Shown here: positions 1 through 64,000 of the stretch, in pieces | Numbering within the stretch: the stretch's first letter is position 1 | How the letters are laid out: every line of letters starts with the position of its first letter | Assembly: GCF_020181595.1 (NCBI RefSeq) | Contig: NZ_CP084028.1 | Span: 2,432,398 to 2,496,397, forward strand | Source of the DNA: [Mycobacterium] vasticus | GTDB taxonomy: Bacteria; Actinomycetota; Actinomycetes; Mycobacteriales; Mycobacteriaceae | DNA: 64,000 bases | Reading direction: 5' to 3' | The notes under the pieces: generated by a model | Seen by the model: the letters and a program-made list of their open reading frames with translations, nothing else | Told to the model about the DNA's origin: nothing | The model's database searches: none | Position numbers and translations under genes: made by a program

Positions 1-384
1 CGTCGCCACCAGCACCCCGTGGGTGGCGTGGTTGGCCGCCAGCTCGGCCATCGTCGGCATCGCCGCCAGCGCACCGACATAGGACCCGGCAGCCGTCTCG
101 AGCTGGACCGCCGACGCAGCGCTGTCCGCGGAGGCCTGACTCAGCCACGCCAGATACGGGGCATGGGCGGCCACATACGATTCGGCGCTGGGCCCCTGGT
201 ACGCCCCGGACTGCACCGTCCCCAACACCGCGGTCAGTTCGTCGGCCACCGCGGTGTACTCGTTGCTCAGCAGCGACCACGCCGCCGCCGAGGCCAGCAG
301 TGGGCCGGGCCCGGACCCGGAGCTCAACAATGCCGAATGCACCTCCGGCGGCGACGCCATCCAGATCGGCGCAGCTGCGGTCAC
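1..384 (-). CDS. PPE family protein, N-terminal part (runs off left edge)
   Basis: This is the first 128 codons of a PPE gene whose 3' end lies outside the window. From the GTG at 384 the protein opens [20 protein letters not shown], the standard PPE opening with its Pro-Pro-Glu at about residues 12-14. The usual helical PPE domain follows, with a WxxL-type segment (AWSLLSNEY) and the YxGPSAE stretch near residue 62. PPE proteins are exported by type VII (ESX) systems, usually as heterodimers with a PE protein, and reach the cell envelope or are secreted. No PE gene lies directly upstream, so the partner is unknown. A GATAAT-like hexamer lies about 50 bp upstream and a GGGTGG stretch before the GTG may serve as ribosome site. 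The subfamily (SVP, MPTR and so on) cannot be judged without the C-terminus. Confidence 0.88.
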
Positions 385-563
385 CGCCGGCCACCCGATG
401 AATTGTTGAACATGATTTTCATTATCGCCAAATTCAATACCGGCCACGCCGTCCGCACAAGGCGCTGCGCCCTCGTGTTACCTGCGCTACTGCTGTGTCA
501 TCAATGGACGGGCTGAAACAAGCATTCACATGCCGATTCGGCAAGTAGGGCTTAGACCAACGG

Positions 564-1487
564 TTAGAACAGGGTGGGCAGCCCGATGGCCGAGTCCACC
601 GCGAGCGCGCAGAACACCACGGCCAGATAGTTGTTCGACTGCAGGAACAGCCGCAGCGGCTTGACCGGCTCACCGCGGCGCACCCCGGCGTAGAGCTGGT
701 GGGCCATGGTCAGGAACCAGGCCCCGGCCGCCGCCGCGACCGCCGCGTACAGCCACCCGGCGGCGGGAACCAGCGCCAGCGTGGCGGCCACCGTCGCCCA
801 GGTGTAGAGCACGATGCGGTGGGTGACCACGCGTTCGCTGGCCACCACCGGCAGCATCGGCACACCGGCTGCCGCGTAGTCGTCCTTGTAGCGCATCGCC
901 AGCGCCCAGGTGTGCGGCGGAGTCCAGAAGAAGATCACCAGGAACATCACCAGCGCGGGCCAGCCGATGGTGCCCGTCACCGCGGACCAGCCGATCACCA
1001 CCGGCATGCAGCCGGCCGCACCGCCCCACACCACGTTCTGTGAGGTGTGCCGCTTGAGCAGCATCGAGTAGACCAGCACGTAGAACGCGATGGTGGCCAT
1101 GGCCAAGATGCCCGACATCGGGTTGGTGGTGCGCCACAGCCAGGCGAACGAGACCGCGGACAGCATCAGGCCGAAGATCAGCGCGTTGCGTGTCGGCACC
1201 GCGTCGCGGGCCAGCGGCCGGCGGGCCGTGCGCTTCATCACCTTGTCGATGTCGGCGTCGACGACACAGTTCAGCGCGTGCGCCCCGGCGGCGGCCAGCA
1301 TGCCGCCGATCATGGTGTTGAAGATCAGCAGCGGATTGACGTTGCCGCGATCGGCCAACAGCATGGCCGGAATGGTGGTAACCAGCAGCAACTCGATGAT
1401 CCGCGGCTTGGTCAGCGACAGGTACGCCAGCAGCGTGGAACGTATTGCGCGGATGCGGCGCGGCGCGACGCCCTCGCGAATACTCAC
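564..1487 (-). CDS. ctaB: Protoheme IX farnesyltransferase (heme O synthase)
   Basis: This 307-residue polytopic membrane enzyme transfers a farnesyl group from farnesyl diphosphate to heme b to make heme O, the first step towards heme A for the aa3 cytochrome oxidase. The UbiA-family diphosphate-binding motif is present as [20 protein letters not shown] (N-x3-D-x3-D), and the second conserved loop contains [14 protein letters not shown]. The protein has about nine hydrophobic segments. The GTG at 1487 was chosen because AAGGAG lies 7 nt upstream and the protein then aligns with mycobacterial CtaB. An in-frame extension upstream is low-complexity and lacks family similarity. It diverges from tkt across about 110 bp, the arrangement known from M. 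tuberculosis (Rv1451/Rv1449c). Confidence 0.96.
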
Positions 1488-1585
1488 GTGATGACTCCTT
1501 GGATGACAGCAGCGACGGCAGCGTCTACTACGGACGATGGTAGACCGCGTGGCCGGGCCCGCCGAATCGCAGGGTCGATTCGCAC

Positions 1586-1591
1586 TAGGCT
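1586..1591 (+). promoter_or_regulatory. Candidate -10 element of the tkt operon (near-leaderless)
   Basis: TAGGCT matches the mycobacterial -10 pattern TANNNT. It ends 8 nt before the tkt GTG at 1600, so transcription would begin within about two bases of the start codon. No clear -35 hexamer is visible. Confidence 0.5.
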
Positions 1592-1599
1592 TGGCGTTC

Positions 1600-3690
1600 G
1601 TGACCACTGCTGCAGAGATCTCCGCCCTGACCCGACCGCACCACCCGAGCGGCTGGGCCGACATCGACTCCGTGGCGGTCGACACCGCCCGGGTACTGGC
1701 CGCCGACGCGGTACAGAAGGTCGGCAACGGCCATCCCGGCACCGCGATGAGCCTCGCTCCCCTGGCGTACACGCTGTTCCAGCGGGTGATGCGCCACGAC
1801 CCGTCGGACCCGCACTGGCTCGGCCGCGACCGCTTCGTACTCTCCCCCGGCCACTCCTGCCTGACCCTCTACATCCAGCTGTACCTGGGTGGCTTCGGTC
1901 TGGAGCTGGCCGACATCGAGGCACTGCGCACCTGGGGTTCCAAGACCCCCGGCCACCCGGAGTTCCGGCACACCAAGGGCGTGGAGATCACCACCGGCCC
2001 GCTCGGGCAGGGCCTGGCCTCCTCGGTCGGCATGGCGATGGCCGCCCGCTACGAGCGCGGCCTGTTCGATCCCGACGCGGCGCCGGGCACCAGCCCGTTC
2101 GACCACTACGTCTACGTGATCGCCTCCGACGGCGACATCGAGGAAGGCGTGACCAGCGAGGCGTCGTCGCTGGCGGGCGTGCAGCAGCTCGGCAACCTGA
2201 TCGTGTTCTACGACCACAACAAGATCTCCATCGAGGACGACACCGCGATCGCCTTGTGCGAGGACACCGCCGCCCGCTACCGGGCCTACGGCTGGCACGT
2301 CCAGGAAGTCGAGGGCGGCGAGAACGTCACCGGCATCGAGGAGGCCATCGCGGCGGCCCAGGCCGTCACCGACAAGCCGTCGTTCATCTCGGTGCGCACG
2401 ATCATCGGCTACCCCGCCCCGAGCAAGATGAACACCGGCGGCATTCACGGCTCGGCGCTGGGCGCCGACGAGGTGGCGGCCACCAAGAAGGCGCTCGGGT
2501 TCGACCCCGACAAGACGTTCGACGTCTCCGACGACGTCATCACCCACACCCGCTCGCTGGTGGCCCGGGGCAAAAAGGCCCGTGACGAGTGGCAGGCCGG
2601 GTTCGACGACTGGGCGGCGCGGGAGCCGCAGCGCAAAGCCCTGCTCGACCGGCTGCTGGCCGGTGAACTGCCGGCGGGCTGGGACGCCGAGCTGCCGTAC
2701 TGGGAGCCCGGCTCCAAGGACATCGCAACCCGCGCCGCGTCCGGCAAAGTGCTTTCCGCCGTGGGTCCGACGCTGCCCGAACTGTGGGGCGGCTCAGCCG
2801 ATCTGGCCGGCAGCAACAACACCACGATGGACGGTGTGAAGTCATTCGGGCCGGCGTCGATCTCCACCGGCGAGTACACCGCCGATCCCTACGGCCGCAC
2901 CCTGCACTTCGGCATCCGCGAGCACGCGATGGGCTCGATTCTGTCCGGCATCGTGCTGCACGGGCCGACCCGCGCTTATGGCGGGACATTCCTGCAGTTC
3001 TCCGACTACATGCGGCCGGCGGTGCGGTTGGCGGCGCTGATGGACATCGACCCGATCTACGTGTGGACCCACGACTCGATCGGCCTGGGCGAGGACGGCC
3101 CGACTCACCAGCCCATTGAGCACCTGGCCGCGCTGCGCGCGATCCCGCGGTTGTCGGTGGTGCGTCCGGCCGATGCCAACGAGACCGCCTACGCCTGGCG
3201 CACGGTGCTGGCGCGCGGCGCCGACAGCGGCCCGGTCGGCCTGATCCTGACCCGCCAGAACGTGCCGGTGCTGGCCGGCACCGACGCCGACGGGGTGGCC
3301 CGCGGCGGCTACGTGCTCAGCGAAGCGGCCGGCGGTGACCCCGACGTGGTGCTGATCGCCACCGGTTCTGAGGTGCAGCTGGCCGTAGAAGCACAGAAAT
3401 TGTTGGCCGACAAGGACATCAAGGCCCGGGTGGTGTCGATGCCGTGTATGGAGTGGTTCGAGGCCCAGCCGGCCTCCTACCGCGACCAGGTGCTGCCGCC
3501 GGCGCTGCGCGCGCGGGTCGCCGTCGAGGCCGGCATCGCCCAGTGCTGGCATAAGCTGGTGGGCGACGCCGGGCAGATTGTTTCGATCGAGCATTTCGGG
3601 GCATCCGCGGACTACAAGACTCTGTTCCGGGAGTTCGGATTCACCCCCGAAGCCGTCGTCGCGGCCGCAGAACGTGCCCTGAACAACTGA
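1600..3690 (+). CDS. tkt: Transketolase
   Basis: This 696-residue thiamine-diphosphate enzyme of the non-oxidative pentose phosphate pathway moves two-carbon ketol units between sugar phosphates. The N-terminal domain shows [16 protein letters not shown], and the ThDP/metal motif is [14 protein letters not shown] followed by NLIVFYDHN. The pyrimidine-domain signature [13 protein letters not shown] and the substrate loop [19 protein letters not shown] come next, then a C-terminal transketolase domain. GTG at 1600 was chosen over an in-frame ATG at 1537 because mycobacterial Tkt proteins begin at this point and a TAGGCT element lies just upstream. It heads the operon tkt-tal-zwf-opcA-pgl, and tal follows after 16 bp. 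Length agrees with the M. tuberculosis enzyme (about 700 residues). Confidence 0.97.
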
Positions 3691-3706
3691 GAAGGAGCGC
3701 CGTCTT

Positions 3707-4822
3707 ATGACTCAGAACCCCAACCTCGCCGCGCTGAGCGCCGCCGGAGTCTCGGTGTGGCTGGACGACCTGTCCCGTGACCGGCTCACCTCGGGCAACC
3801 TCGCCGAGCTCGCCCAGACCCGCAGCGTGGTAGGGGTGACCACGAACCCGACCATCTTCCAGAAGGCACTGGAGAAGGGCCACGCCTACGACAGCCAGGT
3901 GGCCGAGTTGGCCGCCCGCGGCGCCGACGTGGACGCCGTGATCCGCACCGTCACCACCGATGACGTCCGCGACGCGTGCGACGTGCTGCGCCCGGCCTGG
4001 GAGGCCTCCAACTGGGTGGACGGCCGGGTGTCGATCGAGGTCGACCCGCGCCTGGCCCACGACACCGACAAGACGATCCTGCAGGCCGTCGAGCTGTGGA
4101 AGATCGTCGACCGGCCCAACCTGTTCATCAAGATCCCTGCCACCAAGGCGGGCCTTCCGGCGATCACCGCGGTACTGGCCGAGGGGATTTCGGTCAACGT
4201 CACGCTGATCTTCTCCGTGCAGCGGCACCGCGAGGTGATGGACGCCTACCTGGCCGGCTTGAAGGCCGCCAGGTCCGGTGGCCACGACCTGTCGAAGCTG
4301 CACTCGGTGGCGTCGTTCTTCGTCTCCCGGGTGGACACCGAGATCGACGCCCGACTGGAGAAGATCGGCTCCGAGGCGGCTCTGGCCCTGCGCGGCAAGG
4401 CCGGTGTGGCCAACGCCCGGCTGGCCTACGCCGCCTACGAAGAGGTCTTCGGCGGTGCCACGTTCGCCGCGCTGGCCGCCGACGGCGCTCGGGTTCAGCG
4501 GCCACTGTGGGCGTCGACCGGGGTGAAGAACCCGGACTATCCCGACACCCTCTATGTCACCGAGCTGGTGGCCCCACACACCGTCAACACGTTGCCGGAG
4601 AACACGATTGAGGCCGTCGCCGATCACGGCGAGATCCGCGGTGACACCGTCAGCGGCACCGGTGCGGCGGCACAGCAGGTCTTCGATCAGCTGGTCGCGA
4701 TAGGCATCGACATCCCGGACGTGTTCAAGGTCCTCGAAACCGAGGGGGTCGAGAAGTTCGAGAAGTCGTGGGCCGAACTTCTCGAAGCCACCCAGACCCG
4801 CCTCGAGGCCGCCTCGAAATGA
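3707..4822 (+). CDS. tal: Transaldolase
   Basis: This 371-residue cytosolic enzyme exchanges a dihydroxyacetone unit between sedoheptulose 7-phosphate and glyceraldehyde 3-phosphate. The Schiff-base lysine lies in [12 protein letters not shown] near residue 144. [16 protein letters not shown] near the N-terminus and VNVTLIFS are also characteristic. The length fits the long actinobacterial transaldolases. AAGGAG lies 10 nt upstream of the ATG. Its stop overlaps the zwf start as ATGA, so zwf translation is probably coupled to it. Confidence 0.97.
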
Positions 4823-6372
4823 CCGGGGCAGCCGCTCGCTCTGACGCAGCGCCGTGGCTGAACCCGTTGCGGGACAAGCGCGATAAACGCCTGCCCCGCA
4901 TCGCAGGTCCGTGCGGGGTGGTGATCTTCGGGGTCACCGGCGACCTGGCCCGCAAGAAGCTGATGCCGGCGATCTACGACCTGGCCAACCGGGGCATGCT
5001 GCCGCCCACCTTCGCCCTGGTCGGTTTCGCCCGCCGCGACTGGGCCGACGAGGACTTCGCCGACGTGGTCTACCAGGCCGTCAAGGAGCATGCTCGCACC
5101 CCGTTCCGTCAGGCCGTGTGGGATCGGCTGGCTGCCGGATTCCGGTTCGTGGCCGGCACGTTCGACGACGACGATGCGTTTGCCCGGTTGTCGAAGACCC
5201 TGGAGGATCTGGACGCCGAACGGGGCACCGGCGGCAATCACGCGTTCTACCTGTCGATTCCGCCCGCGGCGTTCCCGGTGGTGTGCGAGAAGCTGCACGC
5301 CTCGGGGTTGGCCCGCCCGCGCGATGGCCGCTGGAGCAGGGTGGTGATCGAGAAGCCGTTCGGCCATGACCTTTCCAGCGCTCGTGAGCTCAACGCAGTG
5401 GTCAACCGCGTCTTCCCGGAGGAGTCGGTGTTCCGCATCGACCACTACCTGGGCAAGGAGACGGTGCAGAACATCCTGGCGCTGCGCTTCGCCAATCAGT
5501 TGTTCGATCCGATCTGGAACGCCAACTACGTCGACCACGTCCAGATCACCATGGCCGAAGACATCGGGCTGGGTGGCCGCGCCGGCTACTACGACGGCAT
5601 CGGCGCCGCCCGCGACGTGATCCAGAACCACCTGCTGCAGTTGCTGGCGCTGACCGCGATGGAGGAGCCGGTCAGCTTCTCCCCCAGCGAATTACAGGCC
5701 GAGAAGATCAAGGTGCTCTCGGCCACCAAGCTGGCGCAGCCGCTGGACGAGACCACCTCCCGCGGCCAGTACACCGGCGGCTGGCAGGGTGGCGAGCAGG
5801 TGGTCGGGCTGCTCGACGAAGAGGGGTTCGCTCGGGATTCGTCGACCGAGACCTATGCCGCCATCACGTTGGAGGTCGACACCCGACGCTGGGCGGGGGT
5901 GCCGTTCTATCTGCGCACCGGCAAGCGGCTGGGGCGTCGGGTCACCGAGATCGCCCTGGTGTTCAAGCGGGCACCGCATCTGCCCTTCGATGCCACCATG
6001 ACCGATGAACTGGGCAAGAACGCTCTGGTTATCCGGGTGCAGCCCGATGAGGGAATCACCTTGCGATTCGGGTCGAAGGTGCCCGGCAACCTCATGGAGG
6101 TGCGCGACGTCAACATGGACTTCTCCTACGGTTCGACGTTCTCCGAGGATTCGCCGGAGGCCTACGAACGGCTGATCCTGGATGTGCTGCTGGGTGAGCC
6201 GTCATTGTTCCCGGTCAATGCCGAGGTTGAATTGTCTTGGGAGATACTCGATCCGGTGCTAGACAATTGGGCCGAGCACGGCAGACCCGAGCAGTATCCG
6301 GCCGGCAGTTGGGGGCCGAGTTCGTCGTTCGAGATGCTGGCCCGCTCGGGCCGGGAATGGCGGCGGCCGTGA
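4819..6372 (+). CDS. zwf: Glucose-6-phosphate 1-dehydrogenase
   Basis: This 517-residue enzyme oxidises glucose 6-phosphate to 6-phosphogluconolactone with NAD(P)+, the entry step of the oxidative pentose phosphate pathway. The nucleotide-binding motif [18 protein letters not shown] lies near residue 37. The substrate and catalytic signature RIDHYLGKE follows EKPFGHD. The chosen ATG at 4819 overlaps the tal stop by four bases. An upstream in-frame ATG would start inside tal and add residues not found in related proteins. opcA follows after 55 bp. The sequence corresponds to the Zwf2 type of M. tuberculosis (Rv1447c). Confidence 0.97.
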
Positions 6373-6427
6373 TTCGCGCCGCCGACGAGGCAGAACGAAG
6401 AATGAGCGATGCGGAGGAGCGGCGCCA

Positions 6428-7333
6428 ATGATCTTGGACCTGCCCGACACGTCCACCACGGCGATCAACAAGAAGCTCACCGAGTTGCGCGAGCAAGTCG
6501 GTGCGGGCAACACCGGACGGGTGCTGAGCCTGATCATCGCGGTGTCCGGCGATGCGCTGCTGGAGGAATCGATCGAGGCGGCCACCGTGGCCAGCCAGGA
6601 GCATCCATGCCGGGTCATCGTGGTCTGCACCGGCGACACCGGCGACACGCGCCTGGACGCCCAGCTGCGGCTGTTCGGCGACGCCGGCGCCGGCGAGGTG
6701 GTGGTGTTGCGGCTGGCGGGCGAACTGGCCGCACACGCCGATGCGGCGGTGGTGCCGTTCCTGCTGCCCGACATCCCGGTGGTGGCCTGGTGGCCGCAGG
6801 CCGCTCCCGCCTCGCCCTCCGAGGACCCGTTGGGCGCGCTGGCGGTACGACGGATCACCGACGCCACCAACAGCACCGACCCGCTCGCCGCGATCAAGGG
6901 CCGCCGCGACGGCTACCGCCCCGGCGACACCGACCTGTCCTGGAGCCGGATCACCTACTGGCGGGCGCTGCTGGCCTCCGCGCTGGATCAGCCGCCGTAT
7001 GAGCCGGTCAATTCGGTGCTGGTCTCCGGGTTGTCGACCGAACCGGCCCTGGACATCCTGGCCGGCTGGCTGGCCAGCTGCATCGAGGGGCCGGTGCGCC
7101 GCGCCGTCGGAGAGCTGAAGATCGAGTTGGTGCGCGATAGCGAGACCGTCACGCTCAGCCGCCCCCAGGACGGGGTGGTGGCCACCTTGAGCCGCACCGG
7201 CCGGCCGGACGCACTGCTGCCGCTGCCGCGACGCGACACCTCCGAGTGTCTGGCCGAGGATCTGCGCCGGCTGGATCAGGACGTCATCTACGGCGCCGCC
7301 CTGCGCGGTCTGGAAAGGGTGGAGTACCAGTGA
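6428..7333 (+). CDS. opcA: Glucose-6-phosphate dehydrogenase assembly protein OpcA
   Basis: This 301-residue protein promotes assembly or activity of glucose-6-phosphate dehydrogenase in cyanobacteria and actinobacteria. It begins [17 protein letters not shown] as in mycobacterial OpcA, and contains [13 protein letters not shown] and RRITDATN around the middle, both characteristic of the family. Its place between zwf and pgl is the standard actinobacterial order. The stop codon overlaps the pgl GTG by four bases. Confidence 0.95.
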
Positions 7334-8082
7334 CACCCACGACGACCGTCGTGCAGATCTACCCCGACGCCGACGAGCTGGTGGCCGCCACCGGGGATCG
7401 GCTCGCCGATGCGATCGAAGCCGCGGTCGCCGACCGGGGCCGGGCGCTGATCGTGCTGACCGGGGGCGGCAACGGGATCGCGCTGCTGCACCGGCTCGGC
7501 GAGCATGCCGGACGCATTGACTGGACCCGGGTGCACCTGTTCTTCGGCGACGACCGGTTCGTCCCCGCCGACGACGCCGACCGCAACGCCAAGCAGGCCC
7601 GCGACGCCCTGTTGGGCCGCATCGACATCCCGGCGGACAACGTGCACGCCATGCCCGCCAGTGACGGCGCGGCCGGCGACGACCTGGATGCCGCCGCACT
7701 GGCCTACCAGCAGGTGCTTGCGGCCAATGCCGAACCCGGCCAGCCCGCACCGGATTTCGACGTGCACCTGTTGGGGATGGGCGGCGAGGGCCACATCAAC
7801 TCGCTGTTCCCCGATACCGATGCGGTGCGCGAGACGGTCCGGCTGGTGGTCGGGGTGCCCGACTCGCCCAAGCCCCCGCCGCGGCGTATCACGCTGACAT
7901 TGCCGGCCGTACGGCGCTCCCGCCAGGTCTGGCTGGTGGTCGCCGGCGAAGCCAAGGCCGAAGCGGTGGCTGCCGCGATCGGCGGCGCCGACCCGGTTCA
8001 GGTGCCGGCGGCCGGTGCGGTGGGCCGCGAACAGACGGTGTGGCTGCTCGACGCGGCCGCGGCCTCGCGGTTGCCGCAGTGA
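7330..8082 (+). CDS. pgl: 6-phosphogluconolactonase
   Basis: This 250-residue enzyme hydrolyses 6-phosphogluconolactone to 6-phosphogluconate, directly after the Zwf reaction. Family signatures are [14 protein letters not shown] near residue 45, FFGDDRFVP, and the catalytic-loop motif [16 protein letters not shown]. The GTG at 7330 shares GTGA with the opcA stop and has GGTGGAG a few bases upstream. The gene is called devB/pgl in M. tuberculosis (Rv1445c). It is the last enzyme gene of the operon. Confidence 0.96.
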
Positions 8083-8103
8083 GCACACCCTCGACACGCC
8101 ATA

Positions 8104-8502
8104 ATGACTGACATGGCTGACAGGACCCCGGGCGCAGGCCCCGAACGCAGACGGCTCAAGACCCTCGCCCAGGCGGCACTGAACGCCGACGTGACAGTCG
8201 GACAGCTCGAAGACGTCCTCGGCGGCCTGGGCACCACGATGGGTGAGCTGAACAGTTCCCTGGTCGGTCTCAATGCCACCGTCGAACGTCTGGGCAACGG
8301 GCTGGATCATCTGGAGGCGACGATGGCCGGCCTCGACGACCTGGCCCGGCGGCTGGTTGCGCTGATCGAACCGGTGGAGGCCATCGTCAGCCGGATCGAC
8401 TACCTCGTCGAGGTCGGCGAGACCGCGATGTCGCCGCTGGCGGCGACCGAGAACGCGGTGCGCGGCATGTTCAACGCCATGCGCAACCGCGTCGTGCGTT
8501 AG
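8104..8502 (+). CDS. Conserved hypothetical protein with coiled-coil character
   Basis: This 132-residue cytosolic protein has no enzyme motif that I recognise. Its middle (about residues 35-110) is a run of heptad-like leucines and valines (LEDVLGGLGTTMGELNSSL, VERLGNGLDHLEATMAGLDD), so a coiled coil is likely. A similar small gene follows pgl in other mycobacteria (compare Rv1444c). An alternative ATG at 8113 is possible, and neither has a clear ribosome site. It lies 21 bp after pgl, so co-transcription is likely. Its stop overlaps the convergent secG stop by four bases. The function is unknown. Confidence 0.8.
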   Translation: MTDMADRTPGAGPERRRLKTLAQAALNADVTVGQLEDVLGGLGTTMGELNSSLVGLNATVERLGNGLDHLEATMAGLDDLARRLVALIEPVEAIVSRIDYLVEVGETAMSPLAATENAVRGMFNAMRNRVVR

Positions 8503-8741
8503 AAGTGATTCTGGTACTTGATCAGCAGGCCGACCGCGATGATCGATACCAGCCAGATGGCGATGACGAAGTAGGTCAGCCGGTCCAGGTTCTTCTCGAC
8601 CACGGTCGAGCCCGACAGGCTGGACTGCACGCCGCCACCGAACAGGGTTGACAGGCCGCCGCCCTTGGCGCGGTGCAGCAGCACCAGCAGGATCACCAGC
8701 AGGCTGGTGATCACCAAGAGGATCTGCAGCGTCAAAATCAT
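8499..8741 (-). CDS. secG: Preprotein translocase subunit SecG
   Basis: This 80-residue membrane protein is the small accessory subunit of the SecYEG channel. It has two transmembrane helices, roughly residues 2-23 and 54-74. They flank the conserved cytoplasmic loop HRAKGGGLSTLFGGG, which is nearly invariant in mycobacterial SecG. It is the last gene of the gap-pgk-tpiA-secG run, 29 bp behind tpiA. Confidence 0.96.
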   Translation of the reverse strand: MILTLQILLVITSLLVILLVLLHRAKGGGLSTLFGGGVQSSLSGSTVVEKNLDRLTYFVIAIWLVSIIAVGLLIKYQNHF

Positions 8742-8770
8742 GCCGCCACCCTACCGTTTCCCGGCTTTGG

Positions 8771-9556
8771 TCAAGGCAGCGGCCCGCCCGCGGCCAGCGC
8801 GGCCAGGATGGCGAACTGCTCGCCGTCCAGCGACGCCCCGCCGACCAGGCCACCGTCCACGTCGGGCTGGCCGATGAGCTCGCCGACGTTCTTGGCGTTG
8901 ACCGAGCCACCGTAGAGCACCCGGACCGTCTCGGCGATCTTCGGTGAGGCGAGCTTGCCCAACTCGGCGCGCACCGCCGCGCACACCTCCTGGGCGTCGG
9001 CCGCACCGGCCACCCGGCCGGTGCCGATCGCCCACACCGGCTCGTAGGCGATGACGACCTGGGCGATCTGCTCGGCGCTCAGGCCGGCCAGCGAGCCGCG
9101 CAGCTGCTCCAGGCAGTGCTCGACGTGGGTGCCGGCCTCGCGGATCTCCAGGTGCTCGCCGATGCAGACGATCGGGGTCAGGCCGTGCCGCAGGGCGGCC
9201 GCGGCCTTGGCGGCCACCAGCGCGTCGTCCTCGCCGTGGTAGCTGCGCCGCTCGGAGTGCCCCACCACCACGAAGGTGCAGCCCAGCTTGGCCAGAAACG
9301 CCCCACTGACCTCACCGGTGTAGGCGCCCGAGTCGTGCTGCGAGAGGTCCTGGGCGCCGAAGGTGAGCCGCAGCTTGTCGCCGTCGACCAGGGTCTGCAC
9401 GCTGCGCAGGTCGGTGAACGGCGGCAGCACGGTGACGTCGACCTTGTCGAAGTACTTGTCCGGCAACGAGAACGCCACCTTCTGCACCAGGGCGATGGCC
9501 TCGAAGTGGTTGAGGTTCATCTTCCAGTTGCCGGCGATCAGCGGCTTGCGACTCAT
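8771..9556 (-). CDS. tpiA: Triosephosphate isomerase
   Basis: This 261-residue glycolytic TIM-barrel enzyme interconverts dihydroxyacetone phosphate and glyceraldehyde 3-phosphate. AGNWKMN carries the substrate lysine, VVGHSERR the catalytic histidine, and [11 protein letters not shown] the catalytic glutamate. [10 protein letters not shown] forms the phosphate-binding loop. A strong AGGGGAG ribosome site precedes the ATG. It sits 21 bp downstream of pgk in the glycolytic operon. Confidence 0.98.
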
Positions 9557-9577
9557 GTGCAGCTCCCCTTGAAAAAT

Positions 9578-10804
9578 TTAATTGTCCAGTACCTGCAGGC
9601 CTGGGAGTGGTTTGCCCTCAAGGTATTCCAGTGACGCCCCGCCACCGGTGGAGATGTGGGAGAAGCCGTCTTCGGGCAGGCCCAGGGCCCGCACCGCGGC
9701 CGCGGAGTCTCCCCCGCCCACCACGCTGAACGCGCCCTTGGCGGTGGCCGCCGCGATCGCCTCGGCCACACCCCGGGTGCCCGCGGCGAACGCCGGGAAC
9801 TCGAAGACGCCCATCGGGCCGTTCCAGAAGATGGTCTTGGCGTTGGACAGCAGTGTGGCGAACCGCTCCACCGAGCCGGGGCCGATGTCCAGGCCCATCT
9901 GGCCTTCCGGGATGTCCTCGGCCGGGACCGTCGTGGGCGTCGCGTCGGCGGCGAACTTCTCGGCGACCACGATGTCCGCCGGCAGCCGCAGCACGTCGGC
10001 GTAGTCGTCGAGCAACTGCCGGCAGGTGTCGACCATGTCGGCCTCCAGCAGCGAGGTGCCCACCGGCAGCCCCTGGGCGGCCAGGAAGGTGAAGCACATG
10101 CCGCCGCCGATCACGATGGAATCGGCCTTGGTCGCCAGCGACTTGATCACGCCCAGCTTGTCGGAGACCTTGGATCCGCCCAGCACCACCGCGTACGGCC
10201 GCTCGGTCGACTCGGTGAGCTGCGCAAGGACCTTGATCTCCGCGTCGACCAGTGTCCCGGCGTAGGCCGGCAGCAGGGTGGCCACGTCGTAGACCGAGGC
10301 CTGCTTGCGGTGCACCACGCCGAAGCCGTCGGAGACGAACGCCCCTGGCGAGCCGTCCGGTGCGGCCACCAGCTCGGCCAGTGCGCGGGCCAGCCCGAGC
10401 CGCTCGGCGTCGTCCTTGCTGGTCTCGCGCGGGTCGAAGCGGATGTTCTCCAGCAGCAGCACGTCCCCGTCGGTCAGGCCCTCGGCGCGGGCCAGCGCGT
10501 CGGTGCCGACCACATCACCGGCCAGCTGGACGTGCCGGCCCAGCTGCTCGCCCAGTGCCTTGGCGACCGGCGCCAGCGACAGCTTGGGGTCGACAGCACC
10601 CTTGGGCCGGCCCAGGTGCGCGGTGACGACCACCTTGGCGCCGGCCTGCGACAGTGCCCGCAGGGTGGGCACCGAGGCGGTGATCCGTCCGGCGTCGGTG
10701 ATGTTTCCGTCGTCGTCGAGCGGGACGTTCAGGTCGGAGCGCACCAGCACGCCCCGACCCGTCACCCCTTCGGCCAGCAGGTCGTCGAGCGTCTTGTGAG
10801 CCAC
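9578..10804 (-). CDS. pgk: Phosphoglycerate kinase
   Basis: This 408-residue enzyme produces ATP and 3-phosphoglycerate from 1,3-bisphosphoglycerate. Signature elements are [12 protein letters not shown] (N-terminal substrate site), [33 protein letters not shown] and the nucleotide loop [14 protein letters not shown] at 10804 was chosen because it lies 5 bp after the gap stop and gives an N-terminus matching mycobacterial Pgk. An upstream in-frame extension would lie inside gap. No strong ribosome site is seen, which suggests coupling to gap translation. Confidence 0.96.
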
Positions 10805-10809
10805 AGCGC

Positions 10810-11835
<1,026 letters not shown>

Positions 11836-11879
11836 TTACTCCTCGTGTCTTGCTGAAATGAGCCGATGTATTCCCAGTC

Positions 11880-11885
11880 AGCCTA
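11880..11885 (-). promoter_or_regulatory. Candidate -10 element upstream of gap
   Basis: On the minus strand this reads TAGGCT (TANNNT). It would give a leader of about 40 nt before the gap GTG. No convincing -35 hexamer is visible. It is the best candidate in the 160-bp intergenic region. Confidence 0.35.
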
Positions 11886-11994
11886 GTGCGTGACGTAGCA
11901 CACGGCGCAGGGTCTCGACGTTAATCCCGCGACACCGGCCGGACCGGCGGCCGGTGCGGGAATCAGTCCGCGGTCAGTGCGGTTGGCTAGTGCC

Positions 11995-12630
11995 ATGCGC
12001 ATACAGATCTGGTCGGACGTCGTGTGCCCGTTCTGCTACATCGGCAAACGCAGGCTGGAGGCCGCGTTGGCCGAGACCGGGATCTCCGCGGACATCGCGT
12101 GGCGCAGCTTCGAGCTGGACCCGCAGGCGCCGCCCCTGCTCGATCGGCCGCTGGCCGAGGCGATGGCCGCCAAGTACGGCTTCAGCCAGGACCGGGCCCG
12201 GGCCTTTCTCGACGGCCAGCGCCGATCGGCTGCCGCCGTGGGCCTGTCCTTTGACTATGCGAACATCAAGCGTGGCAACACCTTCAACGCTCACAGGCTG
12301 ATCCACCTGGGCGCATCACAGGGGTTGGCCGACAATGTCAAGGAGCGGTTCCTGCGGGCGTATTTCACCGAAGGCGCCGCAATCGGGGACCGCGACGTGC
12401 TGGCCGGTCTGGCCGTCGAGGCCGGTCTGGACGCCACGGCGGTGGCGGCGGTGCTGGCCGGCGACGCCTACGCCGCGCAGGTGCGAGACGATGAGCGCCG
12501 AGCCGGTGAACTCGGTATCCACGCGGTGCCGCACTTCCTGATCAACGAGCGCACGGCGATCTCCGGGGCGGCGGAGGTGGCGACGTTCGCTGCGGCACTG
12601 CGCGCTGAGGCGGCTACCGGTCCGGTTTGA
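11995..12630 (+). CDS. DsbA/FrnE-family thiol oxidoreductase
   Basis: This 211-residue protein has the thioredoxin-like fold of the FrnE/2-hydroxychromene-2-carboxylate isomerase branch of the DsbA superfamily. It begins MRIQIWSDVVCPFCYIGKRR, with the CPFC redox motif near residues 10-13. A helical insert follows, then the cis-proline region HAVPHFLIN near residue 181. There is no signal peptide, so it probably acts in the cytosol on disulfides or mycothiol adducts. The ATG at 11995 was chosen because the fold starts there. A GTG at 11977 would add six residues. It converges with the next gene, and the coding ends overlap by 17 bp. Confidence 0.85.
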   Translation: MRIQIWSDVVCPFCYIGKRRLEAALAETGISADIAWRSFELDPQAPPLLDRPLAEAMAAKYGFSQDRARAFLDGQRRSAAAVGLSFDYANIKRGNTFNAHRLIHLGASQGLADNVKERFLRAYFTEGAAIGDRDVLAGLAVEAGLDATAVAAVLAGDAYAAQVRDDERRAGELGIHAVPHFLINERTAISGAAEVATFAAALRAEAATGPV

Positions 12631-14374
12631 CCCGACCGCGCTTGGTGATGCGGACGGGGAGCTCGTCGCCGGGCTGTGGCCACGGCTGGCGGCTGAGCAT
12701 GTCGGCGATCGCGACATAGCCGGCCTCGATCAGCCCGGTTTTGGCGTCGAAGATCTGGTAGGCCTGTTCGCGCCGGTGAATGGGTTGGCCTTCGAGCGTG
12801 ATCACCCGCAGGTCGCCGTCGGCGAAGTCGCAGCGGCGCTGCACCGCCGCCAGCAGCTGCTCGTTGTGCAGGTGTCCCTCGCCGAAGTTCCATCCGATCA
12901 GCGGGCCGGCGATGACCTCGCCGTCCCGGATCGTGTAGTCGGCCGCGTTGCCCTCTCCGCCCAGTGCCCGGGGCAGCAGTCCGTTGAGCGCCCGGCCGTG
13001 CAGGTGCATGGCACGAAACGCCCCCGGGACCTTGGCGGCCACCAGGTCGACGGTCGCCGGGTCGTAGAACTTCGCCAACTGGTTGATGACCAGTGGCGAG
13101 CTCTTGACGATCTTGGTCTCCAGGGCGTCTTCGGCGCCGGCACGGAAGCACCAGAAGCTGGCCGCCCAGTTCCCGGCGTAGTACCGCATGGCCGGCAGGA
13201 ACGAGATCTGCTGCGGAAACATGTTTCCCGCGATCGGGATCACGACCAGCCCGGTGAGCAGGATGGCCATCAGCAGCGGTGAGCGCAGGTCGTAGACGCT
13301 GACTTCGGGGTGCTGCCCGAACAGGAAGAACAGTGAGAACAGAAAGAACACGTTCCATTCCAACGGGACTCCCATCGGGAGGTTGGACAGGATGTTGAGG
13401 TGGAAGATCACCATGAAGGCGATCAGGAACCACCGCCACGGGTGATCTCCGGCGACCAGCACCAGTAATGCCGGCACCACGAATTCGGCGGTGGTACCGC
13501 CGACGTGGGCCATCAGCTGCGGTATCCGGGTGGGGCGCAGATCATCGAGGTGATCGACGTACATCCGGCGCTTGAGGCCGGTGAAGATCTTCGCCCGCAG
13601 CAGGGCGTTGTTGCTGGTCATCACCGCGACCACATAGGGAAAGTGGTGGTTGAGCTTGGATGTGGCTGCACCCCACCACAATCCGAGGATGATGAGCTTG
13701 AACGCGGCCAGCTGGTCGACGTAGGGGAAGAAGAACACCAGCAGGGTCAGGCCGTAGTGCTCGGCGCGAGCGGCCAGGAAGATCGTCTTGTCGCGCAGAC
13801 CCAGCACGACCAGCGTGATCACCACCGGCACCACCAGCTTCGGGTCCAGTAGACCCACCGGGCCGGGGTCGCCCTGACCGGCCGACAGCAGCAGCCGCAC
13901 ACCGCAGATCAGCACCGCGGCGTACAACGCGACGTCGATCACGGTGCGGGTGTCGCCCCGGGTCAGTGGGACCTTGTCAGGCCAGGGCGGCAGTCGGATC
14001 GTGTTGGGCCGCAACCAGTACAGGACCCCGCCGATGGGCGGCCAGAACCGGGCGGTCAGCGGACCCGATCCGCAGCCCAGGCCCAGGATCTCGAACAGCA
14101 GACTGAACACGACCAGCTTCTGGTAGACGATCGGCTGGGTCCACCACTCGGAGATGCGGCTCAAGCCGTCCAGCCCCGGGGTCGCTGCGATGACGGCCGT
14201 CGCACCCGCGACGTAGGCCGCGATCTTGAGCAGGTAGATCAGGTAGACCCCCGACGGGGTGCCGAAGCCCTGTTCGGCCCAGTGCCGGCTGACGATCTGG
14301 ATACGCGTCGCCCACCCGGCGGCGCGCCAGGTTTCGGGGTCGACGTCGGGAACCGACGGTTTGATGAATCCCAT
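12614..14374 (-). CDS. DUF3556-type multi-spanning membrane protein
   Basis: This is a 586-residue integral membrane protein with roughly eight to ten hydrophobic segments between residues 40 and 400 (for example VYLIYLLKIAAYVAGATAVIA and WNVFFLFSLFFLFG). A long soluble C-terminal part starts near residue 410. It resembles the mycobacterial family annotated as DUF3556, whose function is not established. A GGGAGCGAGGA stretch lies upstream of the ATG. The C-terminal 17 bp overlap the convergent thiol oxidoreductase gene. Neighbouring genes give no firm pathway. The family assignment is from memory of similar sequences and moderately certain. Confidence 0.8.
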   Translation of the reverse strand: MGFIKPSVPDVDPETWRAAGWATRIQIVSRHWAEQGFGTPSGVYLIYLLKIAAYVAGATAVIAATPGLDGLSRISEWWTQPIVYQKLVVFSLLFEILGLGCGSGPLTARFWPPIGGVLYWLRPNTIRLPPWPDKVPLTRGDTRTVIDVALYAAVLICGVRLLLSAGQGDPGPVGLLDPKLVVPVVITLVVLGLRDKTIFLAARAEHYGLTLLVFFFPYVDQLAAFKLIILGLWWGAATSKLNHHFPYVVAVMTSNNALLRAKIFTGLKRRMYVDHLDDLRPTRIPQLMAHVGGTTAEFVVPALLVLVAGDHPWRWFLIAFMVIFHLNILSNLPMGVPLEWNVFFLFSLFFLFGQHPEVSVYDLRSPLLMAILLTGLVVIPIAGNMFPQQISFLPAMRYYAGNWAASFWCFRAGAEDALETKIVKSSPLVINQLAKFYDPATVDLVAAKVPGAFRAMHLHGRALNGLLPRALGGEGNAADYTIRDGEVIAGPLIGWNFGEGHLHNEQLLAAVQRRCDFADGDLRVITLEGQPIHRREQAYQIFDAKTGLIEAGYVAIADMLSRQPWPQPGDELPVRITKRGRVKPDR

Positions 14375-14433
14375 GCTGTCCTCGCTCCCTGACGACCGAC
14401 CGTTCAGTTATAACGGCCGCAGCGCGGGGCCGG

Positions 14434-15258
14434 TCAGCTTTTCGGGTAGGCGGCGCGCAGCAGTGCCGGTGGCTCGAACGGGTGCCAGTCGCCGGCGGGT
14501 TGCGCCAGGCGATCGGCGATCGCGTAGACCGCCGCGGGGTGGTAGGCGAAGGCGATGTGGCTGGCCCGTATCGCGATGTACTCCGCCTGCCGGCCGGTGT
14601 CGGCGTCGTCGAGACAGACCTGCCGGCCCACGATTCCGTCCACCACGGAGTAGATCGCGGTGGCCGGCACCGGCAGCGGCCCGGATTCGCCGCGTGTTTC
14701 GTTGATGGCCGACTGATAGTCGCCGTACCAGCGGGCCCACTCGTTGAAGCGCGGCCACTGCGGGAAGTCGGACATGTCGGTCGCTACGGGGTCGGCCTGG
14801 CCAGCCGTACCGGTGGCCAGCCGCAGCGGCGAACCCAGGGTGATCACCTGGCGGATCGATTCGGTTCTGCGCCAGGCTAATTCACGGGCGTACAGGCCGC
14901 CCAGGCTCCAGCCGATCACCGAGATCGGGACCTGATAGCGGGCCGAGAGCGCGTCGAGCCGTGCGGCTATCCCGTCACGCACCCGCGGCGTCGGGCCGAA
15001 GTTGGTGCCCAGCCCCCAGCCGTGAACCCGATAGCCCAGCCGCCGCAGCACGCGACGCAGCACCAGGGTCGCCGAGTCGGCCGCACCCAGGCCGGGCAGC
15101 ACCAACACCGGGTGGCCGTCACCGCGCGGCAGGTTTCGCAGCAGGGGTGCCGCCCCGACGAGCAGCCCGATATCGACGGCGGCACGGGCGGGTTCGGTGA
15201 GGTAGAGCAGCCGGCTCGGGATGACGGGCCGGTAGCCGGGTCGGTTCACCTGGTTCAC
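14434..15258 (-). CDS. Alpha/beta hydrolase (lipase/esterase-like)
   Basis: This 274-residue alpha/beta-hydrolase fold protein has the strand-turn motif PVLVLPGLGAADSATLVLRR near residue 50, a lipase-type oxyanion region. The nucleophile elbow GWSLGGLYAREL follows near residue 115, then TLGSPLRLA. A late histidine in ASHIAFAYHP may complete the triad. No signal peptide is obvious. The GTG at 15258 was used, but a GTG nine bases downstream is equally plausible. It lies 21 bp behind whiA and may be co-transcribed. The substrate is unknown. Confidence 0.8.
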   Translation of the reverse strand: MNQVNRPGYRPVIPSRLLYLTEPARAAVDIGLLVGAAPLLRNLPRGDGHPVLVLPGLGAADSATLVLRRVLRRLGYRVHGWGLGTNFGPTPRVRDGIAARLDALSARYQVPISVIGWSLGGLYARELAWRRTESIRQVITLGSPLRLATGTAGQADPVATDMSDFPQWPRFNEWARWYGDYQSAINETRGESGPLPVPATAIYSVVDGIVGRQVCLDDADTGRQAEYIAIRASHIAFAYHPAAVYAIADRLAQPAGDWHPFEPPALLRAAYPKS

Positions 15259-15279
15259 CTCGGGCAGCCACCCGATCCG

Positions 15280-16263
15280 TCAGGCGTCTTCGAGCAGATC
15301 CGGCGTGACCGCCGACTCGGTGTCGGGGATCCCGTCCTGCTTGGCCTTGCGGTCGGCCATCGACAGCAGCCGCCGAATCCGGCCGGCCACAGCGTCTTTG
15401 GTCATCGGCGGGTCGGCCAGCCGGCCCAACTCCTCCAGGGATGCCTGCCGGTGCTCGACGCGCAGCTTGCCCGCCGAGGCCAGATGGTCGGGCACCCCGT
15501 CGCCCAGGATCGCCAGCGCACGTTCCACCCGGGCCGCGGCGGCCACCGCCGCGCGCGCCGAGCGCCGCAGGTTCGCGTCGTCGAAGTTGGCCAGCCGGTT
15601 GGCGGTAGCGCGCACCTCGCGGCGAATCCGGCGCTCCTCCCAGACCAGCCGGGTGTCCTGGGCACCCATCCGGGTCAGCAGCGCACCGATGGCCTCGCCG
15701 TCGCGCACCACCACCCGGTCAGCGCCGCGCACCTCGCGGGCCTTGGCGCTGATGCCCAGCCGCCGCGCCGCACCCACCAACGCGAGCGCAGCCTCCGGGC
15801 CCGGGCAGCCGACCTCCAGTGCAGATGAGCGACCCGGCTCGGTCAGCGATCCGTGCGCCAAAAACGCTCCGCGCCAAGCGGCTTCGGCATCGGCAACGCT
15901 GCCGCCGACGACTTGGGCCGGCAGTCCGCGCACTGGGCGTCCGCGCAGGTCCAGCAGACCGGTCTGGCGGGCCAGCGCCTCACCGTCCTTGGTCACCCGC
16001 AGCACGTAGCGGGTGTTCTTGCGCATCCCGCTGGCGGTCAGCACGTGCACGATCGCGTTGTAGCCGTACAGGTCGAAGATGTCCTTGCGCAGCCGGCGGG
16101 CGATCACACCCTGATCCACCTCGGCCTCGACCACCACCCGGCCCGCCACGATGTGCAGCCCGCCGGCGAAGCGCAGCAACGCCGCCACCTCGGCACGGCG
16201 CGCGCTGACCGAGCTGATCACGAGACGGCTCAGCTCATCTTTGACTTCGGCCGTCATCGCCAC
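15280..16263 (-). CDS. whiA: DNA-binding protein WhiA
   Basis: This 327-residue regulator combines an N-terminal LAGLIDADG-like domain with a C-terminal helix-turn-helix. In Streptomyces WhiA works with WhiB in sporulation-septation control. The mycobacterial role is less defined. The C-terminal region from [20 protein letters not shown] to [13 protein letters not shown] is nearly invariant across actinobacteria. AGGAGG lies 9 nt upstream of the GTG at 16263. An ATG at 16257 overlaps the yvcK stop (ATGA) and is the alternative start. It is the last gene of uvrC-rapZ-yvcK-whiA. Confidence 0.96.
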
Positions 16264-17333
16264 GGCTTGCCACCTCCTGGTCCGAGTCCGCTCGGTCCAC
16301 TCACGCCGGTTTGCCGGCCCCCGCCCTCATCGGTCGATGCGACCGGCGTCGGGACCGTCAGCGGCGGCGCGCCGGCCTCCCGAACCCCGTCCAGCACAGC
16401 TGCCAGCTTTCCTGGGTCATGTAAAGGTGTACCAGGTCGGGCCACGTCCACGAACGCAACCTCGGCACCGAACAGCGCCGCCGCCCGGCGCAGCTGGTCG
16501 CGCTCCCGCTCACTGGGCACCCGCCCATCGTCGATCACGATGTCATCGACGGTGAATCCGGGTGCGTGCTGGGCCAATACGTGCAGGTGACGCTCCACCG
16601 AGAAGCCCGCCGTCTCCCCCGGCTCGGCCACCAGGTTGAGCACCAGGGCGCGCCGCGCCTTGGTGGCCTGCAACGCCGAGGCCAGGCCCGGCACCAGCAG
16701 GTGCGGGATCACGCTGGTGAACCACGACCCCGGACCGAGCACCACCAGGTCTGCGGCCATGATCGCGTCGACGGCCTGGCGGGTGGCCGGCGGATTGCCC
16801 GGCAGCAGCCGCACCCGGCGAACCTTGCCCGGGGTGGTCGCAATCGCCACCTGCCCCCGGATCAGCCGGAACAGTCGCGGGTCGGCGTCCAGGCCCGAGA
16901 CGTCGGCCTCGATCTGCAGCGCGATCGGGCACATCGGCAGCACCCGGCCCTTGACGCCGAGCATCCGGCCCAGCTCGTCGAGGGCGGCCACCGGGTCGGC
17001 CAGCACCTCGTTGAGGCCGGCCAGCAGCAGGTTGCCGATCGGGTGCCCGGCCAGCGCACCGGTACCGCCGAATCGGTGCTGCAGGATGGTCGCCCACAAC
17101 CGTCCGCTGGGACTGTCCGACGCCAGCGCGGCCAGCGCCATCCGCAGGTCTCCGGGCGGCACCACGTCCAGTTCGCCGCGCAGCCGCCCCGACGAGCCGC
17201 CGTCGTCGGCGACGGTGACCACCGCGGTGACGTGCGGGGTCAGCCGGCGGGCGGCCGACAGGGTCGCGTACAGACCGTGCCCGCCACCGAGCGCGACGAT
17301 GCTCCGGTTGGCGCTCGCGGGCTCAATACTCAT
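16254..17333 (-). CDS. yvcK: YvcK/CuvA-family gluconeogenesis factor
   Basis: This 359-residue CofD-like (UPF0052) protein binds UDP-sugars in characterised homologues. It affects cell shape and carbon use; the M. tuberculosis homologue (Rv1422) is called CuvA. Recognisable segments are [20 protein letters not shown] near residue 12, [25 protein letters not shown] and [17 protein letters not shown]. The last 30 or so residues are Gly/Pro-rich and probably disordered. Both ends overlap neighbours by a few bases, so the cluster is translationally coupled. Confidence 0.94.
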
Positions 17334-18265
17334 TCACGGCCCAGATCCCGGTGCAGTACCCGCACCGACAGCTCTCCGGAGGTGTCTTCGCTGTCCAACA
17401 GCCGCGCCAGCGCCTCGGCGATGGCGACACTGCGATGCTTGCCGCCGGTGCAACCGATGGCCACGGTCATGTATCGCTTTCCCTCTCGTCGATAGCCGCC
17501 GACCACCAGGGACAGTAGCCGGTGGTAAGTGCTCAGGAACTCGTCGGCGCCCGGCTGGCTCAGCACGTAGTCGCGCACCGCCTCGTGCTGCCCGGTGTGC
17601 GGGCGCAGCTCGTCGACCCAGTGCGGGTTGGGCAGGAATCGCACGTCCATCACCATGTCGGAGTCCATCGGCAGGCCGTACTTGAAACCGAAGGACTCCA
17701 CGGTGATCGACGTGGGCGCGGTGACGGCGTCGCCGCCGAACATGTCCTCGATGCTCTCCCGAAGCTCCCGCACGCTCAGCACCGAGGTGTCGATGACGAG
17801 GTCGGCCACCGCACGCACCGGCGCCAGCATGGCGCGCTCGGCGGCGATCCCCTCCGCCAGAGTCTGCTTGCCCTGCAGGGGGTGGCTGCGGCGGTTGTTC
17901 TCGTAGCGGCGGATCAGCGCGTCGTCGGCGGCATCCATGAACAGCACCCGGGGGTTGATCCCGCGGGTCGCCAGCTCGGACCGCACCGAGTCCAGGTCAC
18001 CGGTGAAGCCGGCCGACCGGACGTCCATCACCACCGCCAGCTGGGTGATCCGCGAACCGGCCGCCAGCCCGAGGTCGACCATCCGGGCGATGAGCTCCGG
18101 CGGCAGGTTGTCGGCGACGTACCAGCCCAGGTCTTCGAGCACCTTGGCCGCTGTGCCGCGGCCGGCGCCGGACAGCCCAGTCACCAGCACGACGTCGATG
18201 CCGGCGCCGTCTCCGGGGCCGGCGACGTCGCGCTCACGCACGCCCTTGGCTGAATCCTGGTTCAT
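17330..18265 (-). CDS. rapZ: RapZ/YvcJ-family nucleotide-binding protein
   Basis: This 311-residue P-loop protein has a Walker A of the form [12 protein letters not shown] near residue 30, in which arginine occupies the place before the usual lysine/threonine pair. [18 protein letters not shown] and the C-terminal [18 protein letters not shown] are hallmarks of the family. In E. coli RapZ is an RNA-binding adaptor controlling glmS. In Gram-positives YvcJ hydrolyses nucleotides, and the actinobacterial role is not settled. Start and stop overlap uvrC and yvcK by four bases each. It is Rv1421-like. Confidence 0.94.
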
Positions 18266-20220
18266 CCCGACATCCGTTGCTGCTGCGCGGCGCCCGGCGC
18301 GCCGTCGGCTCCCAGGGCCTCCAGGACGGCGGTGGCGGTGGCCGCGCCGATCCCGGGGATCGAGGTGAGCTCTTCGACCGTAGCGTTCTTCAGCCGCGCC
18401 ACCGAGCCGAAATGCGAGATCAGCACCTTGCGCCGGTGTTCGCCCAGTCCGGGGACGGCGTCGAGCACCGACGCGGTCATCCGCCGGGACCTCTTGCTGC
18501 GGTGATAGGTGATGGCGAACCGGTGTGCCTCATCACGGATGCGCTGCAACAGGTAGAGGCCTTCGCTCTGGCGCGCCAAGATGATCGGGTCCGGCTCCGA
18601 GGGCACCCACACCTCTTCCAGGCGTTTGGCCAGGCCGATGGTCGCCACGTCGGTGATGCCCAGTTCGGCCAGCACCGCGGCGGCCGCGTTGACCTGCGGG
18701 GCGCCGCCGTCCACCACATACAGGTTCGGCGGATAGGCGAACTTGCGGGACTTGCCTTCGGGGGCAAGCATTTCCGGGTCCAGATGGTGACGGAACCGGC
18801 GACGGGTCACCTCGGCGATCGAGGCGACATCGTCGGAGCGGCCCTCCCCGGCCGCCTCGCGGATCGCGAAGTGGCGGTAGTCGGACTTGCGGGGCAGTCC
18901 GTCCTCGAACACCACCAGGGAGGCCACCACATCGGTGCCCTGCACGTGGCTGATGTCGACGCATTCGATGCGCAGCGGCGCGTCGGCCAGCCCCAGCGCC
19001 TCCTGAATATTCTGCAGCGCAGCGGATCTGGCGGTGAAATCCCCGGCACGCTTCAGCTTGTGTTGCGCCAGAGCCTCTTTGGCGTTGCGCTCCACGGTCT
19101 CGGCCAGGGCGCGCTTGTCACCGCGCATCGGCACCCGCAACGAGACCCGCGAGCCCCGCAGCCCGGACAGCCAGCTGGTCAATTCCTCGGTGTTGGCCGG
19201 CAGGCACGGCACCAACACCTCGCGCGGCACCGGGTTGGCCGGCTCGTCGGCGGCGCCCTCCAATTCGGCCTGGTCGCCGTAGAACTGGGTGACGAACTGC
19301 TCCACCAGGCGTTCCAGCGAACTCCCGGAATTCCCTGGATCCCCGGGCTTTTCGACGATCCATCCGCGCTGCCCACGGACCCGGCCGCCGCGCACGTGGA
19401 AGACCTGCACCGCTGCCTCCAACTCGTCGTCGGCGAAGGCCACCACGTCGGCGTCGGTGCCGTCACCGAGCACCACGGCCTGTTTCTCCAACGCGCGCTT
19501 GAGCGCGGCGACGTCGTCACGCAACCGTGCCGCGCGCTCGAAGTCGAGTTCCTCGGAGGCGGCCAGCATCTGCTGCTCCAGGCTGCGGACCAGCCGGTCG
19601 GTCTTGCCGGCCAGAAAGTCGCAGAAGTCGTCGACGATCGCACGGTGCTCCTGAGCGCTGACCCGCCCAACGCACGGCGCCGAGCACTTGCCGATATAGC
19701 CCAGCAGGCAGGGCCGGCCGATCTGCTGGTGGCGCTTGAACACCCCGGCCGAACAGGTGCGCGCCGGAAAGACGCGCAGCAACAGGTCCAGCGTCTCCCG
19801 GATGGCCCAGGCATGCGAGTACGGCCCGAAATAGCGGACCCCTTTGCGGCGCGGTCCGCGGTAGACCATCAGCCGCGGGTATTCCTCGTTGAGGGTGACC
19901 GCCAGCACCGGGTAGGTCTTGTCGTCGCGATAGCGGACGTTGAACCGGGGATCGAACTCCTTGATCCAGTTGTATTCCAGTTGCAGCGCTTCGACCTCGG
20001 TGCCCACCACCGTCCACTCGACGCCTGCCGCGGTGGTCACCATCTGGCGGGTGCGCGGGTGCAGGCCGGCGACGTCGGCGAAGTACGACGTCAGGCGCGA
20101 CCGCAGGCTTTTCGCCTTGCCGACGTAGATGACCCGGCCGTGCGGGTCGACGAACCGGTAGACGCCGGGCTCGACGGGAATGGACCCGGGTGCCGGGCGA
20201 TAGGTCGCGGGATCTGGCAC
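18262..20220 (-). CDS. uvrC: Excinuclease ABC subunit C
   Basis: This 652-residue nuclease makes the dual incisions of nucleotide excision repair with UvrA and UvrB. Domains in order: GIY-YIG nuclease ([20 protein letters not shown], residues about 19-38); cysteine cluster ([13 protein letters not shown]); UVR domain binding UvrB ([19 protein letters not shown], near residue 213); RNase H-like nuclease ([20 protein letters not shown]); and tandem helix-hairpin-helix (VPGLGEHRR and [12 protein letters not shown]). Start is the GTG at 20220. The length equals that of M. tuberculosis UvrC within a few residues. It heads the uvrC-rapZ-yvcK-whiA operon. Confidence 0.97.
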
Positions 20221-20230
20221 GACTACAAGG

Positions 20231-21177
<947 letters not shown>

Positions 21178-22455
21178 CTACAGCGCCCCGCCGAACTCGT
21201 CGGAAACCGGAGTCACGTCGTCGAAGTCCTCCAGACCGGTCAGGTCGTGGCCCATCCGGTCGCGTTTGGTCATCAGATAGCGGATGTTCTCGGAGTTGGC
21301 CCGCACCGGCAGCGGAACCCGCTCGATGATGTGCAGCCCGTAGCCGTCCAGCCCGACCCGCTTGGCCGGATTGTTGGTGAGCAGCCGCATCGAGCGCACG
21401 CCCAGGTCGGCCAGGATCTGTGCGCCGATCCCGTAATCGCGGGCGTCGGCGGGCAGCCCGAGTTTGAGGTTGGCGTCGACGGTGTCGTCGCCGGAGTCCT
21501 GAAGTTGATAGGCCTGCAGCTTGTGCAGCAGCCCGATGCCGCGGCCCTCGTGCCCGCGCATGTAGAGCACCACCCCGCGGCCCTCCTGGGCCACCATCGC
21601 CAGCGCGGCGTCGAGCTGCGGACCGCAATCGCAACGGCGAGAACCGAACACGTCGCCGGTCAGACACTCCGAGTGCACCCGGACCAGGACATCGTCGCCT
21701 TCACTGTGCGGCCCGGCGATCTCGCCGCGAACCAGTGCGACGTGTTCGACGTCCTCGTAGATGCTGGAGTAGCCGACAGCCCGGAACTCGCCGTGCCGGG
21801 TCGGGATCCGCGCTTCGGCGACCCGCTCGATGTGCTTCTCGTGCTTGCGCCGCCACTCGATCATGTCGGCGATCGAGATGAGCGCCAGCCCGTGTTCGTC
21901 GGCGAAGACCCGCAGTTCGTCGGTCTGGGCCATGGCGCCCTCGTCTTTTTGGCTGACGATCTCGCAGATCGCCCCCGCCGGCTGCAGGCCGGCCATCCGG
22001 GCCAGGTCGACCGCGGCCTCGGTGTGCCCGGGGCGGCGCAGCACGCCGCCGTCCTTGGCGCGCAACGGCACTACGTGACCCGGCCGGGTGAAGTCGTCGG
22101 CGATGCTGCCCGGATCGGCCAGCAGGCGCATCGTCGTCGCCCGGTCGGACGCCGAAATCCCGGTGCCCACATTGTTCTTCGCGTCGACGGTCACGGTGTA
22201 GGCGGTGCCGTGCTTGTCCTGGTTGACCGCGTACATCGGCAGCAGCCCGAGCCGGTCGCAGATCGCGCCGTCCAGCGGCACGCAGAGGTAGCCGGAGGTG
22301 TAGCGCACCATGAAGGCCACCAGTTCGGGGGTGGCCTTTTCGGCGGCGAAGATCAGGTCGCCTTCGTTCTCGCGGTCCTCGTCGTCGATGACGACGACGG
22401 CTTTACCCGCTGCGATGTCGGCAACCGCCCGCTCGACGGTGTCCAACTTCGTCAT
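21178..22455 (-). CDS. ribBA: Bifunctional DHBP synthase / GTP cyclohydrolase II
   Basis: This 425-residue enzyme supplies both riboflavin precursors. The N-terminal half (RibB) makes 3,4-dihydroxy-2-butanone 4-phosphate and has [18 protein letters not shown] and YLCVPLD. The C-terminal half (RibA, from about residue 207) is GTP cyclohydrolase II, with zinc ligands in [16 protein letters not shown] and the motif [15 protein letters not shown] at 22455 was chosen: GGTGGAG lies 5 nt upstream and the length equals M. tuberculosis RibA2. The in-frame GTG six bases earlier sits within that ribosome site. ribH follows directly. Confidence 0.97.
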
Positions 22456-22552
22456 CTTCACTCCACCTTGGTTCGCTGTCTGCCGGACGCCGGTCGGAGG
22501 CAGTCCGTCCGTCCAGTATGAACCACCTGAGCGGCCCGGTTTGCCACGTCAC

Positions 22553-23161
22553 TCACTGAGCGGGATTTGCCACCAGTCGCTCGACATATTTCGCTATCAC
22601 GTCGACCTCCAGGTTGACCCGCGTTCCCACCGGCGCGCGGCCCAACGTGGTCAATTCCAATGTGGTCGGAATCAACGACACCTCGAAGAAGTCTTCTGGA
22701 TCACAACCCAGCCCGGCCACGGTCAGGGAGATGCCGTCGACGGTGATGGAGCCCTTGTGCACCACGTAGCGGGCCAGTTCGCGGGGCAGTGCGATGCGCA
22801 CCACCTCCCAGTGCTCGGCGGGCGTTCGGGCCACCACGGCCCCGGTGCCGTCGACGTGTCCCTGCACGATGTGCCCGCCCAGCCGGCTGCCCACCGAGGC
22901 CGCCCGCTCCAGGTTGACGCGGCTTCCCGGTGACAGTTTGTCCAGGCTGGAGCGCTGCAGGGTCTCATGCATGACGTCGGCGGAGAACCGTCCGCCGGGC
23001 AGTACCTCGACCACGGTCAGGCAGACCCCGTTGACGGCGATCGAGTCGCCGTGCCGGGCGTCGGAGGTGACGGTGGGCCCCTCGATGACCAGGCGCGCGG
23101 CGTCGGTCAGCTCATCACGGCTGACCAGCTCGCCCAGCTCCTCGACGATTCCGGTGAACAT
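22553..23161 (-). CDS. ribE: Riboflavin synthase, alpha chain
   Basis: This 202-residue enzyme dismutates two lumazine molecules to riboflavin. It has the expected internal duplication of the lumazine-binding fold: MFTGIVEELGEL at the N-terminus, HGDSIAVNGVCLTV in repeat one, and KGSITVDGISLTV with RVNLEVDVIAKYV in repeat two. ATG at 23161 gives the canonical MFTGIVEE start, and a GTG precedes it directly. About 100 bp separate it from ribBA. I saw no FMN-riboswitch-like conserved segments in this or the upstream gap. Called ribC in M. tuberculosis (Rv1412). Confidence 0.96.
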   Translation of the reverse strand: MFTGIVEELGELVSRDELTDAARLVIEGPTVTSDARHGDSIAVNGVCLTVVEVLPGGRFSADVMHETLQRSSLDKLSPGSRVNLERAASVGSRLGGHIVQGHVDGTGAVVARTPAEHWEVVRIALPRELARYVVHKGSITVDGISLTVAGLGCDPEDFFEVSLIPTTLELTTLGRAPVGTRVNLEVDVIAKYVERLVANPAQ

Positions 23162-23198
23162 CACAACAGGCTAGCGGCCCCCTACCGGACGGCCTCTA

Positions 23199-23204
23199 TA
23201 CGAT
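23199..23204 (+). promoter_or_regulatory. Candidate -10 element for leaderless lprG transcription
   Basis: TACGAT (TANNNT) is followed by 7 nt and then the ATG at 23212, which favours that ATG over the one at 23203, since the latter overlaps the hexamer. No Shine-Dalgarno sequence precedes either ATG. Confidence 0.5.
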
Positions 23205-23211
23205 GTCACCC

Positions 23212-23901
23212 ATGCGCAGACTTCTCATCGCCCTGGCCACCGCCACCACCGCCGCCGCCCTGCTCGCGGGCTGCTCCGGCAAGGACGCCGGTGGGCCGCT
23301 GCCCGACGCGGCCACGCTGGTCAAGGAATCGGCCACCACCACCGCCGACCTCAAGAGCGCGCACCTGGCCCTGTCGGTCGCCGGCCAGATCAAGAACCTC
23401 CCGGTCAAGACCCTCGAAGGTGATCTGACCAACCAGCCGACCACCGCCGCCAAGGGCAGCGCCACCATCACCATGCTGGGCTCCGACCTCGACGCGAAGT
23501 TCGTGGTGATCGACGGCGATCTGTACGCGGCGATCACCGGCGACTCCTACGACAACCTCGGTTCGGCCGACAAGATCTACGACGTCGCGGCGATCCTGAG
23601 CCCGGAAAAGGGCCTGGCCAACCTGCTGAACACCATGGAGAACCCGAAAGCGCAGGGCCGCGACACCATCAACGGCGAGAAGGCCGTCCGGGTGTCCGGC
23701 GACGTTCCCGCCGATGACGTGAACAAGCTGGCGCCGCAGCTCAAGGCGACCGCCCCCATCCCGGCCACCGTCTGGATCTCCGAGGACGGCGACCACCAGC
23801 TGATTCAGGCCAGGCTCGACCCCAGCGCGGGCAACTCGATCCAGATGACGCTGTCGAACTGGAACGCCCCGGTCACCGTCGAGAAGCCGGCTGGAGCGTG
23901 A
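23212..23901 (+). CDS. lprG: Lipoprotein LprG
   Basis: This 229-residue LppX/LprAFG-family lipoprotein has a lipobox LLAG-Cys21 after a short positively charged signal peptide ([20 protein letters not shown]). LprG binds triacylated glycolipids and triacylglycerol and, with the MFS pump encoded next to it, moves lipids across the envelope. The body contains the family segments [18 protein letters not shown] and [23 protein letters not shown] at 23212 was chosen because of the leaderless-type promoter. ATG at 23203 would add MSP. Its TGA overlaps the MFS gene ATG, the conserved lprG-Rv1410c pairing. Confidence 0.94.
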
Positions 23902-25433
23902 TGCGGGCCAACCGCAAACTCGCGATCAGCGCGGGCAGCATCGCTGTCCTGCTCGGGGCCCTCGACACCTATGTCGTGGTCACGATCATGCGCGACATCA
24001 TGGCGCCGCAACCGGCCGGTGTCGGGATCCCGATCAACAAGATTCAGCAGCTCACCCCGATCATCACCTGCTATCTGCTGGGCTACATCGCCGCGATGCC
24101 GCTGTTGGGCCGGGCCTCCGACCGGTTCGGACGCAAGCTGCTGCTGCAGTTCAGCCTGGCGTTGTTCGCTGCCGGTTCGGTGGTCACGGCCATGTCGCTG
24201 GACCTGCAGACGCTGGTGATCGGCCGCACCGTGCAGGGCATCGCGGCCGGTGCGCTGCTGCCGGTGACGTTCGCCCTCGGCGCCGATCTGTGGGCCCAGC
24301 GCAACCGGTCGGCGGTGCTCGGCTGGATCGCCGGCGCCCAGGAGCTCGGCAGCGTGCTGGGCCCGCTGTACGGCATCTTCATCGTCTGGGCGCTGACCAG
24401 TTGGCGAGACGTGTTCTGGATCAACGTACCGCTGACCCTGCTGGCCATGGCGCTGATCCACTTCAGCCTTCCGTCGAAGTCCCAGGACGGCCCCCGCGAG
24501 CGCGTCGACGTGGTCGGCGGGCTGCTGCTGGCGGCGATCCTGGGTCTGCTGACCATCGGGTTGTACAACCCCGACCCCAGCGCCAAGCAGGCGCTGCCTG
24601 ACCACGGCCTGGTGTACCTGGCGGTCGCCGCGGCCGCACTGGTGGCGTTCGCGGTCTGGGAGATCAAGTCGCCGACCAAGCTGATCGACCCCGAAGGTGC
24701 CCGATTCGGCCCGTTCCTGGCCGCGCTGGGCTCCTCGCTGTGTGCCGGCGCCGCGCTGATGGTCACCCTGGTCGACGTCGAACTGTTCGGTCAGGGCGTG
24801 CTCGGCAAGAGCCAGAACGAGGCGGCGATGCTGCTGCTGTGGTTCCTGATCGCGCTGCCGATCGGTGCTGTGGCGGGTGGCGCGATCGCGACCAGGGCCG
24901 GTGACCGGGTGGTGACGTTTGTGGGCCTGCTGGTCGCCGCGGTGGGCTACTGGTTCATCTCGAAGTGGCCGGTGGACCTGATGTCCTACCACCACGACGT
25001 ATTCGGGCTGAGCCTTCCGGCCGCCCACACCGATCAGCTGATCGCCGGGCTGGGTCTGGGCCTGGTGATCGGCCCGCTGACCTCAGCGGTGATGCGGGTG
25101 GTGCCGCCGCGTGAGCACGGCATCGCCGCCGCTGGTGTGGTGGTGGCCCGGATGACCGGGATGCTGGTCGGAATGGCCGCGCTGAGCGCGTGGGGGCTCT
25201 ATCGGTTCAACCAGATCCTGGCCGGCAAGACCACGCCGAACGGCAATCTGGCCGAGAAGGTCGAAGCCATCGCGCGCAACTCCCGAGAGGCCTTCGCGGC
25301 GATGTACGGTGAGATCTTCGGTATCACCGCCCTGATCTGCGTGGCGGGTGCGGTGCTGGGGCTGTTCATCGGCAGCAATGCCGATCACGTCTCCGACCCC
25401 GAGCCCGAAGCCGAAGCCGCCCTGGCGGGCTGA
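23901..25433 (+). CDS. MFS efflux transporter P55 (LprG partner)
   Basis: This 510-residue major facilitator protein, 14-helix drug:H+ antiporter type, corresponds to M. tuberculosis Rv1410c/P55. P55 works with LprG in triacylglycerol export and drug tolerance. Motif A is [14 protein letters not shown], and the region [14 protein letters not shown] in the first helix contains the motif-D acidic residue. ATG at 23901 overlaps the lprG TGA (TGATG) with GGAG just upstream. GTG at 23898 is an alternative. The C-terminal tail is acidic. Its stop is one base from the convergent ribD stop. Confidence 0.94.
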
Positions 25434-25434
25434 G

Positions 25435-26454
25435 TCAGTTCGGGACCAGGCTCAACAGCAGATCGGGCCCGATCGGCTGCACCGAGTCGTACCGCCAGCG
25501 CAACGCCCGGCCGATGCTGGACACCCCGACGTCGTCGACGGCGGTGACCGGACCGCCCAGCAGGATCGGCGCCACGTAGGCCAGGATGCGATCGATCGCC
25601 CCGGCCCGCAGGAACGCTCCCGCCAGAGTCGGCCCGCCCTCGATCAGCACATCGGTGCGGTCGGCCAGGGCCCGCAGCACCTCGGCGGGATCGTGGGTGC
25701 GAATCACCATCGTGCGCGAGTCGTCGTTGAGCACCTTTGCTTCCGCGGAGATGTCACGCTCGCCCACCACTACCCGCAGCGGCTGCCGATCGGCCAGGGT
25801 GCCGTCCGGCAGCCGGGCGGTCAGGGTCGGGTCGTCGACGAGCACGGTGCCGGTGCCCACCACGATGGCCTCGGCGGCAGCCCGGCGGCGGTGCAGGTCG
25901 GCGCGGGCCGCCTCGCTGGTGATCCACTGGCTGGACCCGTCAGCGGCGGCGCTACGACCGTCGATGCTGGTGGCGTACTTCCAGGTGACATGCGGCCGGC
26001 CGGTGCGCTGCTTGTGCAGCCATTCGCGCAGCGGCCCGGACGCCACCGCGTCGGCCCGCACCCCCGCGATCACCTCCACACCGGCGGCGGTCAGCCGGGC
26101 GGCCCCGTCGGCCGCGACCGGATTGGGGTCGGTGACGGCGTAGACCACCCGGGCTACGCCCGCGGCCAGCAGCGCTTCGGTACACGGCGGGGTCCTGCCG
26201 TGGTGATCGCACGGCTCCAGGGTGACCACCGCGGTGCCTCCGGCGGCCGAGCCGGCGGCCCGGCGCAGCGCCACCACCTCGGCGTGCGCCTCCCCGGCCG
26301 GCTGGGTGCCGCCGACGCCGACCACCCGGTGCTCACGGTCGAGGATGACCGCGCCCACCGGCGGGTTGGGGTAGGTGGCGCCTTTGACCTTCTCGGCCTG
26401 TTCGACAGCCAGCAACATGGCGGCGTCGTCGTCGAGCACCGGGTTGGCGCTCAC
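25435..26454 (-). CDS. ribD: Bifunctional pyrimidine deaminase/reductase RibD
   Basis: This 339-residue enzyme performs the deamination and side-chain reduction steps of riboflavin synthesis. The N-terminal deaminase domain has the zinc site [10 protein letters not shown] and [11 protein letters not shown]. The C-terminal reductase part shows [35 protein letters not shown] and VAPILLGG. The GTG at 26454 overlaps the rpe stop by four bases. In-frame sequence further upstream lies inside rpe and is not part of the protein. Called ribG in M. tuberculosis (Rv1409). Confidence 0.96.
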
Positions 26455-27128
26455 AGCGTCAGGTGCGGCGACGCTGCGCCCGCCTGGCGGCGCAGCGCCT
26501 CGACGGCGGCGCCCGGGTCCGCGGCGCTGTAAACGGCGGAGCCGGCCACGAAGCAGTCGACGCCGGCCTCGGCGGCCTGCTCGACGGTGTCGGCGTTGAT
26601 GCCGCCGTCGATCTCGACCAGGATGTTCAGTTCCCCGGAGTCCACCAGCTTGCGCACGGTGCGAACCTTGTCGAGCACCTCGGGGATGAACGACTGCCCG
26701 CCGAAGCCCGGTTCCACCGACATCACCAGCAGGGTGTCGAAGTCCCGCAGGATCTCCAGGTAGGGCTCCAGCGGGGTGCCCGGTTTGATGCTGAGGCCCG
26801 CTTTGGCCCCGGCGGCCCGGATGTCGCGGGCGACCGCGATCGGACTGTCGGTGGCCTCGGCGTGGAAGGTGACGTTGTGGGCGCCGGCCTCGGCGTACGG
26901 CGGGGCCCACCGGCCCGGGTTCTCGATCATCAGATGGCAGTCCATCGGAATGTCGGTGGCCTTGAGCAGGCTCTCCACCACCGGCAGCCCGAGGGTGAGG
27001 TTGGGGACGAAGTGGGCGTCCATGACGTCGACGTGCAGCCAGTCCGCCCCCTTGACGGCGGCGGCCTCCTCGGCGAGGCGGGCGAAGTCCGCGGACAGGA
27101 TCGACGGCGCGATCATGGGTCGTGACAT
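26451..27128 (-). CDS. rpe: Ribulose-phosphate 3-epimerase
   Basis: This 225-residue TIM-barrel enzyme interconverts ribulose 5-phosphate and xylulose 5-phosphate, linking to the pentose phosphate genes elsewhere in the window. Motifs: [29 protein letters not shown] (metal ligands), [20 protein letters not shown] and VEIDGGIN. It begins 4 bp after the rsmB stop and overlaps ribD, within the run fmt-rsmB-rpe-ribD. Confidence 0.97.
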
Positions 27129-27132
27129 GGCC

Positions 27133-28497
27133 TCAGGTTACTTGTAGCGCGGCGGCGAACATGGCGTCGGTGCCGTGCCGGTGCGGCCACAACTGCACGT
27201 GCGGCCCGTCACCGAGCTGGTCGGCCGGTGCGAACAGCGGCCGGGTGTCCAACTGCGTCACCCCGTGCCGGCGCACCGCGTCGGCCACCACCCCGACCGT
27301 CTCCGACAGGTGCGGCGAACAGGTGGCGTAGAGCACCACGCCGCCCGGCCGGGTCAGTGCGATCGCCGCTGCCAGCAACTCGCGCTGCAGCTTCGCCAGC
27401 ACCGGGATGTCGGCGGGCAGCCGGCGCCAGCGGGCTTCGGGCCGCCGCCGCAGGGCGCCGAGCCCGGTGCACGGCGCGTCCACCAGCACCCGGTCGAAGC
27501 CGGGCTGCAGGCCGGATTCGCGGCCGTCGACGGTCAGCACCTCGACGTCGAGGCCGCGGGTGTTCTCCACGACCAGGGCGGCCCGCTGCGGCACCTGCTC
27601 CACCGCGGTCACCCCGGCCCCGGCCTGCGCGGCGAGCGCGGCCAGCATCGCGGTCTTGCCGCCGGGCCCGGCGCACAGATCCAGCCACCGCCCGGTGTCG
27701 CCGTCCACCGGGGCCAGGGTCAGGGCGCGGGCCACCAGCTGGCTGCCCTCGTCCTGCACCAGGGCCTGGGCGTCGCGCACGGCGTCGATCCGGCCGGGAT
27801 CACCGCCGGGCAGGTAGACGGCGTAGGGCGAATACCGGCCGACTTCACCGTCCACCGCGGCCGCCAACTCGGCCGCGGTCAGGACGCCGGGACGTGCGGC
27901 CAGGTGCACCCGGGGCCGCTCGTCGTCGCCGGCCAGCACCGCGTCCAGCTCGCCGGCGGCGGCGCCGAGTGCATCGGCGAACGCCTGGGCGATCCAGCGC
28001 GGGTGGGCCCGGGTGAACGCCAGATGCCCGATCGGGTCGGTGGCGGCGTCCGGGGCCAGCTCGGCGGTCCACGACGCCTCGTCGCGGGTACTGATGGTGC
28101 GCAACACGCCGTTGACGAATCCCGCTCGCGCCGAATCGAATTCGATACCCGCCTGCTCGACGGTGGTGGACACCGCGGCGTGCGGCTCGACCCGGGTGCG
28201 CAGCAACTGGTAACTGCCCAGCCGCAGCAGATCCAGCAGCACCGGGTTGATCGACTCCGGTGCGCGCTGCGCCGCCGCCCCGATCACCGCGTCGAGCAGG
28301 CCGCGCGCACGGCAGGTGCCGTAGGTCAGTTCGGTCGCGAAAGCGGCGTCGCGGCCGGTGATCCCGCGTTCGGACAGCATCGCCGGCAGCGCCAGGTTGG
28401 CGTAGGCATCGCGTTCGGAGACCGCGCGCAGCACGTCGAAGGCGGCACGACGCGCCGGATCCAGCGGTTTGCGCGCACGCCTGCGTGGCCCGGTCAT
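27133..28497 (-). CDS. rsmB: 16S rRNA (cytosine-967-C5)-methyltransferase family, RsmB/Fmu
   Basis: This 454-residue protein has an N-terminal NusB-like domain ([20 protein letters not shown] to VNGVLR). It is followed by a SAM-dependent RNA m5C methyltransferase domain. The SAM loop is [18 protein letters not shown], and the catalytic cysteines are in [18 protein letters not shown] and YATCSPH. ATG at 28497 overlaps the fmt stop by four bases. An extension upstream would lie within fmt. The family modifies small-subunit rRNA; exact site in mycobacteria is inferred. Confidence 0.95.
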
Positions 28498-29432
28498 GAC
28501 GCCCGCACCCCCTCGTCGAGCCGGGCGCCGCGAGCCCAGTCGGCGGCGTTCATCGCTTTCTTTCCGGGCGGCTGCAGCTCCCCCAACCGGACCGGTGCCG
28601 TACCGGTGCCGACCCAGACGTGTCGCCGGTCGACGTGAATGTCGCCCGGCGGCAGGTCTTTCGGCGCATCGTCGATCAGGCACACCGGGCCGAGCTTGAC
28701 CCGCAGATCGCCGATCTGGGTCCAGGCGCCCGGCGCCGGGGTGACCGCCCGGATCCGGCGGTCGATGACCGCGGCCGGCAGATCCCAGCGCACCCGGGCG
28801 TCGTCGACGCTGATCTTCGGGGCGTAGCTGACCCCGTCGGGTGACTGCGGCACCGCGGTCAGCGCGCCGTCGGCGACGCCGTCAAGGGTGGCCGTCAGCA
28901 GCTCGGCACCCGAAATCGCCAGCCGGGCAAGCAGTTCACCCGCGGTGTCGTCCGGCCGGATGGTCTCGGTCACGACACCGTAGACCGGTCCGGAGTCCAG
29001 TTCGCGCTCGATGGCGAATGTCGTGGCGCCGGTGACCTCGTCGCCGGCGGCGATGGCCGCCTGCACCGGCGCCGCGCCCCGCCAGGCCGGCAGCAGCGAG
29101 AAGTGCAGGTTGATCCAGCCGTGGGCCGGCACCGCCAGCAACTCGTCACGCAGCAGTGCGCCGTAGGCGACCACCGGACAGCATTCGGGTGCCACTTCGG
29201 CCAGGGCGGCCACCGATTCGGGTGCATTGGGCTGCGCCGGACGCAGCACCGGGATGCCATGGTCGAGCGCCCGCTGGGCCACCGGGGAGGGTTGCAGGTG
29301 GCCCCGTCGTCCGGACGCCGCGTCGGGCCGGGTCAGGACCGCCACCACGTCGTGGCGGGGTGAGTCGATGAACCGTTGCAGCGACGGCAACGCGGTGTCC
29401 GGCGTGCCGGCGAAGACAATGCGCACCGACAC
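28494..29432 (-). CDS. fmt: Methionyl-tRNA formyltransferase
   Basis: This 312-residue enzyme formylates initiator Met-tRNA. The N-terminal formyltransferase domain starts [18 protein letters not shown]. The folate/formyl-transfer signature is [20 protein letters not shown] with the upstream VVAYGALL, and [12 protein letters not shown] follows. A C-terminal OB-fold part includes [10 protein letters not shown] and [16 protein letters not shown]. The GTG at 29432 has GGAGG 12 nt upstream. A second GTG six bases later would give the shorter VRIVFAGTP start. rsmB overlaps its stop. Confidence 0.96.
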
Positions 29433-29454
29433 AGTTTAGGGAAGCCTCCGGCGG

Positions 29455-30333
29455 CTACGGCTCCCCGCGCGCCACGATCACCGGAATGCCCGCGGCATGG
29501 ACCACCGCCGAACTCACTGAACCCAGCAGCTGGCTGGCGAACCCGCCGCGGCCGCGACTGCCGACCACCACGAGCTGGGCGTGCTCGGCCGCCTCGATGA
29601 GCCGACGAGCGGGGTGATCGAGGCGCACACGCTGCTCGACGAGCACATCGGGGTACCGCTCCCGGTAACCGGCAAGGCGTTCGGCGAGGATCTCGTGTGC
29701 CTGCCGTTCGTGTTCGCTGCGGTTGACGTCCAGCAGCGGAATGACCCCGGCATCGCTCCAGGCGTGCAACGCCACCAGCCGCACGCCGCGGCGGGACGCT
29801 TCGTCGAACGCCAGGGCTGTCGCCGTCTCCGATGCGGGTGAGCCGTCGATTCCCACCACCACGGGGCCACCGTCGACGGTGGCCCGATCGGTGCGAATGA
29901 CCGCGACCGGGCCGTGCGCGTGGTGAATCAGGCTGGTGCTGACCGAGCCCAGCAGCAGCCGGCCGATGGCACCCAGTCCGACACTTCCGACGACCGTCAG
30001 CAGACTGTGCTCGGTGGCATCGATCAACGTCGGGACCACCTGGCCGTAGACCACTTGGGTGTGCACCTCCGGCGATGCGTCGCCGCGGACCGAGTCGACG
30101 ACGGTGCGGGCCCGGGCGAGCACCTTGTCCGCCTCCTCGGACTGCCAGCTGGGCATGCCCTTGACTACCGGGTCGGGCGGCCACCCGACGGGGACCGGGG
30201 CCACCACATGCAGCAGCGTCATCGGTTGCTTGCGCAGGATCGCCTCGTGGGTGGCCCAGGCCACCGCGGCCTCGGATTCCGCCGACCCGTCGACACCCAC
30301 CACGATTCCGTGCGGCGCTTTGATTGTTGACAT
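29455..30333 (-). CDS. Tandem-domain universal stress protein
   Basis: This 292-residue protein consists of two USP domains (residues about 8-145 and 155-290). Both carry the ATP-binding loop of the form G-2x-G-9x-G-S/T: VVGSVGLGAIGRLLLGS in domain one and VVGSRGRGGFASQLLGS in domain two. It begins IVVGVDGSAES, typical of mycobacterial USPs such as Rv2005c and Rv1996. ATG at 30333 was selected because GGAGGG lies 8 nt upstream; an ATG 15 nt further up is less likely. It sits between priA and fmt, where M. tuberculosis has other genes. I found no clear DosR box upstream. Confidence 0.92.
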   Translation of the reverse strand: MSTIKAPHGIVVGVDGSAESEAAVAWATHEAILRKQPMTLLHVVAPVPVGWPPDPVVKGMPSWQSEEADKVLARARTVVDSVRGDASPEVHTQVVYGQVVPTLIDATEHSLLTVVGSVGLGAIGRLLLGSVSTSLIHHAHGPVAVIRTDRATVDGGPVVVGIDGSPASETATALAFDEASRRGVRLVALHAWSDAGVIPLLDVNRSEHERQAHEILAERLAGYRERYPDVLVEQRVRLDHPARRLIEAAEHAQLVVVGSRGRGGFASQLLGSVSSAVVHAAGIPVIVARGEP

Positions 30334-30450
30334 CGCTCGGCCCTCCAACCAATATCGGGCCGGCCAGCCGAACTAGCCGGCTCTATCTTTCAAAGGTACT
30401 GCGGTTCGGGGGCGGTCGACAGGGCCGTTGGACCTCAACAGGCGGGCGGC

Positions 30451-32433
30451 TCAACCGATGTGCAGCGGGTCGATCTGCACCCGGACCGGATGGTGCGAAC
30501 CCCGGGCGCTGAGCACCCCGACGCCGTGTCGCAGGGCCGCGGCCAGCGCCAGGCCGTGATCGCGGCCTACCCGAACCAGCATCCGGGTGACGACCAGGTC
30601 GTCGGGCACCCCCGGCGGGCGCCGCACCCCCGGTGGCAAGGGCACCGGGCCGAGCAGGTCGGCCCCCTCGGGCAGCCGGGCCTGCTCCAGCAGTGCCGTC
30701 ACCGCATCCGGGTCGCCGTCTACGGCGGCCATGTGTACCGCGGGCGGCAGGCCGACCTCGGCGCGGGTGGACAACTCGGCGTCGGCGTGGCCGACCGGAT
30801 CCCAGCGGATCAGCGCCTGCACCGTGGGGATGGAGGATTCGGCGACCACCGTCACCACCCCACCGGATTCCCGGGAACGCACCAGCGCGGCCGCCGCCAT
30901 CCAGCGCCGCAGGGTGTCCTCGGCCGCACGCAGGTCCTGCCGGCCCAGCAGCGCCCAGCTGTCCAGCAGCAGGGCCGCCCCGTAACCGCTCGGCGCGCGG
31001 GGCTCGGCGCCGGGCGTGGCGATCACCAGGGCCGGCCCGTCGTCGGTGTGCTCGACGATGGTGTCACCGGCCGAGGTGATCACGGTGGTGCCGGGAAATG
31101 CCCGGCCGAGCTCTTCGGCGGTGCGCCGGGCGCCGATCACCACGGCGCGCACCGCCTCGGACCCGCAGCGCGCGCATTTCAGCGCCGGGTCGGCGCGCCC
31201 GCACCACCGGCAGGTGGCCGCACCGCCGTGTTCGGGAAGCGCCAGCGGCCCGGTGCAGTGCCGGCAGCGGGCGATGGCGCGGCAGCGTGCGCAGGCCAGC
31301 GACGGCACGTAGCCGCGTCGCGGCACCTGCACCAGCACCGGAGCACCCGCGGTCAGCGCGGTGCGCGCGGCCTGCAGCGCGATCGACGGCAACCGGGCGG
31401 TGCGGGCCGCCCCGTCGCGCTCGTCGGCGTAGCCGCTGTCATCGAGTGCCACCACTCGCGGCGCGGCCGCCCGCAGCACCGTGCGCGAGGCCACCAGGTC
31501 GTGGGCCCATCCGTTGCGCACCAGTGCCTGCGCCTCGGCGGTGCGGGCGTATCCCCCGATCAGCGCGGCGCAGCCGCTCAGGTGGGCCCGCAGCATGGCC
31601 ACCTCCCGGGCGTGCGGGTAGGGCGACCGTGGCTCGGCCAGGCTGTCGTCACCGTCGTCGAACACCATCACCAGGCCCAGATCGGCGATCGGGGCGAACA
31701 CCGCGCTGCGGGTACCGATCACCAGCCGGGCCCCGCCGCGCAACACCGCCAGCCAGCGCCGGTAGCGGGTGGTCGGGCCCAGGCCCGCCGACAGCGCGAC
31801 GACGGCCGACTCGTCGATCCGGGTGACCGCCGCGCGCACCAGGGCGTCGACGTCGCGCTGGTCGGGCACGATCGCCAGCGCGGTGCGGCCCGCCCGGATG
31901 GTCTGCGCGGCGGCGTCGACGAACCGCTCGGCGAAGGAATCGCCGGGCAGCACCTGCCACACCGCCCGCGCCGCACGGCCCTGTCCGAGTGCGGTCAGGA
32001 ACTGGCTGCCCGCCCGGTAGCGCCCCCAAGCCGCCGGATCGACCGGATCGATCACCGGCAGTGTCGGCGCGGGCGCGGGTTCGCGTTCCACCCGGGCATG
32101 CCGGGGCGGAATCGCCAGTCGCAGTACGTCGGCGCGGCTGCCGCCGTAGCGGGCCGCCACCGCCTCCACCAGCCGGCGCACTTCGGCGGTCAACACGGGT
32201 TCGGCCGAGATCACCCGCTCCAGGCGGCCCAGCCGGCCGGTGTGGTCGGTGTCGGCGCGGCGCTCCCAGATGAAGGCATCCACCAGCCGGCCGTGGAAAC
32301 GCACCCGGACCCGCACCCCCGGCTGGGCCTGTTCGGACTGCTCCGCGGTGACCAGGTAGTCGAACTCGCGGTCCAGGTGCGGCACCGACAACATCGGCAG
32401 CACCCGCGCTATGGGCTCGCTGTCGACGGTCAC
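30451..32433 (-). CDS. priA: PriA-like replication restart protein with degenerate helicase core
   Basis: This protein of about 660 residues aligns with actinobacterial PriA. The 3'-DNA-binding N-terminal domain is present (IARVLPMLSVPHLDREFDYL, VRVRFHGR), as are the zinc-binding cysteines (CARCRAIARCRHC and CRWCGRADPALKCARCGS). The helicase core is degraded: no GxGKT Walker A is found where it should be (about residues 160-190), and the DEEH box position reads DDGDDSL. Primosome/restart function without helicase activity is therefore inferred, as proposed for mycobacterial PriA. The start is uncertain: GTG 32433 was chosen because similarity begins just after it; TTG 32487 is possible. Confidence 0.9.
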   Translation of the reverse strand: MTVDSEPIARVLPMLSVPHLDREFDYLVTAEQSEQAQPGVRVRVRFHGRLVDAFIWERRADTDHTGRLGRLERVISAEPVLTAEVRRLVEAVAARYGGSRADVLRLAIPPRHARVEREPAPAPTLPVIDPVDPAAWGRYRAGSQFLTALGQGRAARAVWQVLPGDSFAERFVDAAAQTIRAGRTALAIVPDQRDVDALVRAAVTRIDESAVVALSAGLGPTTRYRRWLAVLRGGARLVIGTRSAVFAPIADLGLVMVFDDGDDSLAEPRSPYPHAREVAMLRAHLSGCAALIGGYARTAEAQALVRNGWAHDLVASRTVLRAAAPRVVALDDSGYADERDGAARTARLPSIALQAARTALTAGAPVLVQVPRRGYVPSLACARCRAIARCRHCTGPLALPEHGGAATCRWCGRADPALKCARCGSEAVRAVVIGARRTAEELGRAFPGTTVITSAGDTIVEHTDDGPALVIATPGAEPRAPSGYGAALLLDSWALLGRQDLRAAEDTLRRWMAAAALVRSRESGGVVTVVAESSIPTVQALIRWDPVGHADAELSTRAEVGLPPAVHMAAVDGDPDAVTALLEQARLPEGADLLGPVPLPPGVRRPPGVPDDLVVTRMLVRVGRDHGLALAAALRHGVGVLSARGSHHPVRVQIDPLHIG

Positions 32434-32529
32434 TACGCAGGTGTAGCAGACTCCCCCGACCGCGGCAGCCGCCGGCTCACAGGCCAATCTTCATGTGCAT
32501 CGGCGCATACGGCGGGGTCGGGACCGAAT

Positions 32530-32535
32530 TAGCTT
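32530..32535 (+). promoter_or_regulatory. Candidate -10 element upstream of DUF1023 hydrolase
   Basis: TAGCTT (TANNNT) lies 8 nt before the ATG at 32544, compatible with a nearly leaderless message. Confidence 0.4.
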
Positions 32536-32543
32536 GCCGGGGT

Positions 32544-33890
32544 ATGTCCGAGCTGCGCGGCGCCCACGCCCAGGCCGCCCGAATGCGTGAGGCCGCGCTG
32601 GCCGACGGGTTCCGGTCGGCGGCAGACACCGATCAGCTGTTGGCCGCCACCCTGCGGGATGCGGCCGACCATGCCCGCGTGAGCCGGCGGCGCCTCGACG
32701 CGATCGGCGCCGAGATAGCCGACGTGGTCTCCGATGTGCGCGCGTGGGACACCCCCACCGGTTCCCGCCAGCTGCAACTGTTCTTGGCGGCCAAGGCCCG
32801 TGCCATCCGCACGGTGATCACCGACGCCATGGCCGACGCCCGGTCGCGGACGACGCTGCTGCGTTCGGCGGGCGACGGGTACGGCTTGCCCGCGCGCGAA
32901 CGCGACCGGGTCAACCGGCAGGTGCTGGCCGGGGACATCGACCGGGTGCGCAACGCCACCGAGGCGATCAGTACCGAGGACATGCGCCGCTACGACAACG
33001 CCATGCGGGTCCTCGACGGTCTGCGGGTCAGCGCCGAAGCCGGCCCGGCGTTGCTGCTGACCTACGATCCGGCGGCCTTCGAAGGACGGGGCCGGGCCGC
33101 GATCGCCATCGGCGACCCCGACACCGCCGACAACACCACGGTGCTGGTGCCCGGCGCGCACTGCAGCGTGCGCGACGGCTACCTGTCGCAGCCCGACGGC
33201 CTGAACGTCTACCGGGAGGCCTGCCACACCGACCCGGGCCGCAGCAATTCGGTGATCGTCTGGATGGGCTACCGGACCCCGGATAGTCTCTTTGATTCAC
33301 AAGTGGCGCAACCTGATTCGGCTCGCGTCGGCGGACGGTCGCTGGCCGTCGACGTCAACGCTCTGGCGCTCACCCACCGCGGTCCCGCACACGTCACGGT
33401 GATCGGGCATTCCTACGGGTCGACGACGGTCGCCGACGCCGCCGCGGCATTCGGGATGCGCGCCCACGACGTGGTGCTCGTCGGGTCACCCGGGACCGAC
33501 CTGGCGCGCAGCGCCGCCGACTTTCACCTCTCGCCGGCCGGGCACGTGTATGTCGGTGCGTCGTCAATGGATCCGATCACTCGACTGGGCGGGCAGCCAC
33601 AAATTCCCGTTCCCACCACGTCGGTCACCGTAGGCCTCGGCGCCGACCCGGCTGCCGACGGTTACGGAGCCACCCGGTTCAAGGCCGAGGTCCCGGGCCT
33701 GGCATCGCCGATGCGTGCACACAGTTCGTACTTTCGTCCCAGCGGCGAGGCGCTGTTCAGCATCGGCGACATCGCCTCCGGGCACGGCGACGCACTGGCG
33801 CGCGATCACATGACCGCGCTACACCGACGCCGGCTGCCCGCGTTCGACCCGGAACGACTGCGCCTCGGCAGCGGAAACCACCGGCATTGA
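32544..33890 (+). CDS. DUF1023 (Abhydrolase_8) family protein
   Basis: This 448-residue protein has a helical, Ala/Arg-rich N-terminal half (residues about 1-160), probably coiled-coil. An alpha/beta-hydrolase domain of the actinobacterial DUF1023 family follows. The nucleophile elbow is VTVIGHSYGSTTVADAA near residue 305, preceded by NSVIVWMGYRTPDS. A histidine in MRAHSSYFRPSGEAL or SGHGDALARDHM may complete the triad. The ATG at 32544 is supported by the TAGCTT promoter. An extension to 32493 has no similarity signal. Substrate is unknown. It diverges from priA. Confidence 0.83.
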   Translation: MSELRGAHAQAARMREAALADGFRSAADTDQLLAATLRDAADHARVSRRRLDAIGAEIADVVSDVRAWDTPTGSRQLQLFLAAKARAIRTVITDAMADARSRTTLLRSAGDGYGLPARERDRVNRQVLAGDIDRVRNATEAISTEDMRRYDNAMRVLDGLRVSAEAGPALLLTYDPAAFEGRGRAAIAIGDPDTADNTTVLVPGAHCSVRDGYLSQPDGLNVYREACHTDPGRSNSVIVWMGYRTPDSLFDSQVAQPDSARVGGRSLAVDVNALALTHRGPAHVTVIGHSYGSTTVADAAAAFGMRAHDVVLVGSPGTDLARSAADFHLSPAGHVYVGASSMDPITRLGGQPQIPVPTTSVTVGLGADPAADGYGATRFKAEVPGLASPMRAHSSYFRPSGEALFSIGDIASGHGDALARDHMTALHRRRLPAFDPERLRLGSGNHRH

Positions 33891-33904
33891 AAGGATTTCG
33901 CCGA

Positions 33905-34624
33905 CTATTCGGCCGACTGCTCTTCGGACGTGGACCGGCCGAAGAAGAACCCCGCCGTGATGAGCACCTGGGCCGCTGCGTAGGTCCACCAGACCGGCAC
34001 CGCCAGCACCTCGTCGCGCAGTACGAACCGGCTGATCGCGATCATCGAGTCCGACACCGCGAAACACACCGCACCCACCGCGGTCCAGCGAGTGGGCAGG
34101 TCGGCCAGCAGGGCGGCGCACACCATGGCGGCGAGCACCGCGACGTAGACCACGACCGGAACGGTCATACCCTCACGGACCAGGCCGGGCCAGAACCAGA
34201 CCAGCAGGCCCACGCAGCTCACACAGACCACGCCCACCCCGATCAGACCCCGGCCGGACACCACCGCCCGCGGGATCAGTGCGCCCAGAAAACACAAGTG
34301 CGCCAACAGGAATGCCGACAGGCCGGCAACAAATGACGGCTCCCACCACGGGATGGCCAGTAGCCAGTCGCCGGCGGCCGAGAACATCAGGGCCGGGACC
34401 AGCCAGCGTGCCTCACGGCGGATCGGGTGGCCGGCGGCGGCGACCGCCAGCAGCACCGCCATCAACGTCTTGAACGCCGGCTGGCCGACCCAGTGTCCGG
34501 TCAGCGCGTCGCCGGGAGTCGCGGAGAAGGCCAGCGCCGTCAGAAAGACGCCGTAGGCCGCGCCGGCCCAACCCGCGGCAGCCCACGCGAGGGAGACCTG
34601 GCGTGGTGCGTACGGTGTGTCCAT
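33905..34624 (-). CDS. YhhN/TMEM86-family membrane protein
   Basis: This 239-residue protein has about eight hydrophobic helices. The YhhN family includes lysoplasmalogenases that cleave vinyl-ether lysolipids; bacterial substrates are mostly unknown. Recognisable segments are [30 protein letters not shown] (conserved GD) and [15 protein letters not shown] with its conserved aspartate. Similar to Rv1401 by position and appearance. The ATG at 34624 overlaps the opposite-strand lipase ATG in a CATG palindrome. TACCTT about 25 nt upstream could be its -10. It converges with the DUF1023 gene with only 14 bp between stops. Confidence 0.85.
34611..34616 (+). promoter_or_regulatory. Candidate -10 element for leaderless lipH-type esterase
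   Basis: TACGGT (TANNNT) followed by 6 nt and the ATG at 34623 places the transcription start on the A of ATG. The element lies within the first codons of the divergent YhhN gene. Confidence 0.5.
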
Positions 34625-35549
34625 GCCCGCTATCGACCCCATAGTGCTGAAGGTACTGGACGCGGTTCCGTTCCGGTTGTCACTCGACGACGGTGTGGAA
34701 GCGGCGCGCCGGCTGATGCGGGACCTGCCGCGCCTGCCGGTACACCCGGAGGTGGCCGGCGAAGACCGCGTCATCGACGGCCCGGGCGGCGACCTGCCGA
34801 TCCGCATCTACCGCCCGGCCGGCGCCCCGGCCTCCGGTGCCCCGGTCGTGGTGTTCTTCCACGGCGGCGGTTTCGTCGCCGGCGACCTCGACACCCATGA
34901 CGGCACCGCTCGCCTGCACGCCGCCGGTGCCGACTCGGTGGTGGTGTCGGTGGACTACCGGCTGGCCCCTGAGCACCCGTTCCCGGCCGCCGTCGACGAC
35001 GCCTTCGCGGCCACCAAGTGGGTGGCGGCGCACGCCGACGAACTGGGTGTCGACCCGGCCCGGCTCGCGGTGGCCGGCGACTCGGCCGGCGGGAACCTGG
35101 CCGCCGTGGTGTCGCAGCTGGCCCGCGATGCCGGCGGCCCGGCTATCGCCTTCCAGCTGCTGTGGTATCCGGCAACCACCTACGACATCAGCCTGCCGTC
35201 GTTCACCGAGAACGCCCACGCGCCGATCATCGACACCGAGGCGATCGCCGCGTTGAGCCTGGCCTACGCCGGCCATGTCGATCTGAGCAACCCCCCGCCG
35301 GCCCTGGCGCCGGCCCGCGCCACGAATCTGGCGGGACTGCCGCCGGCCTATATCGCAGTGGCCGGCCACGACCCGCTGCGCGACGACGGCATTCGCTACG
35401 GCGAGCTGCTGGCCGCGGCGGGGGTGCCGGTGCAGGTGGACAACGCCGAAACGCTGATTCACGGCTACCTGGGCTATGCCGGTGCGATCCCGGCGGCCAC
35501 CGAGGCCGCCGACCGCGGGCTGGCCGCACTGAAAGCCGCCCTGAAGTAG
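34623..35549 (+). CDS. lipH: HSL-family carboxylesterase/lipase (LipH/NlhH-like)
   Basis: This 308-residue alpha/beta hydrolase belongs to the hormone-sensitive-lipase family. [14 protein letters not shown] is the oxyanion-hole motif, [15 protein letters not shown] the conserved strand, and [14 protein letters not shown] near residue 150 the serine nucleophile. HDPLRDDG supplies the aspartate and LIHGYLGY the histidine. In M. tuberculosis two related genes (Rv1399c NlhH, Rv1400c LipH) occupy this position; here there is one, so the symbol is tentative. ATG 34623 is favoured by the leaderless promoter; GTG 34617 is the alternative. No signal peptide, so cytosolic hydrolysis of short-chain esters is expected. 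Confidence 0.9.
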
Positions 35550-35553
35550 TCCG

Positions 35554-35937
35554 ATGAGACTGAACCAGGTCACCATCGGCAGTACCGACCTGGACCGTGC
35601 CGAGCGGTTCTACCGGCTGCTGGGCCTGCGGCTGATCGTCAAGACCGATCACTACCTGAGGTTCGAGTGCCCTGACGGCGACAGCAGCTTTTCGGTGGAA
35701 CTCCTCGATGCGGTCCGCCCGGCCGAGCAGGTGACCGTCTACTTCGAATGCGACGACCTGGACGCCGAGTACCAACGCCTGCGCGACTCGGTCGAGTTCA
35801 CCAGTCCCCCAACCGATATGCCGTGGTTGTGGCGCGAAGCCCGACTGTGCGACCCCGACGGGCACCGGTTGTGCCTGTATGCCGCCGGCGAGGCCCGCCG
35901 GAATCCGCCGTGGCGAATCGACAGGAGCGACCAGTGA
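35554..35937 (+). CDS. VOC (glyoxalase/bleomycin-resistance) family protein
   Basis: This 127-residue protein has the paired beta-alpha-beta-beta-beta fold: VTIGSTDLDRAERFYRLLGL in module one, then VTVYFECDDLDAEYQRL and CDPDGHRLCLYAAG in module two. The family includes metal-dependent lyases, dioxygenases and binding proteins; the substrate here is not identifiable. It starts 4 bp after the esterase stop. Its own stop overlaps the monooxygenase GTG by four bases, so the three genes are probably one transcript. Confidence 0.85.
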   Translation: MRLNQVTIGSTDLDRAERFYRLLGLRLIVKTDHYLRFECPDGDSSFSVELLDAVRPAEQVTVYFECDDLDAEYQRLRDSVEFTSPPTDMPWLWREARLCDPDGHRLCLYAAGEARRNPPWRIDRSDQ

Positions 35938-37415
35938 CCGAACAACCCGACCACGAAGTCCTGATCGTCGGAGCCGGTTTCTCCGGCATCGGCGCGGCAA
36001 TCAGCCTGGATGCGGCCGGCATGGCCGACTATCTGATCGTCGAGGCCGGCGACGGGGTCGGCGGTACCTGGCACTGGAACACCTATCCCGGTATCGCAGT
36101 GGACATTCCGTCGTTCTCCTATCAGTTCTCGTTCGAGCAGAGCGCCGCGTGGTCGCGCACCTACGCGCCCGGTCGTGAACTGAAGGCGTACGCCGAGCAC
36201 TGCACCGACAAGTACGATCTGCGCTCCCGAATCCGCTTCAACACCAAGGTGATCGAGGTCGCATTCGATGACCGGCACGGGTTCTGGCGGGCGCAGACCG
36301 ACAGCGGCGAGCTCACCGCACGGTTCCTGATCAACGCCAGCGGTGTGCTGACCACCCCGAACCTGCCCGACATCGACGGCGTCGACACCTTCGCCGGGGT
36401 GACCATCCACACCGCGCGCTGGGATCACTCCCAGGACCTGACCGGCAAGCGCGTCGCGGTGATCGGCACCGGTGCCTCGGCCGTACAGGTGGTCCCCGAG
36501 ATCGCCCCGAAGGTCGCCGATCTGACCGTCTTTCAGCGCACACCGATCTGGTGTTTCCCGAAATTCGACATGCCGCTTGCCGCACCGGTGCGCTGGGCGA
36601 TGCACATGCCCGGCGGAAAGGCCCTGCAGAGGTGGGCCAGTCAGGCCTACGTCGAGGCGACCTTCCCGATCGCCGCGCAGTACTTCACGGTGTTTCCGCT
36701 GGCCAAGCAGATGGAATCCGCCGGCCGGGCGTACCTGCGCCGGCAGGTGCACGACCCGGTGGTCCGCGATCAACTCACTCCGCGTTATGCGGTGGGCTGC
36801 AAGCGGCCCGGGTTCCACAACACCTACCTGTCGACGTTCAACCGCGACAACGTGCACCTGGTGGTCGACCCGATCGAGCGGATCACCCCCACCGGTGTGG
36901 TGACCGCCGACGGAACGGCCCGCGACGTCGACGTGCTCATCCTGGCCACCGGGTTCAAGGTGATGGACAGCGACAACATCCCCACCTTCGCGGTGACCGG
37001 AAGCGGTGGACAGTCGCTGAGCCGGTTCTGGGACGAGCACCGATTGCAGGCCTACGAAGGGGTGAGCATCCCCGGGTTTCCGAACATGTTCAGCGTCTTC
37101 GGGCCGTACGGCTACGTCGGGTCGTCGTATTTCGCGCTGGTCGAGGCGCAGACCCATCACATCGTGCGCTGCCTCAAACGCGCCCGCCACGACGGTGCGA
37201 CCCGCATCGAGATCTCCGAGGCCGCCAACGACCGGTATTTCGCCGAGATGATGCGCAAGCGGCACCGGCAGGTGTTCTGGCAGGACAGCTGCCGGCAGGC
37301 CAACAGCTACTACTTCGACAAGAACGGCGACGTGCCGCTGCGGCCAACCACCACCGTCGAGGCGTACTGGCGCAGCCGGCGCTTCGACCTCGACGACTAC
37401 CGGTTCAGCGCCTAG
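35934..37415 (+). CDS. Baeyer-Villiger-type flavin monooxygenase
   Basis: This 493-residue FAD/NADPH monooxygenase resembles M. tuberculosis Rv1393c. The FAD fingerprint VLIVGAGFSGIGAAISL is at the N-terminus. The BVMO fingerprint FAGVTIHTARWD (F-x-G-x3-H-x3-W) lies near residue 152, and the NADPH motif is VAVIGTGASAVQV. It would insert oxygen into a ketone or oxidise a heteroatom; the substrate is unknown. GTG at 35934 has AGGAG 8 nt upstream and overlaps the VOC stop (GTGA). A long in-frame extension upstream is only the out-of-frame reading of the VOC gene. A perfect hairpin follows the stop. Confidence 0.93.
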   Translation: MTEQPDHEVLIVGAGFSGIGAAISLDAAGMADYLIVEAGDGVGGTWHWNTYPGIAVDIPSFSYQFSFEQSAAWSRTYAPGRELKAYAEHCTDKYDLRSRIRFNTKVIEVAFDDRHGFWRAQTDSGELTARFLINASGVLTTPNLPDIDGVDTFAGVTIHTARWDHSQDLTGKRVAVIGTGASAVQVVPEIAPKVADLTVFQRTPIWCFPKFDMPLAAPVRWAMHMPGGKALQRWASQAYVEATFPIAAQYFTVFPLAKQMESAGRAYLRRQVHDPVVRDQLTPRYAVGCKRPGFHNTYLSTFNRDNVHLVVDPIERITPTGVVTADGTARDVDVLILATGFKVMDSDNIPTFAVTGSGGQSLSRFWDEHRLQAYEGVSIPGFPNMFSVFGPYGYVGSSYFALVEAQTHHIVRCLKRARHDGATRIEISEAANDRYFAEMMRKRHRQVFWQDSCRQANSYYFDKNGDVPLRPTTTVEAYWRSRRFDLDDYRFSA

Positions 37416-37420
37416 GCCCC

Positions 37421-37452
37421 CGCCGAGCGTGAAGCCAGGTTCACGCTCGGCG
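37421..37452. terminator. Bidirectional hairpin between monooxygenase and metK
   Basis: This is a perfect 13-bp inverted repeat, CGCCGAGCGTGAA / TTCACGCTCGGCG, with a 6-nt loop. It lies 5 bp after the monooxygenase stop and 14 bp from the convergent metK stop. It has no U-tract on either strand, as is usual for mycobacterial terminators. Confidence 0.65.
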
Positions 37453-37466
37453 TGGGCGTGGCGAAA

Positions 37467-38678
37467 TCAGATGGCGCGCTGGAGGTCCTCGACCTTGTCG
37501 AGCCGCTCCCACGGCAGGTCGATGTCGGTGCGGCCGAAGTGACCGTAGGCGGCGGTCGGCGCGTAGATCGGCCGCAGCAGGTCCAGGTCCCGCACGATCG
37601 CGCCGGGGCGCAGGTCGAAGACCTCGGGCACGATCTTCTCGATCTTGACCGGGTCGACGGTTGCGGTGCCGAAGGTCTCGATGAACAGACCGACCGGTGC
37701 GGCCTTGCCGATGGCGTAGGCGACCTGCACCTCGACGCGCTGCGCCAGACCCGCGGCAACGATGTTCTTGGCCACCCAGCGCATCGCGTACGCGGCCGAA
37801 CGGTCCACCTTCGACGGGTCCTTGCCGGAGAACGCGCCACCGCCGTGCCGCGCCCAGCCGCCGTAGGTGTCGACGATGATCTTGCGACCGGTCAGGCCGG
37901 CATCACCCATCGGGCCGCCGACGACAAACTTGCCGGTCGGGTTGATCAGGATGCGAGTCGACGAGGAATCCAGGGTGTCATGGGCCAGCTCGGCGAGCAC
38001 AGTGCTGATCACGTGCTCCCGCAGATCCGGGTCCAGGGTGTTCACCAGGTCGATGCCGTCGGCGTGCTGGGTGGAGATCACCACGGTGTCCAGCCGGGTC
38101 GGGACGTCATCCTCGTATTCGATGGTGACCTGGGTCTTGCCGTCGGGACGCAGGTATCCCAGCGTGCCGTTCTTACGGACCTCGGTCAGCCTGCGCGACA
38201 GCCGGTGAGCCAGCGCGATCGGCAGCGGCATCAGCTCGGGAGTGTCGGCGATCGCGTAGCCGAACATCAGGCCCTGGTCGCCGGCGCCCTGGGAGTCCAG
38301 CGGGTCGGCGGCACCCTCGACGCGGGCCTCGTGGGCGGTGTCGACGCCCTGGGCGATGTCGGGCGACTGAGCGCCGATCCCGATGTTGACCCCACAGGTC
38401 TCGCCGTCGAAGCCCTTGTCGGAGGAGTCGTAGCCGATCTCCAGGATGCGCTCGCGCACGGTGTTGGTGATGTTGGCGAACGCTTCGCGCGCGCTGGTGG
38501 TCACCTCACCGACCACGTGCACCTGGCCGGTGGTGACCAGGGTTTCCACCGCGACCCGTGAGCGGGGGTCATCGGCCAGCAGTGCGTCGAGCACCGAGTC
38601 GCTGATGGCGTCACAGATCTTGTCGGGGTGTCCCTCGGTCACCGACTCACTGGTGAACAGTCGACCCTTTTCGCTCAC
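37467..38678 (-). CDS. metK: S-adenosylmethionine synthase
   Basis: This 403-residue enzyme makes SAM from methionine and ATP. Family signatures: [31 protein letters not shown], and [19 protein letters not shown]. The length equals M. tuberculosis MetK. GTG at 38678 was chosen because AAGGG lies about 8 nt upstream and similarity begins there; upstream in-frame codons are not conserved. It is the last gene in mihF-gmk-rpoZ-coaBC-metK but has its own candidate promoter (TATATT at 38731-38736 on the minus strand). No SAM-riboswitch-like structure was recognised in the 135-bp gap. Confidence 0.97.
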
Positions 38679-38749
38679 AATGTCAACCCTTCCGCGCGTC
38701 ACCGCGCTGTACAAAAAGCTAGGCCGGGCAAATATAGCGTCCATGCTCT

Positions 38750-38767
38750 GCCCGCTATGGAGTGGGC
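38750..38767 (-). terminator. Small hairpin after coaBC
   Basis: GCCCGCT, a 4-nt loop and AGTGGGC pair with one G-U. It lies about 47 bp behind the coaBC stop and upstream of metK. It could be a weak terminator or part of the metK control region. Confidence 0.25.
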
Positions 38768-38813
38768 AACACCCCTACGTCATGACCCCCGGCTCGCTAC
38801 CGTAGCAGCGCCC

Positions 38814-40064
38814 TCACCGATCGTGCACATGCAGGAAGTCCGCGACCGCGTCGACGATCCGGCTGGCCATCAACGTCTTGGAGCCGGGTTCGAGGGCGGA
38901 CTCGGTGCCGTCGGCGGTCAGCAGCCACCCGTCGTTGTGGTCCACCTCGAAGGCCAGTCCGTCCCCGACGGCGTTGACGACCAAAAGATCGCAGCCCTTG
39001 CGGCGCAGTTTCGCCCGCGCGTGGAACAGCACATCGCCGTTCTCGTCACCGGTCTCGGCGGCGAATCCGACAATGGCGCGCATGTGGGGCAACTGCCCGT
39101 CGTTGCGGGCCCGGACCGCACCGGCCAGGACGTCGTCGTTGCGAACCAGATCGATGGTGGGAGCCTGATCGTCGGCGTCGGCGCTCTTCTTGATCTTGGC
39201 CGGGGCCATCCGGGTCGGACGGAAGTCGGCGACCGCGGCGGCCATCACCAGCACGTTGGCCTCCGGGGCGTGCTTGGTCACCGCGTCGTGCAGTTGCTGC
39301 GCGGAGCTGACGTGGACCATGTCGACTCCGGCCGGGTCGGCCAGGCCGGCGGTGTGCGCGGCGATCAGTGTGACCTCAGCGCCGCGCTGGGCGGCCACCC
39401 GGGCCACGGCGTAGCCCTGCTTGCCCGAACTGCGGTTACCGATGAAGCGGACCGGGTCTATCGGCTCTCTGGTGCCGCCCGCGGTCACCAGCACCCGCTG
39501 GCCGGCCAGGTCGTAGGGCAGCGCGTCGGCGCGTTCCAGCAGCAGCGAGGCGAACGTGTTGATCTCCTCCGCCTCGGGCAGCCGCCCGGGCCCGGTGTCG
39601 GCGCCGGTCAGCCGTCCCGACGCGGGCTCGAGCACCACCGCTCCGCGCGATCGCAACGTTGACACATTGGCTCTGGTGGCCGGGTGCTGCCACATCTCGG
39701 TGTGCATCGCCGGCGCGAACAGCACCGGACAGCGGGCGGTGAGCAGGGTGGCGGTCAGCAGGTCATCGGCGCGGCCGGCCACCGCACGGGCCAGCAGGTC
39801 CGCGGTTGCCGGCGCCACTACCACCAGGTCGGCCTGCTGGCCGATGGCGACATGGGGCACCTGCGGAACGTCGTCGAAGACCCCGGTGTGCACCGGATTG
39901 CCGGAGAGCGCCTCGAAGGTCGCGGCGCCGACGAAACGCAGCGCGGACTCGGTGGGCAGCACGCGCACCGAGTGGCCGACTTCGGCCAGCTGCCGCACCA
40001 CGGTGCAGGCCTTGTAGGCGGCGATGCCGCCGGAGACGCCGACGACGACCCGTTTGGCATCCAC
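38814..40064 (-). CDS. coaBC: Bifunctional CoaBC (phosphopantothenoylcysteine synthetase/decarboxylase)
   Basis: This 416-residue coenzyme A biosynthesis enzyme has an N-terminal flavin-dependent decarboxylase, CoaC (VVVGVSGGIAAYKACTVV; active-site histidine in QVPHVAIGQQ; PAMHTEMWQHPAT). The C-terminal CTP-dependent ligase is CoaB (VTAGGTREPIDPVRFIGNRS, SSGKQGYAVA, VMAAAVADFRP). GTG start at 40064. It lies 23 bp behind rpoZ, an order (gmk-rpoZ-coaBC-metK) shared by many actinobacteria. Called dfp in M. tuberculosis (Rv1391). Confidence 0.97.
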   Translation of the reverse strand: MDAKRVVVGVSGGIAAYKACTVVRQLAEVGHSVRVLPTESALRFVGAATFEALSGNPVHTGVFDDVPQVPHVAIGQQADLVVVAPATADLLARAVAGRADDLLTATLLTARCPVLFAPAMHTEMWQHPATRANVSTLRSRGAVVLEPASGRLTGADTGPGRLPEAEEINTFASLLLERADALPYDLAGQRVLVTAGGTREPIDPVRFIGNRSSGKQGYAVARVAAQRGAEVTLIAAHTAGLADPAGVDMVHVSSAQQLHDAVTKHAPEANVLVMAAAVADFRPTRMAPAKIKKSADADDQAPTIDLVRNDDVLAGAVRARNDGQLPHMRAIVGFAAETGDENGDVLFHARAKLRRKGCDLLVVNAVGDGLAFEVDHNDGWLLTADGTESALEPGSKTLMASRIVDAVADFLHVHDR

Positions 40065-40087
40065 GGCTACGCGCCCCCGAACCTCTG

Positions 40088-40411
40088 CTACTCGCCTTCG
40101 GTGTATTCGAGCAGGTCGCCGTGGATCTCGCGCATGGCGATCGACAGGGGCTTCTCCTGCAGGCCGGGCTCGACCAGCGGCCCGACGTACTCGAGGATGC
40201 CCTCCCCGAGCTGGTTGTAGTAGTCGTTGATCTGGCGCGCGCGCTTGGCCGCGTAGATCACCAGGGCGTACTTGCTCGACGCACGCTGCAGCAGCTCATC
40301 GATGGGCGGGTTGGTGATGCCGAGCGGCGTGTCGTACCCGCCGATGGTCGACGGGTCGAACTCGTCGGCGTCGTTGGTCGACTCGGCCTGTGCGGTACTC
40401 ACGTGAGACAT
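40088..40411 (-). CDS. rpoZ: RNA polymerase omega subunit
   Basis: This 107-residue subunit assists assembly of the beta' subunit. The conserved core is [36 protein letters not shown] and the C-terminal [19 protein letters not shown], very close to mycobacterial RpoZ. The N-terminal 20 residues are variable and acidic. AGGAG precedes the ATG. It is 52 bp behind gmk. Confidence 0.97.
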
Positions 40412-40463
40412 TCTCCTGCGCTTGTGCTGTCTTGAGCTGTGCGATGACTGGGGTTCGGGTCGG

Positions 40464-41066
40464 TCAGGCCGGACCCGGTGTGCTGTCCACCAGCAAGGAT
40501 ACCAATTCTGAGCAGGCGGTTTCCAATCGAGCGTTCACCACCACCCGGTCGAAGTCGCCTTGGGCCGCCAATTCGGTGCGTGCGGTGGCCAGCCGGCGCG
40601 CCATGACGTCCTCGGATTCGGTGCCGCGGCCGGCCAGCCTGGCCTGCAGCGTGTCCCAATCCGGGGGCGCCAGAAACACCGTGACGGCTTCGGGAAGAGC
40701 CTTCTTGATGGATCGTGCGCCAGCCAGGTCGACCTCGATCAGGACCGGGCGCCCGGAGCGGGTCGCGTCGTCCACCGGGGCGGCCGGGGTGCCCGATCGC
40801 TGCAGGCCACCGTGGATATCGGCCCACTCCAGCAGCGCATCGGTGTCGATAAGCCGGTCGAACTCCTCGGGCGTCACGAACCGGTAGTCGACACCGTCGA
40901 CCTCGCCGGGCCGCGGTGCGCGAGTGGTGGCCGAGACGCTGAAGTACAGGTTCGGCACCCGCTCGCGCAGGCAGCGGACAACGCTGGATTTTCCGACCGC
41001 GGAGGGACCGGACAGCACCACGACGCGTCCCGCGTACCGGCTGTCCGGTCCTCCACCGGCATTCAC
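40464..41066 (-). CDS. gmk: Guanylate kinase
   Basis: This 200-residue enzyme phosphorylates GMP to GDP. The P-loop is [16 protein letters not shown] near residue 16. The GMP-binding segment [18 protein letters not shown] and the lid region [14 protein letters not shown] are present. GTG at 41066 lies 7 bp after the mihF stop, so the two genes are co-transcribed. Confidence 0.97.
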
Positions 41067-41073
41067 TGTCGGA

Positions 41074-41391
41074 TCAGGAGAAGTCGAACTTCTCCAGCAG
41101 CGCCTTGCGCTGCCGGTCGCCCAGGCCGCGCAGCCGGCGGGTGGGGGCGATCTCGAGTTCGGTCATGATCTCCTGCGCCTTGACCTTGCCGACCTTGGGC
41201 AGCGCCTCCAGCAGTGCGGAGACCTTCATCTTGCCCAGGACCTCATCGGTCTCGGCGTCCTTCAGCACCTGCTTCAGGTTGGTGCCACCGCGCTTCAGCC
41301 GGTCCTTGAGCTCGGCTCGGATTCGACGTGCGGCGGCAGCCTTCTCCAAAGCGGCAGCGCGCTGCTCGTCGGTCAACTGGGGAAGGGCCAC
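41074..41391 (-). CDS. mihF: Mycobacterial integration host factor (mIHF)
   Basis: This 105-residue nucleoid protein binds and bends DNA and is essential in mycobacteria (Rv1388); it is also the host factor for L5 phage integration. It is helical and basic, with [20 protein letters not shown] at the start. The DNA-binding helix-two-turn-helix segment is [20 protein letters not shown], followed by [17 protein letters not shown] at 41391 follows GGAGGA closely. A 7-bp hairpin lies in the leader. First gene of the mihF-gmk-rpoZ-coaBC run. Confidence 0.97.
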
Positions 41392-41410
41392 GATTCCTCC
41401 GTCTCATAGT

Positions 41411-41428
41411 CATCGGCAAACGCCGATG
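41411..41428 (-). promoter_or_regulatory. Hairpin in the mihF leader
   Basis: This is a perfect 7-bp inverted repeat, CATCGGC-AAAC-GCCGATG, about 20 bp upstream of the mihF start. On the plus strand it is followed by TTTT, so it could equally be a terminator for transcription running the other way. Role unknown. Confidence 0.35.
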
Positions 41429-41491
41429 TTTTCCTTGTCCCGGCCGGGTACTCCTGCCAGAGACGACGACCGTACCCACGCCGTCTGACGA

Positions 41492-41497
41492 AATCTA
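41492..41497 (-). promoter_or_regulatory. Candidate -10 element upstream of mihF
   Basis: On the minus strand this reads TAGATT (TANNNT). It would give a leader of about 95 nt containing the hairpin at 41411-41428. It is a single-motif call. Confidence 0.3.
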
Positions 41498-41499
41498 AC

Positions 41500-42150
41500 C
41501 CCACCCCCGGTTTCCGGCTACATAAGCCCAGCTTGTGGGGTCAGGCGTGGCACCGTCCGACCGAGTCGGCCGCTATCGGGAAAAGGGGCACCGGCACCCT
41601 GCGCACACCGCCGGCCTGATCGGGGAAACCCTCGCCGAGCTGGGGTTTTGTTGCGGTTCGTGGAGCCAGCCGACGCCGTGGCGACGACTCGCGAGCGCCG
41701 CCACGAGGTGATGGGACAGTCACGGCAGCAACTTCGTTCCGCACGGCGTGTCGGGCGTGTCGAGGCGGGTTACCGGCCGCCGCGAGACGATCGCCCGCCG
41801 TACGGGCAACCTGCCGGCGTGCCGGAAGCCTCCGCACGGCAGCCGGACCTGGGCCCCGTGGTTGGACCGGGTTCAGGGCCGCCGAACCGCGGCGGACGCA
41901 ACGGGCGGACAAGGATCCTTCGCCGACTAATGACACGCCCCAGAGCACCCTGGGAAACCCTTCGGAAATTTGCGCCATTCGAATGACACACCGGCGAAAT
42001 GTAAAGCGATATCAGGCGGACTGACAGCGACAATTCAGGAGAAATTGATATTTGCAAAGTTGCCGGTCAGCTGCATAGAGTTTCAAACGGTGGATCGCCC
42101 ACCAGGGGGTATTTAAACGGGGGGGATCATGCGCGCGCGCATTTCCGCTG
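41500..42150. other. Gene-poor region between mihF and the secreted repeat protein
   Basis: About 790 bp separate mihF from the gene at 42182. Short open frames exist on both strands (41541-41978 minus, 41648-41986 plus), but their products are Arg/Pro-rich, match no family I know and have no ribosome site. The right third (from about 41930) is clearly less GC-rich than its surroundings and holds a small GGTGG/CCACC hairpin near 42090-42105. In M. tuberculosis a PE/PPE pair (Rv1386-Rv1387) sits here. This may be decayed sequence, a long regulatory region or an undetected RNA. Confidence 0.5.
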
Positions 42151-42152
42151 AA

Positions 42153-42158
42153 TACCTT
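42153..42158 (+). promoter_or_regulatory. Candidate -10 element for the secreted repeat protein
   Basis: TACCTT (TANNNT) lies 23 nt before the ATG at 42182. A leader of about 17 nt with a weak GTGGGA ribosome site would result. Confidence 0.35.
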
Positions 42159-42181
42159 ATCGGTAGTGAAAGTGGGAATTC

Positions 42182-42658
42182 ATGAGGACAGTCGGTACTT
42201 CTGGCCGGTGGGCGCTGGCGGCAGCCGCGGCGTTGACTCTGGGCATCGCCGGCGCCGGCGTGGCCGGTGCGGATCCCGATAACGGCATCGGTGCGGGCGC
42301 GGTCGACAATCGCCAGGCGGAGGCCAACTTCGGTCCCTTCGGCGGTGATGTCAACGCCGGCAACAACGGCGGGTTCAACTTCGGCCCGAACGGAATCGAG
42401 GGCGGCGGCGACCAGAACCGCAGTGCCAACATCAACATGGGGCCCTTCGGGGGCGGGTTCAACTCCAACACCGGTGGCGGCGGCGAGATCGGCCCCGAGG
42501 GCATCGGCGGCAGTGGCGGCGAGAACAACGCCGCCAACGTCAACTTCGGTCCCTTCGGCGGCGGTGTGAACACCGGCAACAACGGCGGGTTCAACTTCGG
42601 CCCGAACGGAGTCGAGGGCGGCGGCGGCGAGAACGCCGGCGCCAATATCGGCCGGTAA
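42182..42658 (+). CDS. Small secreted Gly/Asn-rich repeat protein
   Basis: This 158-residue protein has a Sec signal peptide: basic start MRTVGTSGRW, a hydrophobic stretch, and probable cleavage after VAGA at residue 30. The mature part is three tandem 36-residue units (residues 46-81, 82-117, 118-153) plus a truncated fourth (ANIGR). Each opens with ANxN[FM]GPFGG, and units one and three continue NNGGFNFGPNG[IV]EGGG. Unit two differs in its second half. There are no cysteines and the composition is dominated by Gly and Asn, with aromatic Phe spaced regularly. I do not recognise the family. It is a stand-alone gene with its own promoter candidate and a strong terminator. Function unknown. Confidence 0.82.
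   Translation: MRTVGTSGRWALAAAAALTLGIAGAGVAGADPDNGIGAGAVDNRQAEANFGPFGGDVNAGNNGGFNFGPNGIEGGGDQNRSANINMGPFGGGFNSNTGGGGEIGPEGIGGSGGENNAANVNFGPFGGGVNTGNNGGFNFGPNGVEGGGGENAGANIGR
42317..42640 (+). repeat. Three tandem 108-bp coding repeats
   Basis: Units start at 42317, 42425 and 42533. Units one and three are nearly identical in DNA over most of their length, whereas unit two has diverged. The period of 108 bp keeps the frame (36 codons). Confidence 0.85.
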
Positions 42659-42668
42659 CCAGAGATCG

Positions 42669-42713
42669 AAAAGACTGCGCGGGGGCCCATACCGGGTGCC
42701 CGCGCAGTCTTTT
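42669..42713 (+). terminator. Strong intrinsic terminator after the secreted repeat protein
   Basis: This is a perfect 15-bp inverted repeat (AAAAGACTGCGCGGG / CCCGCGCAGTCTTTT) around a 15-nt loop that can pair further (GCCC/GGGT). It ends in a T-run on the plus strand and an equivalent T-run on the minus strand, so it can serve the convergent pyrF as well. Confidence 0.85.
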
Positions 42714-42738
42714 GTCCGCCAGGCCGCTACGTGCGCCG

Positions 42739-43563
42739 CTACTCGGCGTTCAGATACGCCACGGCGTCGCGCAACCGCTCCCCCGCCGCACGCAGCGCCG
42801 CGACGTCGGGACCTGCGCGCAGCACCTCGCGCGAGACCGCCGGCAGCAGTGTGCCCGCAGCGGCCCCGCCCAGGCCGGCCAGCGCCTCGGGACGTCCACC
42901 CTGGGCTCCGACGCCCGGCACCAGTACCGGGCCGCCCAGAGCGCTCAGGTCGGGCACGTCGGACAGCGTTGCGCCCACCACAACTCCGACCGATCCGGGT
43001 CCGGTGCCCCGATTCAGCGCGGCGGCGGCGTCGACGATCGTCTGCGCGACGGTGCGGCCGTCGGCCGCGGTGGCGCGCTGCACAGCGGCACCCTCCGGGT
43101 TCGAGGTGGCGGCCAGCACGAAGACACCCCGCCGGTTAGCCTCCGCGGTGTCCAGCAGCGGCTGCAGCGACCCGAAGCCCAGATACGGCGAGGCGGTCAC
43201 CGCGTCGGCCGCCAGCGGCGAGTCGCCGGCCCAGGCCGCGGCGTAGGCGGCCATCGTCGAACCGATGTCGCCGCGTTTGGCGTCGGCAAGCACCAGCACG
43301 CCGGCCTGCCGCAGCGCGGCGATGGTGCGCTCCAGCACTGCGAACCCGGCTGATCCGTACGCCTCGAAGAACGCCACCTGCGGCTTGACGACGGCGAACC
43401 CGGCGAACGCGCTCACGCAGGTGTCGCTGAACGCTGCCAGGCCGTCTGATGTCGCGGGCAGGCCCCACGCGGCCAGCAGCTCGGGGTGCGGGTCGATGCC
43501 CAGGCACAGCGGCCCGCGGGCGGCAGTCGCCTCTGCCAGGCGTGTCCCGAACCCGGCCGTCAT
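42739..43563 (-). CDS. pyrF: Orotidine 5'-phosphate decarboxylase (type 2)
   Basis: This 274-residue enzyme performs the last step of UMP synthesis. The type-2 catalytic motif [13 protein letters not shown] lies near residue 95. [25 protein letters not shown] and [12 protein letters not shown] are the other family segments. ATG at 43563 overlaps the last base of the carB stop, and a GTG directly before it is the alternative. It is the last gene of the pyr operon and converges with the secreted-protein gene across the terminator. Confidence 0.96.
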
Positions 43564-46500
43564 CACTTCCCGCCGAGCGTGCTGTGCAGCTCCTGCAGTG
43601 AGCGCACCCCGATGTCACCCCGGATGCCGGCCTCGATGCCCTGCACGGCTGCGGCGGCGCCCTGCACAGTGGTGACGCACGGGATGTTCATGCTGACCGC
43701 TGCCGAGCGGATCTCGTAGCCGTCCACCCGCGGACCGGAGTTGCCGTAGGGGGTGTTGATCACCAGGTCGACCTCGCCGGCACGGATCGCCTCCACCGCG
43801 GACAGGGCGGGCCGCTCGGGACTGGGTTCTTCGAAGTGTTTGCGCACCACATCGCAGGGAATGCCGTTGCGGTGCAGCATCTCCGCGGTCCCTTCGGTGG
43901 CCAGCACCCGGAAACCCAGATCGGCCAGGCGTTTGACCGGGAACACCAGCGAACGCTTGTCGTGGTTGGCCACCGACACGAACACCGTGCCGTTGGCCGG
44001 CAGCGAGCCGTAGGCCGCGGTCTGGCTCTTGGCGAACGCAGTGCCGAAATCCCGGTCGATGCCCATCACCTCGCCGGTGGACTTCATCTCCGGGCCCAGC
44101 AGCGAGTCGATCCCGGATCCGTCCGCGCGGCGGAACCGATGAAACGGAAGGACGGCTTCTTTCACCGCGATCGGCGCGTGCGGGCCGACGGTGGCGCCGT
44201 CGCCGTCGGCCGCCAGCAGGCCCTCGGCCCGCAACTCGGCGACGGAGGCGCCCAGCATGACTCGCGCGCACGCCTTGGCCAGCGGCACCGCGGTCGCCTT
44301 GGACACGAACGGCACCGTCCGGCTGGCCCGCGGATTGGCCTCCAGCACGTAGAGCACGTCGTCTTTGAGGGCGAACTGGACGTTGAGCAGACCCACCACG
44401 CCGACGCCGTGCGCGATCGACTCGGTGGCGCGCCGCACCCTCTCGATGTCGCTGCGGCCCAACGTCACCGGCGGCAGGGCGCACGCCGAGTCGCCGGAGT
44501 GGATACCTGCTTCCTCGATGTGTTCCATGATCCCGCCGATGTAGACCTCGGTGCCGTCGCACAGGGCGTCGACGTCGATCTCGATGGCGTCCTCGAGGAA
44601 CCGGTCGACCAGCACGGGGTGCTCCGGCGACAGTTCGGTGGCCCGGGTGATGTAGCCGCGCAGGGTCTCCTCGTCGTAGACGATCTCCATGCCGCGTCCG
44701 CCCAGCACGTAGGACGGACGCACCAGCACCGGGTAGCCGATCTCGGCCGCGATCCGGCGGGCCTGATCGAACGTGGTCGCGGTGCCGTATCGCGGCGCGG
44801 GCAGGCCGGCCGAGGTCAGCACGTCGCCGAAGGCGCCGCGGTCCTCGGCCAGGTCGATGGCCTCCGGGCTGGTTCCGACGATGGGAACCCCGGCGTCGGC
44901 CAGCCGCTGGGCCAGCCGCAGCGGGGTCTGCCCACCGAGTTGCACGATGACGCCGACGACACCGGGTCCACCCTGGCCGGACTGCTGTTCGGCGTAGTAC
45001 ACCTCGAGCACGTCTTCGAACGTCAGCGGTTCGAAGTAGAGCCGGTCGGCGGTGTCGTAGTCGGTGGAGACCGTCTCGGGGTTGCAGTTGACCATCACGG
45101 TTTCGAACCCGGCCTGGGTCAAGGTGATAGCGGCGTGCACGCAGCTGTAGTCGAACTCGATGCCCTGCCCGATCCGGTTCGGTCCGGAGCCCAGGATGAG
45201 CACCTTGGGTTTGACCGATTGCGGGGCCACCTCGGTCTCAGCGGCCGGGTCCAGCTCGAAAGTGCTGTAGTGGTAAGGGGTTTGGGATTCGAACTCGGCC
45301 GCGCAGGTGTCGACGGTCTTGAATACCGGGTGGATGCCCAGCCGATTCCGCAGCAGCCGTACCCCATCCTCGCCGGCCAGTTCCGGCCGCAGCGCGGCGA
45401 TCTGATGATCCGACAGGCCGCTGTACTTGCAGCGGCGCAACAGGTCGGCGTCGAGCACCGGGGTGTCGACGACCTCGGCGCGCAGCGCCACCAGGCCGTT
45501 GATCTGCTCGACGAACCACGGGTCCACCCCGGAGGCCTCGGCGACCGTCTCGACGCTCGCACCCAGTCGCAGCGCCAACTCGATGTCGTAGAGCCGGCCC
45601 TCGACGGGCGTGCGCAGCCGGTCCAGCGCAGCGCTGGCTGAGTCTTCCTCGGGGTCGGGTTTGGTCCAGAACCCGGCCCGGTCGGTCTCCAGCGACCGCA
45701 TCACCTTGCCGAGCGACTCGATGAAGTTGCGGCCCAACGACATCGCCTCGCCCACCGATTTCATGGTGGTGGTCAGGCGCGGGTCGGCGCCGGGGAACTT
45801 CTCGAACGCGAACCGCGGTGCCTTGACCACCACGTAGTCCAGCGCCGGCTCGAAGCAGGCCGGGGTCTGTTTGGTGATGTCGTTGATGATCTCGTCGAGG
45901 GTGTAGCCGATCGCCAGTTTGGCGGCGATCTTGGCGATCGGAAAACCGGTGGCCTTCGACGCCAGCGCGCTCGACCGCGACACCCGCGGGTTCATTTCGA
46001 TGACGATGAGCCGACCGTCTTTCGGGTCGACCGCGAACTGGATGTTGCAGCCGCCGGTGTCCACCCCGACCTCGCGCAGGATCGCGATGCCCAGGCTGCG
46101 CATCGTCTGGTATTCCCGGTCGGTCAGCGTCATCGCCGGTGCGACCGTCACCGAGTCGCCGGTGTGCACGCCCATCGGGTCGACGTTCTCGATCGAGCAG
46201 ACCACGACGACGTTGTCGTTGCCGTCGCGCATCAGCTCGAGCTCGAATTCCTTCCAGCCGTAGATGGATTCCTCGATCAGCACGTTGGCCGTCGGTGAGG
46301 CGGCCAGGCCGTCGCCGGCCATCCGGGCGACTTCCTCAACGCTGGAGGCCAGCCCGGAGCCCAGGCCACCCATCGTGAAAGAGGGCCGCACGACGACCGG
46401 TAACCCGAGTTCGGCCACCGTCTCGGTGACCTCGGCCATGGTGTAGCAGACCCGGGAGCGTGCCGACTCGCCGCCGACCTTGGCGACGATGTCCTTGAAC

Positions 46501-46907
46501 TGCTGGCGGTCCTCGCCGCGCTGGATGGCCTCGAAGTCGGCGCCGATCAGCTCGACGCCGTAGCGTTCCAGCACTCCGTTCTCATGAAGTGCGACAGCGG
46601 TGTTCAGCGCGGTCTGCCCACCCAGGGTGGCCAGCAGCGCGTCGACCTTGTTGCCGCGCTCGGCCTGTTGGGCCAGCACCTTCTCGACGAACTCCCAGGT
46701 GATCGGCTCGACGTAGGTGTTGTCGGCGTATTCCGGGTCGGTCATGATGGTGGCCGGATTGGAGTTGACCAGACTCACCTGCAGGCCTTCGGCTTTGAGC
46801 ACCCGGCACGCCTGAGTGCCGGAGTAGTCGAATTCGCAGGCCTGGCCGATCACGATCGGTCCGGAGCCGATCACCAGGACGTGCTGCAGGTCGGTACGGC
46901 GCGGCAT
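43563..46907 (-). CDS. carB: Carbamoyl-phosphate synthase large subunit
   Basis: This 1114-residue enzyme makes carbamoyl phosphate from bicarbonate, ATP and ammonia delivered by CarA. There are two homologous ATP-grasp halves: [20 protein letters not shown] with [12 protein letters not shown], and [19 protein letters not shown] with [16 protein letters not shown]-terminal MGS-like regulatory domain includes [12 protein letters not shown] and LVINTPYG. The ATG at 46907 has GGGAGAAGG upstream and gives the standard [14 protein letters not shown] start; similarity does not extend further. A long imperfect hairpin occupies the 103-bp gap to carA. Length matches M. tuberculosis CarB. Confidence 0.98.
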
Positions 46908-46926
46908 CAGCCTTCTCCCCCTCTTG

Positions 46927-46988
46927 CGCGAGCGTGCGCAGATGTACGGCAAATCCCAGGTCGCAGCGGACATCTCTGCACGCTCGCG
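46927..46988 (-). repeat. Long imperfect hairpin in the carA-carB gap
   Basis: The arms 46927-46945 and 46970-46988 are inverted repeats of about 19 bp with two mismatches, built on GCGAGCGTGC, with a 24-nt loop. It lies about 20 bp upstream of the carB start and ends within a few bases of its ribosome site. It may alter carB translation, protect RNA ends, or be a dispersed repeat. The hairpin at 37421-37452 shares the core CGAGCGTG. Confidence 0.7.
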
Positions 46989-47010
46989 GGGGAAGAAGTG
47001 GGCGCTGGCA

Positions 47011-48135
47011 TTACTTCTCCCCTGCCATCAGGTCGACGAACTGGTCGAACAGGTATTCGGCGTCGTGTGGTCCGGCCGCGGCCTCCGGGTGGTACTGCAC
47101 CGAGAACGCCCGGCCGTCAGCCAGTTTCACGCCCTCGACGACGCCGTCATTGGCGCAGGTGTGGCTCACCAGTCCCGGACCGAAGTCGGTGTCGAAGCGC
47201 TGGCCGGCCTCGCCTTCCAGCGCGAAGCCGTGGTTCTGCGCGGTGACCGCCACCCGGCCGGTGGCGTGGTCGATCACCGGGATGTTGATGCCCCGGTGCC
47301 CGAACGTCATCTTGTAGGTCTTCAGCCCCAGCGCCCGGCCCAGAATCTGGTTGCCGAAACAGATCCCGAACACCGGGATTCGGGCGCCCAGCACCTCGCG
47401 GGTCAACGCGACCATGGCCTCGGCGGTGGCCGGGTCCCCGGGTCCGTTGGACAGGAACACCCCGTCGGGCTGGAGTGCGGCGATCTGATCGAAGCTCACC
47501 GAAGACGGCAGCACGTGGCTGCGAATTCCACGACGGGCGAAGTTGCGCGGCGTGTTGGTCTTGATCCCCAGGTCCAGCGCGGCGACGGTGAACCGGTGCG
47601 CCCCTTCGGGTTCCACCACATACTCGGCGGCAGTGCTGACCTGGCCGGCGAGGTCAGCGCCGAGCATCGCCGGCTGCTCACGCACACGGCGCACCAACTC
47701 CTCTTCCGGGGCGAGCGCATCGCCGGAGAACACCCCGGCCTTCATCGAGCCGTGGTTGCGCAGGTGGCGCACCACGGTGCGGGTGTCCACACCGGCCACC
47801 CCGACGATGCCCTGGCGCACCAATTCGTCATCGAGGGTTCCGGTGGCGCGCCAGTTCGATGCGCGCGGCGACGGGTCACGCACGACGTAGCCGGCCACCC
47901 AGATCTTGTCGTCGCGGCTCTCGCCGTCTTCGTGATTCCAGCCGGTGTTGCCGATCTGCGGGGCGGTGGCCACCACGATCTGCCGGTGGTAGCTGGGGTC
48001 GGTCAAGGTCTCCTGGTAGCCGGACATGCCGGTGGAGAACACCGCCTCGCCCAGGCTCTGGCCCACGGCCCCGAACCGGGTTCCGGTGAAAACCCGGCCG
48101 TCCTCGAGAACCAGGGCGGCGCGCACGTTGCTCAT
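47011..48135 (-). CDS. carA: Carbamoyl-phosphate synthase small subunit
   Basis: This 374-residue glutaminase subunit has an N-terminal CPSase domain ([40 protein letters not shown]). The class-I amidotransferase domain follows: nucleophile in [16 protein letters not shown] near residue 266, then QNHGFAL and [14 protein letters not shown] for the His/Glu pair. ATG at 48135 overlaps the upstream membrane-protein stop by four bases (ATGA). Confidence 0.98.
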
Positions 48136-48650
48136 CGATCATCCTTTAACCAGCGGGTGTATTCGGCACGGTCGTCGGCCCGGAAGCCAGTGTCCATCTC
48201 GGTGCCCGACGGCAGTCGCCAGCGGATCGCCAGCACGCCGTCGTTGGGCCGGGTGGGCAGCGTGGGAATGACCCGTCCGGCGATGCCGCTTTCGGTGCGC
48301 ACCGCGGTGATCGAGTCTTCCGGAATCCAGATGGGCTGAGCTCCGCTGCGCTGCACCATGATTCCCTCGGGGTACCGGGTGAGCACCGCCTTGGTGCGAT
48401 AGCCCAGGTCCGACACCACCACCCGGTCGTTCCACTTCGGGGCCAGGGTGCAGCCCAGGTAGACGCCTCGGGTGGCCTCGACACTGGGCGCACCGACGGT
48501 GTCGGGCACCGAGGGCAGGGCGCCGATCAGTGCGTCCTGCAGCTGCCCGCGGTGCCGCCAGCCGCGCATCATCAACCGGATCAGCAGGCCGATGATGACC
48601 ACCAACACCGCGGCGAAGATCAGCGACCCCACCATTGTGGGCGTGTTCAC
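48132..48650 (-). CDS. Single-span membrane protein inside the pyr operon (Rv1382-like)
   Basis: This 172-residue protein has one N-terminal transmembrane helix ([21 protein letters not shown]). A soluble domain follows containing [38 protein letters not shown] and [17 protein letters not shown], which resembles a bacterial PH-like beta domain. It overlaps pyrC and carA by four bases on each side, and M. tuberculosis has a similar gene in the same slot (Rv1382). A function linked to pyrimidine synthesis is suggested only by this conserved position. Confidence 0.88.
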
Positions 48651-49951
48651 GCCGGTGACCTCCCGTCACGAGCGGTCACCCGGCCACGCAGCAACGTCGC
48701 GGTGACGGCGGCCGGCAGCGTCATCTCCTCGTAGGGGGTGTTCGCCGACCGGCTGGCCAGGTCGGTGCCGGTGACCACCCAGCTCGCCTGCGGGTCGACC
48801 ACCGTCAGGTTGGCCGGCTCCCCGACCTCCAGTGGGCGGCCCTGGTCGGGCAGGCCGACGATCTGGGCCGGCCGCTCGCTCATCACCCGTGCCACATCAC
48901 GCCAGCCGAGCAGCCCCGGCTCGACCATGGTTGCCACCACCACCGACAGCGCGGTCTGCAGGCCGAGCATCCCGGGGCGGGCATGGGCGAACTCGCAGGT
49001 CTTCTCCTGGTCGGCGTGCGGGGCGTGGTCGGTGGCCACACAGTCGATGACGCCGTCGGCCAGTGCGGCGCGGAGGGCAACTGCGTCACTTGCCTCCCGC
49101 AGCGGCGGGTTGACCCGGTTGCGGCCGTCGTAGTCGGCCAGCCGGCTGTCGTCGAGCATCAGGTGGTGCGGCGTGACCTCGGCGGTCACCGCAATCCCTT
49201 GTGCCTTAGCCCATTTGATCAGCTCCACGGTCCCGGCGGTGGAGGCATGACAGATGTGCACACGGGCACCGGCGTCCCGGGCCAACAGCACGTCGCGCGC
49301 CACGATGGACTCCTCGGCGACGCGCGGCCAGCCGGCCAGCCCGAGCCGGGCCGCGGTGGGACCCTCGTGAGCCACCGACCCGACGGTCAGCCGGGGCTCC
49401 TCGGCGTGCTGGGCGATCAGCACCCCCAGGCCGCTGGCGTACTCCAGGGCCCGGCGCATCACCAGCGGATCAGCCACGCACACACCGTCATCGGAGAACA
49501 TCCGCACGCCCGCCGCGCCGGCGGCCATCATGCCCATCTCGGTCAGCTGCGTGCCGGCCAGCCCGACGGTGACCGCGCCGACCGGGTGCACGTCGACCAG
49601 CCCGACCTGGCGTCCACGCGCCCAGACGTGGTCGGTGACCACCGGCGAGTCGGCGACCGGATCGGTGTTGGCCATCGCGAACACCGCGGTGTAGCCGCCC
49701 AGAGCCGCTGCCGCCGAGCCGGTTTCGATGTCCTCGGCGTATTCCCGACCCGGTTCGCGCAGGTGGGTGTGCAGGTCCACGAAGCCGGGCAGCAGCACCT
49801 GGCCGGCCGCCTCGATCACCTCGCAGCCGTCCGGCGCGGTCAGGCCCGCGCCGATCTGCGCGATCTGACCCTCGAAGCCGGGGGTGTCGACCAGTACGTC
49901 GACCTGATCGCCTTCGCTGTAGCACCGCACGCCGCGGATCAGCACGGTCAT
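48647..49951 (-). CDS. pyrC: Dihydroorotase
   Basis: This 434-residue amidohydrolase cyclises carbamoyl-aspartate to dihydroorotate. The metal-binding signature [19 protein letters not shown] lies near residue 57. [23 protein letters not shown] and the late aspartate in [14 protein letters not shown] complete the site. It is type-I-like, as in other actinobacteria. Start and stop overlap pyrB and the membrane-protein gene by four bases. Confidence 0.97.
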
Positions 49952-50928
49952 AGCGCTGCTTCCTCTCCGGCTGACCCGGCCGACCCGGGCGCCCCGCTAC
50001 CCACCAGCAGATGGAACAGCACCGCCATCCGCACATGCACTCCGTTGGAGACCTGTTGCAGCACAGCCGATTGCGGCGAATCAGCCACCGAAGAGGCGAT
50101 CTCCATACCGCGCAGTATCGGGCCGGGGTGCAGCACCGCGGCGTGCTCGGCCAGCATGGCGCGCCGCTTCTCGCTCAATCCGTAGCGCACCGAGTACTCG
50201 CGGGTGGACGGGAAGAACCCGCCGGTCATCCGCTCGGCCTGCACCCGCAGCATCAGCACCGCGTCGGCCGCGGGCAGCTCGGCGTCGAGGTCATGCGAGA
50301 CCGTCACCGGCCAGTCGGCGACACCGGTGGGCAGCAGGGTCGGCGGGGCCACCAGCACCACTTCGGCGCCCAGGGTGGCCAGCAGGCTGACATTGGAACG
50401 GGCCACCCGGGAATGCACGATGTCGCCGACGATCACGACCCGCCGGCCCTCGATGCCGCCGAGTCGCTGGCGCAGGGTCAAGGCGTCCAGCAGCGCCTGG
50501 GTGGGGTGTTCGTGGGTGCCGTCACCGGCGTTGATCACCGACGGGCCGCCCGCCTCGGCTTCAGCCGTCCAGTCCGCGAGCAGGTGGGCGGCCCCCGAGG
50601 ACGGGTGCCGGATGATGAGCGCGTCGGCGCCGGCGGCCCGCAACGTCAGGGCGGTGTCGCGCAGCGATTCCCCTTTGCTCACCGAGGATCCCGACGCCGA
50701 GACGTTGATCACGTCGGCACTCATCCACTTGCCGGCGACCTCGAACGAGACCCGGGTGCGGGTGGAGTTCTCGTAGAACATGGTGATCACGGTGCGCCCG
50801 CGCAGGGTGGGCAGCTTCTTGACCTCGCGGCCCACCAGCGCTTCGGCGAACCGGTCGGCGTCATCGAGGATCGCGGTGGCCTGATCGCGGCTCAGGTCTC
50901 CCGCGGCCAGCAGGTGTCGAGTACTCAT
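49948..50928 (-). CDS. pyrB: Aspartate carbamoyltransferase catalytic subunit
   Basis: This 326-residue enzyme condenses carbamoyl phosphate with aspartate. [19 protein letters not shown] carries the carbamoyl-phosphate-binding STRTR near residue 56. [33 protein letters not shown] and the later VMMLRVQ-type segment ([11 protein letters not shown]) are typical. There is no regulatory subunit gene, as expected for actinobacteria. It overlaps pyrR and pyrC by four bases each. Confidence 0.97.
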
Positions 50929-51500
50929 CGGGTGATCACCACCGCGTCACGTCCGTCATGTTCGGCCAGTAAGACGTGCACGCTCTCGCCGCGTGCGGTC
51001 GGCACATTCTTGCCGACATAGTCGGCGCGAACGGGCAGCTCTCGGTGGCCCCGGTCGACCAGCACCGCCAGTTGCACGATCCTGGGCCGGCCCACGTCAC
51101 GCAGCGCGTCAAGTGCGGCACGCACCGACCGGCCGGCGAACAGGACGTCGTCGACCAGGATCACGCAGGCGTCGTCGATGCCGCCGGCCGGAATGGAGGT
51201 GGTCTCCAGGGGCCGTGGCGGCTGGCGCATCAGATCGTCGCGGTACAAGGTGATGTCCAGCGCGCCGTGCGCGACGTCCACGCCGCAGAATTCGCTGATC
51301 TTGGCGGCCAGTCGCTCGGCCAGGGTGACTCCGCGGGTCGGAATGCCCAACAGCACCACCCGGGGTGCGCCGTCGGGGTCATCGGAACCGTCTAGAGCGG
51401 TCTTCTCGATGATCTGATGCGCGATACGAGAAACCGTGCGACCCACATCCGCCGAGGACATCAACTCTCGGTCGGTGCTGGAATTACCGGCAGCGCCCAT
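50925..51500 (-). CDS. pyrR: Bifunctional pyr regulator / uracil phosphoribosyltransferase PyrR
   Basis: This 191-residue protein binds pyr mRNA when UMP is abundant and represses the operon; it can also have uracil phosphoribosyltransferase activity. The PRPP-binding loop is [19 protein letters not shown] near residue 108. [18 protein letters not shown] and [12 protein letters not shown] are conserved. ATG at 51500 gives the mycobacterial MGAAG start and follows AAGGAGGT; longer in-frame extensions run through the leader. First gene of the pyr operon. A PyrR-type RNA site lies just before the ribosome site. Confidence 0.97.
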
Positions 51501-51513
51501 GGGAAACCGCTGG

Positions 51514-51521
51514 ACCTCCTT
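51514..51521 (-). promoter_or_regulatory. pyrR ribosome-binding site
   Basis: On the minus strand this reads AAGGAGGT, a near-perfect anti-16S match, 13 nt from the ATG. It lies directly behind the PyrR-binding loop, so occupancy by PyrR could block ribosome access. Confidence 0.7.
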
Positions 51522-51524
51522 CTC

Positions 51525-51537
51525 CGCCTCTCGGGAC
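51525..51537 (-). promoter_or_regulatory. Putative PyrR-binding loop in the pyr leader
   Basis: On the minus strand this reads GTCCCGAGAGGCG. It matches the PyrR RNA consensus (TCC-N-G-N-GAGG-Y core) at every core position. Position next to the ribosome site fits translational repression of the type described for mycobacterial pyr operons. Confidence 0.65.
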
Positions 51538-51567
51538 GGGTCGTTAAAGGATGTCGAACTGCCCGGA

Positions 51568-51573
51568 AGCCTA
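51568..51573 (-). promoter_or_regulatory. Candidate -10 element of the pyr operon
   Basis: On the minus strand this reads TAGGCT (TANNNT). Transcription would begin near 51561 and give a leader of about 60 nt holding the PyrR-binding loop. Confidence 0.4.
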
Positions 51574-51604
51574 GCATCCGCTCGGGGCGCCGCTGGGCCA
51601 GCTC

Positions 51605-51623
51605 GGTTATACCTGGTTATACT
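51605..51623 (+). promoter_or_regulatory. mazE promoter with direct-repeat operator
   Basis: Two direct copies of GGTTATAC (51605-51612 and 51615-51622) are spaced 10 bp apart. The second overlaps a -10 hexamer TATACT at 51618-51623, which ends 6 nt before the mazE ATG. One-turn spacing on the same DNA face suits binding by the ribbon-helix-helix antitoxin, which would shut off its own leaderless promoter. Confidence 0.55.
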
Positions 51624-51629
51624 GCTCGT

Positions 51630-51878
51630 ATGAAGACCGCCATCTCCCTCCCGGATGAGACGTTCGATCGGGTCACCCAACAGGCAAGGGAGCTCGGCGT
51701 GAGTCGATCGGAGTTCTTCGCTCGAGCCGCGCAGCTCTACCTGGACGACTTGGACGCACAATCCTTGACCGGACAGATCGACAGCGCATTGGAACACCTC
51801 CATGGCAGAGACGAGGCGGGGGCCGCCGCGGTGGCCGTAGGACACCACGTGTTGCACGCCGTGGACGATGAGTGGTGA
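51630..51878 (+). CDS. mazE6: MazE6-like ribbon-helix-helix antitoxin
   Basis: This 82-residue antitoxin has an N-terminal ribbon-helix-helix DNA-binding domain, [20 protein letters not shown] then [20 protein letters not shown]. The acidic toxin-binding tail ends VDDEW. The sequence is close to that of M. tuberculosis MazE6 (Rv1991A) from memory, including the terminal DDEW. ATG at 51630 is supported by the TATACT promoter 6 nt upstream. The toxin gene overlaps its 3' end by 7 bp, the normal antitoxin-first order. It diverges from pyrR. Confidence 0.9.
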
Positions 51879-52216
51879 TCAGCCGCGCCGATATCTATTG
51901 GGCTGACCTCGGAACGCCATCCGGCAGTCGCCCCGCTAAGCGGCGCCCGGTGCTGGTGGTCCAGTCCGATCCCTACAACGCCAGTCGCCTTGCCACCGTC
52001 CTCGCCGCGGTGATCACCTCCAACACCGCGCTGGCGACGATGCCCGGCAACGTGTTTCTGCCCGCAACCGCAACGGGGCTCCCACGCGATTCGGTTGTCA
52101 ACGTCACGGCGCTAGTCACGCTGAACAAGAGTGACCTCGCCGACCGAGTCGGAGAGGTACCGCCGAGCCTGATGACCGAGATCGACCGTGGTCTTCGTCG
52201 CGTGCTCGGCCTCTGA
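51872..52216 (+). CDS. mazF6: MazF6-like mRNA/rRNA interferase toxin
   Basis: This 114-residue PemK/MazF-fold endoribonuclease starts [20 protein letters not shown], with the [20 protein letters not shown] core and a central [13 protein letters not shown] strand. It is very similar to M. tuberculosis Rv1991c (MazF6, also called MazF-mt3), which cleaves single-stranded RNA at short U/C-rich sites including ribosomal RNA. The GTG at 51872 is followed by another GTG that overlaps the antitoxin TGA. In M. tuberculosis the pair lies far from pyrR, so this location is different. Confidence 0.9.
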
Positions 52217-52230
52217 CAGTCGACCGCCCA

Positions 52231-52902
52231 TCAGCTTCCGATCGGGACGAACCCGTTGCCCGGCCCGTCGCCGGCGTTGACGTCATCGAGGATCGCGCTG
52301 AATCTCGTGAAGTACGTCAGCGGCATCGGGAGGCTGAACCTGTTGCCCGGACTGACGGCACCGCCGTAGACCAGGCCGACCAACAGACCGTCCACGGTCA
52401 CTGGGGCTCCGACATCACCGGCCTCGAATTGTCCCCACATCGTCATGCGCGGCCAGCCGTCGAATCTGATGCGATTGCAGATGCCCGGGGTGGTGGGACC
52501 GAATTTGCACACCAGAGAATCGAATCCCGGGTCCGGGCCTATGCCGTTGATCGCAATGCCGCCGTAGTCCGACGCCGCAATCATGTCGGGCACATCGAAC
52601 TTGATCACCGCGTAGCGAAGGTCACCGTTGACGGCCGCGATGGTGCCGACGACGGTGTCTGTTCCCGCGAGGGCGACGGAGGCGCCGGGCCCGCCGCACT
52701 GCGCGCCGGTGAAGCCCACCGTGCCACCGGCCCGATCGCGTCCGATCGTGGTCAGCGTGCAGTAGCTGTTGCCGTCGACGACGATGACGGCCCCACCGCC
52801 CAGGATCACCATCGCAGCGGCTGGCGGGGCGACCGGCAGTCCGACGCCGAAGATCAGGGCGAGGGCAAGGGCGAGCCGCCAACGAGTGACGCGGTAGCTC
52901 AC
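52231..52902 (-). CDS. Secreted trypsin-fold protein without catalytic residues
   Basis: This 223-residue protein has a signal peptide (about residues 1-30, ending PPAAA) and a chymotrypsin-like domain similar to Rv1815-type mycobacterial secreted proteins. The histidine motif expected as TAGHC reads TGAQC (Gln68). The serine motif expected as GDSGGPV reads GDVGAPV (Val164). The aspartate region shows LRYAVIKF with no acidic residue in place. Cysteines 48/69 and 132/142 can still form the usual disulfides. It probably binds rather than cuts. Its GTG lies 8 bp after the PGRS-protein stop, so the two are likely co-transcribed. Family assignment is by motif. Confidence 0.8.
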   Translation of the reverse strand: MSYRVTRWRLALALALIFGVGLPVAPPAAAMVILGGGAVIVVDGNSYCTLTTIGRDRAGGTVGFTGAQCGGPGASVALAGTDTVVGTIAAVNGDLRYAVIKFDVPDMIAASDYGGIAINGIGPDPGFDSLVCKFGPTTPGICNRIRFDGWPRMTMWGQFEAGDVGAPVTVDGLLVGLVYGGAVSPGNRFSLPMPLTYFTRFSAILDDVNAGDGPGNGFVPIGS

Positions 52903-52910
52903 GTCACCCG

Positions 52911-55103
52911 TCAGCTGTTGGGGTTCGGGGCAGATGCGCCGTCAGCTCCGGGTGTTCCCGGTGTTCCGTCGGCGCCGCCGTCGGTGCCGTTGCCGCCGGG
53001 GTTCTGGTAGCTCCCGCCACCGTCGCCGCCGTTGCCACCGGCACCATCGCCGTTGGGGCCGGCCTGTCCGCCGATTCCACCGTTGCCGCCGCTACCGCTT
53101 GCGACAAGTCCGGCGCCGCCACCGCCGTTGCCGCCGTCGCCACCAGTTCCTCCGGTGCCGCCGTTGGCGGCTCCGCCCGTGCCGCCGGTCCCGCCGTAGC
53201 CGTTTTGCAAGCTGTTGTCGTCTGAGCCTAGAGGGCCTAGGCCGCTGCCGCCGACGCCACCGTTGCCGCCGTTGCCGCCTTGGCCTCCTGTGCCTGCGCC
53301 GCCACCTCCACCCCCGCCGCCACCGGCATGCATCGAGCCGCCGGAGCTGTTGCCGGCTCCGCCGCTGCCGCCTGCACCGCCGACGCCGCCGTCACTGGCG
53401 CCGCCGTTGCCGCCGACACCACCCTTGCCGCCGGTACCGCTGGCGCCCAAACCAGCGCCGCCACCTATGCCGCCCGCACCACCGTGGCTCGCAGCTCCGC
53501 CATCGACGCCATCACCGCCGTCACCGCCGGTGCCGCCGTCGCCACCGTTGCGGCCACCGGTCATGGGGCTCGTGATGCCCCCAACGCCGCCGTTGCCGCC
53601 GGCCCCGGCGACGCTGCCGGCACCGCTGGCCTCACCGCCGTTGCCGCCATTGCCGCCCGCACCGCCGTCACGGGCGCTGCTCAGGGCGCTGCCCGGGCCG
53701 CCGCTGCCGCCGTCGCCACCCTTACCGGCGGTGCTGTCGACACCCTGGGCCGAGCCACCGGCGCCGCCGTTGCCACCGACACCACCATCACGGCCGCTGC
53801 CTAAGCCACCGGCGACACCGCCGAGACCGCCGTTGCCGCCGTTACCCGCGGTGCTGCCGTCACCAGTGGCTGCGCCACCACTACCGCCGGCACCACCGAC
53901 ACCACCATCGCGGCCGCCACCCATGGCGCTGCCGGGGCCGCCTCGCCCGCCGTCACCACCGTTGCCGGCGGTGCTGCCGTCACCGATGGCAGCGCCACCG
54001 TTGCCACCGGTGCCTCCGCTGCTGCCGTCGATGTTTCCCATGCCGAGGGCGAAGGCGCCACCGATTCCGCCATTGCCGCCGTTACCAGCGATGCTGTCAG
54101 CGCCGCTGCTGGCGCCGCCGTCACCGCCGTTGCCGCTGGTGCCGGCGTCACCACTGAGCCAGTAGCCGGACTGACTGCCCTTGCCACCCTCACCGCCGTC
54201 ACCGCCGGTGCTGCCGACTCCGTCAGCGCTGCCGCCGTTGCCGCCGTTGCCGGCCGTGCCACCGGTACCGCCGACGGAGAAGATGCCCGGGGCGCGGCCG
54301 TTGGCGCCGCCGTTACCACCGGTGCCGCCCGTGCCACCATTGCCGACCGAGTTTCCGCCGTTGCCGCCGTTGCCACCATCACCGGTAGTGCTGAACAGGT
54401 ATCCGCTGCGACCGCCGGCACCACCGTTGCCGCCATCGCCGGCGTGCAGCCCGTCCAGACCCGCGCCGCCGTTGCCGCCGGCACCGCCGTTGCCGGCCCA
54501 GTTCGCCGCCCCGCCAGCACCACCGTCGCCACCGGCGCCCCCGTCACCGCCGGCACCACCGTTGCCCAGCCAACCGGCGGCGCCACCGGCGCCACCGTCC
54601 ACGCCGTCCTGCGTGCTGCTCCAGCCGGTGCCGCCGTCACCGAAGATCCAGCCGCCGTTGCCGCCGTCGACATGGGTCTCGGTGCCGTCGACGCCGTTGC
54701 AGATCAGGCCGCAGGCCCCGCCGAACGCGAAGAGCGGGTTGATGAGGTCGTTGGTCTGCGCGCCGAGCGGGCTGTCGATCCACTCCTGCAGTGCGGCGTG
54801 CAGCGGCAGATAGAAGTCGTCCTGGAACCAGTCGCCCAAGTCAGTGCCTACCGCCACGCCGGCCAGGTCATCGCCACCGGACATCGCCGCCAGGTCGAGC
54901 GTCGGTGCCGAGTCCAGGCCGCCCCAATAGCCGGGGTCGAACAGCGTCCCCCACGCGGCCGGGTCCAGCAGGTCGGCCATGACGTCGTCGAAGTCGGCGT
55001 GTGCGGCCGGGGCCAGTCCAAACGCCGCCAACACCCCGAAAGACGCTCCCGCAGTAGCCAGTGACGCGGACCCATTTGCCTTAAGCCAACCTGAGATCTT
55101 CAC
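52911..55103 (-). CDS. Secreted PGRS-repeat protein lacking a PE domain
   Basis: This 730-residue protein starts with a Sec signal peptide (residues 1-36, cleavage after PAAHA). About 110 residues of unique acidic/aromatic sequence with two cysteines follow (GACGLICNG). From about residue 147 it is a PGRS domain of GGxGG and NGG repeats to the C-terminus. The linker CNGVDGTETHVDGGNGGW resembles the segment that joins PE and PGRS parts in PE_PGRS proteins, but the PE domain itself is missing. Export would therefore be by Sec, not ESX-5. GTG at 55103 has no ribosome site; TAGACA lies 6 nt upstream, a weak match to the leaderless pattern. Function unknown. Confidence 0.88.
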   Translation of the reverse strand: MKISGWLKANGSASLATAGASFGVLAAFGLAPAAHADFDDVMADLLDPAAWGTLFDPGYWGGLDSAPTLDLAAMSGGDDLAGVAVGTDLGDWFQDDFYLPLHAALQEWIDSPLGAQTNDLINPLFAFGGACGLICNGVDGTETHVDGGNGGWIFGDGGTGWSSTQDGVDGGAGGAAGWLGNGGAGGDGGAGGDGGAGGAANWAGNGGAGGNGGAGLDGLHAGDGGNGGAGGRSGYLFSTTGDGGNGGNGGNSVGNGGTGGTGGNGGANGRAPGIFSVGGTGGTAGNGGNGGSADGVGSTGGDGGEGGKGSQSGYWLSGDAGTSGNGGDGGASSGADSIAGNGGNGGIGGAFALGMGNIDGSSGGTGGNGGAAIGDGSTAGNGGDGGRGGPGSAMGGGRDGGVGGAGGSGGAATGDGSTAGNGGNGGLGGVAGGLGSGRDGGVGGNGGAGGSAQGVDSTAGKGGDGGSGGPGSALSSARDGGAGGNGGNGGEASGAGSVAGAGGNGGVGGITSPMTGGRNGGDGGTGGDGGDGVDGGAASHGGAGGIGGGAGLGASGTGGKGGVGGNGGASDGGVGGAGGSGGAGNSSGGSMHAGGGGGGGGGAGTGGQGGNGGNGGVGGSGLGPLGSDDNSLQNGYGGTGGTGGAANGGTGGTGGDGGNGGGGAGLVASGSGGNGGIGGQAGPNGDGAGGNGGDGGGSYQNPGGNGTDGGADGTPGTPGADGASAPNPNS
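52990..54660 (-). repeat. PGRS-encoding GC-rich repeat tract
   Basis: This is a long array of degenerate 9-bp units (GGC-GGx-xxx pattern on the minus strand) encoding Gly-Gly-X. It includes larger blocks of about 100 bp that recur with GxGSTAGNGGxGG-type units. The tract is inside the coding region. Confidence 0.8.
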
Positions 55104-55204
55104 GCGGCCTGTCTAGCACGGGAGTTGGTTACCCGCCATTCGAGCCGCAGACCCAGATATGCGTCGGAGGGAACGCACGCGTGGGGCCCATCAGCGCGCG
55201 CCGC

Positions 55205-55210
55205 TACCCT
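55205..55210 (+). promoter_or_regulatory. Candidate -10 element for leaderless serine hydrolase
   Basis: TACCCT (TANNNT) is followed by exactly 6 nt and GTG at 55217, which decided the start codon. Confidence 0.5.
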
Positions 55211-55216
55211 GACCGG

Positions 55217-56419
55217 GTGAATCTCGACCCGAACCAGGCGTCCATCCGCGAGGCCTGTGACGCCGGCCTCCTGTCCGGCGCAGTCACCCTGGTCTGGCAG
55301 CGCGGGCAGGTGCTGCAGGTCAACGAGATCGGCCACCGCGATGTCGGAGCGGGCCTGCCGATGACCCGCGACACGGTGTTCCGGATCGCCTCGATGACCA
55401 AACCCGTCACGGTGGCCGCCGCGATGATCCTTGTCGACGAGGGCCGGCTGCGGCTGAACTACCCGATCGCGCACTGGCTGCCCGAGTTCTCCGCACCGCA
55501 GGTGCTGTCCGACCCGGCCGGCCCGCTGACGCAGACCGTGCCGGCCCGACGGCCGCTGACGGTCGAAGACCTGATGACGCACCGCTGCGGCATCGGCTAC
55601 GGGTTCTCGGTGCCCGGCCCGATCGCCCGCGAGTATCAACGCCTGCCGTTCGGCCGCGGACCCGACGCCTGGCTGACCGCACTGGCAGCCCTGCCCCTGG
55701 TGGATCAGCCCGGCGAGCGGGTCACCTACGGCCACGGCATCGACGTGCTGGGCGTGCTGCTGTCCCGCATCGAGGGCAAGCCTCTGCCGCAGGTGCTCGA
55801 CGAACGGATCCTGGGTCCGCTCGGGATGGCCGACACCGGCTTCTGCATCTCGCCGGAAGGCCGTAGGCGCAGCGCGACCATGTATCGCGTCGACGGCGAC
55901 ACACTGCGCGACGACGCGATGGGCCCGATGCCGATCACCATGCCGGCCTTCCCCAACGCCGGCGGCGGGCTGATGTCCACGGCCGACGACTATCTGGCAT
56001 TTGCGCGGATGCTGTTGGCGAACGGCATGTTCGACAGCAACCGGGTGCTCTCGGAGGATTCGGCGCGGGCCATGCGCACTGATCGGCTCACCGCCGGGCA
56101 ACGCCGGCATCCGTTTCTGGGGGCACCATTCTGGGTGGGCCGCGGGTTCGGGCTGAATCTGTCGGTGGTGACCGACCCGGCTAAGTCTCAACCGCTCTAC
56201 GGTCCCGGAGGTGTGGGTGCGTTCAGCTGGCCGGGCGCCTACGGAACCTGGTGGCAGGCCGATCCGTCCGCAGGCCTGATCCTGATCTATCTGGTGCAGA
56301 ACTCGCCGACGTTGTCCACCGAGTCGGCCGCGGCGATCGCCGGTAACACCTCGGTCGCCAAACTGCGGGTCGCGCAACCGAAGTTCGTGCGCCGGACCTA
56401 CGCGGCGCTGGGCCTGTGA
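55217..56419 (+). CDS. Serine hydrolase, beta-lactamase/EstB family
   Basis: This 400-residue protein has the class-C beta-lactamase fold used by esterases, D-peptidases and lactone hydrolases. The nucleophile motif S-x-x-K is SMTK (in FRIASMTKPVTVAAAM) near residue 60. The tyrosine motif is VTYGHGIDVLG near residue 177, where YGH replaces the usual YxN. The third motif region near GPGGVGAFSWPGAYGTWW has the form seen in EstB-type esterases. No signal peptide is visible. The GTG at 55217 was chosen for its leaderless-type promoter. An in-frame ATG at 55181 lies upstream of that promoter. Substrate is unknown. Confidence 0.88.
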   Translation: MNLDPNQASIREACDAGLLSGAVTLVWQRGQVLQVNEIGHRDVGAGLPMTRDTVFRIASMTKPVTVAAAMILVDEGRLRLNYPIAHWLPEFSAPQVLSDPAGPLTQTVPARRPLTVEDLMTHRCGIGYGFSVPGPIAREYQRLPFGRGPDAWLTALAALPLVDQPGERVTYGHGIDVLGVLLSRIEGKPLPQVLDERILGPLGMADTGFCISPEGRRRSATMYRVDGDTLRDDAMGPMPITMPAFPNAGGGLMSTADDYLAFARMLLANGMFDSNRVLSEDSARAMRTDRLTAGQRRHPFLGAPFWVGRGFGLNLSVVTDPAKSQPLYGPGGVGAFSWPGAYGTWWQADPSAGLILIYLVQNSPTLSTESAAAIAGNTSVAKLRVAQPKFVRRTYAALGL

Positions 56420-56420
56420 G

Positions 56421-57041
56421 CTAGAGGCTCGCTCCCGCACGGCGAGCCTTGTCCAGAGCCGCTTCGCGCATCTGTGCCCGCTCCTCGGGAGTCCACCGCG
56501 TGGTCGGCTCGAATACCAGGGTTTGGACGCTGTAGCCGAGCATGGTGAACACGTACTCCAGATAGGGCCGCTGGAAGTCCTGCAGGTCGGCGCGATTGCC
56601 GTCGTAGGCGCTGGAACGGGTCAGGATGAGTTGCACCGGCTTGCCCTCACCGAGCATGCCCACGTGTTCGCCGCGCTCGTTGAGCGTGAAGCTGGCCATC
56701 GGCTGCACGATGACATCGATCCACGCCTTGAGCGCATGCGGCACATGCCAATTCCACATCGGCGAGGACACCACCAGCCGGTCGAAAGAGCGGACCCGGT
56801 CGATCTCGGCCAGCACCTGGTCCCAGATCTGCTTCTGCTCCGGGGTTCGTCGCTCGCCGTAAAGCGGTGCGAACTTGGCGAGTGCGGCATCTCGCCCGAA
56901 CACCAGCATCTCGTCGGTCCACACCGAGAACCGCTCCACCTCACCGACGGCGGCGGGTGCGGCGTCCAGGAACGCCTGGGCCAGGGCCGACGACAGCGAG
57001 TGTTCCTGTTTCGGGCTGGCTTCCACCCACAGCGTTCTCAT
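56421..57041 (-). CDS. FMN-dependent NAD(P)H oxidoreductase, AzoR type
   Basis: This 206-residue flavodoxin-fold reductase has the N-terminal FMN-phosphate loop RTLWVEASPKQEHSLSSALA. The conserved SSPMWNWHVPHALKAWID follows near residue 92, the PMYN-x-PxxLK motif of azoreductases/quinone reductases. It reduces flavin or quinone with NAD(P)H. It starts 8 bp after the flavin-monooxygenase-like gene and could supply it with reduced flavin, which is inference from position. It converges with the serine hydrolase, whose stop is 1 bp away. Confidence 0.88.
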   Translation of the reverse strand: MRTLWVEASPKQEHSLSSALAQAFLDAAPAAVGEVERFSVWTDEMLVFGRDAALAKFAPLYGERRTPEQKQIWDQVLAEIDRVRSFDRLVVSSPMWNWHVPHALKAWIDVIVQPMASFTLNERGEHVGMLGEGKPVQLILTRSSAYDGNRADLQDFQRPYLEYVFTMLGYSVQTLVFEPTTRWTPEERAQMREAALDKARRAGASL

Positions 57042-57049
57042 CGGGGCCT

Positions 57050-58210
57050 TCAGATCATCGCGATCGGGGATATCTTCACGCCGACCTCCAGCGCACCCGC
57101 CAGCTCGCGTGCCACGTCGTAGTCGAACACCACATGCCCGCAGATGATGTCGACGTCGCGTTTGGCGCGCTGCATCGGATTGGTCAGGAAATGCACGCTG
57201 GCCCCAGATGATTCGAGCAGATCGGCGATCACCGTGCGGGACTCGTGCACGATGTGGGCGGCGGCCGCGCGGGCATCGGCCCGCATGGCCCGCCCGATCC
57301 GCTCCCCCGCGTCGACCCCATGCTGCAGCCCCGACACCGTGTCGTCGAGCAACCCGCGCAGGGCCCGCAACCGGACCCGGGCATCCCCGAGGCGGATCTG
57401 CGCGGCGGGCTGATTCTTCTGCGCCGCACCGGAATAGGCCAGCACCCGCTCGGACAGCCGCTGCGCGAACAGCTCGGCCACCCGTTCGGCCGAGCCTAGG
57501 GCGGGCATGGCCGCCACCAGCGCCAGCGCCGGAACCATCGGCCACCGGTACGCCGAGGCGTCGTGCAGCGCAGCGCCCGGTGCCGTTCCGGAGTAGATGT
57601 CGATGACTTTGACCAGGCGGTGTTCCGGCACCCAGGCGTCGGTGATGACGACGTCGTTGGAGCCGGTGGCGCGCATGCCGGCGGTGTGCCAGACGTCCTC
57701 GACGATGATGTCACCGGCCGGCAGCAGCGCCAGCGCCGGGTAGGGCGCCTCGTCAGGCCCGCAGATCGCGCCGACCAGAATCCAGTCGGCGGCCATCACG
57801 CCGGTGGCCCACGACCACCGTCCGGACAACCGGATGCCCTCACCATCAGGCACCCCGCGGCCGGTCGGGGCCAGCGGTGCCGGGCAGCGCACCGGCCCAT
57901 TGGCGAACACCTCGTCCTGGGCCTGCTCGCCGAACAGCGCCAGCATCCAGTTGTGCAGGGTGTAGAAGCCCAGCGTCCAGGCACTGGAGGCGCAGCCGTG
58001 CGCCATCCGCCGGATCGGGTCGAGGATCTGGCCGAACTCGGCCTGCTCACCGCCGTAGCGCGCCGGCAGCAGCAACCCGGCCAGCCCGGAGGCACGGTAG
58101 TCCTCGAGGGTCTCTTCCGGAAGCCGGCGCAGTTCTTCGGCCTCGGCGGCACGTTGCGCCAGGGCCGCAATGAAGGCATCGGTCACACCGGCGTCCGCGC
58201 TGCGCGTCAT
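57050..58210 (-). CDS. Acyl-CoA dehydrogenase-fold flavin monooxygenase (group D-like)
   Basis: This 386-residue protein has the three-domain acyl-CoA dehydrogenase fold: N-terminal helices (LEDYRASGLAGLLLPARYGG), a middle beta domain (RLSGRWSWATGVMAADWILVG; WHTAGMRATGSNDVVITDAWVP) and a C-terminal helical domain of the type-2 class. I see no catalytic glutamate of true acyl-CoA dehydrogenases. The pattern fits FMNH2-dependent monooxygenases such as HsaA, DszC or SfnC. The following AzoR-type gene fits the reductase partner. ATG at 58210 has a leaderless-type TAGCGT 6 nt upstream and a TetR-like palindrome next to it. Substrate is unknown. Confidence 0.85.
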   Translation of the reverse strand: MTRSADAGVTDAFIAALAQRAAEAEELRRLPEETLEDYRASGLAGLLLPARYGGEQAEFGQILDPIRRMAHGCASSAWTLGFYTLHNWMLALFGEQAQDEVFANGPVRCPAPLAPTGRGVPDGEGIRLSGRWSWATGVMAADWILVGAICGPDEAPYPALALLPAGDIIVEDVWHTAGMRATGSNDVVITDAWVPEHRLVKVIDIYSGTAPGAALHDASAYRWPMVPALALVAAMPALGSAERVAELFAQRLSERVLAYSGAAQKNQPAAQIRLGDARVRLRALRGLLDDTVSGLQHGVDAGERIGRAMRADARAAAAHIVHESRTVIADLLESSGASVHFLTNPMQRAKRDVDIICGHVVFDYDVARELAGALEVGVKISPIAMI

Positions 58211-58216
58211 GCCCGG

Positions 58217-58222
58217 ACGCTA
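58217..58222 (-). promoter_or_regulatory. Candidate -10 element of the monooxygenase-reductase pair
   Basis: On the minus strand this reads TAGCGT (TANNNT), exactly 6 nt before the ATG at 58210, consistent with a leaderless message. The operator palindrome abuts it upstream. Confidence 0.5.
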
Positions 58223-58240
58223 CCATACCTTTTAGTATGG
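58223..58240. promoter_or_regulatory. Palindromic operator, probably for the adjacent TetR regulator
   Basis: CCATAC-N6-GTATGG is a perfect 6-bp inverted repeat with a 6-bp spacer. It lies in the 41-bp gap between the TetR stop and the monooxygenase start and covers the space between -10 and -35. Size and symmetry fit a TetR dimer site. Confidence 0.65.
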
Positions 58241-58251
58241 CCGGTGGTGGA

Positions 58252-58821
58252 TCAGTGCCGCAGCATCACATCCACGAACTTCTCGCGGCGTTCCGCGGCA
58301 AGCCGGCCCGGTCGTGAACCGGACACATGCAGGAACCCGATCCCGGCGGCGAAAGTGGCGCCCGCACGCATCTCGGCCTCCTCGGCGTCGAAGCCGTCGT
58401 CGAGAAACACCTGCCGAACCGCCTTGAGCACCCGACGATCCGAGGCACGCACCGCCTCAGCGACACTGGGCTCCGAACGCGCCCACTCCCGCATCGCGCG
58501 CTCCAACATCCAATGCCGCGGGCCCACCAGCGAATTCATCATCGCGACCAGTCGCTCACGCGGCGGCAGCGCATCCATCGCATCGAAGTCACCGCGGTCT
58601 GAGTCACGCACGGCCGCCCAGGTGCCGACCAGGGCCAGCCGATAGGCCTTCAGGTCGGTGAAATGCCAGTAGAAGCTGCCCTTGGTGACCCCGAGCCCCC
58701 GGCAGAGCCGGTCGATGGTCAGGGCCTTGATGCCGTCGGTGGCCAGCAGCTCGAAGCCGGCCTGCACCCAGTCCTGCACGGACAGGCGGGCATTGGCTCC
58801 CGCGGCGTCGGAGGCGGCCAT
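58252..58821 (-). CDS. TetR family transcriptional regulator
   Basis: This 189-residue regulator has the N-terminal helix-turn-helix: WVQAGFELLATDGIKALTID then RLCRGLGVTKGSFYWHFTD, with the recognition helix around KGSFYWHF. The C-terminal ligand domain is typical in length, with LVAMMNSLVGPRHWMLERA. It starts 6 bp after the flavoprotein-HEAT stop and ends 41 bp before the monooxygenase gene. It is therefore probably transcribed with the transporter and controls the downstream pair through the CCATAC palindrome. The ligand is presumably the imported compound or a product. Confidence 0.92.
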   Translation of the reverse strand: MAASDAAGANARLSVQDWVQAGFELLATDGIKALTIDRLCRGLGVTKGSFYWHFTDLKAYRLALVGTWAAVRDSDRGDFDAMDALPPRERLVAMMNSLVGPRHWMLERAMREWARSEPSVAEAVRASDRRVLKAVRQVFLDDGFDAEEAEMRAGATFAAGIGFLHVSGSRPGRLAAERREKFVDVMLRH

Positions 58822-58827
58822 GCCGAG

Positions 58828-61524
58828 TCAGCGTACCGACCCGACCGCTTCCTGCAAGGCCCGACGCGCGTACGCGCGGACGTCGGCGTCGGTGTCCTTG
58901 ACCGCGATGCTCAGCGCGTCTCGGGCCGCAGCATCCGTGCCAGCCCACCGGGTCAACCCCAGCACGGCAGCCTTGCGGACGTCGAGGTGCGGGTCCTCAA
59001 GCGCCACCGACAGCCCGGGCACCGCCGCGTCCGCATGCGAGCCGCCCAGCGCCCGTGCCGCGCCCACCCTCACCTGCCAGGCGGACTCCTTCAGCGCCAT
59101 CGTCACAACGCTGAGATCATCGTCACTGAAACCCACTTCGCCCAGGGCAGCGAGCGCCGCGGCACGCACCAGCGGGTCGGGGTCGCCGATCAGCCCGCGC
59201 ACGGTGCCGGCGCCGGCCCGCAGGGTGGCCATCGCATTGGCCACCGCGATCCGCACCTCGCGGTTGCCGTCCGCGGCGGCGACACCTACAGCAGCGACGT
59301 CGCCGACCGAAACCAGCGCACGTACCGCCTCGATGCGCACCCGGTGGTCGGCGTCGGCCAGCGCGGCCCGGTAGTGCTCCGGGCCCCCGACTCCCCGGCT
59401 GGACAACACGTACACCACGCAGGCGCGGACCACCGGATCGGTTGAGCCCAGGTGGATCTCTGCCGCTGCCGGATCCGGTATCACCTCGACCAGTTCCCGC
59501 GCCCCGTCGGCGGCGGCCCGGCGCACCGCGGCGTCGTCGTCGGCCAGCGCGGCCAACAGCGCGGCCGAGTACCCGTCCGGGGTGTGCTCGGTCAGGGTGG
59601 CGACCGCGGTACGCCGCACACCGGGATCGGGATCGGTGAGATAGCCGGTCAACTCCGCGAGCGTCGGCTCCTCCAGCGCGACGACGGCGGCGATCCGCGG
59701 CGACGGCCGGTTCTCGCTGGCCGGTGCGCTGACCCGCGACCGGATGGTCGCCGGAGCCTGGCCGCCCAGCAACGGTGGCTGCGAGACGGCATGCACCGAC
59801 TGGTCGACCGGCGGCAGTCCGTCGAATTCGGGCACCGCGACGAAGTACGGCGCCACCGGCCGCTTCAGGAACTCCATCTGACCGGACGCGTCCTTGCGGA
59901 CGTTGAGGTGATACCCCCACTGCCCGTCGTCTCGGCTGGGCAGATCGGCACGTTCGTGATAGAGCCCCCAGCGTGATTCGGTGCGGGTCAACGACGATCG
60001 GGCGGCCAGCTCGGCGCAGTCCCGGATGAACGACACCTCCACCGCGCGCATCAGCTCATGCGGGGTCCGGGCGCCCATCTCGGCGATCTCGGTGCGCATC
60101 CGCTCAAAGGTGTTCACCGCCAACGACAGTTTCGCGGCGGTCTTCGGCGGCGCCACATAGTCGTTGACGAAGCGCCGCAGTTTGTATTCCACCTGGGGCT
60201 GTGGCGGGCCGTCCGGGTGGCGCAGCGGACGGTAGATGAGCTCGTGCGCCTGCGCCAGCTGGTCGGCCGGCAGGCCCTGCGGCGCTGCGACATCGGCCAG
60301 CGTGGATGCCGCGTGCGCGCCGGCGAGGTCGCCGAACACGAACGCACCGATCATGTAGTTGTGCGGCACACAGGCCAGGTCACCGGCCGCGTACAGGCCG
60401 GGCACCGTGGTACGGGCATGCTCGTCGACCCACACACCGGACGCGGAATGCCCTGAGCACAGGCCGATCTCGGAGATGTGCATCTCGATATCGTGGGTGC
60501 GGTAGTCGTGGCCCCGGTTGGCGTGGAAGGTGCCGCGGGTGGGCCGCTCGGTGGTGTGCAGGATGCCTTCCAGCGCCGAGAGGGTCTCATCCGGCAGGTG
60601 CGACACCTTGAGGTAGATCGGCCCGCGCGCGGAGTCGATCTCGGACTTCACCTCGGCCATCATCTGACCCGACCAGTAGTCCGAGTCGACGAACCGCTCC
60701 CCGAGCGCATTGACCTGGTACCCGCCGAACGGGTTGGCGACATACGCGCACGCCGGCCCGTTGTAGTCCTTGATCAACGGGTTGACCTGGAAGCATTCGA
60801 TGCCCGACAGTTCGGCGCCGGCGTGATAGGCCATCGAGTAGCCGTCGCCGGCGTTGGTCGGGTTCTCGTACGTGCCATACAGGTAGCCCGATGCTGGCAG
60901 GCCCAGCCGGCCGCAGGGCCCGGTGGCCAGGATCACCGCTTTGGCGCCGACGGCCACGAATTCGCCGGTGCGGGTGTTCAATGCGGCCGCACCGACAGCA
61001 CGGCCGTCCTCGGTCAGAACACGTACCGGCATCAGCCGGTTCTCGATCTGAATCCGCTCGCGCATCGAGCGCTGGCGCAGCACCCGGTACAGCGCCTTTT
61101 TGACGTCTTTGCCTTCGGGCATCGGCAGCACATAGGAGCCGGAGCGGTGCACCCGGCGCACCGCGTATTCGCCGCGAGAATCCTTCTCGAACTTCACGCC
61201 GTAGCGCTCCAGCCGCTGCACCATCGCGAAGCCGCGGGTGGCGGTCTGATAGATGGTGCGCTGGTTGACGATTCCGTCGTTGGCGCGGGTGATCTCCGCG
61301 ACGTAGTCCTCGGGTTCGGCTTTGCCGGGGATGACGGCGTTGTTGACGCCGTCCATGCCCATCGCCAGTGCTCCGGAATGCCGGACGTGGGCCTTCTCCA
61401 GCAGCAGCACCCGGGCGCCGTGCTCGGCGGCGGTGAGTGCTGCCATGGTGCCCGCGGTGCCGCCACCGATCACCAGGACGTCGCAGTCCAGCCGCTGCGG
61501 CTCGACGTCGGGAATTTCGATCAT
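58828..61524 (-). CDS. FrdA/AprA-like flavoprotein fused to C-terminal HEAT repeats
   Basis: This 898-residue fusion has an N-terminal FAD-dependent oxidoreductase of the fumarate reductase/succinate dehydrogenase/APS reductase superfamily. VLVIGGGTAGTMAALTAAEH near residue 15 is the FAD site, followed by LLEKAHVRHSGALAMG, and VPGLYAAGDLACVPHNYM marks the cap-closing region near residue 390. The segment around SGALAMGMDGVNNAVIPG recalls AprA. Residues about 610-898 are a run of eight or nine HEAT/PBS-lyase-type repeats (DPDPGVRRTAVATL, DADHRVRIEAVRALV, DPDPLVRAAALAALG, DTDADVRAYARRAL). No heme or Fe-S cysteine motif is seen, so an external electron partner is likely. ATG overlaps the ABC ATPase stop (ATGA). 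Substrate unknown. Confidence 0.9.
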   Translation of the reverse strand: MIEIPDVEPQRLDCDVLVIGGGTAGTMAALTAAEHGARVLLLEKAHVRHSGALAMGMDGVNNAVIPGKAEPEDYVAEITRANDGIVNQRTIYQTATRGFAMVQRLERYGVKFEKDSRGEYAVRRVHRSGSYVLPMPEGKDVKKALYRVLRQRSMRERIQIENRLMPVRVLTEDGRAVGAAALNTRTGEFVAVGAKAVILATGPCGRLGLPASGYLYGTYENPTNAGDGYSMAYHAGAELSGIECFQVNPLIKDYNGPACAYVANPFGGYQVNALGERFVDSDYWSGQMMAEVKSEIDSARGPIYLKVSHLPDETLSALEGILHTTERPTRGTFHANRGHDYRTHDIEMHISEIGLCSGHSASGVWVDEHARTTVPGLYAAGDLACVPHNYMIGAFVFGDLAGAHAASTLADVAAPQGLPADQLAQAHELIYRPLRHPDGPPQPQVEYKLRRFVNDYVAPPKTAAKLSLAVNTFERMRTEIAEMGARTPHELMRAVEVSFIRDCAELAARSSLTRTESRWGLYHERADLPSRDDGQWGYHLNVRKDASGQMEFLKRPVAPYFVAVPEFDGLPPVDQSVHAVSQPPLLGGQAPATIRSRVSAPASENRPSPRIAAVVALEEPTLAELTGYLTDPDPGVRRTAVATLTEHTPDGYSAALLAALADDDAAVRRAAADGARELVEVIPDPAAAEIHLGSTDPVVRACVVYVLSSRGVGGPEHYRAALADADHRVRIEAVRALVSVGDVAAVGVAAADGNREVRIAVANAMATLRAGAGTVRGLIGDPDPLVRAAALAALGEVGFSDDDLSVVTMALKESAWQVRVGAARALGGSHADAAVPGLSVALEDPHLDVRKAAVLGLTRWAGTDAAARDALSIAVKDTDADVRAYARRALQEAVGSVR

Positions 61525-62252
61525 GAGTTGTCCAATGCTGCAAGGATTTCAGCGCGCAGGCCGGGCTCGGCTCGGCCGCTGCGCGGTCGGGGAACGTCGA
61601 TCAGCGCGCGCAGCGGCGCACCGGCACGGCCCAGCACCGCGACCCGATCCCCCAGTGCCAGTGCCTCGTCGACATCGTGGGTGACGAACACGACGGTGGT
61701 CGGATGTGAGCGCCAGGTGGTGATCAGCAGGGCCTGCATGGCGGCGCGGGTCGCGCTGTCCAGCGCCCCGAACGGCTCGTCCATCATCACCGCGCGGGGC
61801 GCGCCAGCGAGCCCGCGGGCCAGCTGAACCCGCTGCCGCATACCGCCGGAGAGGCTGTTGGGCAGGTAGTCGCCGAACCCGGTCAGACCCACCTCGGCGA
61901 TCCACCGATCGGCCTGCGCCCGGCGTCCGGCACGCGGCACACCGCGCAGCCGCAGCGCCAGATCGATGTTGGAGCGCACCGTTCGCCACGGCAGCAATGC
62001 GTTGTCCTGGAAGACCACTCCGCGATCACGCGCGGTGGTGCGCACCACTGCGCCATCGGCCAGCACCCGGCCGTGATCGGGCGCCAGCAACCCGGCCAGG
62101 GCGCGCAACACCGTCGACTTACCGCAGCCCGAGGGCCCGGTCAACACCAGGATCTCCCCCGGGCGCACCGCGAGGTTGAGTTCGTCGATGACGGGAATGT
62201 CGGTGTAGGACAGCCGGACCCGGTCCAGGGTCAGGCTCATGCCGGCCGTCAT
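61521..62252 (-). CDS. ABC transporter ATP-binding protein, nitrate/sulfonate/taurine type
   Basis: This 243-residue ATPase has Walker A LTGPSGCGKSTVLRALAGLL near residue 38, Q-loop VVFQDNALLPW, signature LSGGMRQRVQLARGLA, Walker B AVMMDEPFGALDS and H-loop FVTHDVDEAL. The Q-loop wording and neighbours place it with SsuB/TauB/NrtD. ATG at 62252 overlaps the permease stop by four bases. It energises the permease encoded upstream. Confidence 0.95.
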   Translation of the reverse strand: MTAGMSLTLDRVRLSYTDIPVIDELNLAVRPGEILVLTGPSGCGKSTVLRALAGLLAPDHGRVLADGAVVRTTARDRGVVFQDNALLPWRTVRSNIDLALRLRGVPRAGRRAQADRWIAEVGLTGFGDYLPNSLSGGMRQRVQLARGLAGAPRAVMMDEPFGALDSATRAAMQALLITTWRSHPTTVVFVTHDVDEALALGDRVAVLGRAGAPLRALIDVPRPRSGRAEPGLRAEILAALDNS

Positions 62253-63097
62253 CGCGGCTTCTCCTCGTTACGCGGCAACCAGCGGGTCAACCGGCGCCCG
62301 AGCAGCTCCACCGCCGCCGACGTGGCGAAGCCGAGCACTCCGATGGTGATGATGCCCACGAACACATCGGGATAGGCCAGCACGGTGTAGGCCTGCCAGG
62401 TCCGGTAGCCGATGCCCAGCCGGCCGGAGATCATCTCCGCGGAGATCACACAGATCCAGGACACCCCCATGCCGACCGACAGGCCGCCGAACACCCCGGG
62501 CAGGATTCCGGGGAACACCACCTGGCTCAACACATCCCACCGTCCGCCGCCCAGGGTGCGGACCGAGTCCTCCCACAGCGTGGGCAGTGCCCGCACCGCG
62601 TGGCGGGTGCTGACCAGGATCGGGAAGTAGGCCGCCAGGAACGTGATGAAGACGATCCCCTGCTCGCCAGCCGGAAACAGCAGGATCGCAACTGGGACCA
62701 CCGCGATCGCCGGGATGGGCCGGATCAGTTCGGTCAGTGGGCCCAGCACGTCGGCCGCCACCCGCGACCGGCCCAGCAGGATCCCGGTGGCCACCCCGGT
62801 GGCCGCGGCAAGCCCGAATCCGGTGAGGATGCGAATCAACGACTGGGCCAGGTCCAGCCAGTAGGCGTCGGTGCCCAGCCGGCGCAGCAGGGTGCGGGTG
62901 ACCTCACCGACGGTGGGCAGCGTGTCGAATCTCAGCCACCACCGAACGTGGGCCACGGTCAGCACTTCCCACAGTCCGATGGCGGCGGCCACCGAGGCCA
63001 GGCGCAGCAGCCAGGATCGTCGGACCGCGCGCTTCCGGCGCGCCACGGTGGCGGCCGGGCCTGAGTCCGTCGCGACACCGGTCAGCACGGCGGTCAC
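62249..63097 (-). CDS. ABC transporter permease, SsuC/TauC type
   Basis: This 282-residue membrane protein has about six transmembrane helices (for example LLRLASVAAAIGLWEVLTVA, IAVVPVAILLFPAGEQGIVF and YTVLAYPDVFVGIITIGVLG). The cytoplasmic EAA-like loop TLGGGRWDVLSQVVFPGILP contacts the ATPase. Similarity is to permeases for sulfonate, taurine or nitrate. The GTG at 63097 overlaps the binding-protein stop by four bases. The N-terminal 25 residues are basic and cytoplasmic. Confidence 0.94.
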   Translation of the reverse strand: MTAVLTGVATDSGPAATVARRKRAVRRSWLLRLASVAAAIGLWEVLTVAHVRWWLRFDTLPTVGEVTRTLLRRLGTDAYWLDLAQSLIRILTGFGLAAATGVATGILLGRSRVAADVLGPLTELIRPIPAIAVVPVAILLFPAGEQGIVFITFLAAYFPILVSTRHAVRALPTLWEDSVRTLGGGRWDVLSQVVFPGILPGVFGGLSVGMGVSWICVISAEMISGRLGIGYRTWQAYTVLAYPDVFVGIITIGVLGFATSAAVELLGRRLTRWLPRNEEKPR

Positions 63098-64000
63098 ACC
63101 ACACCCGCCAGTGCTTGCTGGTACTCGACGGCCGCCGAGCCGGGGTGCGCCGCCAGGTAGCGCTTGGCGCCCGCGCTGGTGTCGAACGGCAGGTAGCGGA
63201 AGCCGTCGCGGACCCAGACCGACTTGTCGGCGAACCAGCGGGTGCCCAGCTCGGTGTCGTAGACATAGGCCGCCCGGACGTGATCGCCGCGGTCGCCGGC
63301 AGCCCGCACCGCCTGTAGCAGTCTGGTCGAATCGGCCACGGTGACCGTCGAATCCGATCCGTCGAGCCAGAGCTCACCGCCCCCCGGTGCGGAGCCGCCT
63401 CCCGACGCCAGCGCCGAGTCGTAGTCGACTTTGCGTTCGGCGAACGCCGCCCGCAGCGGCGCGTCGTCAACGAATCCGTCGACATCGAGGTCACCGAAGT
63501 CGCCGATCGACTTCAGGTAGGGCAGGTCGTTTCTCAACGCCTCGATCAGGGACGGCTTGAGGGTGGTGTCGAAGGAGGTCCCGCCGGGCCCGTTGTAGAG
63601 ATAGACCACCTCCTGGGGAAGTCCGCTGTCGGCGGCCACTATTCGGGACGCCTCCAGCGGCTTGCGGTTGAGAAAGTCGGTGGCGTCCAGCTGCGCCTGC
63701 AGGAAAGCGCCGAGCACTTCGGGATGTGCTCGGGCGTAGCCGCGACGCACCACCACGCCGTGCAGGGTCGGGTAGTTCAGCTCGGCGCCGTCGTAGAGCA
63801 GTTTCGCCCGGCCCTGATAGACCAGCAGCCCGGGCCAGGCCACGAACTGCGAGAGCCCCTGCACCTGACCGGATTCCAGCGACGACGCACCGACCTGAGG
63901 CTGCTGGTTGAGCACGTCCACACTGGCTCCCGAGCCGGCCAGCGCACGCAGCAGGGTGCCGTGGCCAGCCGAGCCCACACTGGCCGACACCTTGGCTCCG
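63094..64000 (-). CDS. ABC transporter substrate-binding protein, SsuA/TauA type (runs off right edge)
   Basis: The last 301 codons of a periplasmic-type binding protein are present; the signal or lipoprotein N-terminus lies beyond the window. It carries the NMT1/SsuA-like motifs AGHGTLLRALAG and ESGQVQGLSQFVAWPGLLVY. The C-terminal lobe contains YARAHPEVLGAFLQAQLDAT. The C-terminus also includes a tail (from about DSTRLLQAVRAAGD) rich in aromatic and charged residues that I cannot assign. The homologues bind taurine, alkanesulfonates, nitrate or thiamine precursors; the ligand here is not predictable. It overlaps the permease start by four bases. Confidence 0.9.
   Translation of the reverse strand, partial: GAKVSASVGSAGHGTLLRALAGSGASVDVLNQQPQVGASSLESGQVQGLSQFVAWPGLLVYQGRAKLLYDGAELNYPTLHGVVVRRGYARAHPEVLGAFLQAQLDATDFLNRKPLEASRIVAADSGLPQEVVYLYNGPGGTSFDTTLKPSLIEALRNDLPYLKSIGDFGDLDVDGFVDDAPLRAAFAERKVDYDSALASGGGSAPGGGELWLDGSDSTVTVADSTRLLQAVRAAGDRGDHVRAAYVYDTELGTRWFADKSVWVRDGFRYLPFDTSAGAKRYLAAHPGSAAVEYQQALAGVV

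Follow-up and report, generated by a model that had tools for sequence, protein, structure and literature searches.

A transporter–flavoprotein–ferredoxin–HEAT operon with a predicted role in organosulfur uptake and reduction, and its neighbouring monooxygenase unit, in a mycobacterial genome

The window, that is, the whole 64,000-nucleotide stretch of DNA analysed, ends with a set of minus-strand genes (positions 56421–64000) coding for an SsuABC/TauABC-type transporter, a flavoprotein that resembles FrdA/AprA and carries HEAT repeats at its C-terminus, a regulator of the TetR type, a protein with the ACAD fold and an AzoR-like one, all of them as listed in the first-pass annotation:

63094–64000, minus strand: binding lipoprotein with NMT1/SsuA-type lobes and a C-terminal extension, cut by the window end
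62249–63097, minus strand: ABC permease of the TauC/SsuC/NrtB type (from profiles; conserved beside the flavoprotein)
61521–62252, minus strand: ABC ATPase of the TauB/SsuB type (from profiles; conserved beside the flavoprotein)
58828–61524, minus strand: flavoprotein (residues ~1–570, AprA/PAPS-reductase-alpha-like) fused to HEAT repeats (~605–898), 898 aa in all (NCBIfam NF010374)
58252–58821, minus strand: TetR regulator, grouped with the monooxygenase unit and not with the transporter operon
58223–58240, no strand assigned: palindrome-like CCATAC-N6-GTATGG, probably the operator of TetR, 12 bp before the monooxygenase gene starts
57050–58210, minus strand: ACAD-fold flavin monooxygenase of the HsaA type, neighbouring unit (from profile and structure-relative matches)
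56421–57071, minus strand: AzoR/flavodoxin-2-like reductase, neighbouring unit, overlapping the monooxygenase gene

The short joints between the genes are confirmed, with 4-bp overlaps linking the binding protein, permease, ATPase and flavoprotein genes, and a gap of 6 bp between the flavoprotein and TetR genes. The genes of the proposed seven-gene cassette are all present, but they form two units lying side by side rather than one.

The 5′ end of the first unit lies outside the window, and its full order is GntR/UTRA regulator, ferredoxin, binding protein, permease, ATPase, flavoprotein–HEAT. The binding protein likely starts ~450 codons upstream of its stop codon (position 10844 of locus L002); next upstream of it is a 75-aa dicluster (2x[4Fe–4S]) ferredoxin, followed by the GntR/UTRA regulator. 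Both were initially missed; the ferredoxin, the key partner in the system, was out of sight because it is encoded outside the window. The six-gene order is the same in all 74 named actinobacterial loci with sufficient upstream DNA, and a gene-neighbourhood search supports strict co-inheritance of the transporter and the flavoprotein, but not the linkage of the monooxygenase unit to them. No additional conserved partner gene stood out in Actinobacteria among the clusters of at least six loci inspected. Other recurrent neighbours in this phylum, named by eye only, seem to belong to the chromosomal surroundings of the respective loci. The GntR/UTRA regulator, nearest to regulators of the PhnF/HutC type, probably controls the transporter–flavoprotein operon; the region upstream of its gene contains no perfect palindrome common to the compared loci. 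A LysR regulator was seen beside three cyanobacterial loci and the actinobacterial locus L118.

The second unit consists of the TetR regulator, the palindrome, the HsaA-type monooxygenase and the AzoR-like gene. Among 151 genomes of the family, 14 have the monooxygenase, 35 the flavoprotein, and ten both; in the nine two-gene genomes other than that of the window, the genes reside on different contigs (eight draft assemblies) or ~0.7 Mb apart (one genome). Within ~1.5 kb of the monooxygenase gene, the flavoprotein occurs in none of the 13 other monooxygenase-bearing genomes, while a TetR homologue occurs in nine of them, and so the TetR regulator, earlier assigned to the transporter operon, does not belong there. 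Since the monooxygenase does not adjoin the flavoprotein in the 13 other genomes and has a TetR homologue beside it in nine of them, the unit is probably a separate neighbour of the transporter operon. A palindrome ATAC-N6-GTAT just upstream of the monooxygenase gene recurs in other loci, and the AzoR-like gene adjoins the monooxygenase only in the window and in L005, among the compared loci. The monooxygenase had been likened to the organosulfur enzymes SfnC and DszC; it is, however, nearer to HsaA, an aromatic hydroxylase (2rfq, 185 bits; NCBIfam, 240.6 bits), than to SfnB or DszC, scoring below all three cut-offs (SfnB, 62.2 vs 430.9; DszC, 31 vs 850; HsaA, 240.6 vs 450 bits). It matches the HsaA/HpaH-C2 monooxygenases (2rfq, 2jbr) over nearly its full length, although, unlike HsaA itself, it falls short of the HsaA cut-off and belongs to a separate unit.

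The flavoprotein–HEAT protein had been called unusual, but fusions of this kind are not rare and already have a named family at NCBI, the equivalog NF010374, to which the window protein belongs over its full length (1718.7 bits vs a cut-off of 1196). The match extends into the HEAT part in 80 out of 80 named loci kept, the shortest one covering residues 1–758 at a contig end. In all 17 non-actinobacterial loci HEAT is a separate gene of the same cluster, and in the actinobacterial L118 the flavoprotein and HEAT are likewise separate genes, likely with a 4-bp overlap; thus, the window protein represents a fusion of two partners. NF010374 (PRK13800) and the related NF006131 (PRK08275), whose cut-off is exceeded by a relative from Variovorax (1059.4 vs 587), bear the name “fumarate reductase/succinate dehydrogenase flavoprotein subunit,” which implies succinate or fumarate chemistry; nothing at the window locus supports that.

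The suggested similarity to APS reductase is upheld, as the best relative of the flavoprotein among solved structures is the alpha subunit of PAPS reductase, 8a8o (282.6 bits in the profile search, compared to 205 for AprA and 132.5 for SdhA). At the same time, the flavoprotein is well below the family cut-offs for aprA (TIGR02061, 133.6 vs 641.75 bits) and SdhA/FrdA (TIGR01812, 153.2 vs 567.3; TIGR01816, 133.0 vs 727.35 bits). Its Asn61 aligns with AprA Asn74. Arg265 of AprA, a substrate-binding arginine, corresponds to Leu250 in 11 out of 11 aligned flavoproteins, and Arg260 corresponds to Phe245 (Phe in nine, Tyr in two of the 11). Given these replacements, the known mode of APS binding is not expected for the flavoprotein, and its chemistry may differ. 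The set of flavin-domain residues invariant across phyla is very large, and seems to exceed what simple electron transfer would require. With a mean pLDDT of 66, and mostly below 50 in the flavin domain, the flavoprotein model was excluded from the fold search.

The ferredoxin retains all eight cluster cysteines in ten out of ten aligned sequences, and was found in each of the 18 plasmid records examined, out of 54 matching, from Actinomycetota, Cyanobacteriota, and Pseudomonadota. Its profile matches the AprB structure 3gyx_B and the beta subunit of 8a8o, but several polyferredoxins score higher, so that among solved structures it is not specifically closest to AprB. An invariant Trp following a cluster Cys aligns with the CW of AprB; Trp42 of 8a8o is a proposed electron-transfer residue (PMC10322725). 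FdxA scores above its cut-off in L086, L095, L098, and L118, and ferredoxin-NADP reductases of two unrelated types adjoin: FNR in L095 and L098, and FprA in L118, the latter matching 1lqt with 299.6 bits. These neighbours suggest that electrons go into the system. A TauE-type exporter (PF01925) lies within the examined stretch of six out of 18 plasmid records, and a YeiH-type exporter in three (by the PF03601 scan in two, by annotation in the third) and in L118; the exporter and FNR neighbours are found in a minority of loci.

The importer was correctly assigned to the sulfonate/taurine type, the binding protein being nearest, in both sequence and fold, to solved taurine and alkanesulfonate binders. 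For the model of its homologue from L005 (pLDDT 84.8), the best Foldseek match is TauA (6ssy, E 9.8e-16), followed by SsuA (3ksx). The importer resembles TauABC/SsuABC in the fold of its binding protein and in the sequence class to which each of its three proteins belongs. Unlike in TauABC/SsuABC, these proteins are below family cut-offs (for the binding protein, 106.9 vs 163.5 bits for the SsuA family TIGR01728, and 56.5 vs 304.25 for the taurine family TIGR01729; for the ATPase, 210.6 vs 357 for TauB; for the permease, 129.1 vs 209.05 for NrtB), the binding protein is ~450–470 rather than ~300–320 aa long, and its distant relatives have a NosL-like C-terminal end. The latter (PF05573, cut-off 24 bits) is matched in nine out of nine non-actinobacterial relatives, over the cut-off in two, and is not matched in the window protein and two actinobacterial relatives. 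These three align with the non-actinobacterial relatives, the C-terminal extension of the window protein lining up with their NosL-like ends.

A dedicated organosulfur function, as proposed initially, is still the best reading. We predict from the sequences, with somewhat less than even confidence, that the operon encodes an importer of an organosulfur anion and a reductase releasing sulfite as a sulfur source. The basis is gene order, homology, co-inheritance, domain fusion and fission, and recurrent neighbours, and from these we infer the substrate class, the direction of electron flow and the product. A small organosulfur anion would enter through the importer, and electrons would pass from NADPH via ferredoxin-NADP reductase, FdxA, and the operon ferredoxin to the FAD of the flavoprotein. 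N5 of the reduced flavin might then attack the substrate sulfur, as proposed for APS/PAPS reductases, forming a flavin–sulfite adduct from which sulfite would be set free for the synthesis of cysteine; any excess would presumably be exported in lineages having TauE/YeiH-type exporters. The HEAT repeats are probably a scaffold for the flavoprotein and its partner(s).

Some known systems resemble the operon. Like the Methanothermococcus thermolithotrophicus PAPS reductase (8a8o) and the dissimilatory APS reductase AprAB, it encodes an FAD protein together with a 2x[4Fe–4S] protein; these are the nearest solved relatives of the flavoprotein, and both Asn61 and the beta-type Trp are kept. Unlike them, it has the AprA arginines 260 and 265 replaced, an importer of its own and HEAT repeats, and its relatives elsewhere are accompanied by DUF971 or Mrp/NBP35 proteins. 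The asfRABC genes of Pseudomonas putida S-313, compared by their description only, similarly combine a reductase, a ferredoxin, a binding protein, and an ABC transporter (PMC4267179), but have the LysR-type AsfR instead of the GntR/UTRA regulator; the HEAT part is not mentioned in the Asf description taken from that source (PMC4267179).

The Asf likeness suggests the strongest, if doubtful, alternative: the flavoprotein and ferredoxin could merely relay electrons to an oxygenase encoded elsewhere that cleaves (aryl)sulfonates oxidatively. A review assigns to the Asf reductase/ferredoxin pair the supply of electrons for oxygenation (PMC4267179), and the flavoprotein family occurs in the same genera as the listed asfA bearers, the aromatic-sulfonate users being Rhodococcus, Variovorax, Cupriavidus, Burkholderia, and Pseudomonas (PMC4267179; PMC2864759). 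Oxygenases also lie nearby in some loci, namely, flavin monooxygenases in L087, L099, L115–L117, and the window, and a Rieske protein in L089. SsuD-like genes (E<=1e-60; none above the curated cut-off in any of the 151 family genomes) are present in 30 out of 35 flavoprotein-bearing genomes of the family, and within 10 kb of the flavoprotein in three of them (G026, G121, G146), a proximity with p ~0.0009, which, being a rough estimate with a guessed total of 45 matches, is an indication only. On the other hand, five of the 35 lack an SsuD-like gene at E<=1e-60, although other oxygenase families are possible there. One of the five is the genome of the window, which has the operon and so fits a self-contained system. 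Moreover, no oxygenase is fixed in the actinobacterial operon among the compared loci, no AsfA label appears among the flavoprotein-family matches listed (their names being abbreviated and many lacking), and the numerous invariant flavin-domain residues also speak against a simple relay.

It is improbable that a sulfur-free anion, e.g., of the phosphonate, nitrate, or carboxylate type, is imported and reduced, the sulfonate resemblance being just a likeness of transporter families. The transporter scores below the substrate-specific cut-offs, the replaced AprA arginines and the PhnF/HutC-like regulator would agree with such a substrate, but the binding protein is nearest to TauA/SsuA, sulfite/sulfate exporters adjoin in several lineages, and the flavoprotein is nearest to sulfur-reducing enzymes. 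Finally, the original proposal that all seven genes, including the monooxygenase and AzoR, form one organosulfur pathway, for which their adjacency on one strand here and the flavoprotein–TetR–monooxygenase arrangement in L003, L004, L005, and L012 could be cited, is highly improbable and was rejected, as TetR–monooxygenase lies downstream of the flavoprotein in just four of the 68 loci for which 3 kb of downstream sequence was available, four of the 14 monooxygenase-bearing genomes lack the flavoprotein and nine of the ten others have the two genes apart, and the monooxygenase has a TetR regulator and a palindrome of its own.

Returning to the reductive reading, its boldest form, which we consider unlikely, is that an APS-reductase-like flavoprotein has been re-tooled for organosulfur anions in place of activated sulfate, performing O2-free reductive desulfonation with NADPH electrons, a flavin-N5–sulfite intermediate, a HEAT scaffold, and a dedicated importer, the receptor of which bears a NosL-derived domain. 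AsfA itself would then be the desulfonating enzyme and not a relay, and the system would be a widespread and unrecognised third way of harvesting sulfur. Our literature search found no description of an importer–flavoprotein–ferredoxin–HEAT system beyond the Asf papers. This set occurs in three bacterial phyla under the annotation of fumarate reductase, a label that very probably misleads. The annotation is corrected, even if the ordinary reading holds, by defining the six-gene operon and separating the monooxygenase unit from it. If reductive desulfonation is true, it would add a non-oxygenase sulfonate route for soil bacteria and mycobacteria, and the function of AsfA, the marker gene of aromatic-sulfonate use, would become directly testable with purified proteins.

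The core unit comprises six minus-strand genes at the end of the window (2432398-2496397 on a single 4.55-Mb contig) and in the adjoining DNA, L002 (C1:2486000-2505999; L002 position + 53602 = window position). Domain searches gave the following assignments:

L002 11094-11837, minus, GntR regulator with UTRA domain
L002 10870-11097, minus, ferredoxin, 75 aa, two 4Fe-4S motifs
L002 9492 to about 10844 (window 63094 to beyond 64000), minus, binding lipoprotein
window 62249-63097, minus, permease
window 61521-62252, minus, ATPase
window 58828-61524, minus, flavoprotein-HEAT fusion

From the binding protein through permease and ATPase to the flavoprotein, each gene shares 4 bp with the next, and the GntR and ferredoxin genes overlap to the same extent. 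The first-pass annotation correctly described the transporter and flavoprotein genes of a cassette but missed the ferredoxin and GntR, encoded outside the window.

GTDB genomes were scanned with the flavoprotein, and the best 80 named loci of at least 592 candidate stretches encoding a relative were compared; these come from Mycobacterium, Mycolicibacterium, Mycolicibacter, Mycobacteroides, Nocardia, Rhodococcus, Antrihabitans, Aldersonia, Gordonia, Tsukamurella, Streptosporangium, and Planotetraspora. The earlier suggestion that flavoprotein-HEAT pairs with an SsuABC-type transporter is confirmed: among these best 80 of at least 592, the GntR, ferredoxin, binding protein, permease, and ATPase genes retain order and strand in all 74 countable loci (those reaching 4.2 kb or more beyond the flavoprotein on its upstream side; the other six begin nearer a contig end). 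In an Antrihabitans genome (L044:2134-5673), the ferredoxin and binding-protein genes are separated by those of a second SsuABC-like transporter, whose binding protein matches NMT1, and by an asparaginase-like ORF (by eye); in genome G146 (L117:9183-10331), an IS200/IS605 TnpB-like ORF (by eye) lies between permease and ATPase.

The TetR, monooxygenase and AzoR-like genes probably form a unit separate from this operon. Their earlier inclusion in one seven-gene cassette did not hold, as the TetR–monooxygenase pair follows the flavoprotein in just four (L003-L005, L012) of the 68 loci that extend 3 kb or more downstream (from the best 80 of at least 592), and the flavoprotein is found in none of the ~4.1-kb loci around the monooxygenase from 13 other genomes, nine of these loci containing a TetR homologue. 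The monooxygenase (E<=1e-60) occurs in 14 of 151 family genomes, ten of them also carrying the flavoprotein; in the nine co-carrying genomes besides the window genome, the two genes lie on different draft contigs (eight) or ~0.7 Mb apart (one). The palindrome CCATAC-N6-GTATGG was read directly upstream of the monooxygenase in the window and four named loci, and exact search found its core, ATAC-N6-GTAT, upstream of 11 out of 14 monooxygenases including that of the window; two of the remaining three loci resemble near matches, and only part of the third was read. Among the loci compared, AzoR adjoins the monooxygenase only in the window and L005. Convergent with AzoR is a beta-lactamase-fold (serine hydrolase) gene (window 55181-56419); 29 of the 80 named loci (best 80 of at least 592) have a homologue in the flanking DNA retrieved, probably reflecting a common chromosomal site rather than a partner. 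Window 52911-55103, minus strand, holds a long Gly/Ala-rich repetitive ORF, PGRS-type-like by eye.

Among solved structures, the flavoprotein profile best matches the alpha subunit of the Methanothermococcus thermolithotrophicus PAPS reductase (8a8o, 282.6 bits), followed by Archaeoglobus fulgidus AprA (205 bits) and Escherichia coli SdhA (132.5 bits), and the protein scores below the SdhA, FrdA, and AprA model cut-offs. 8a8o is described as an alpha2beta2 enzyme in which the flavin N5 attacks sulfur, and Trp42 is proposed for electron transfer (PMC10322725). In the alignment of 11 flavoproteins, Asn74 of AprA corresponds to invariant Asn61 (11/11), whereas the AprA arginines at 260 and 265 are replaced by Phe245 (Phe in nine, Tyr in two) and Leu250 (11/11), respectively. 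The ferredoxin profile matches AprB (3gyx_B, 9e-10) and 8a8o beta (1.3e-8), both outscored by six polyferredoxin-type chains; the CW of AprB aligns with the ferredoxin's invariant Trp immediately behind a cluster Cys.

Outside Actinobacteria, tblastn with the flavoprotein yielded 54 plasmid records, with 55-61% identity in most non-actinobacterial ones. Eighteen were fetched, picked for breadth and annotation, and their genes were counted from tblastn searches that used homologues from Cupriavidus and elsewhere as queries. The ferredoxin is present in 18 out of 18, and binding protein, permease, and ATPase together in 15, the set being incomplete within the stretch by tblastn in L083 (Nostoc), L086 (Acidithiobacillus), and L092 (Mesorhizobium). 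In all 17 non-actinobacterial loci the HEAT repeats have a gene of their own within the cluster, adjoining the ferredoxin or behind the transporter genes, while in the eighteenth, from Tsukamurella, they are fused. The window protein's HEAT tail aligns with separate HEAT proteins in 14 of 14 tested cases (blastp E 2e-14 to 4e-3); since HEAT repeats resemble one another, cluster position is the stronger argument for equivalence. Less frequent are a DUF971/GBBH-like gene (9/18), an Mrp/NBP35 ATPase (4/18, all cyanobacterial), FdxA (3/18), and ferredoxin-NADP reductase (2/18). In a survey covering the records other than the unannotated L095, TauE (PF01925) proteins occur in six of the 18 (L084, L085, L088, L094, L097, L100) and YeiH-type exporters in three of the 18 (L084, L085, L100; one of the three by annotation).

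Several neighbors were observed in passing: 'LysR' proteins of ~670 aa, double the usual length, in cyanobacteria (L084:5661-7676, L085:5301-7337, L100:5676-7676); thiC, thiO, thiS, and thiazole synthase genes immediately upstream of the module on a Rhizobium plasmid (L097:3580-7352); and genes for a flavin-dependent oxidoreductase, 3-mercaptopropionate dioxygenase, and rhodanese behind it in Paraburkholderia largidicola (L099:14529-17572).

In one actinobacterial genome (L118), flavoprotein and HEAT are also two genes, likely overlapping by 4 bp (HEAT start 6191, flavoprotein stop 6188). After them come genes for the ferredoxin, the binding protein, the permease, the ATPase, FdxA (above its model cut-off), and FprA (matching 1lqt, 299.6 bits). 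Upstream lie GntR, LysR, and a YeiH-type gene (above the Pfam PF03601 cut-off, below that of the YeiH NCBIfam model).

The binding protein scores 106.9 against the SsuA-family model, below the cut-off of 163.5, and the predicted structure of its L005 homologue (30 sequences, pLDDT 84.8) has TauA and SsuA as closest folds. NosL (PF05573) matches the C-terminal part in nine out of nine non-actinobacterial relatives tested, above cut-off in two, and gives no hit in three actinobacterial proteins that align with them full-length; no conserved Cys or Met was seen in this part of the alignment, and therefore copper binding is not implied.

The importer is of the sulfonate class, and electrons most likely flow into the flavoprotein, because relatives' clusters carry FdxA together with ferredoxin-NADP reductase, of FNR type in one alphaproteobacterium and one betaproteobacterium, and of FprA type in one actinobacterium (L118). 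Sulfite/sulfate exporters recur beside the flavoprotein in cyanobacteria, Rhizobium, Aquabacterium, Acinetobacter, and L118. From these electron-entry genes, exporters, and importer class we infer that the operon would take in an organosulfur anion and reductively free sulfite from it. The main rival follows the arylsulfonate desulfonation cluster asfRABC of Pseudomonas putida S-313, with reductase and ferredoxin supplying an oxygenase. Oxygenase genes indeed lie close by in L087, L089, L099, L115, L116, and L117; however, none belongs to the actinobacterial operon, and an SsuD-like gene (E<=1e-60) is absent from five of 35 flavoprotein-bearing family genomes (G000, G001, G019, G065, G147), being present in 30 of these 35 and in 80 of the 116 that lack the flavoprotein. 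None of the 151 has a match exceeding the cut-off of the SsuD model itself.

No description of the wider system was found in the literature searched, which includes few subscription papers. The flavoprotein-HEAT fusion is already a named NCBI family, NF010374, whose name suggests the wrong chemistry. One family member, G008, has a decayed flavoprotein copy (G008:C1:763727-764981; three matched pieces, one with an internal stop), and loss of the gene appears to be under way in this genome. In all, 35 of the 151 genomes of the window's family exceed the NF010374 cut-off, and thus the operon is an accessory trait in this family.
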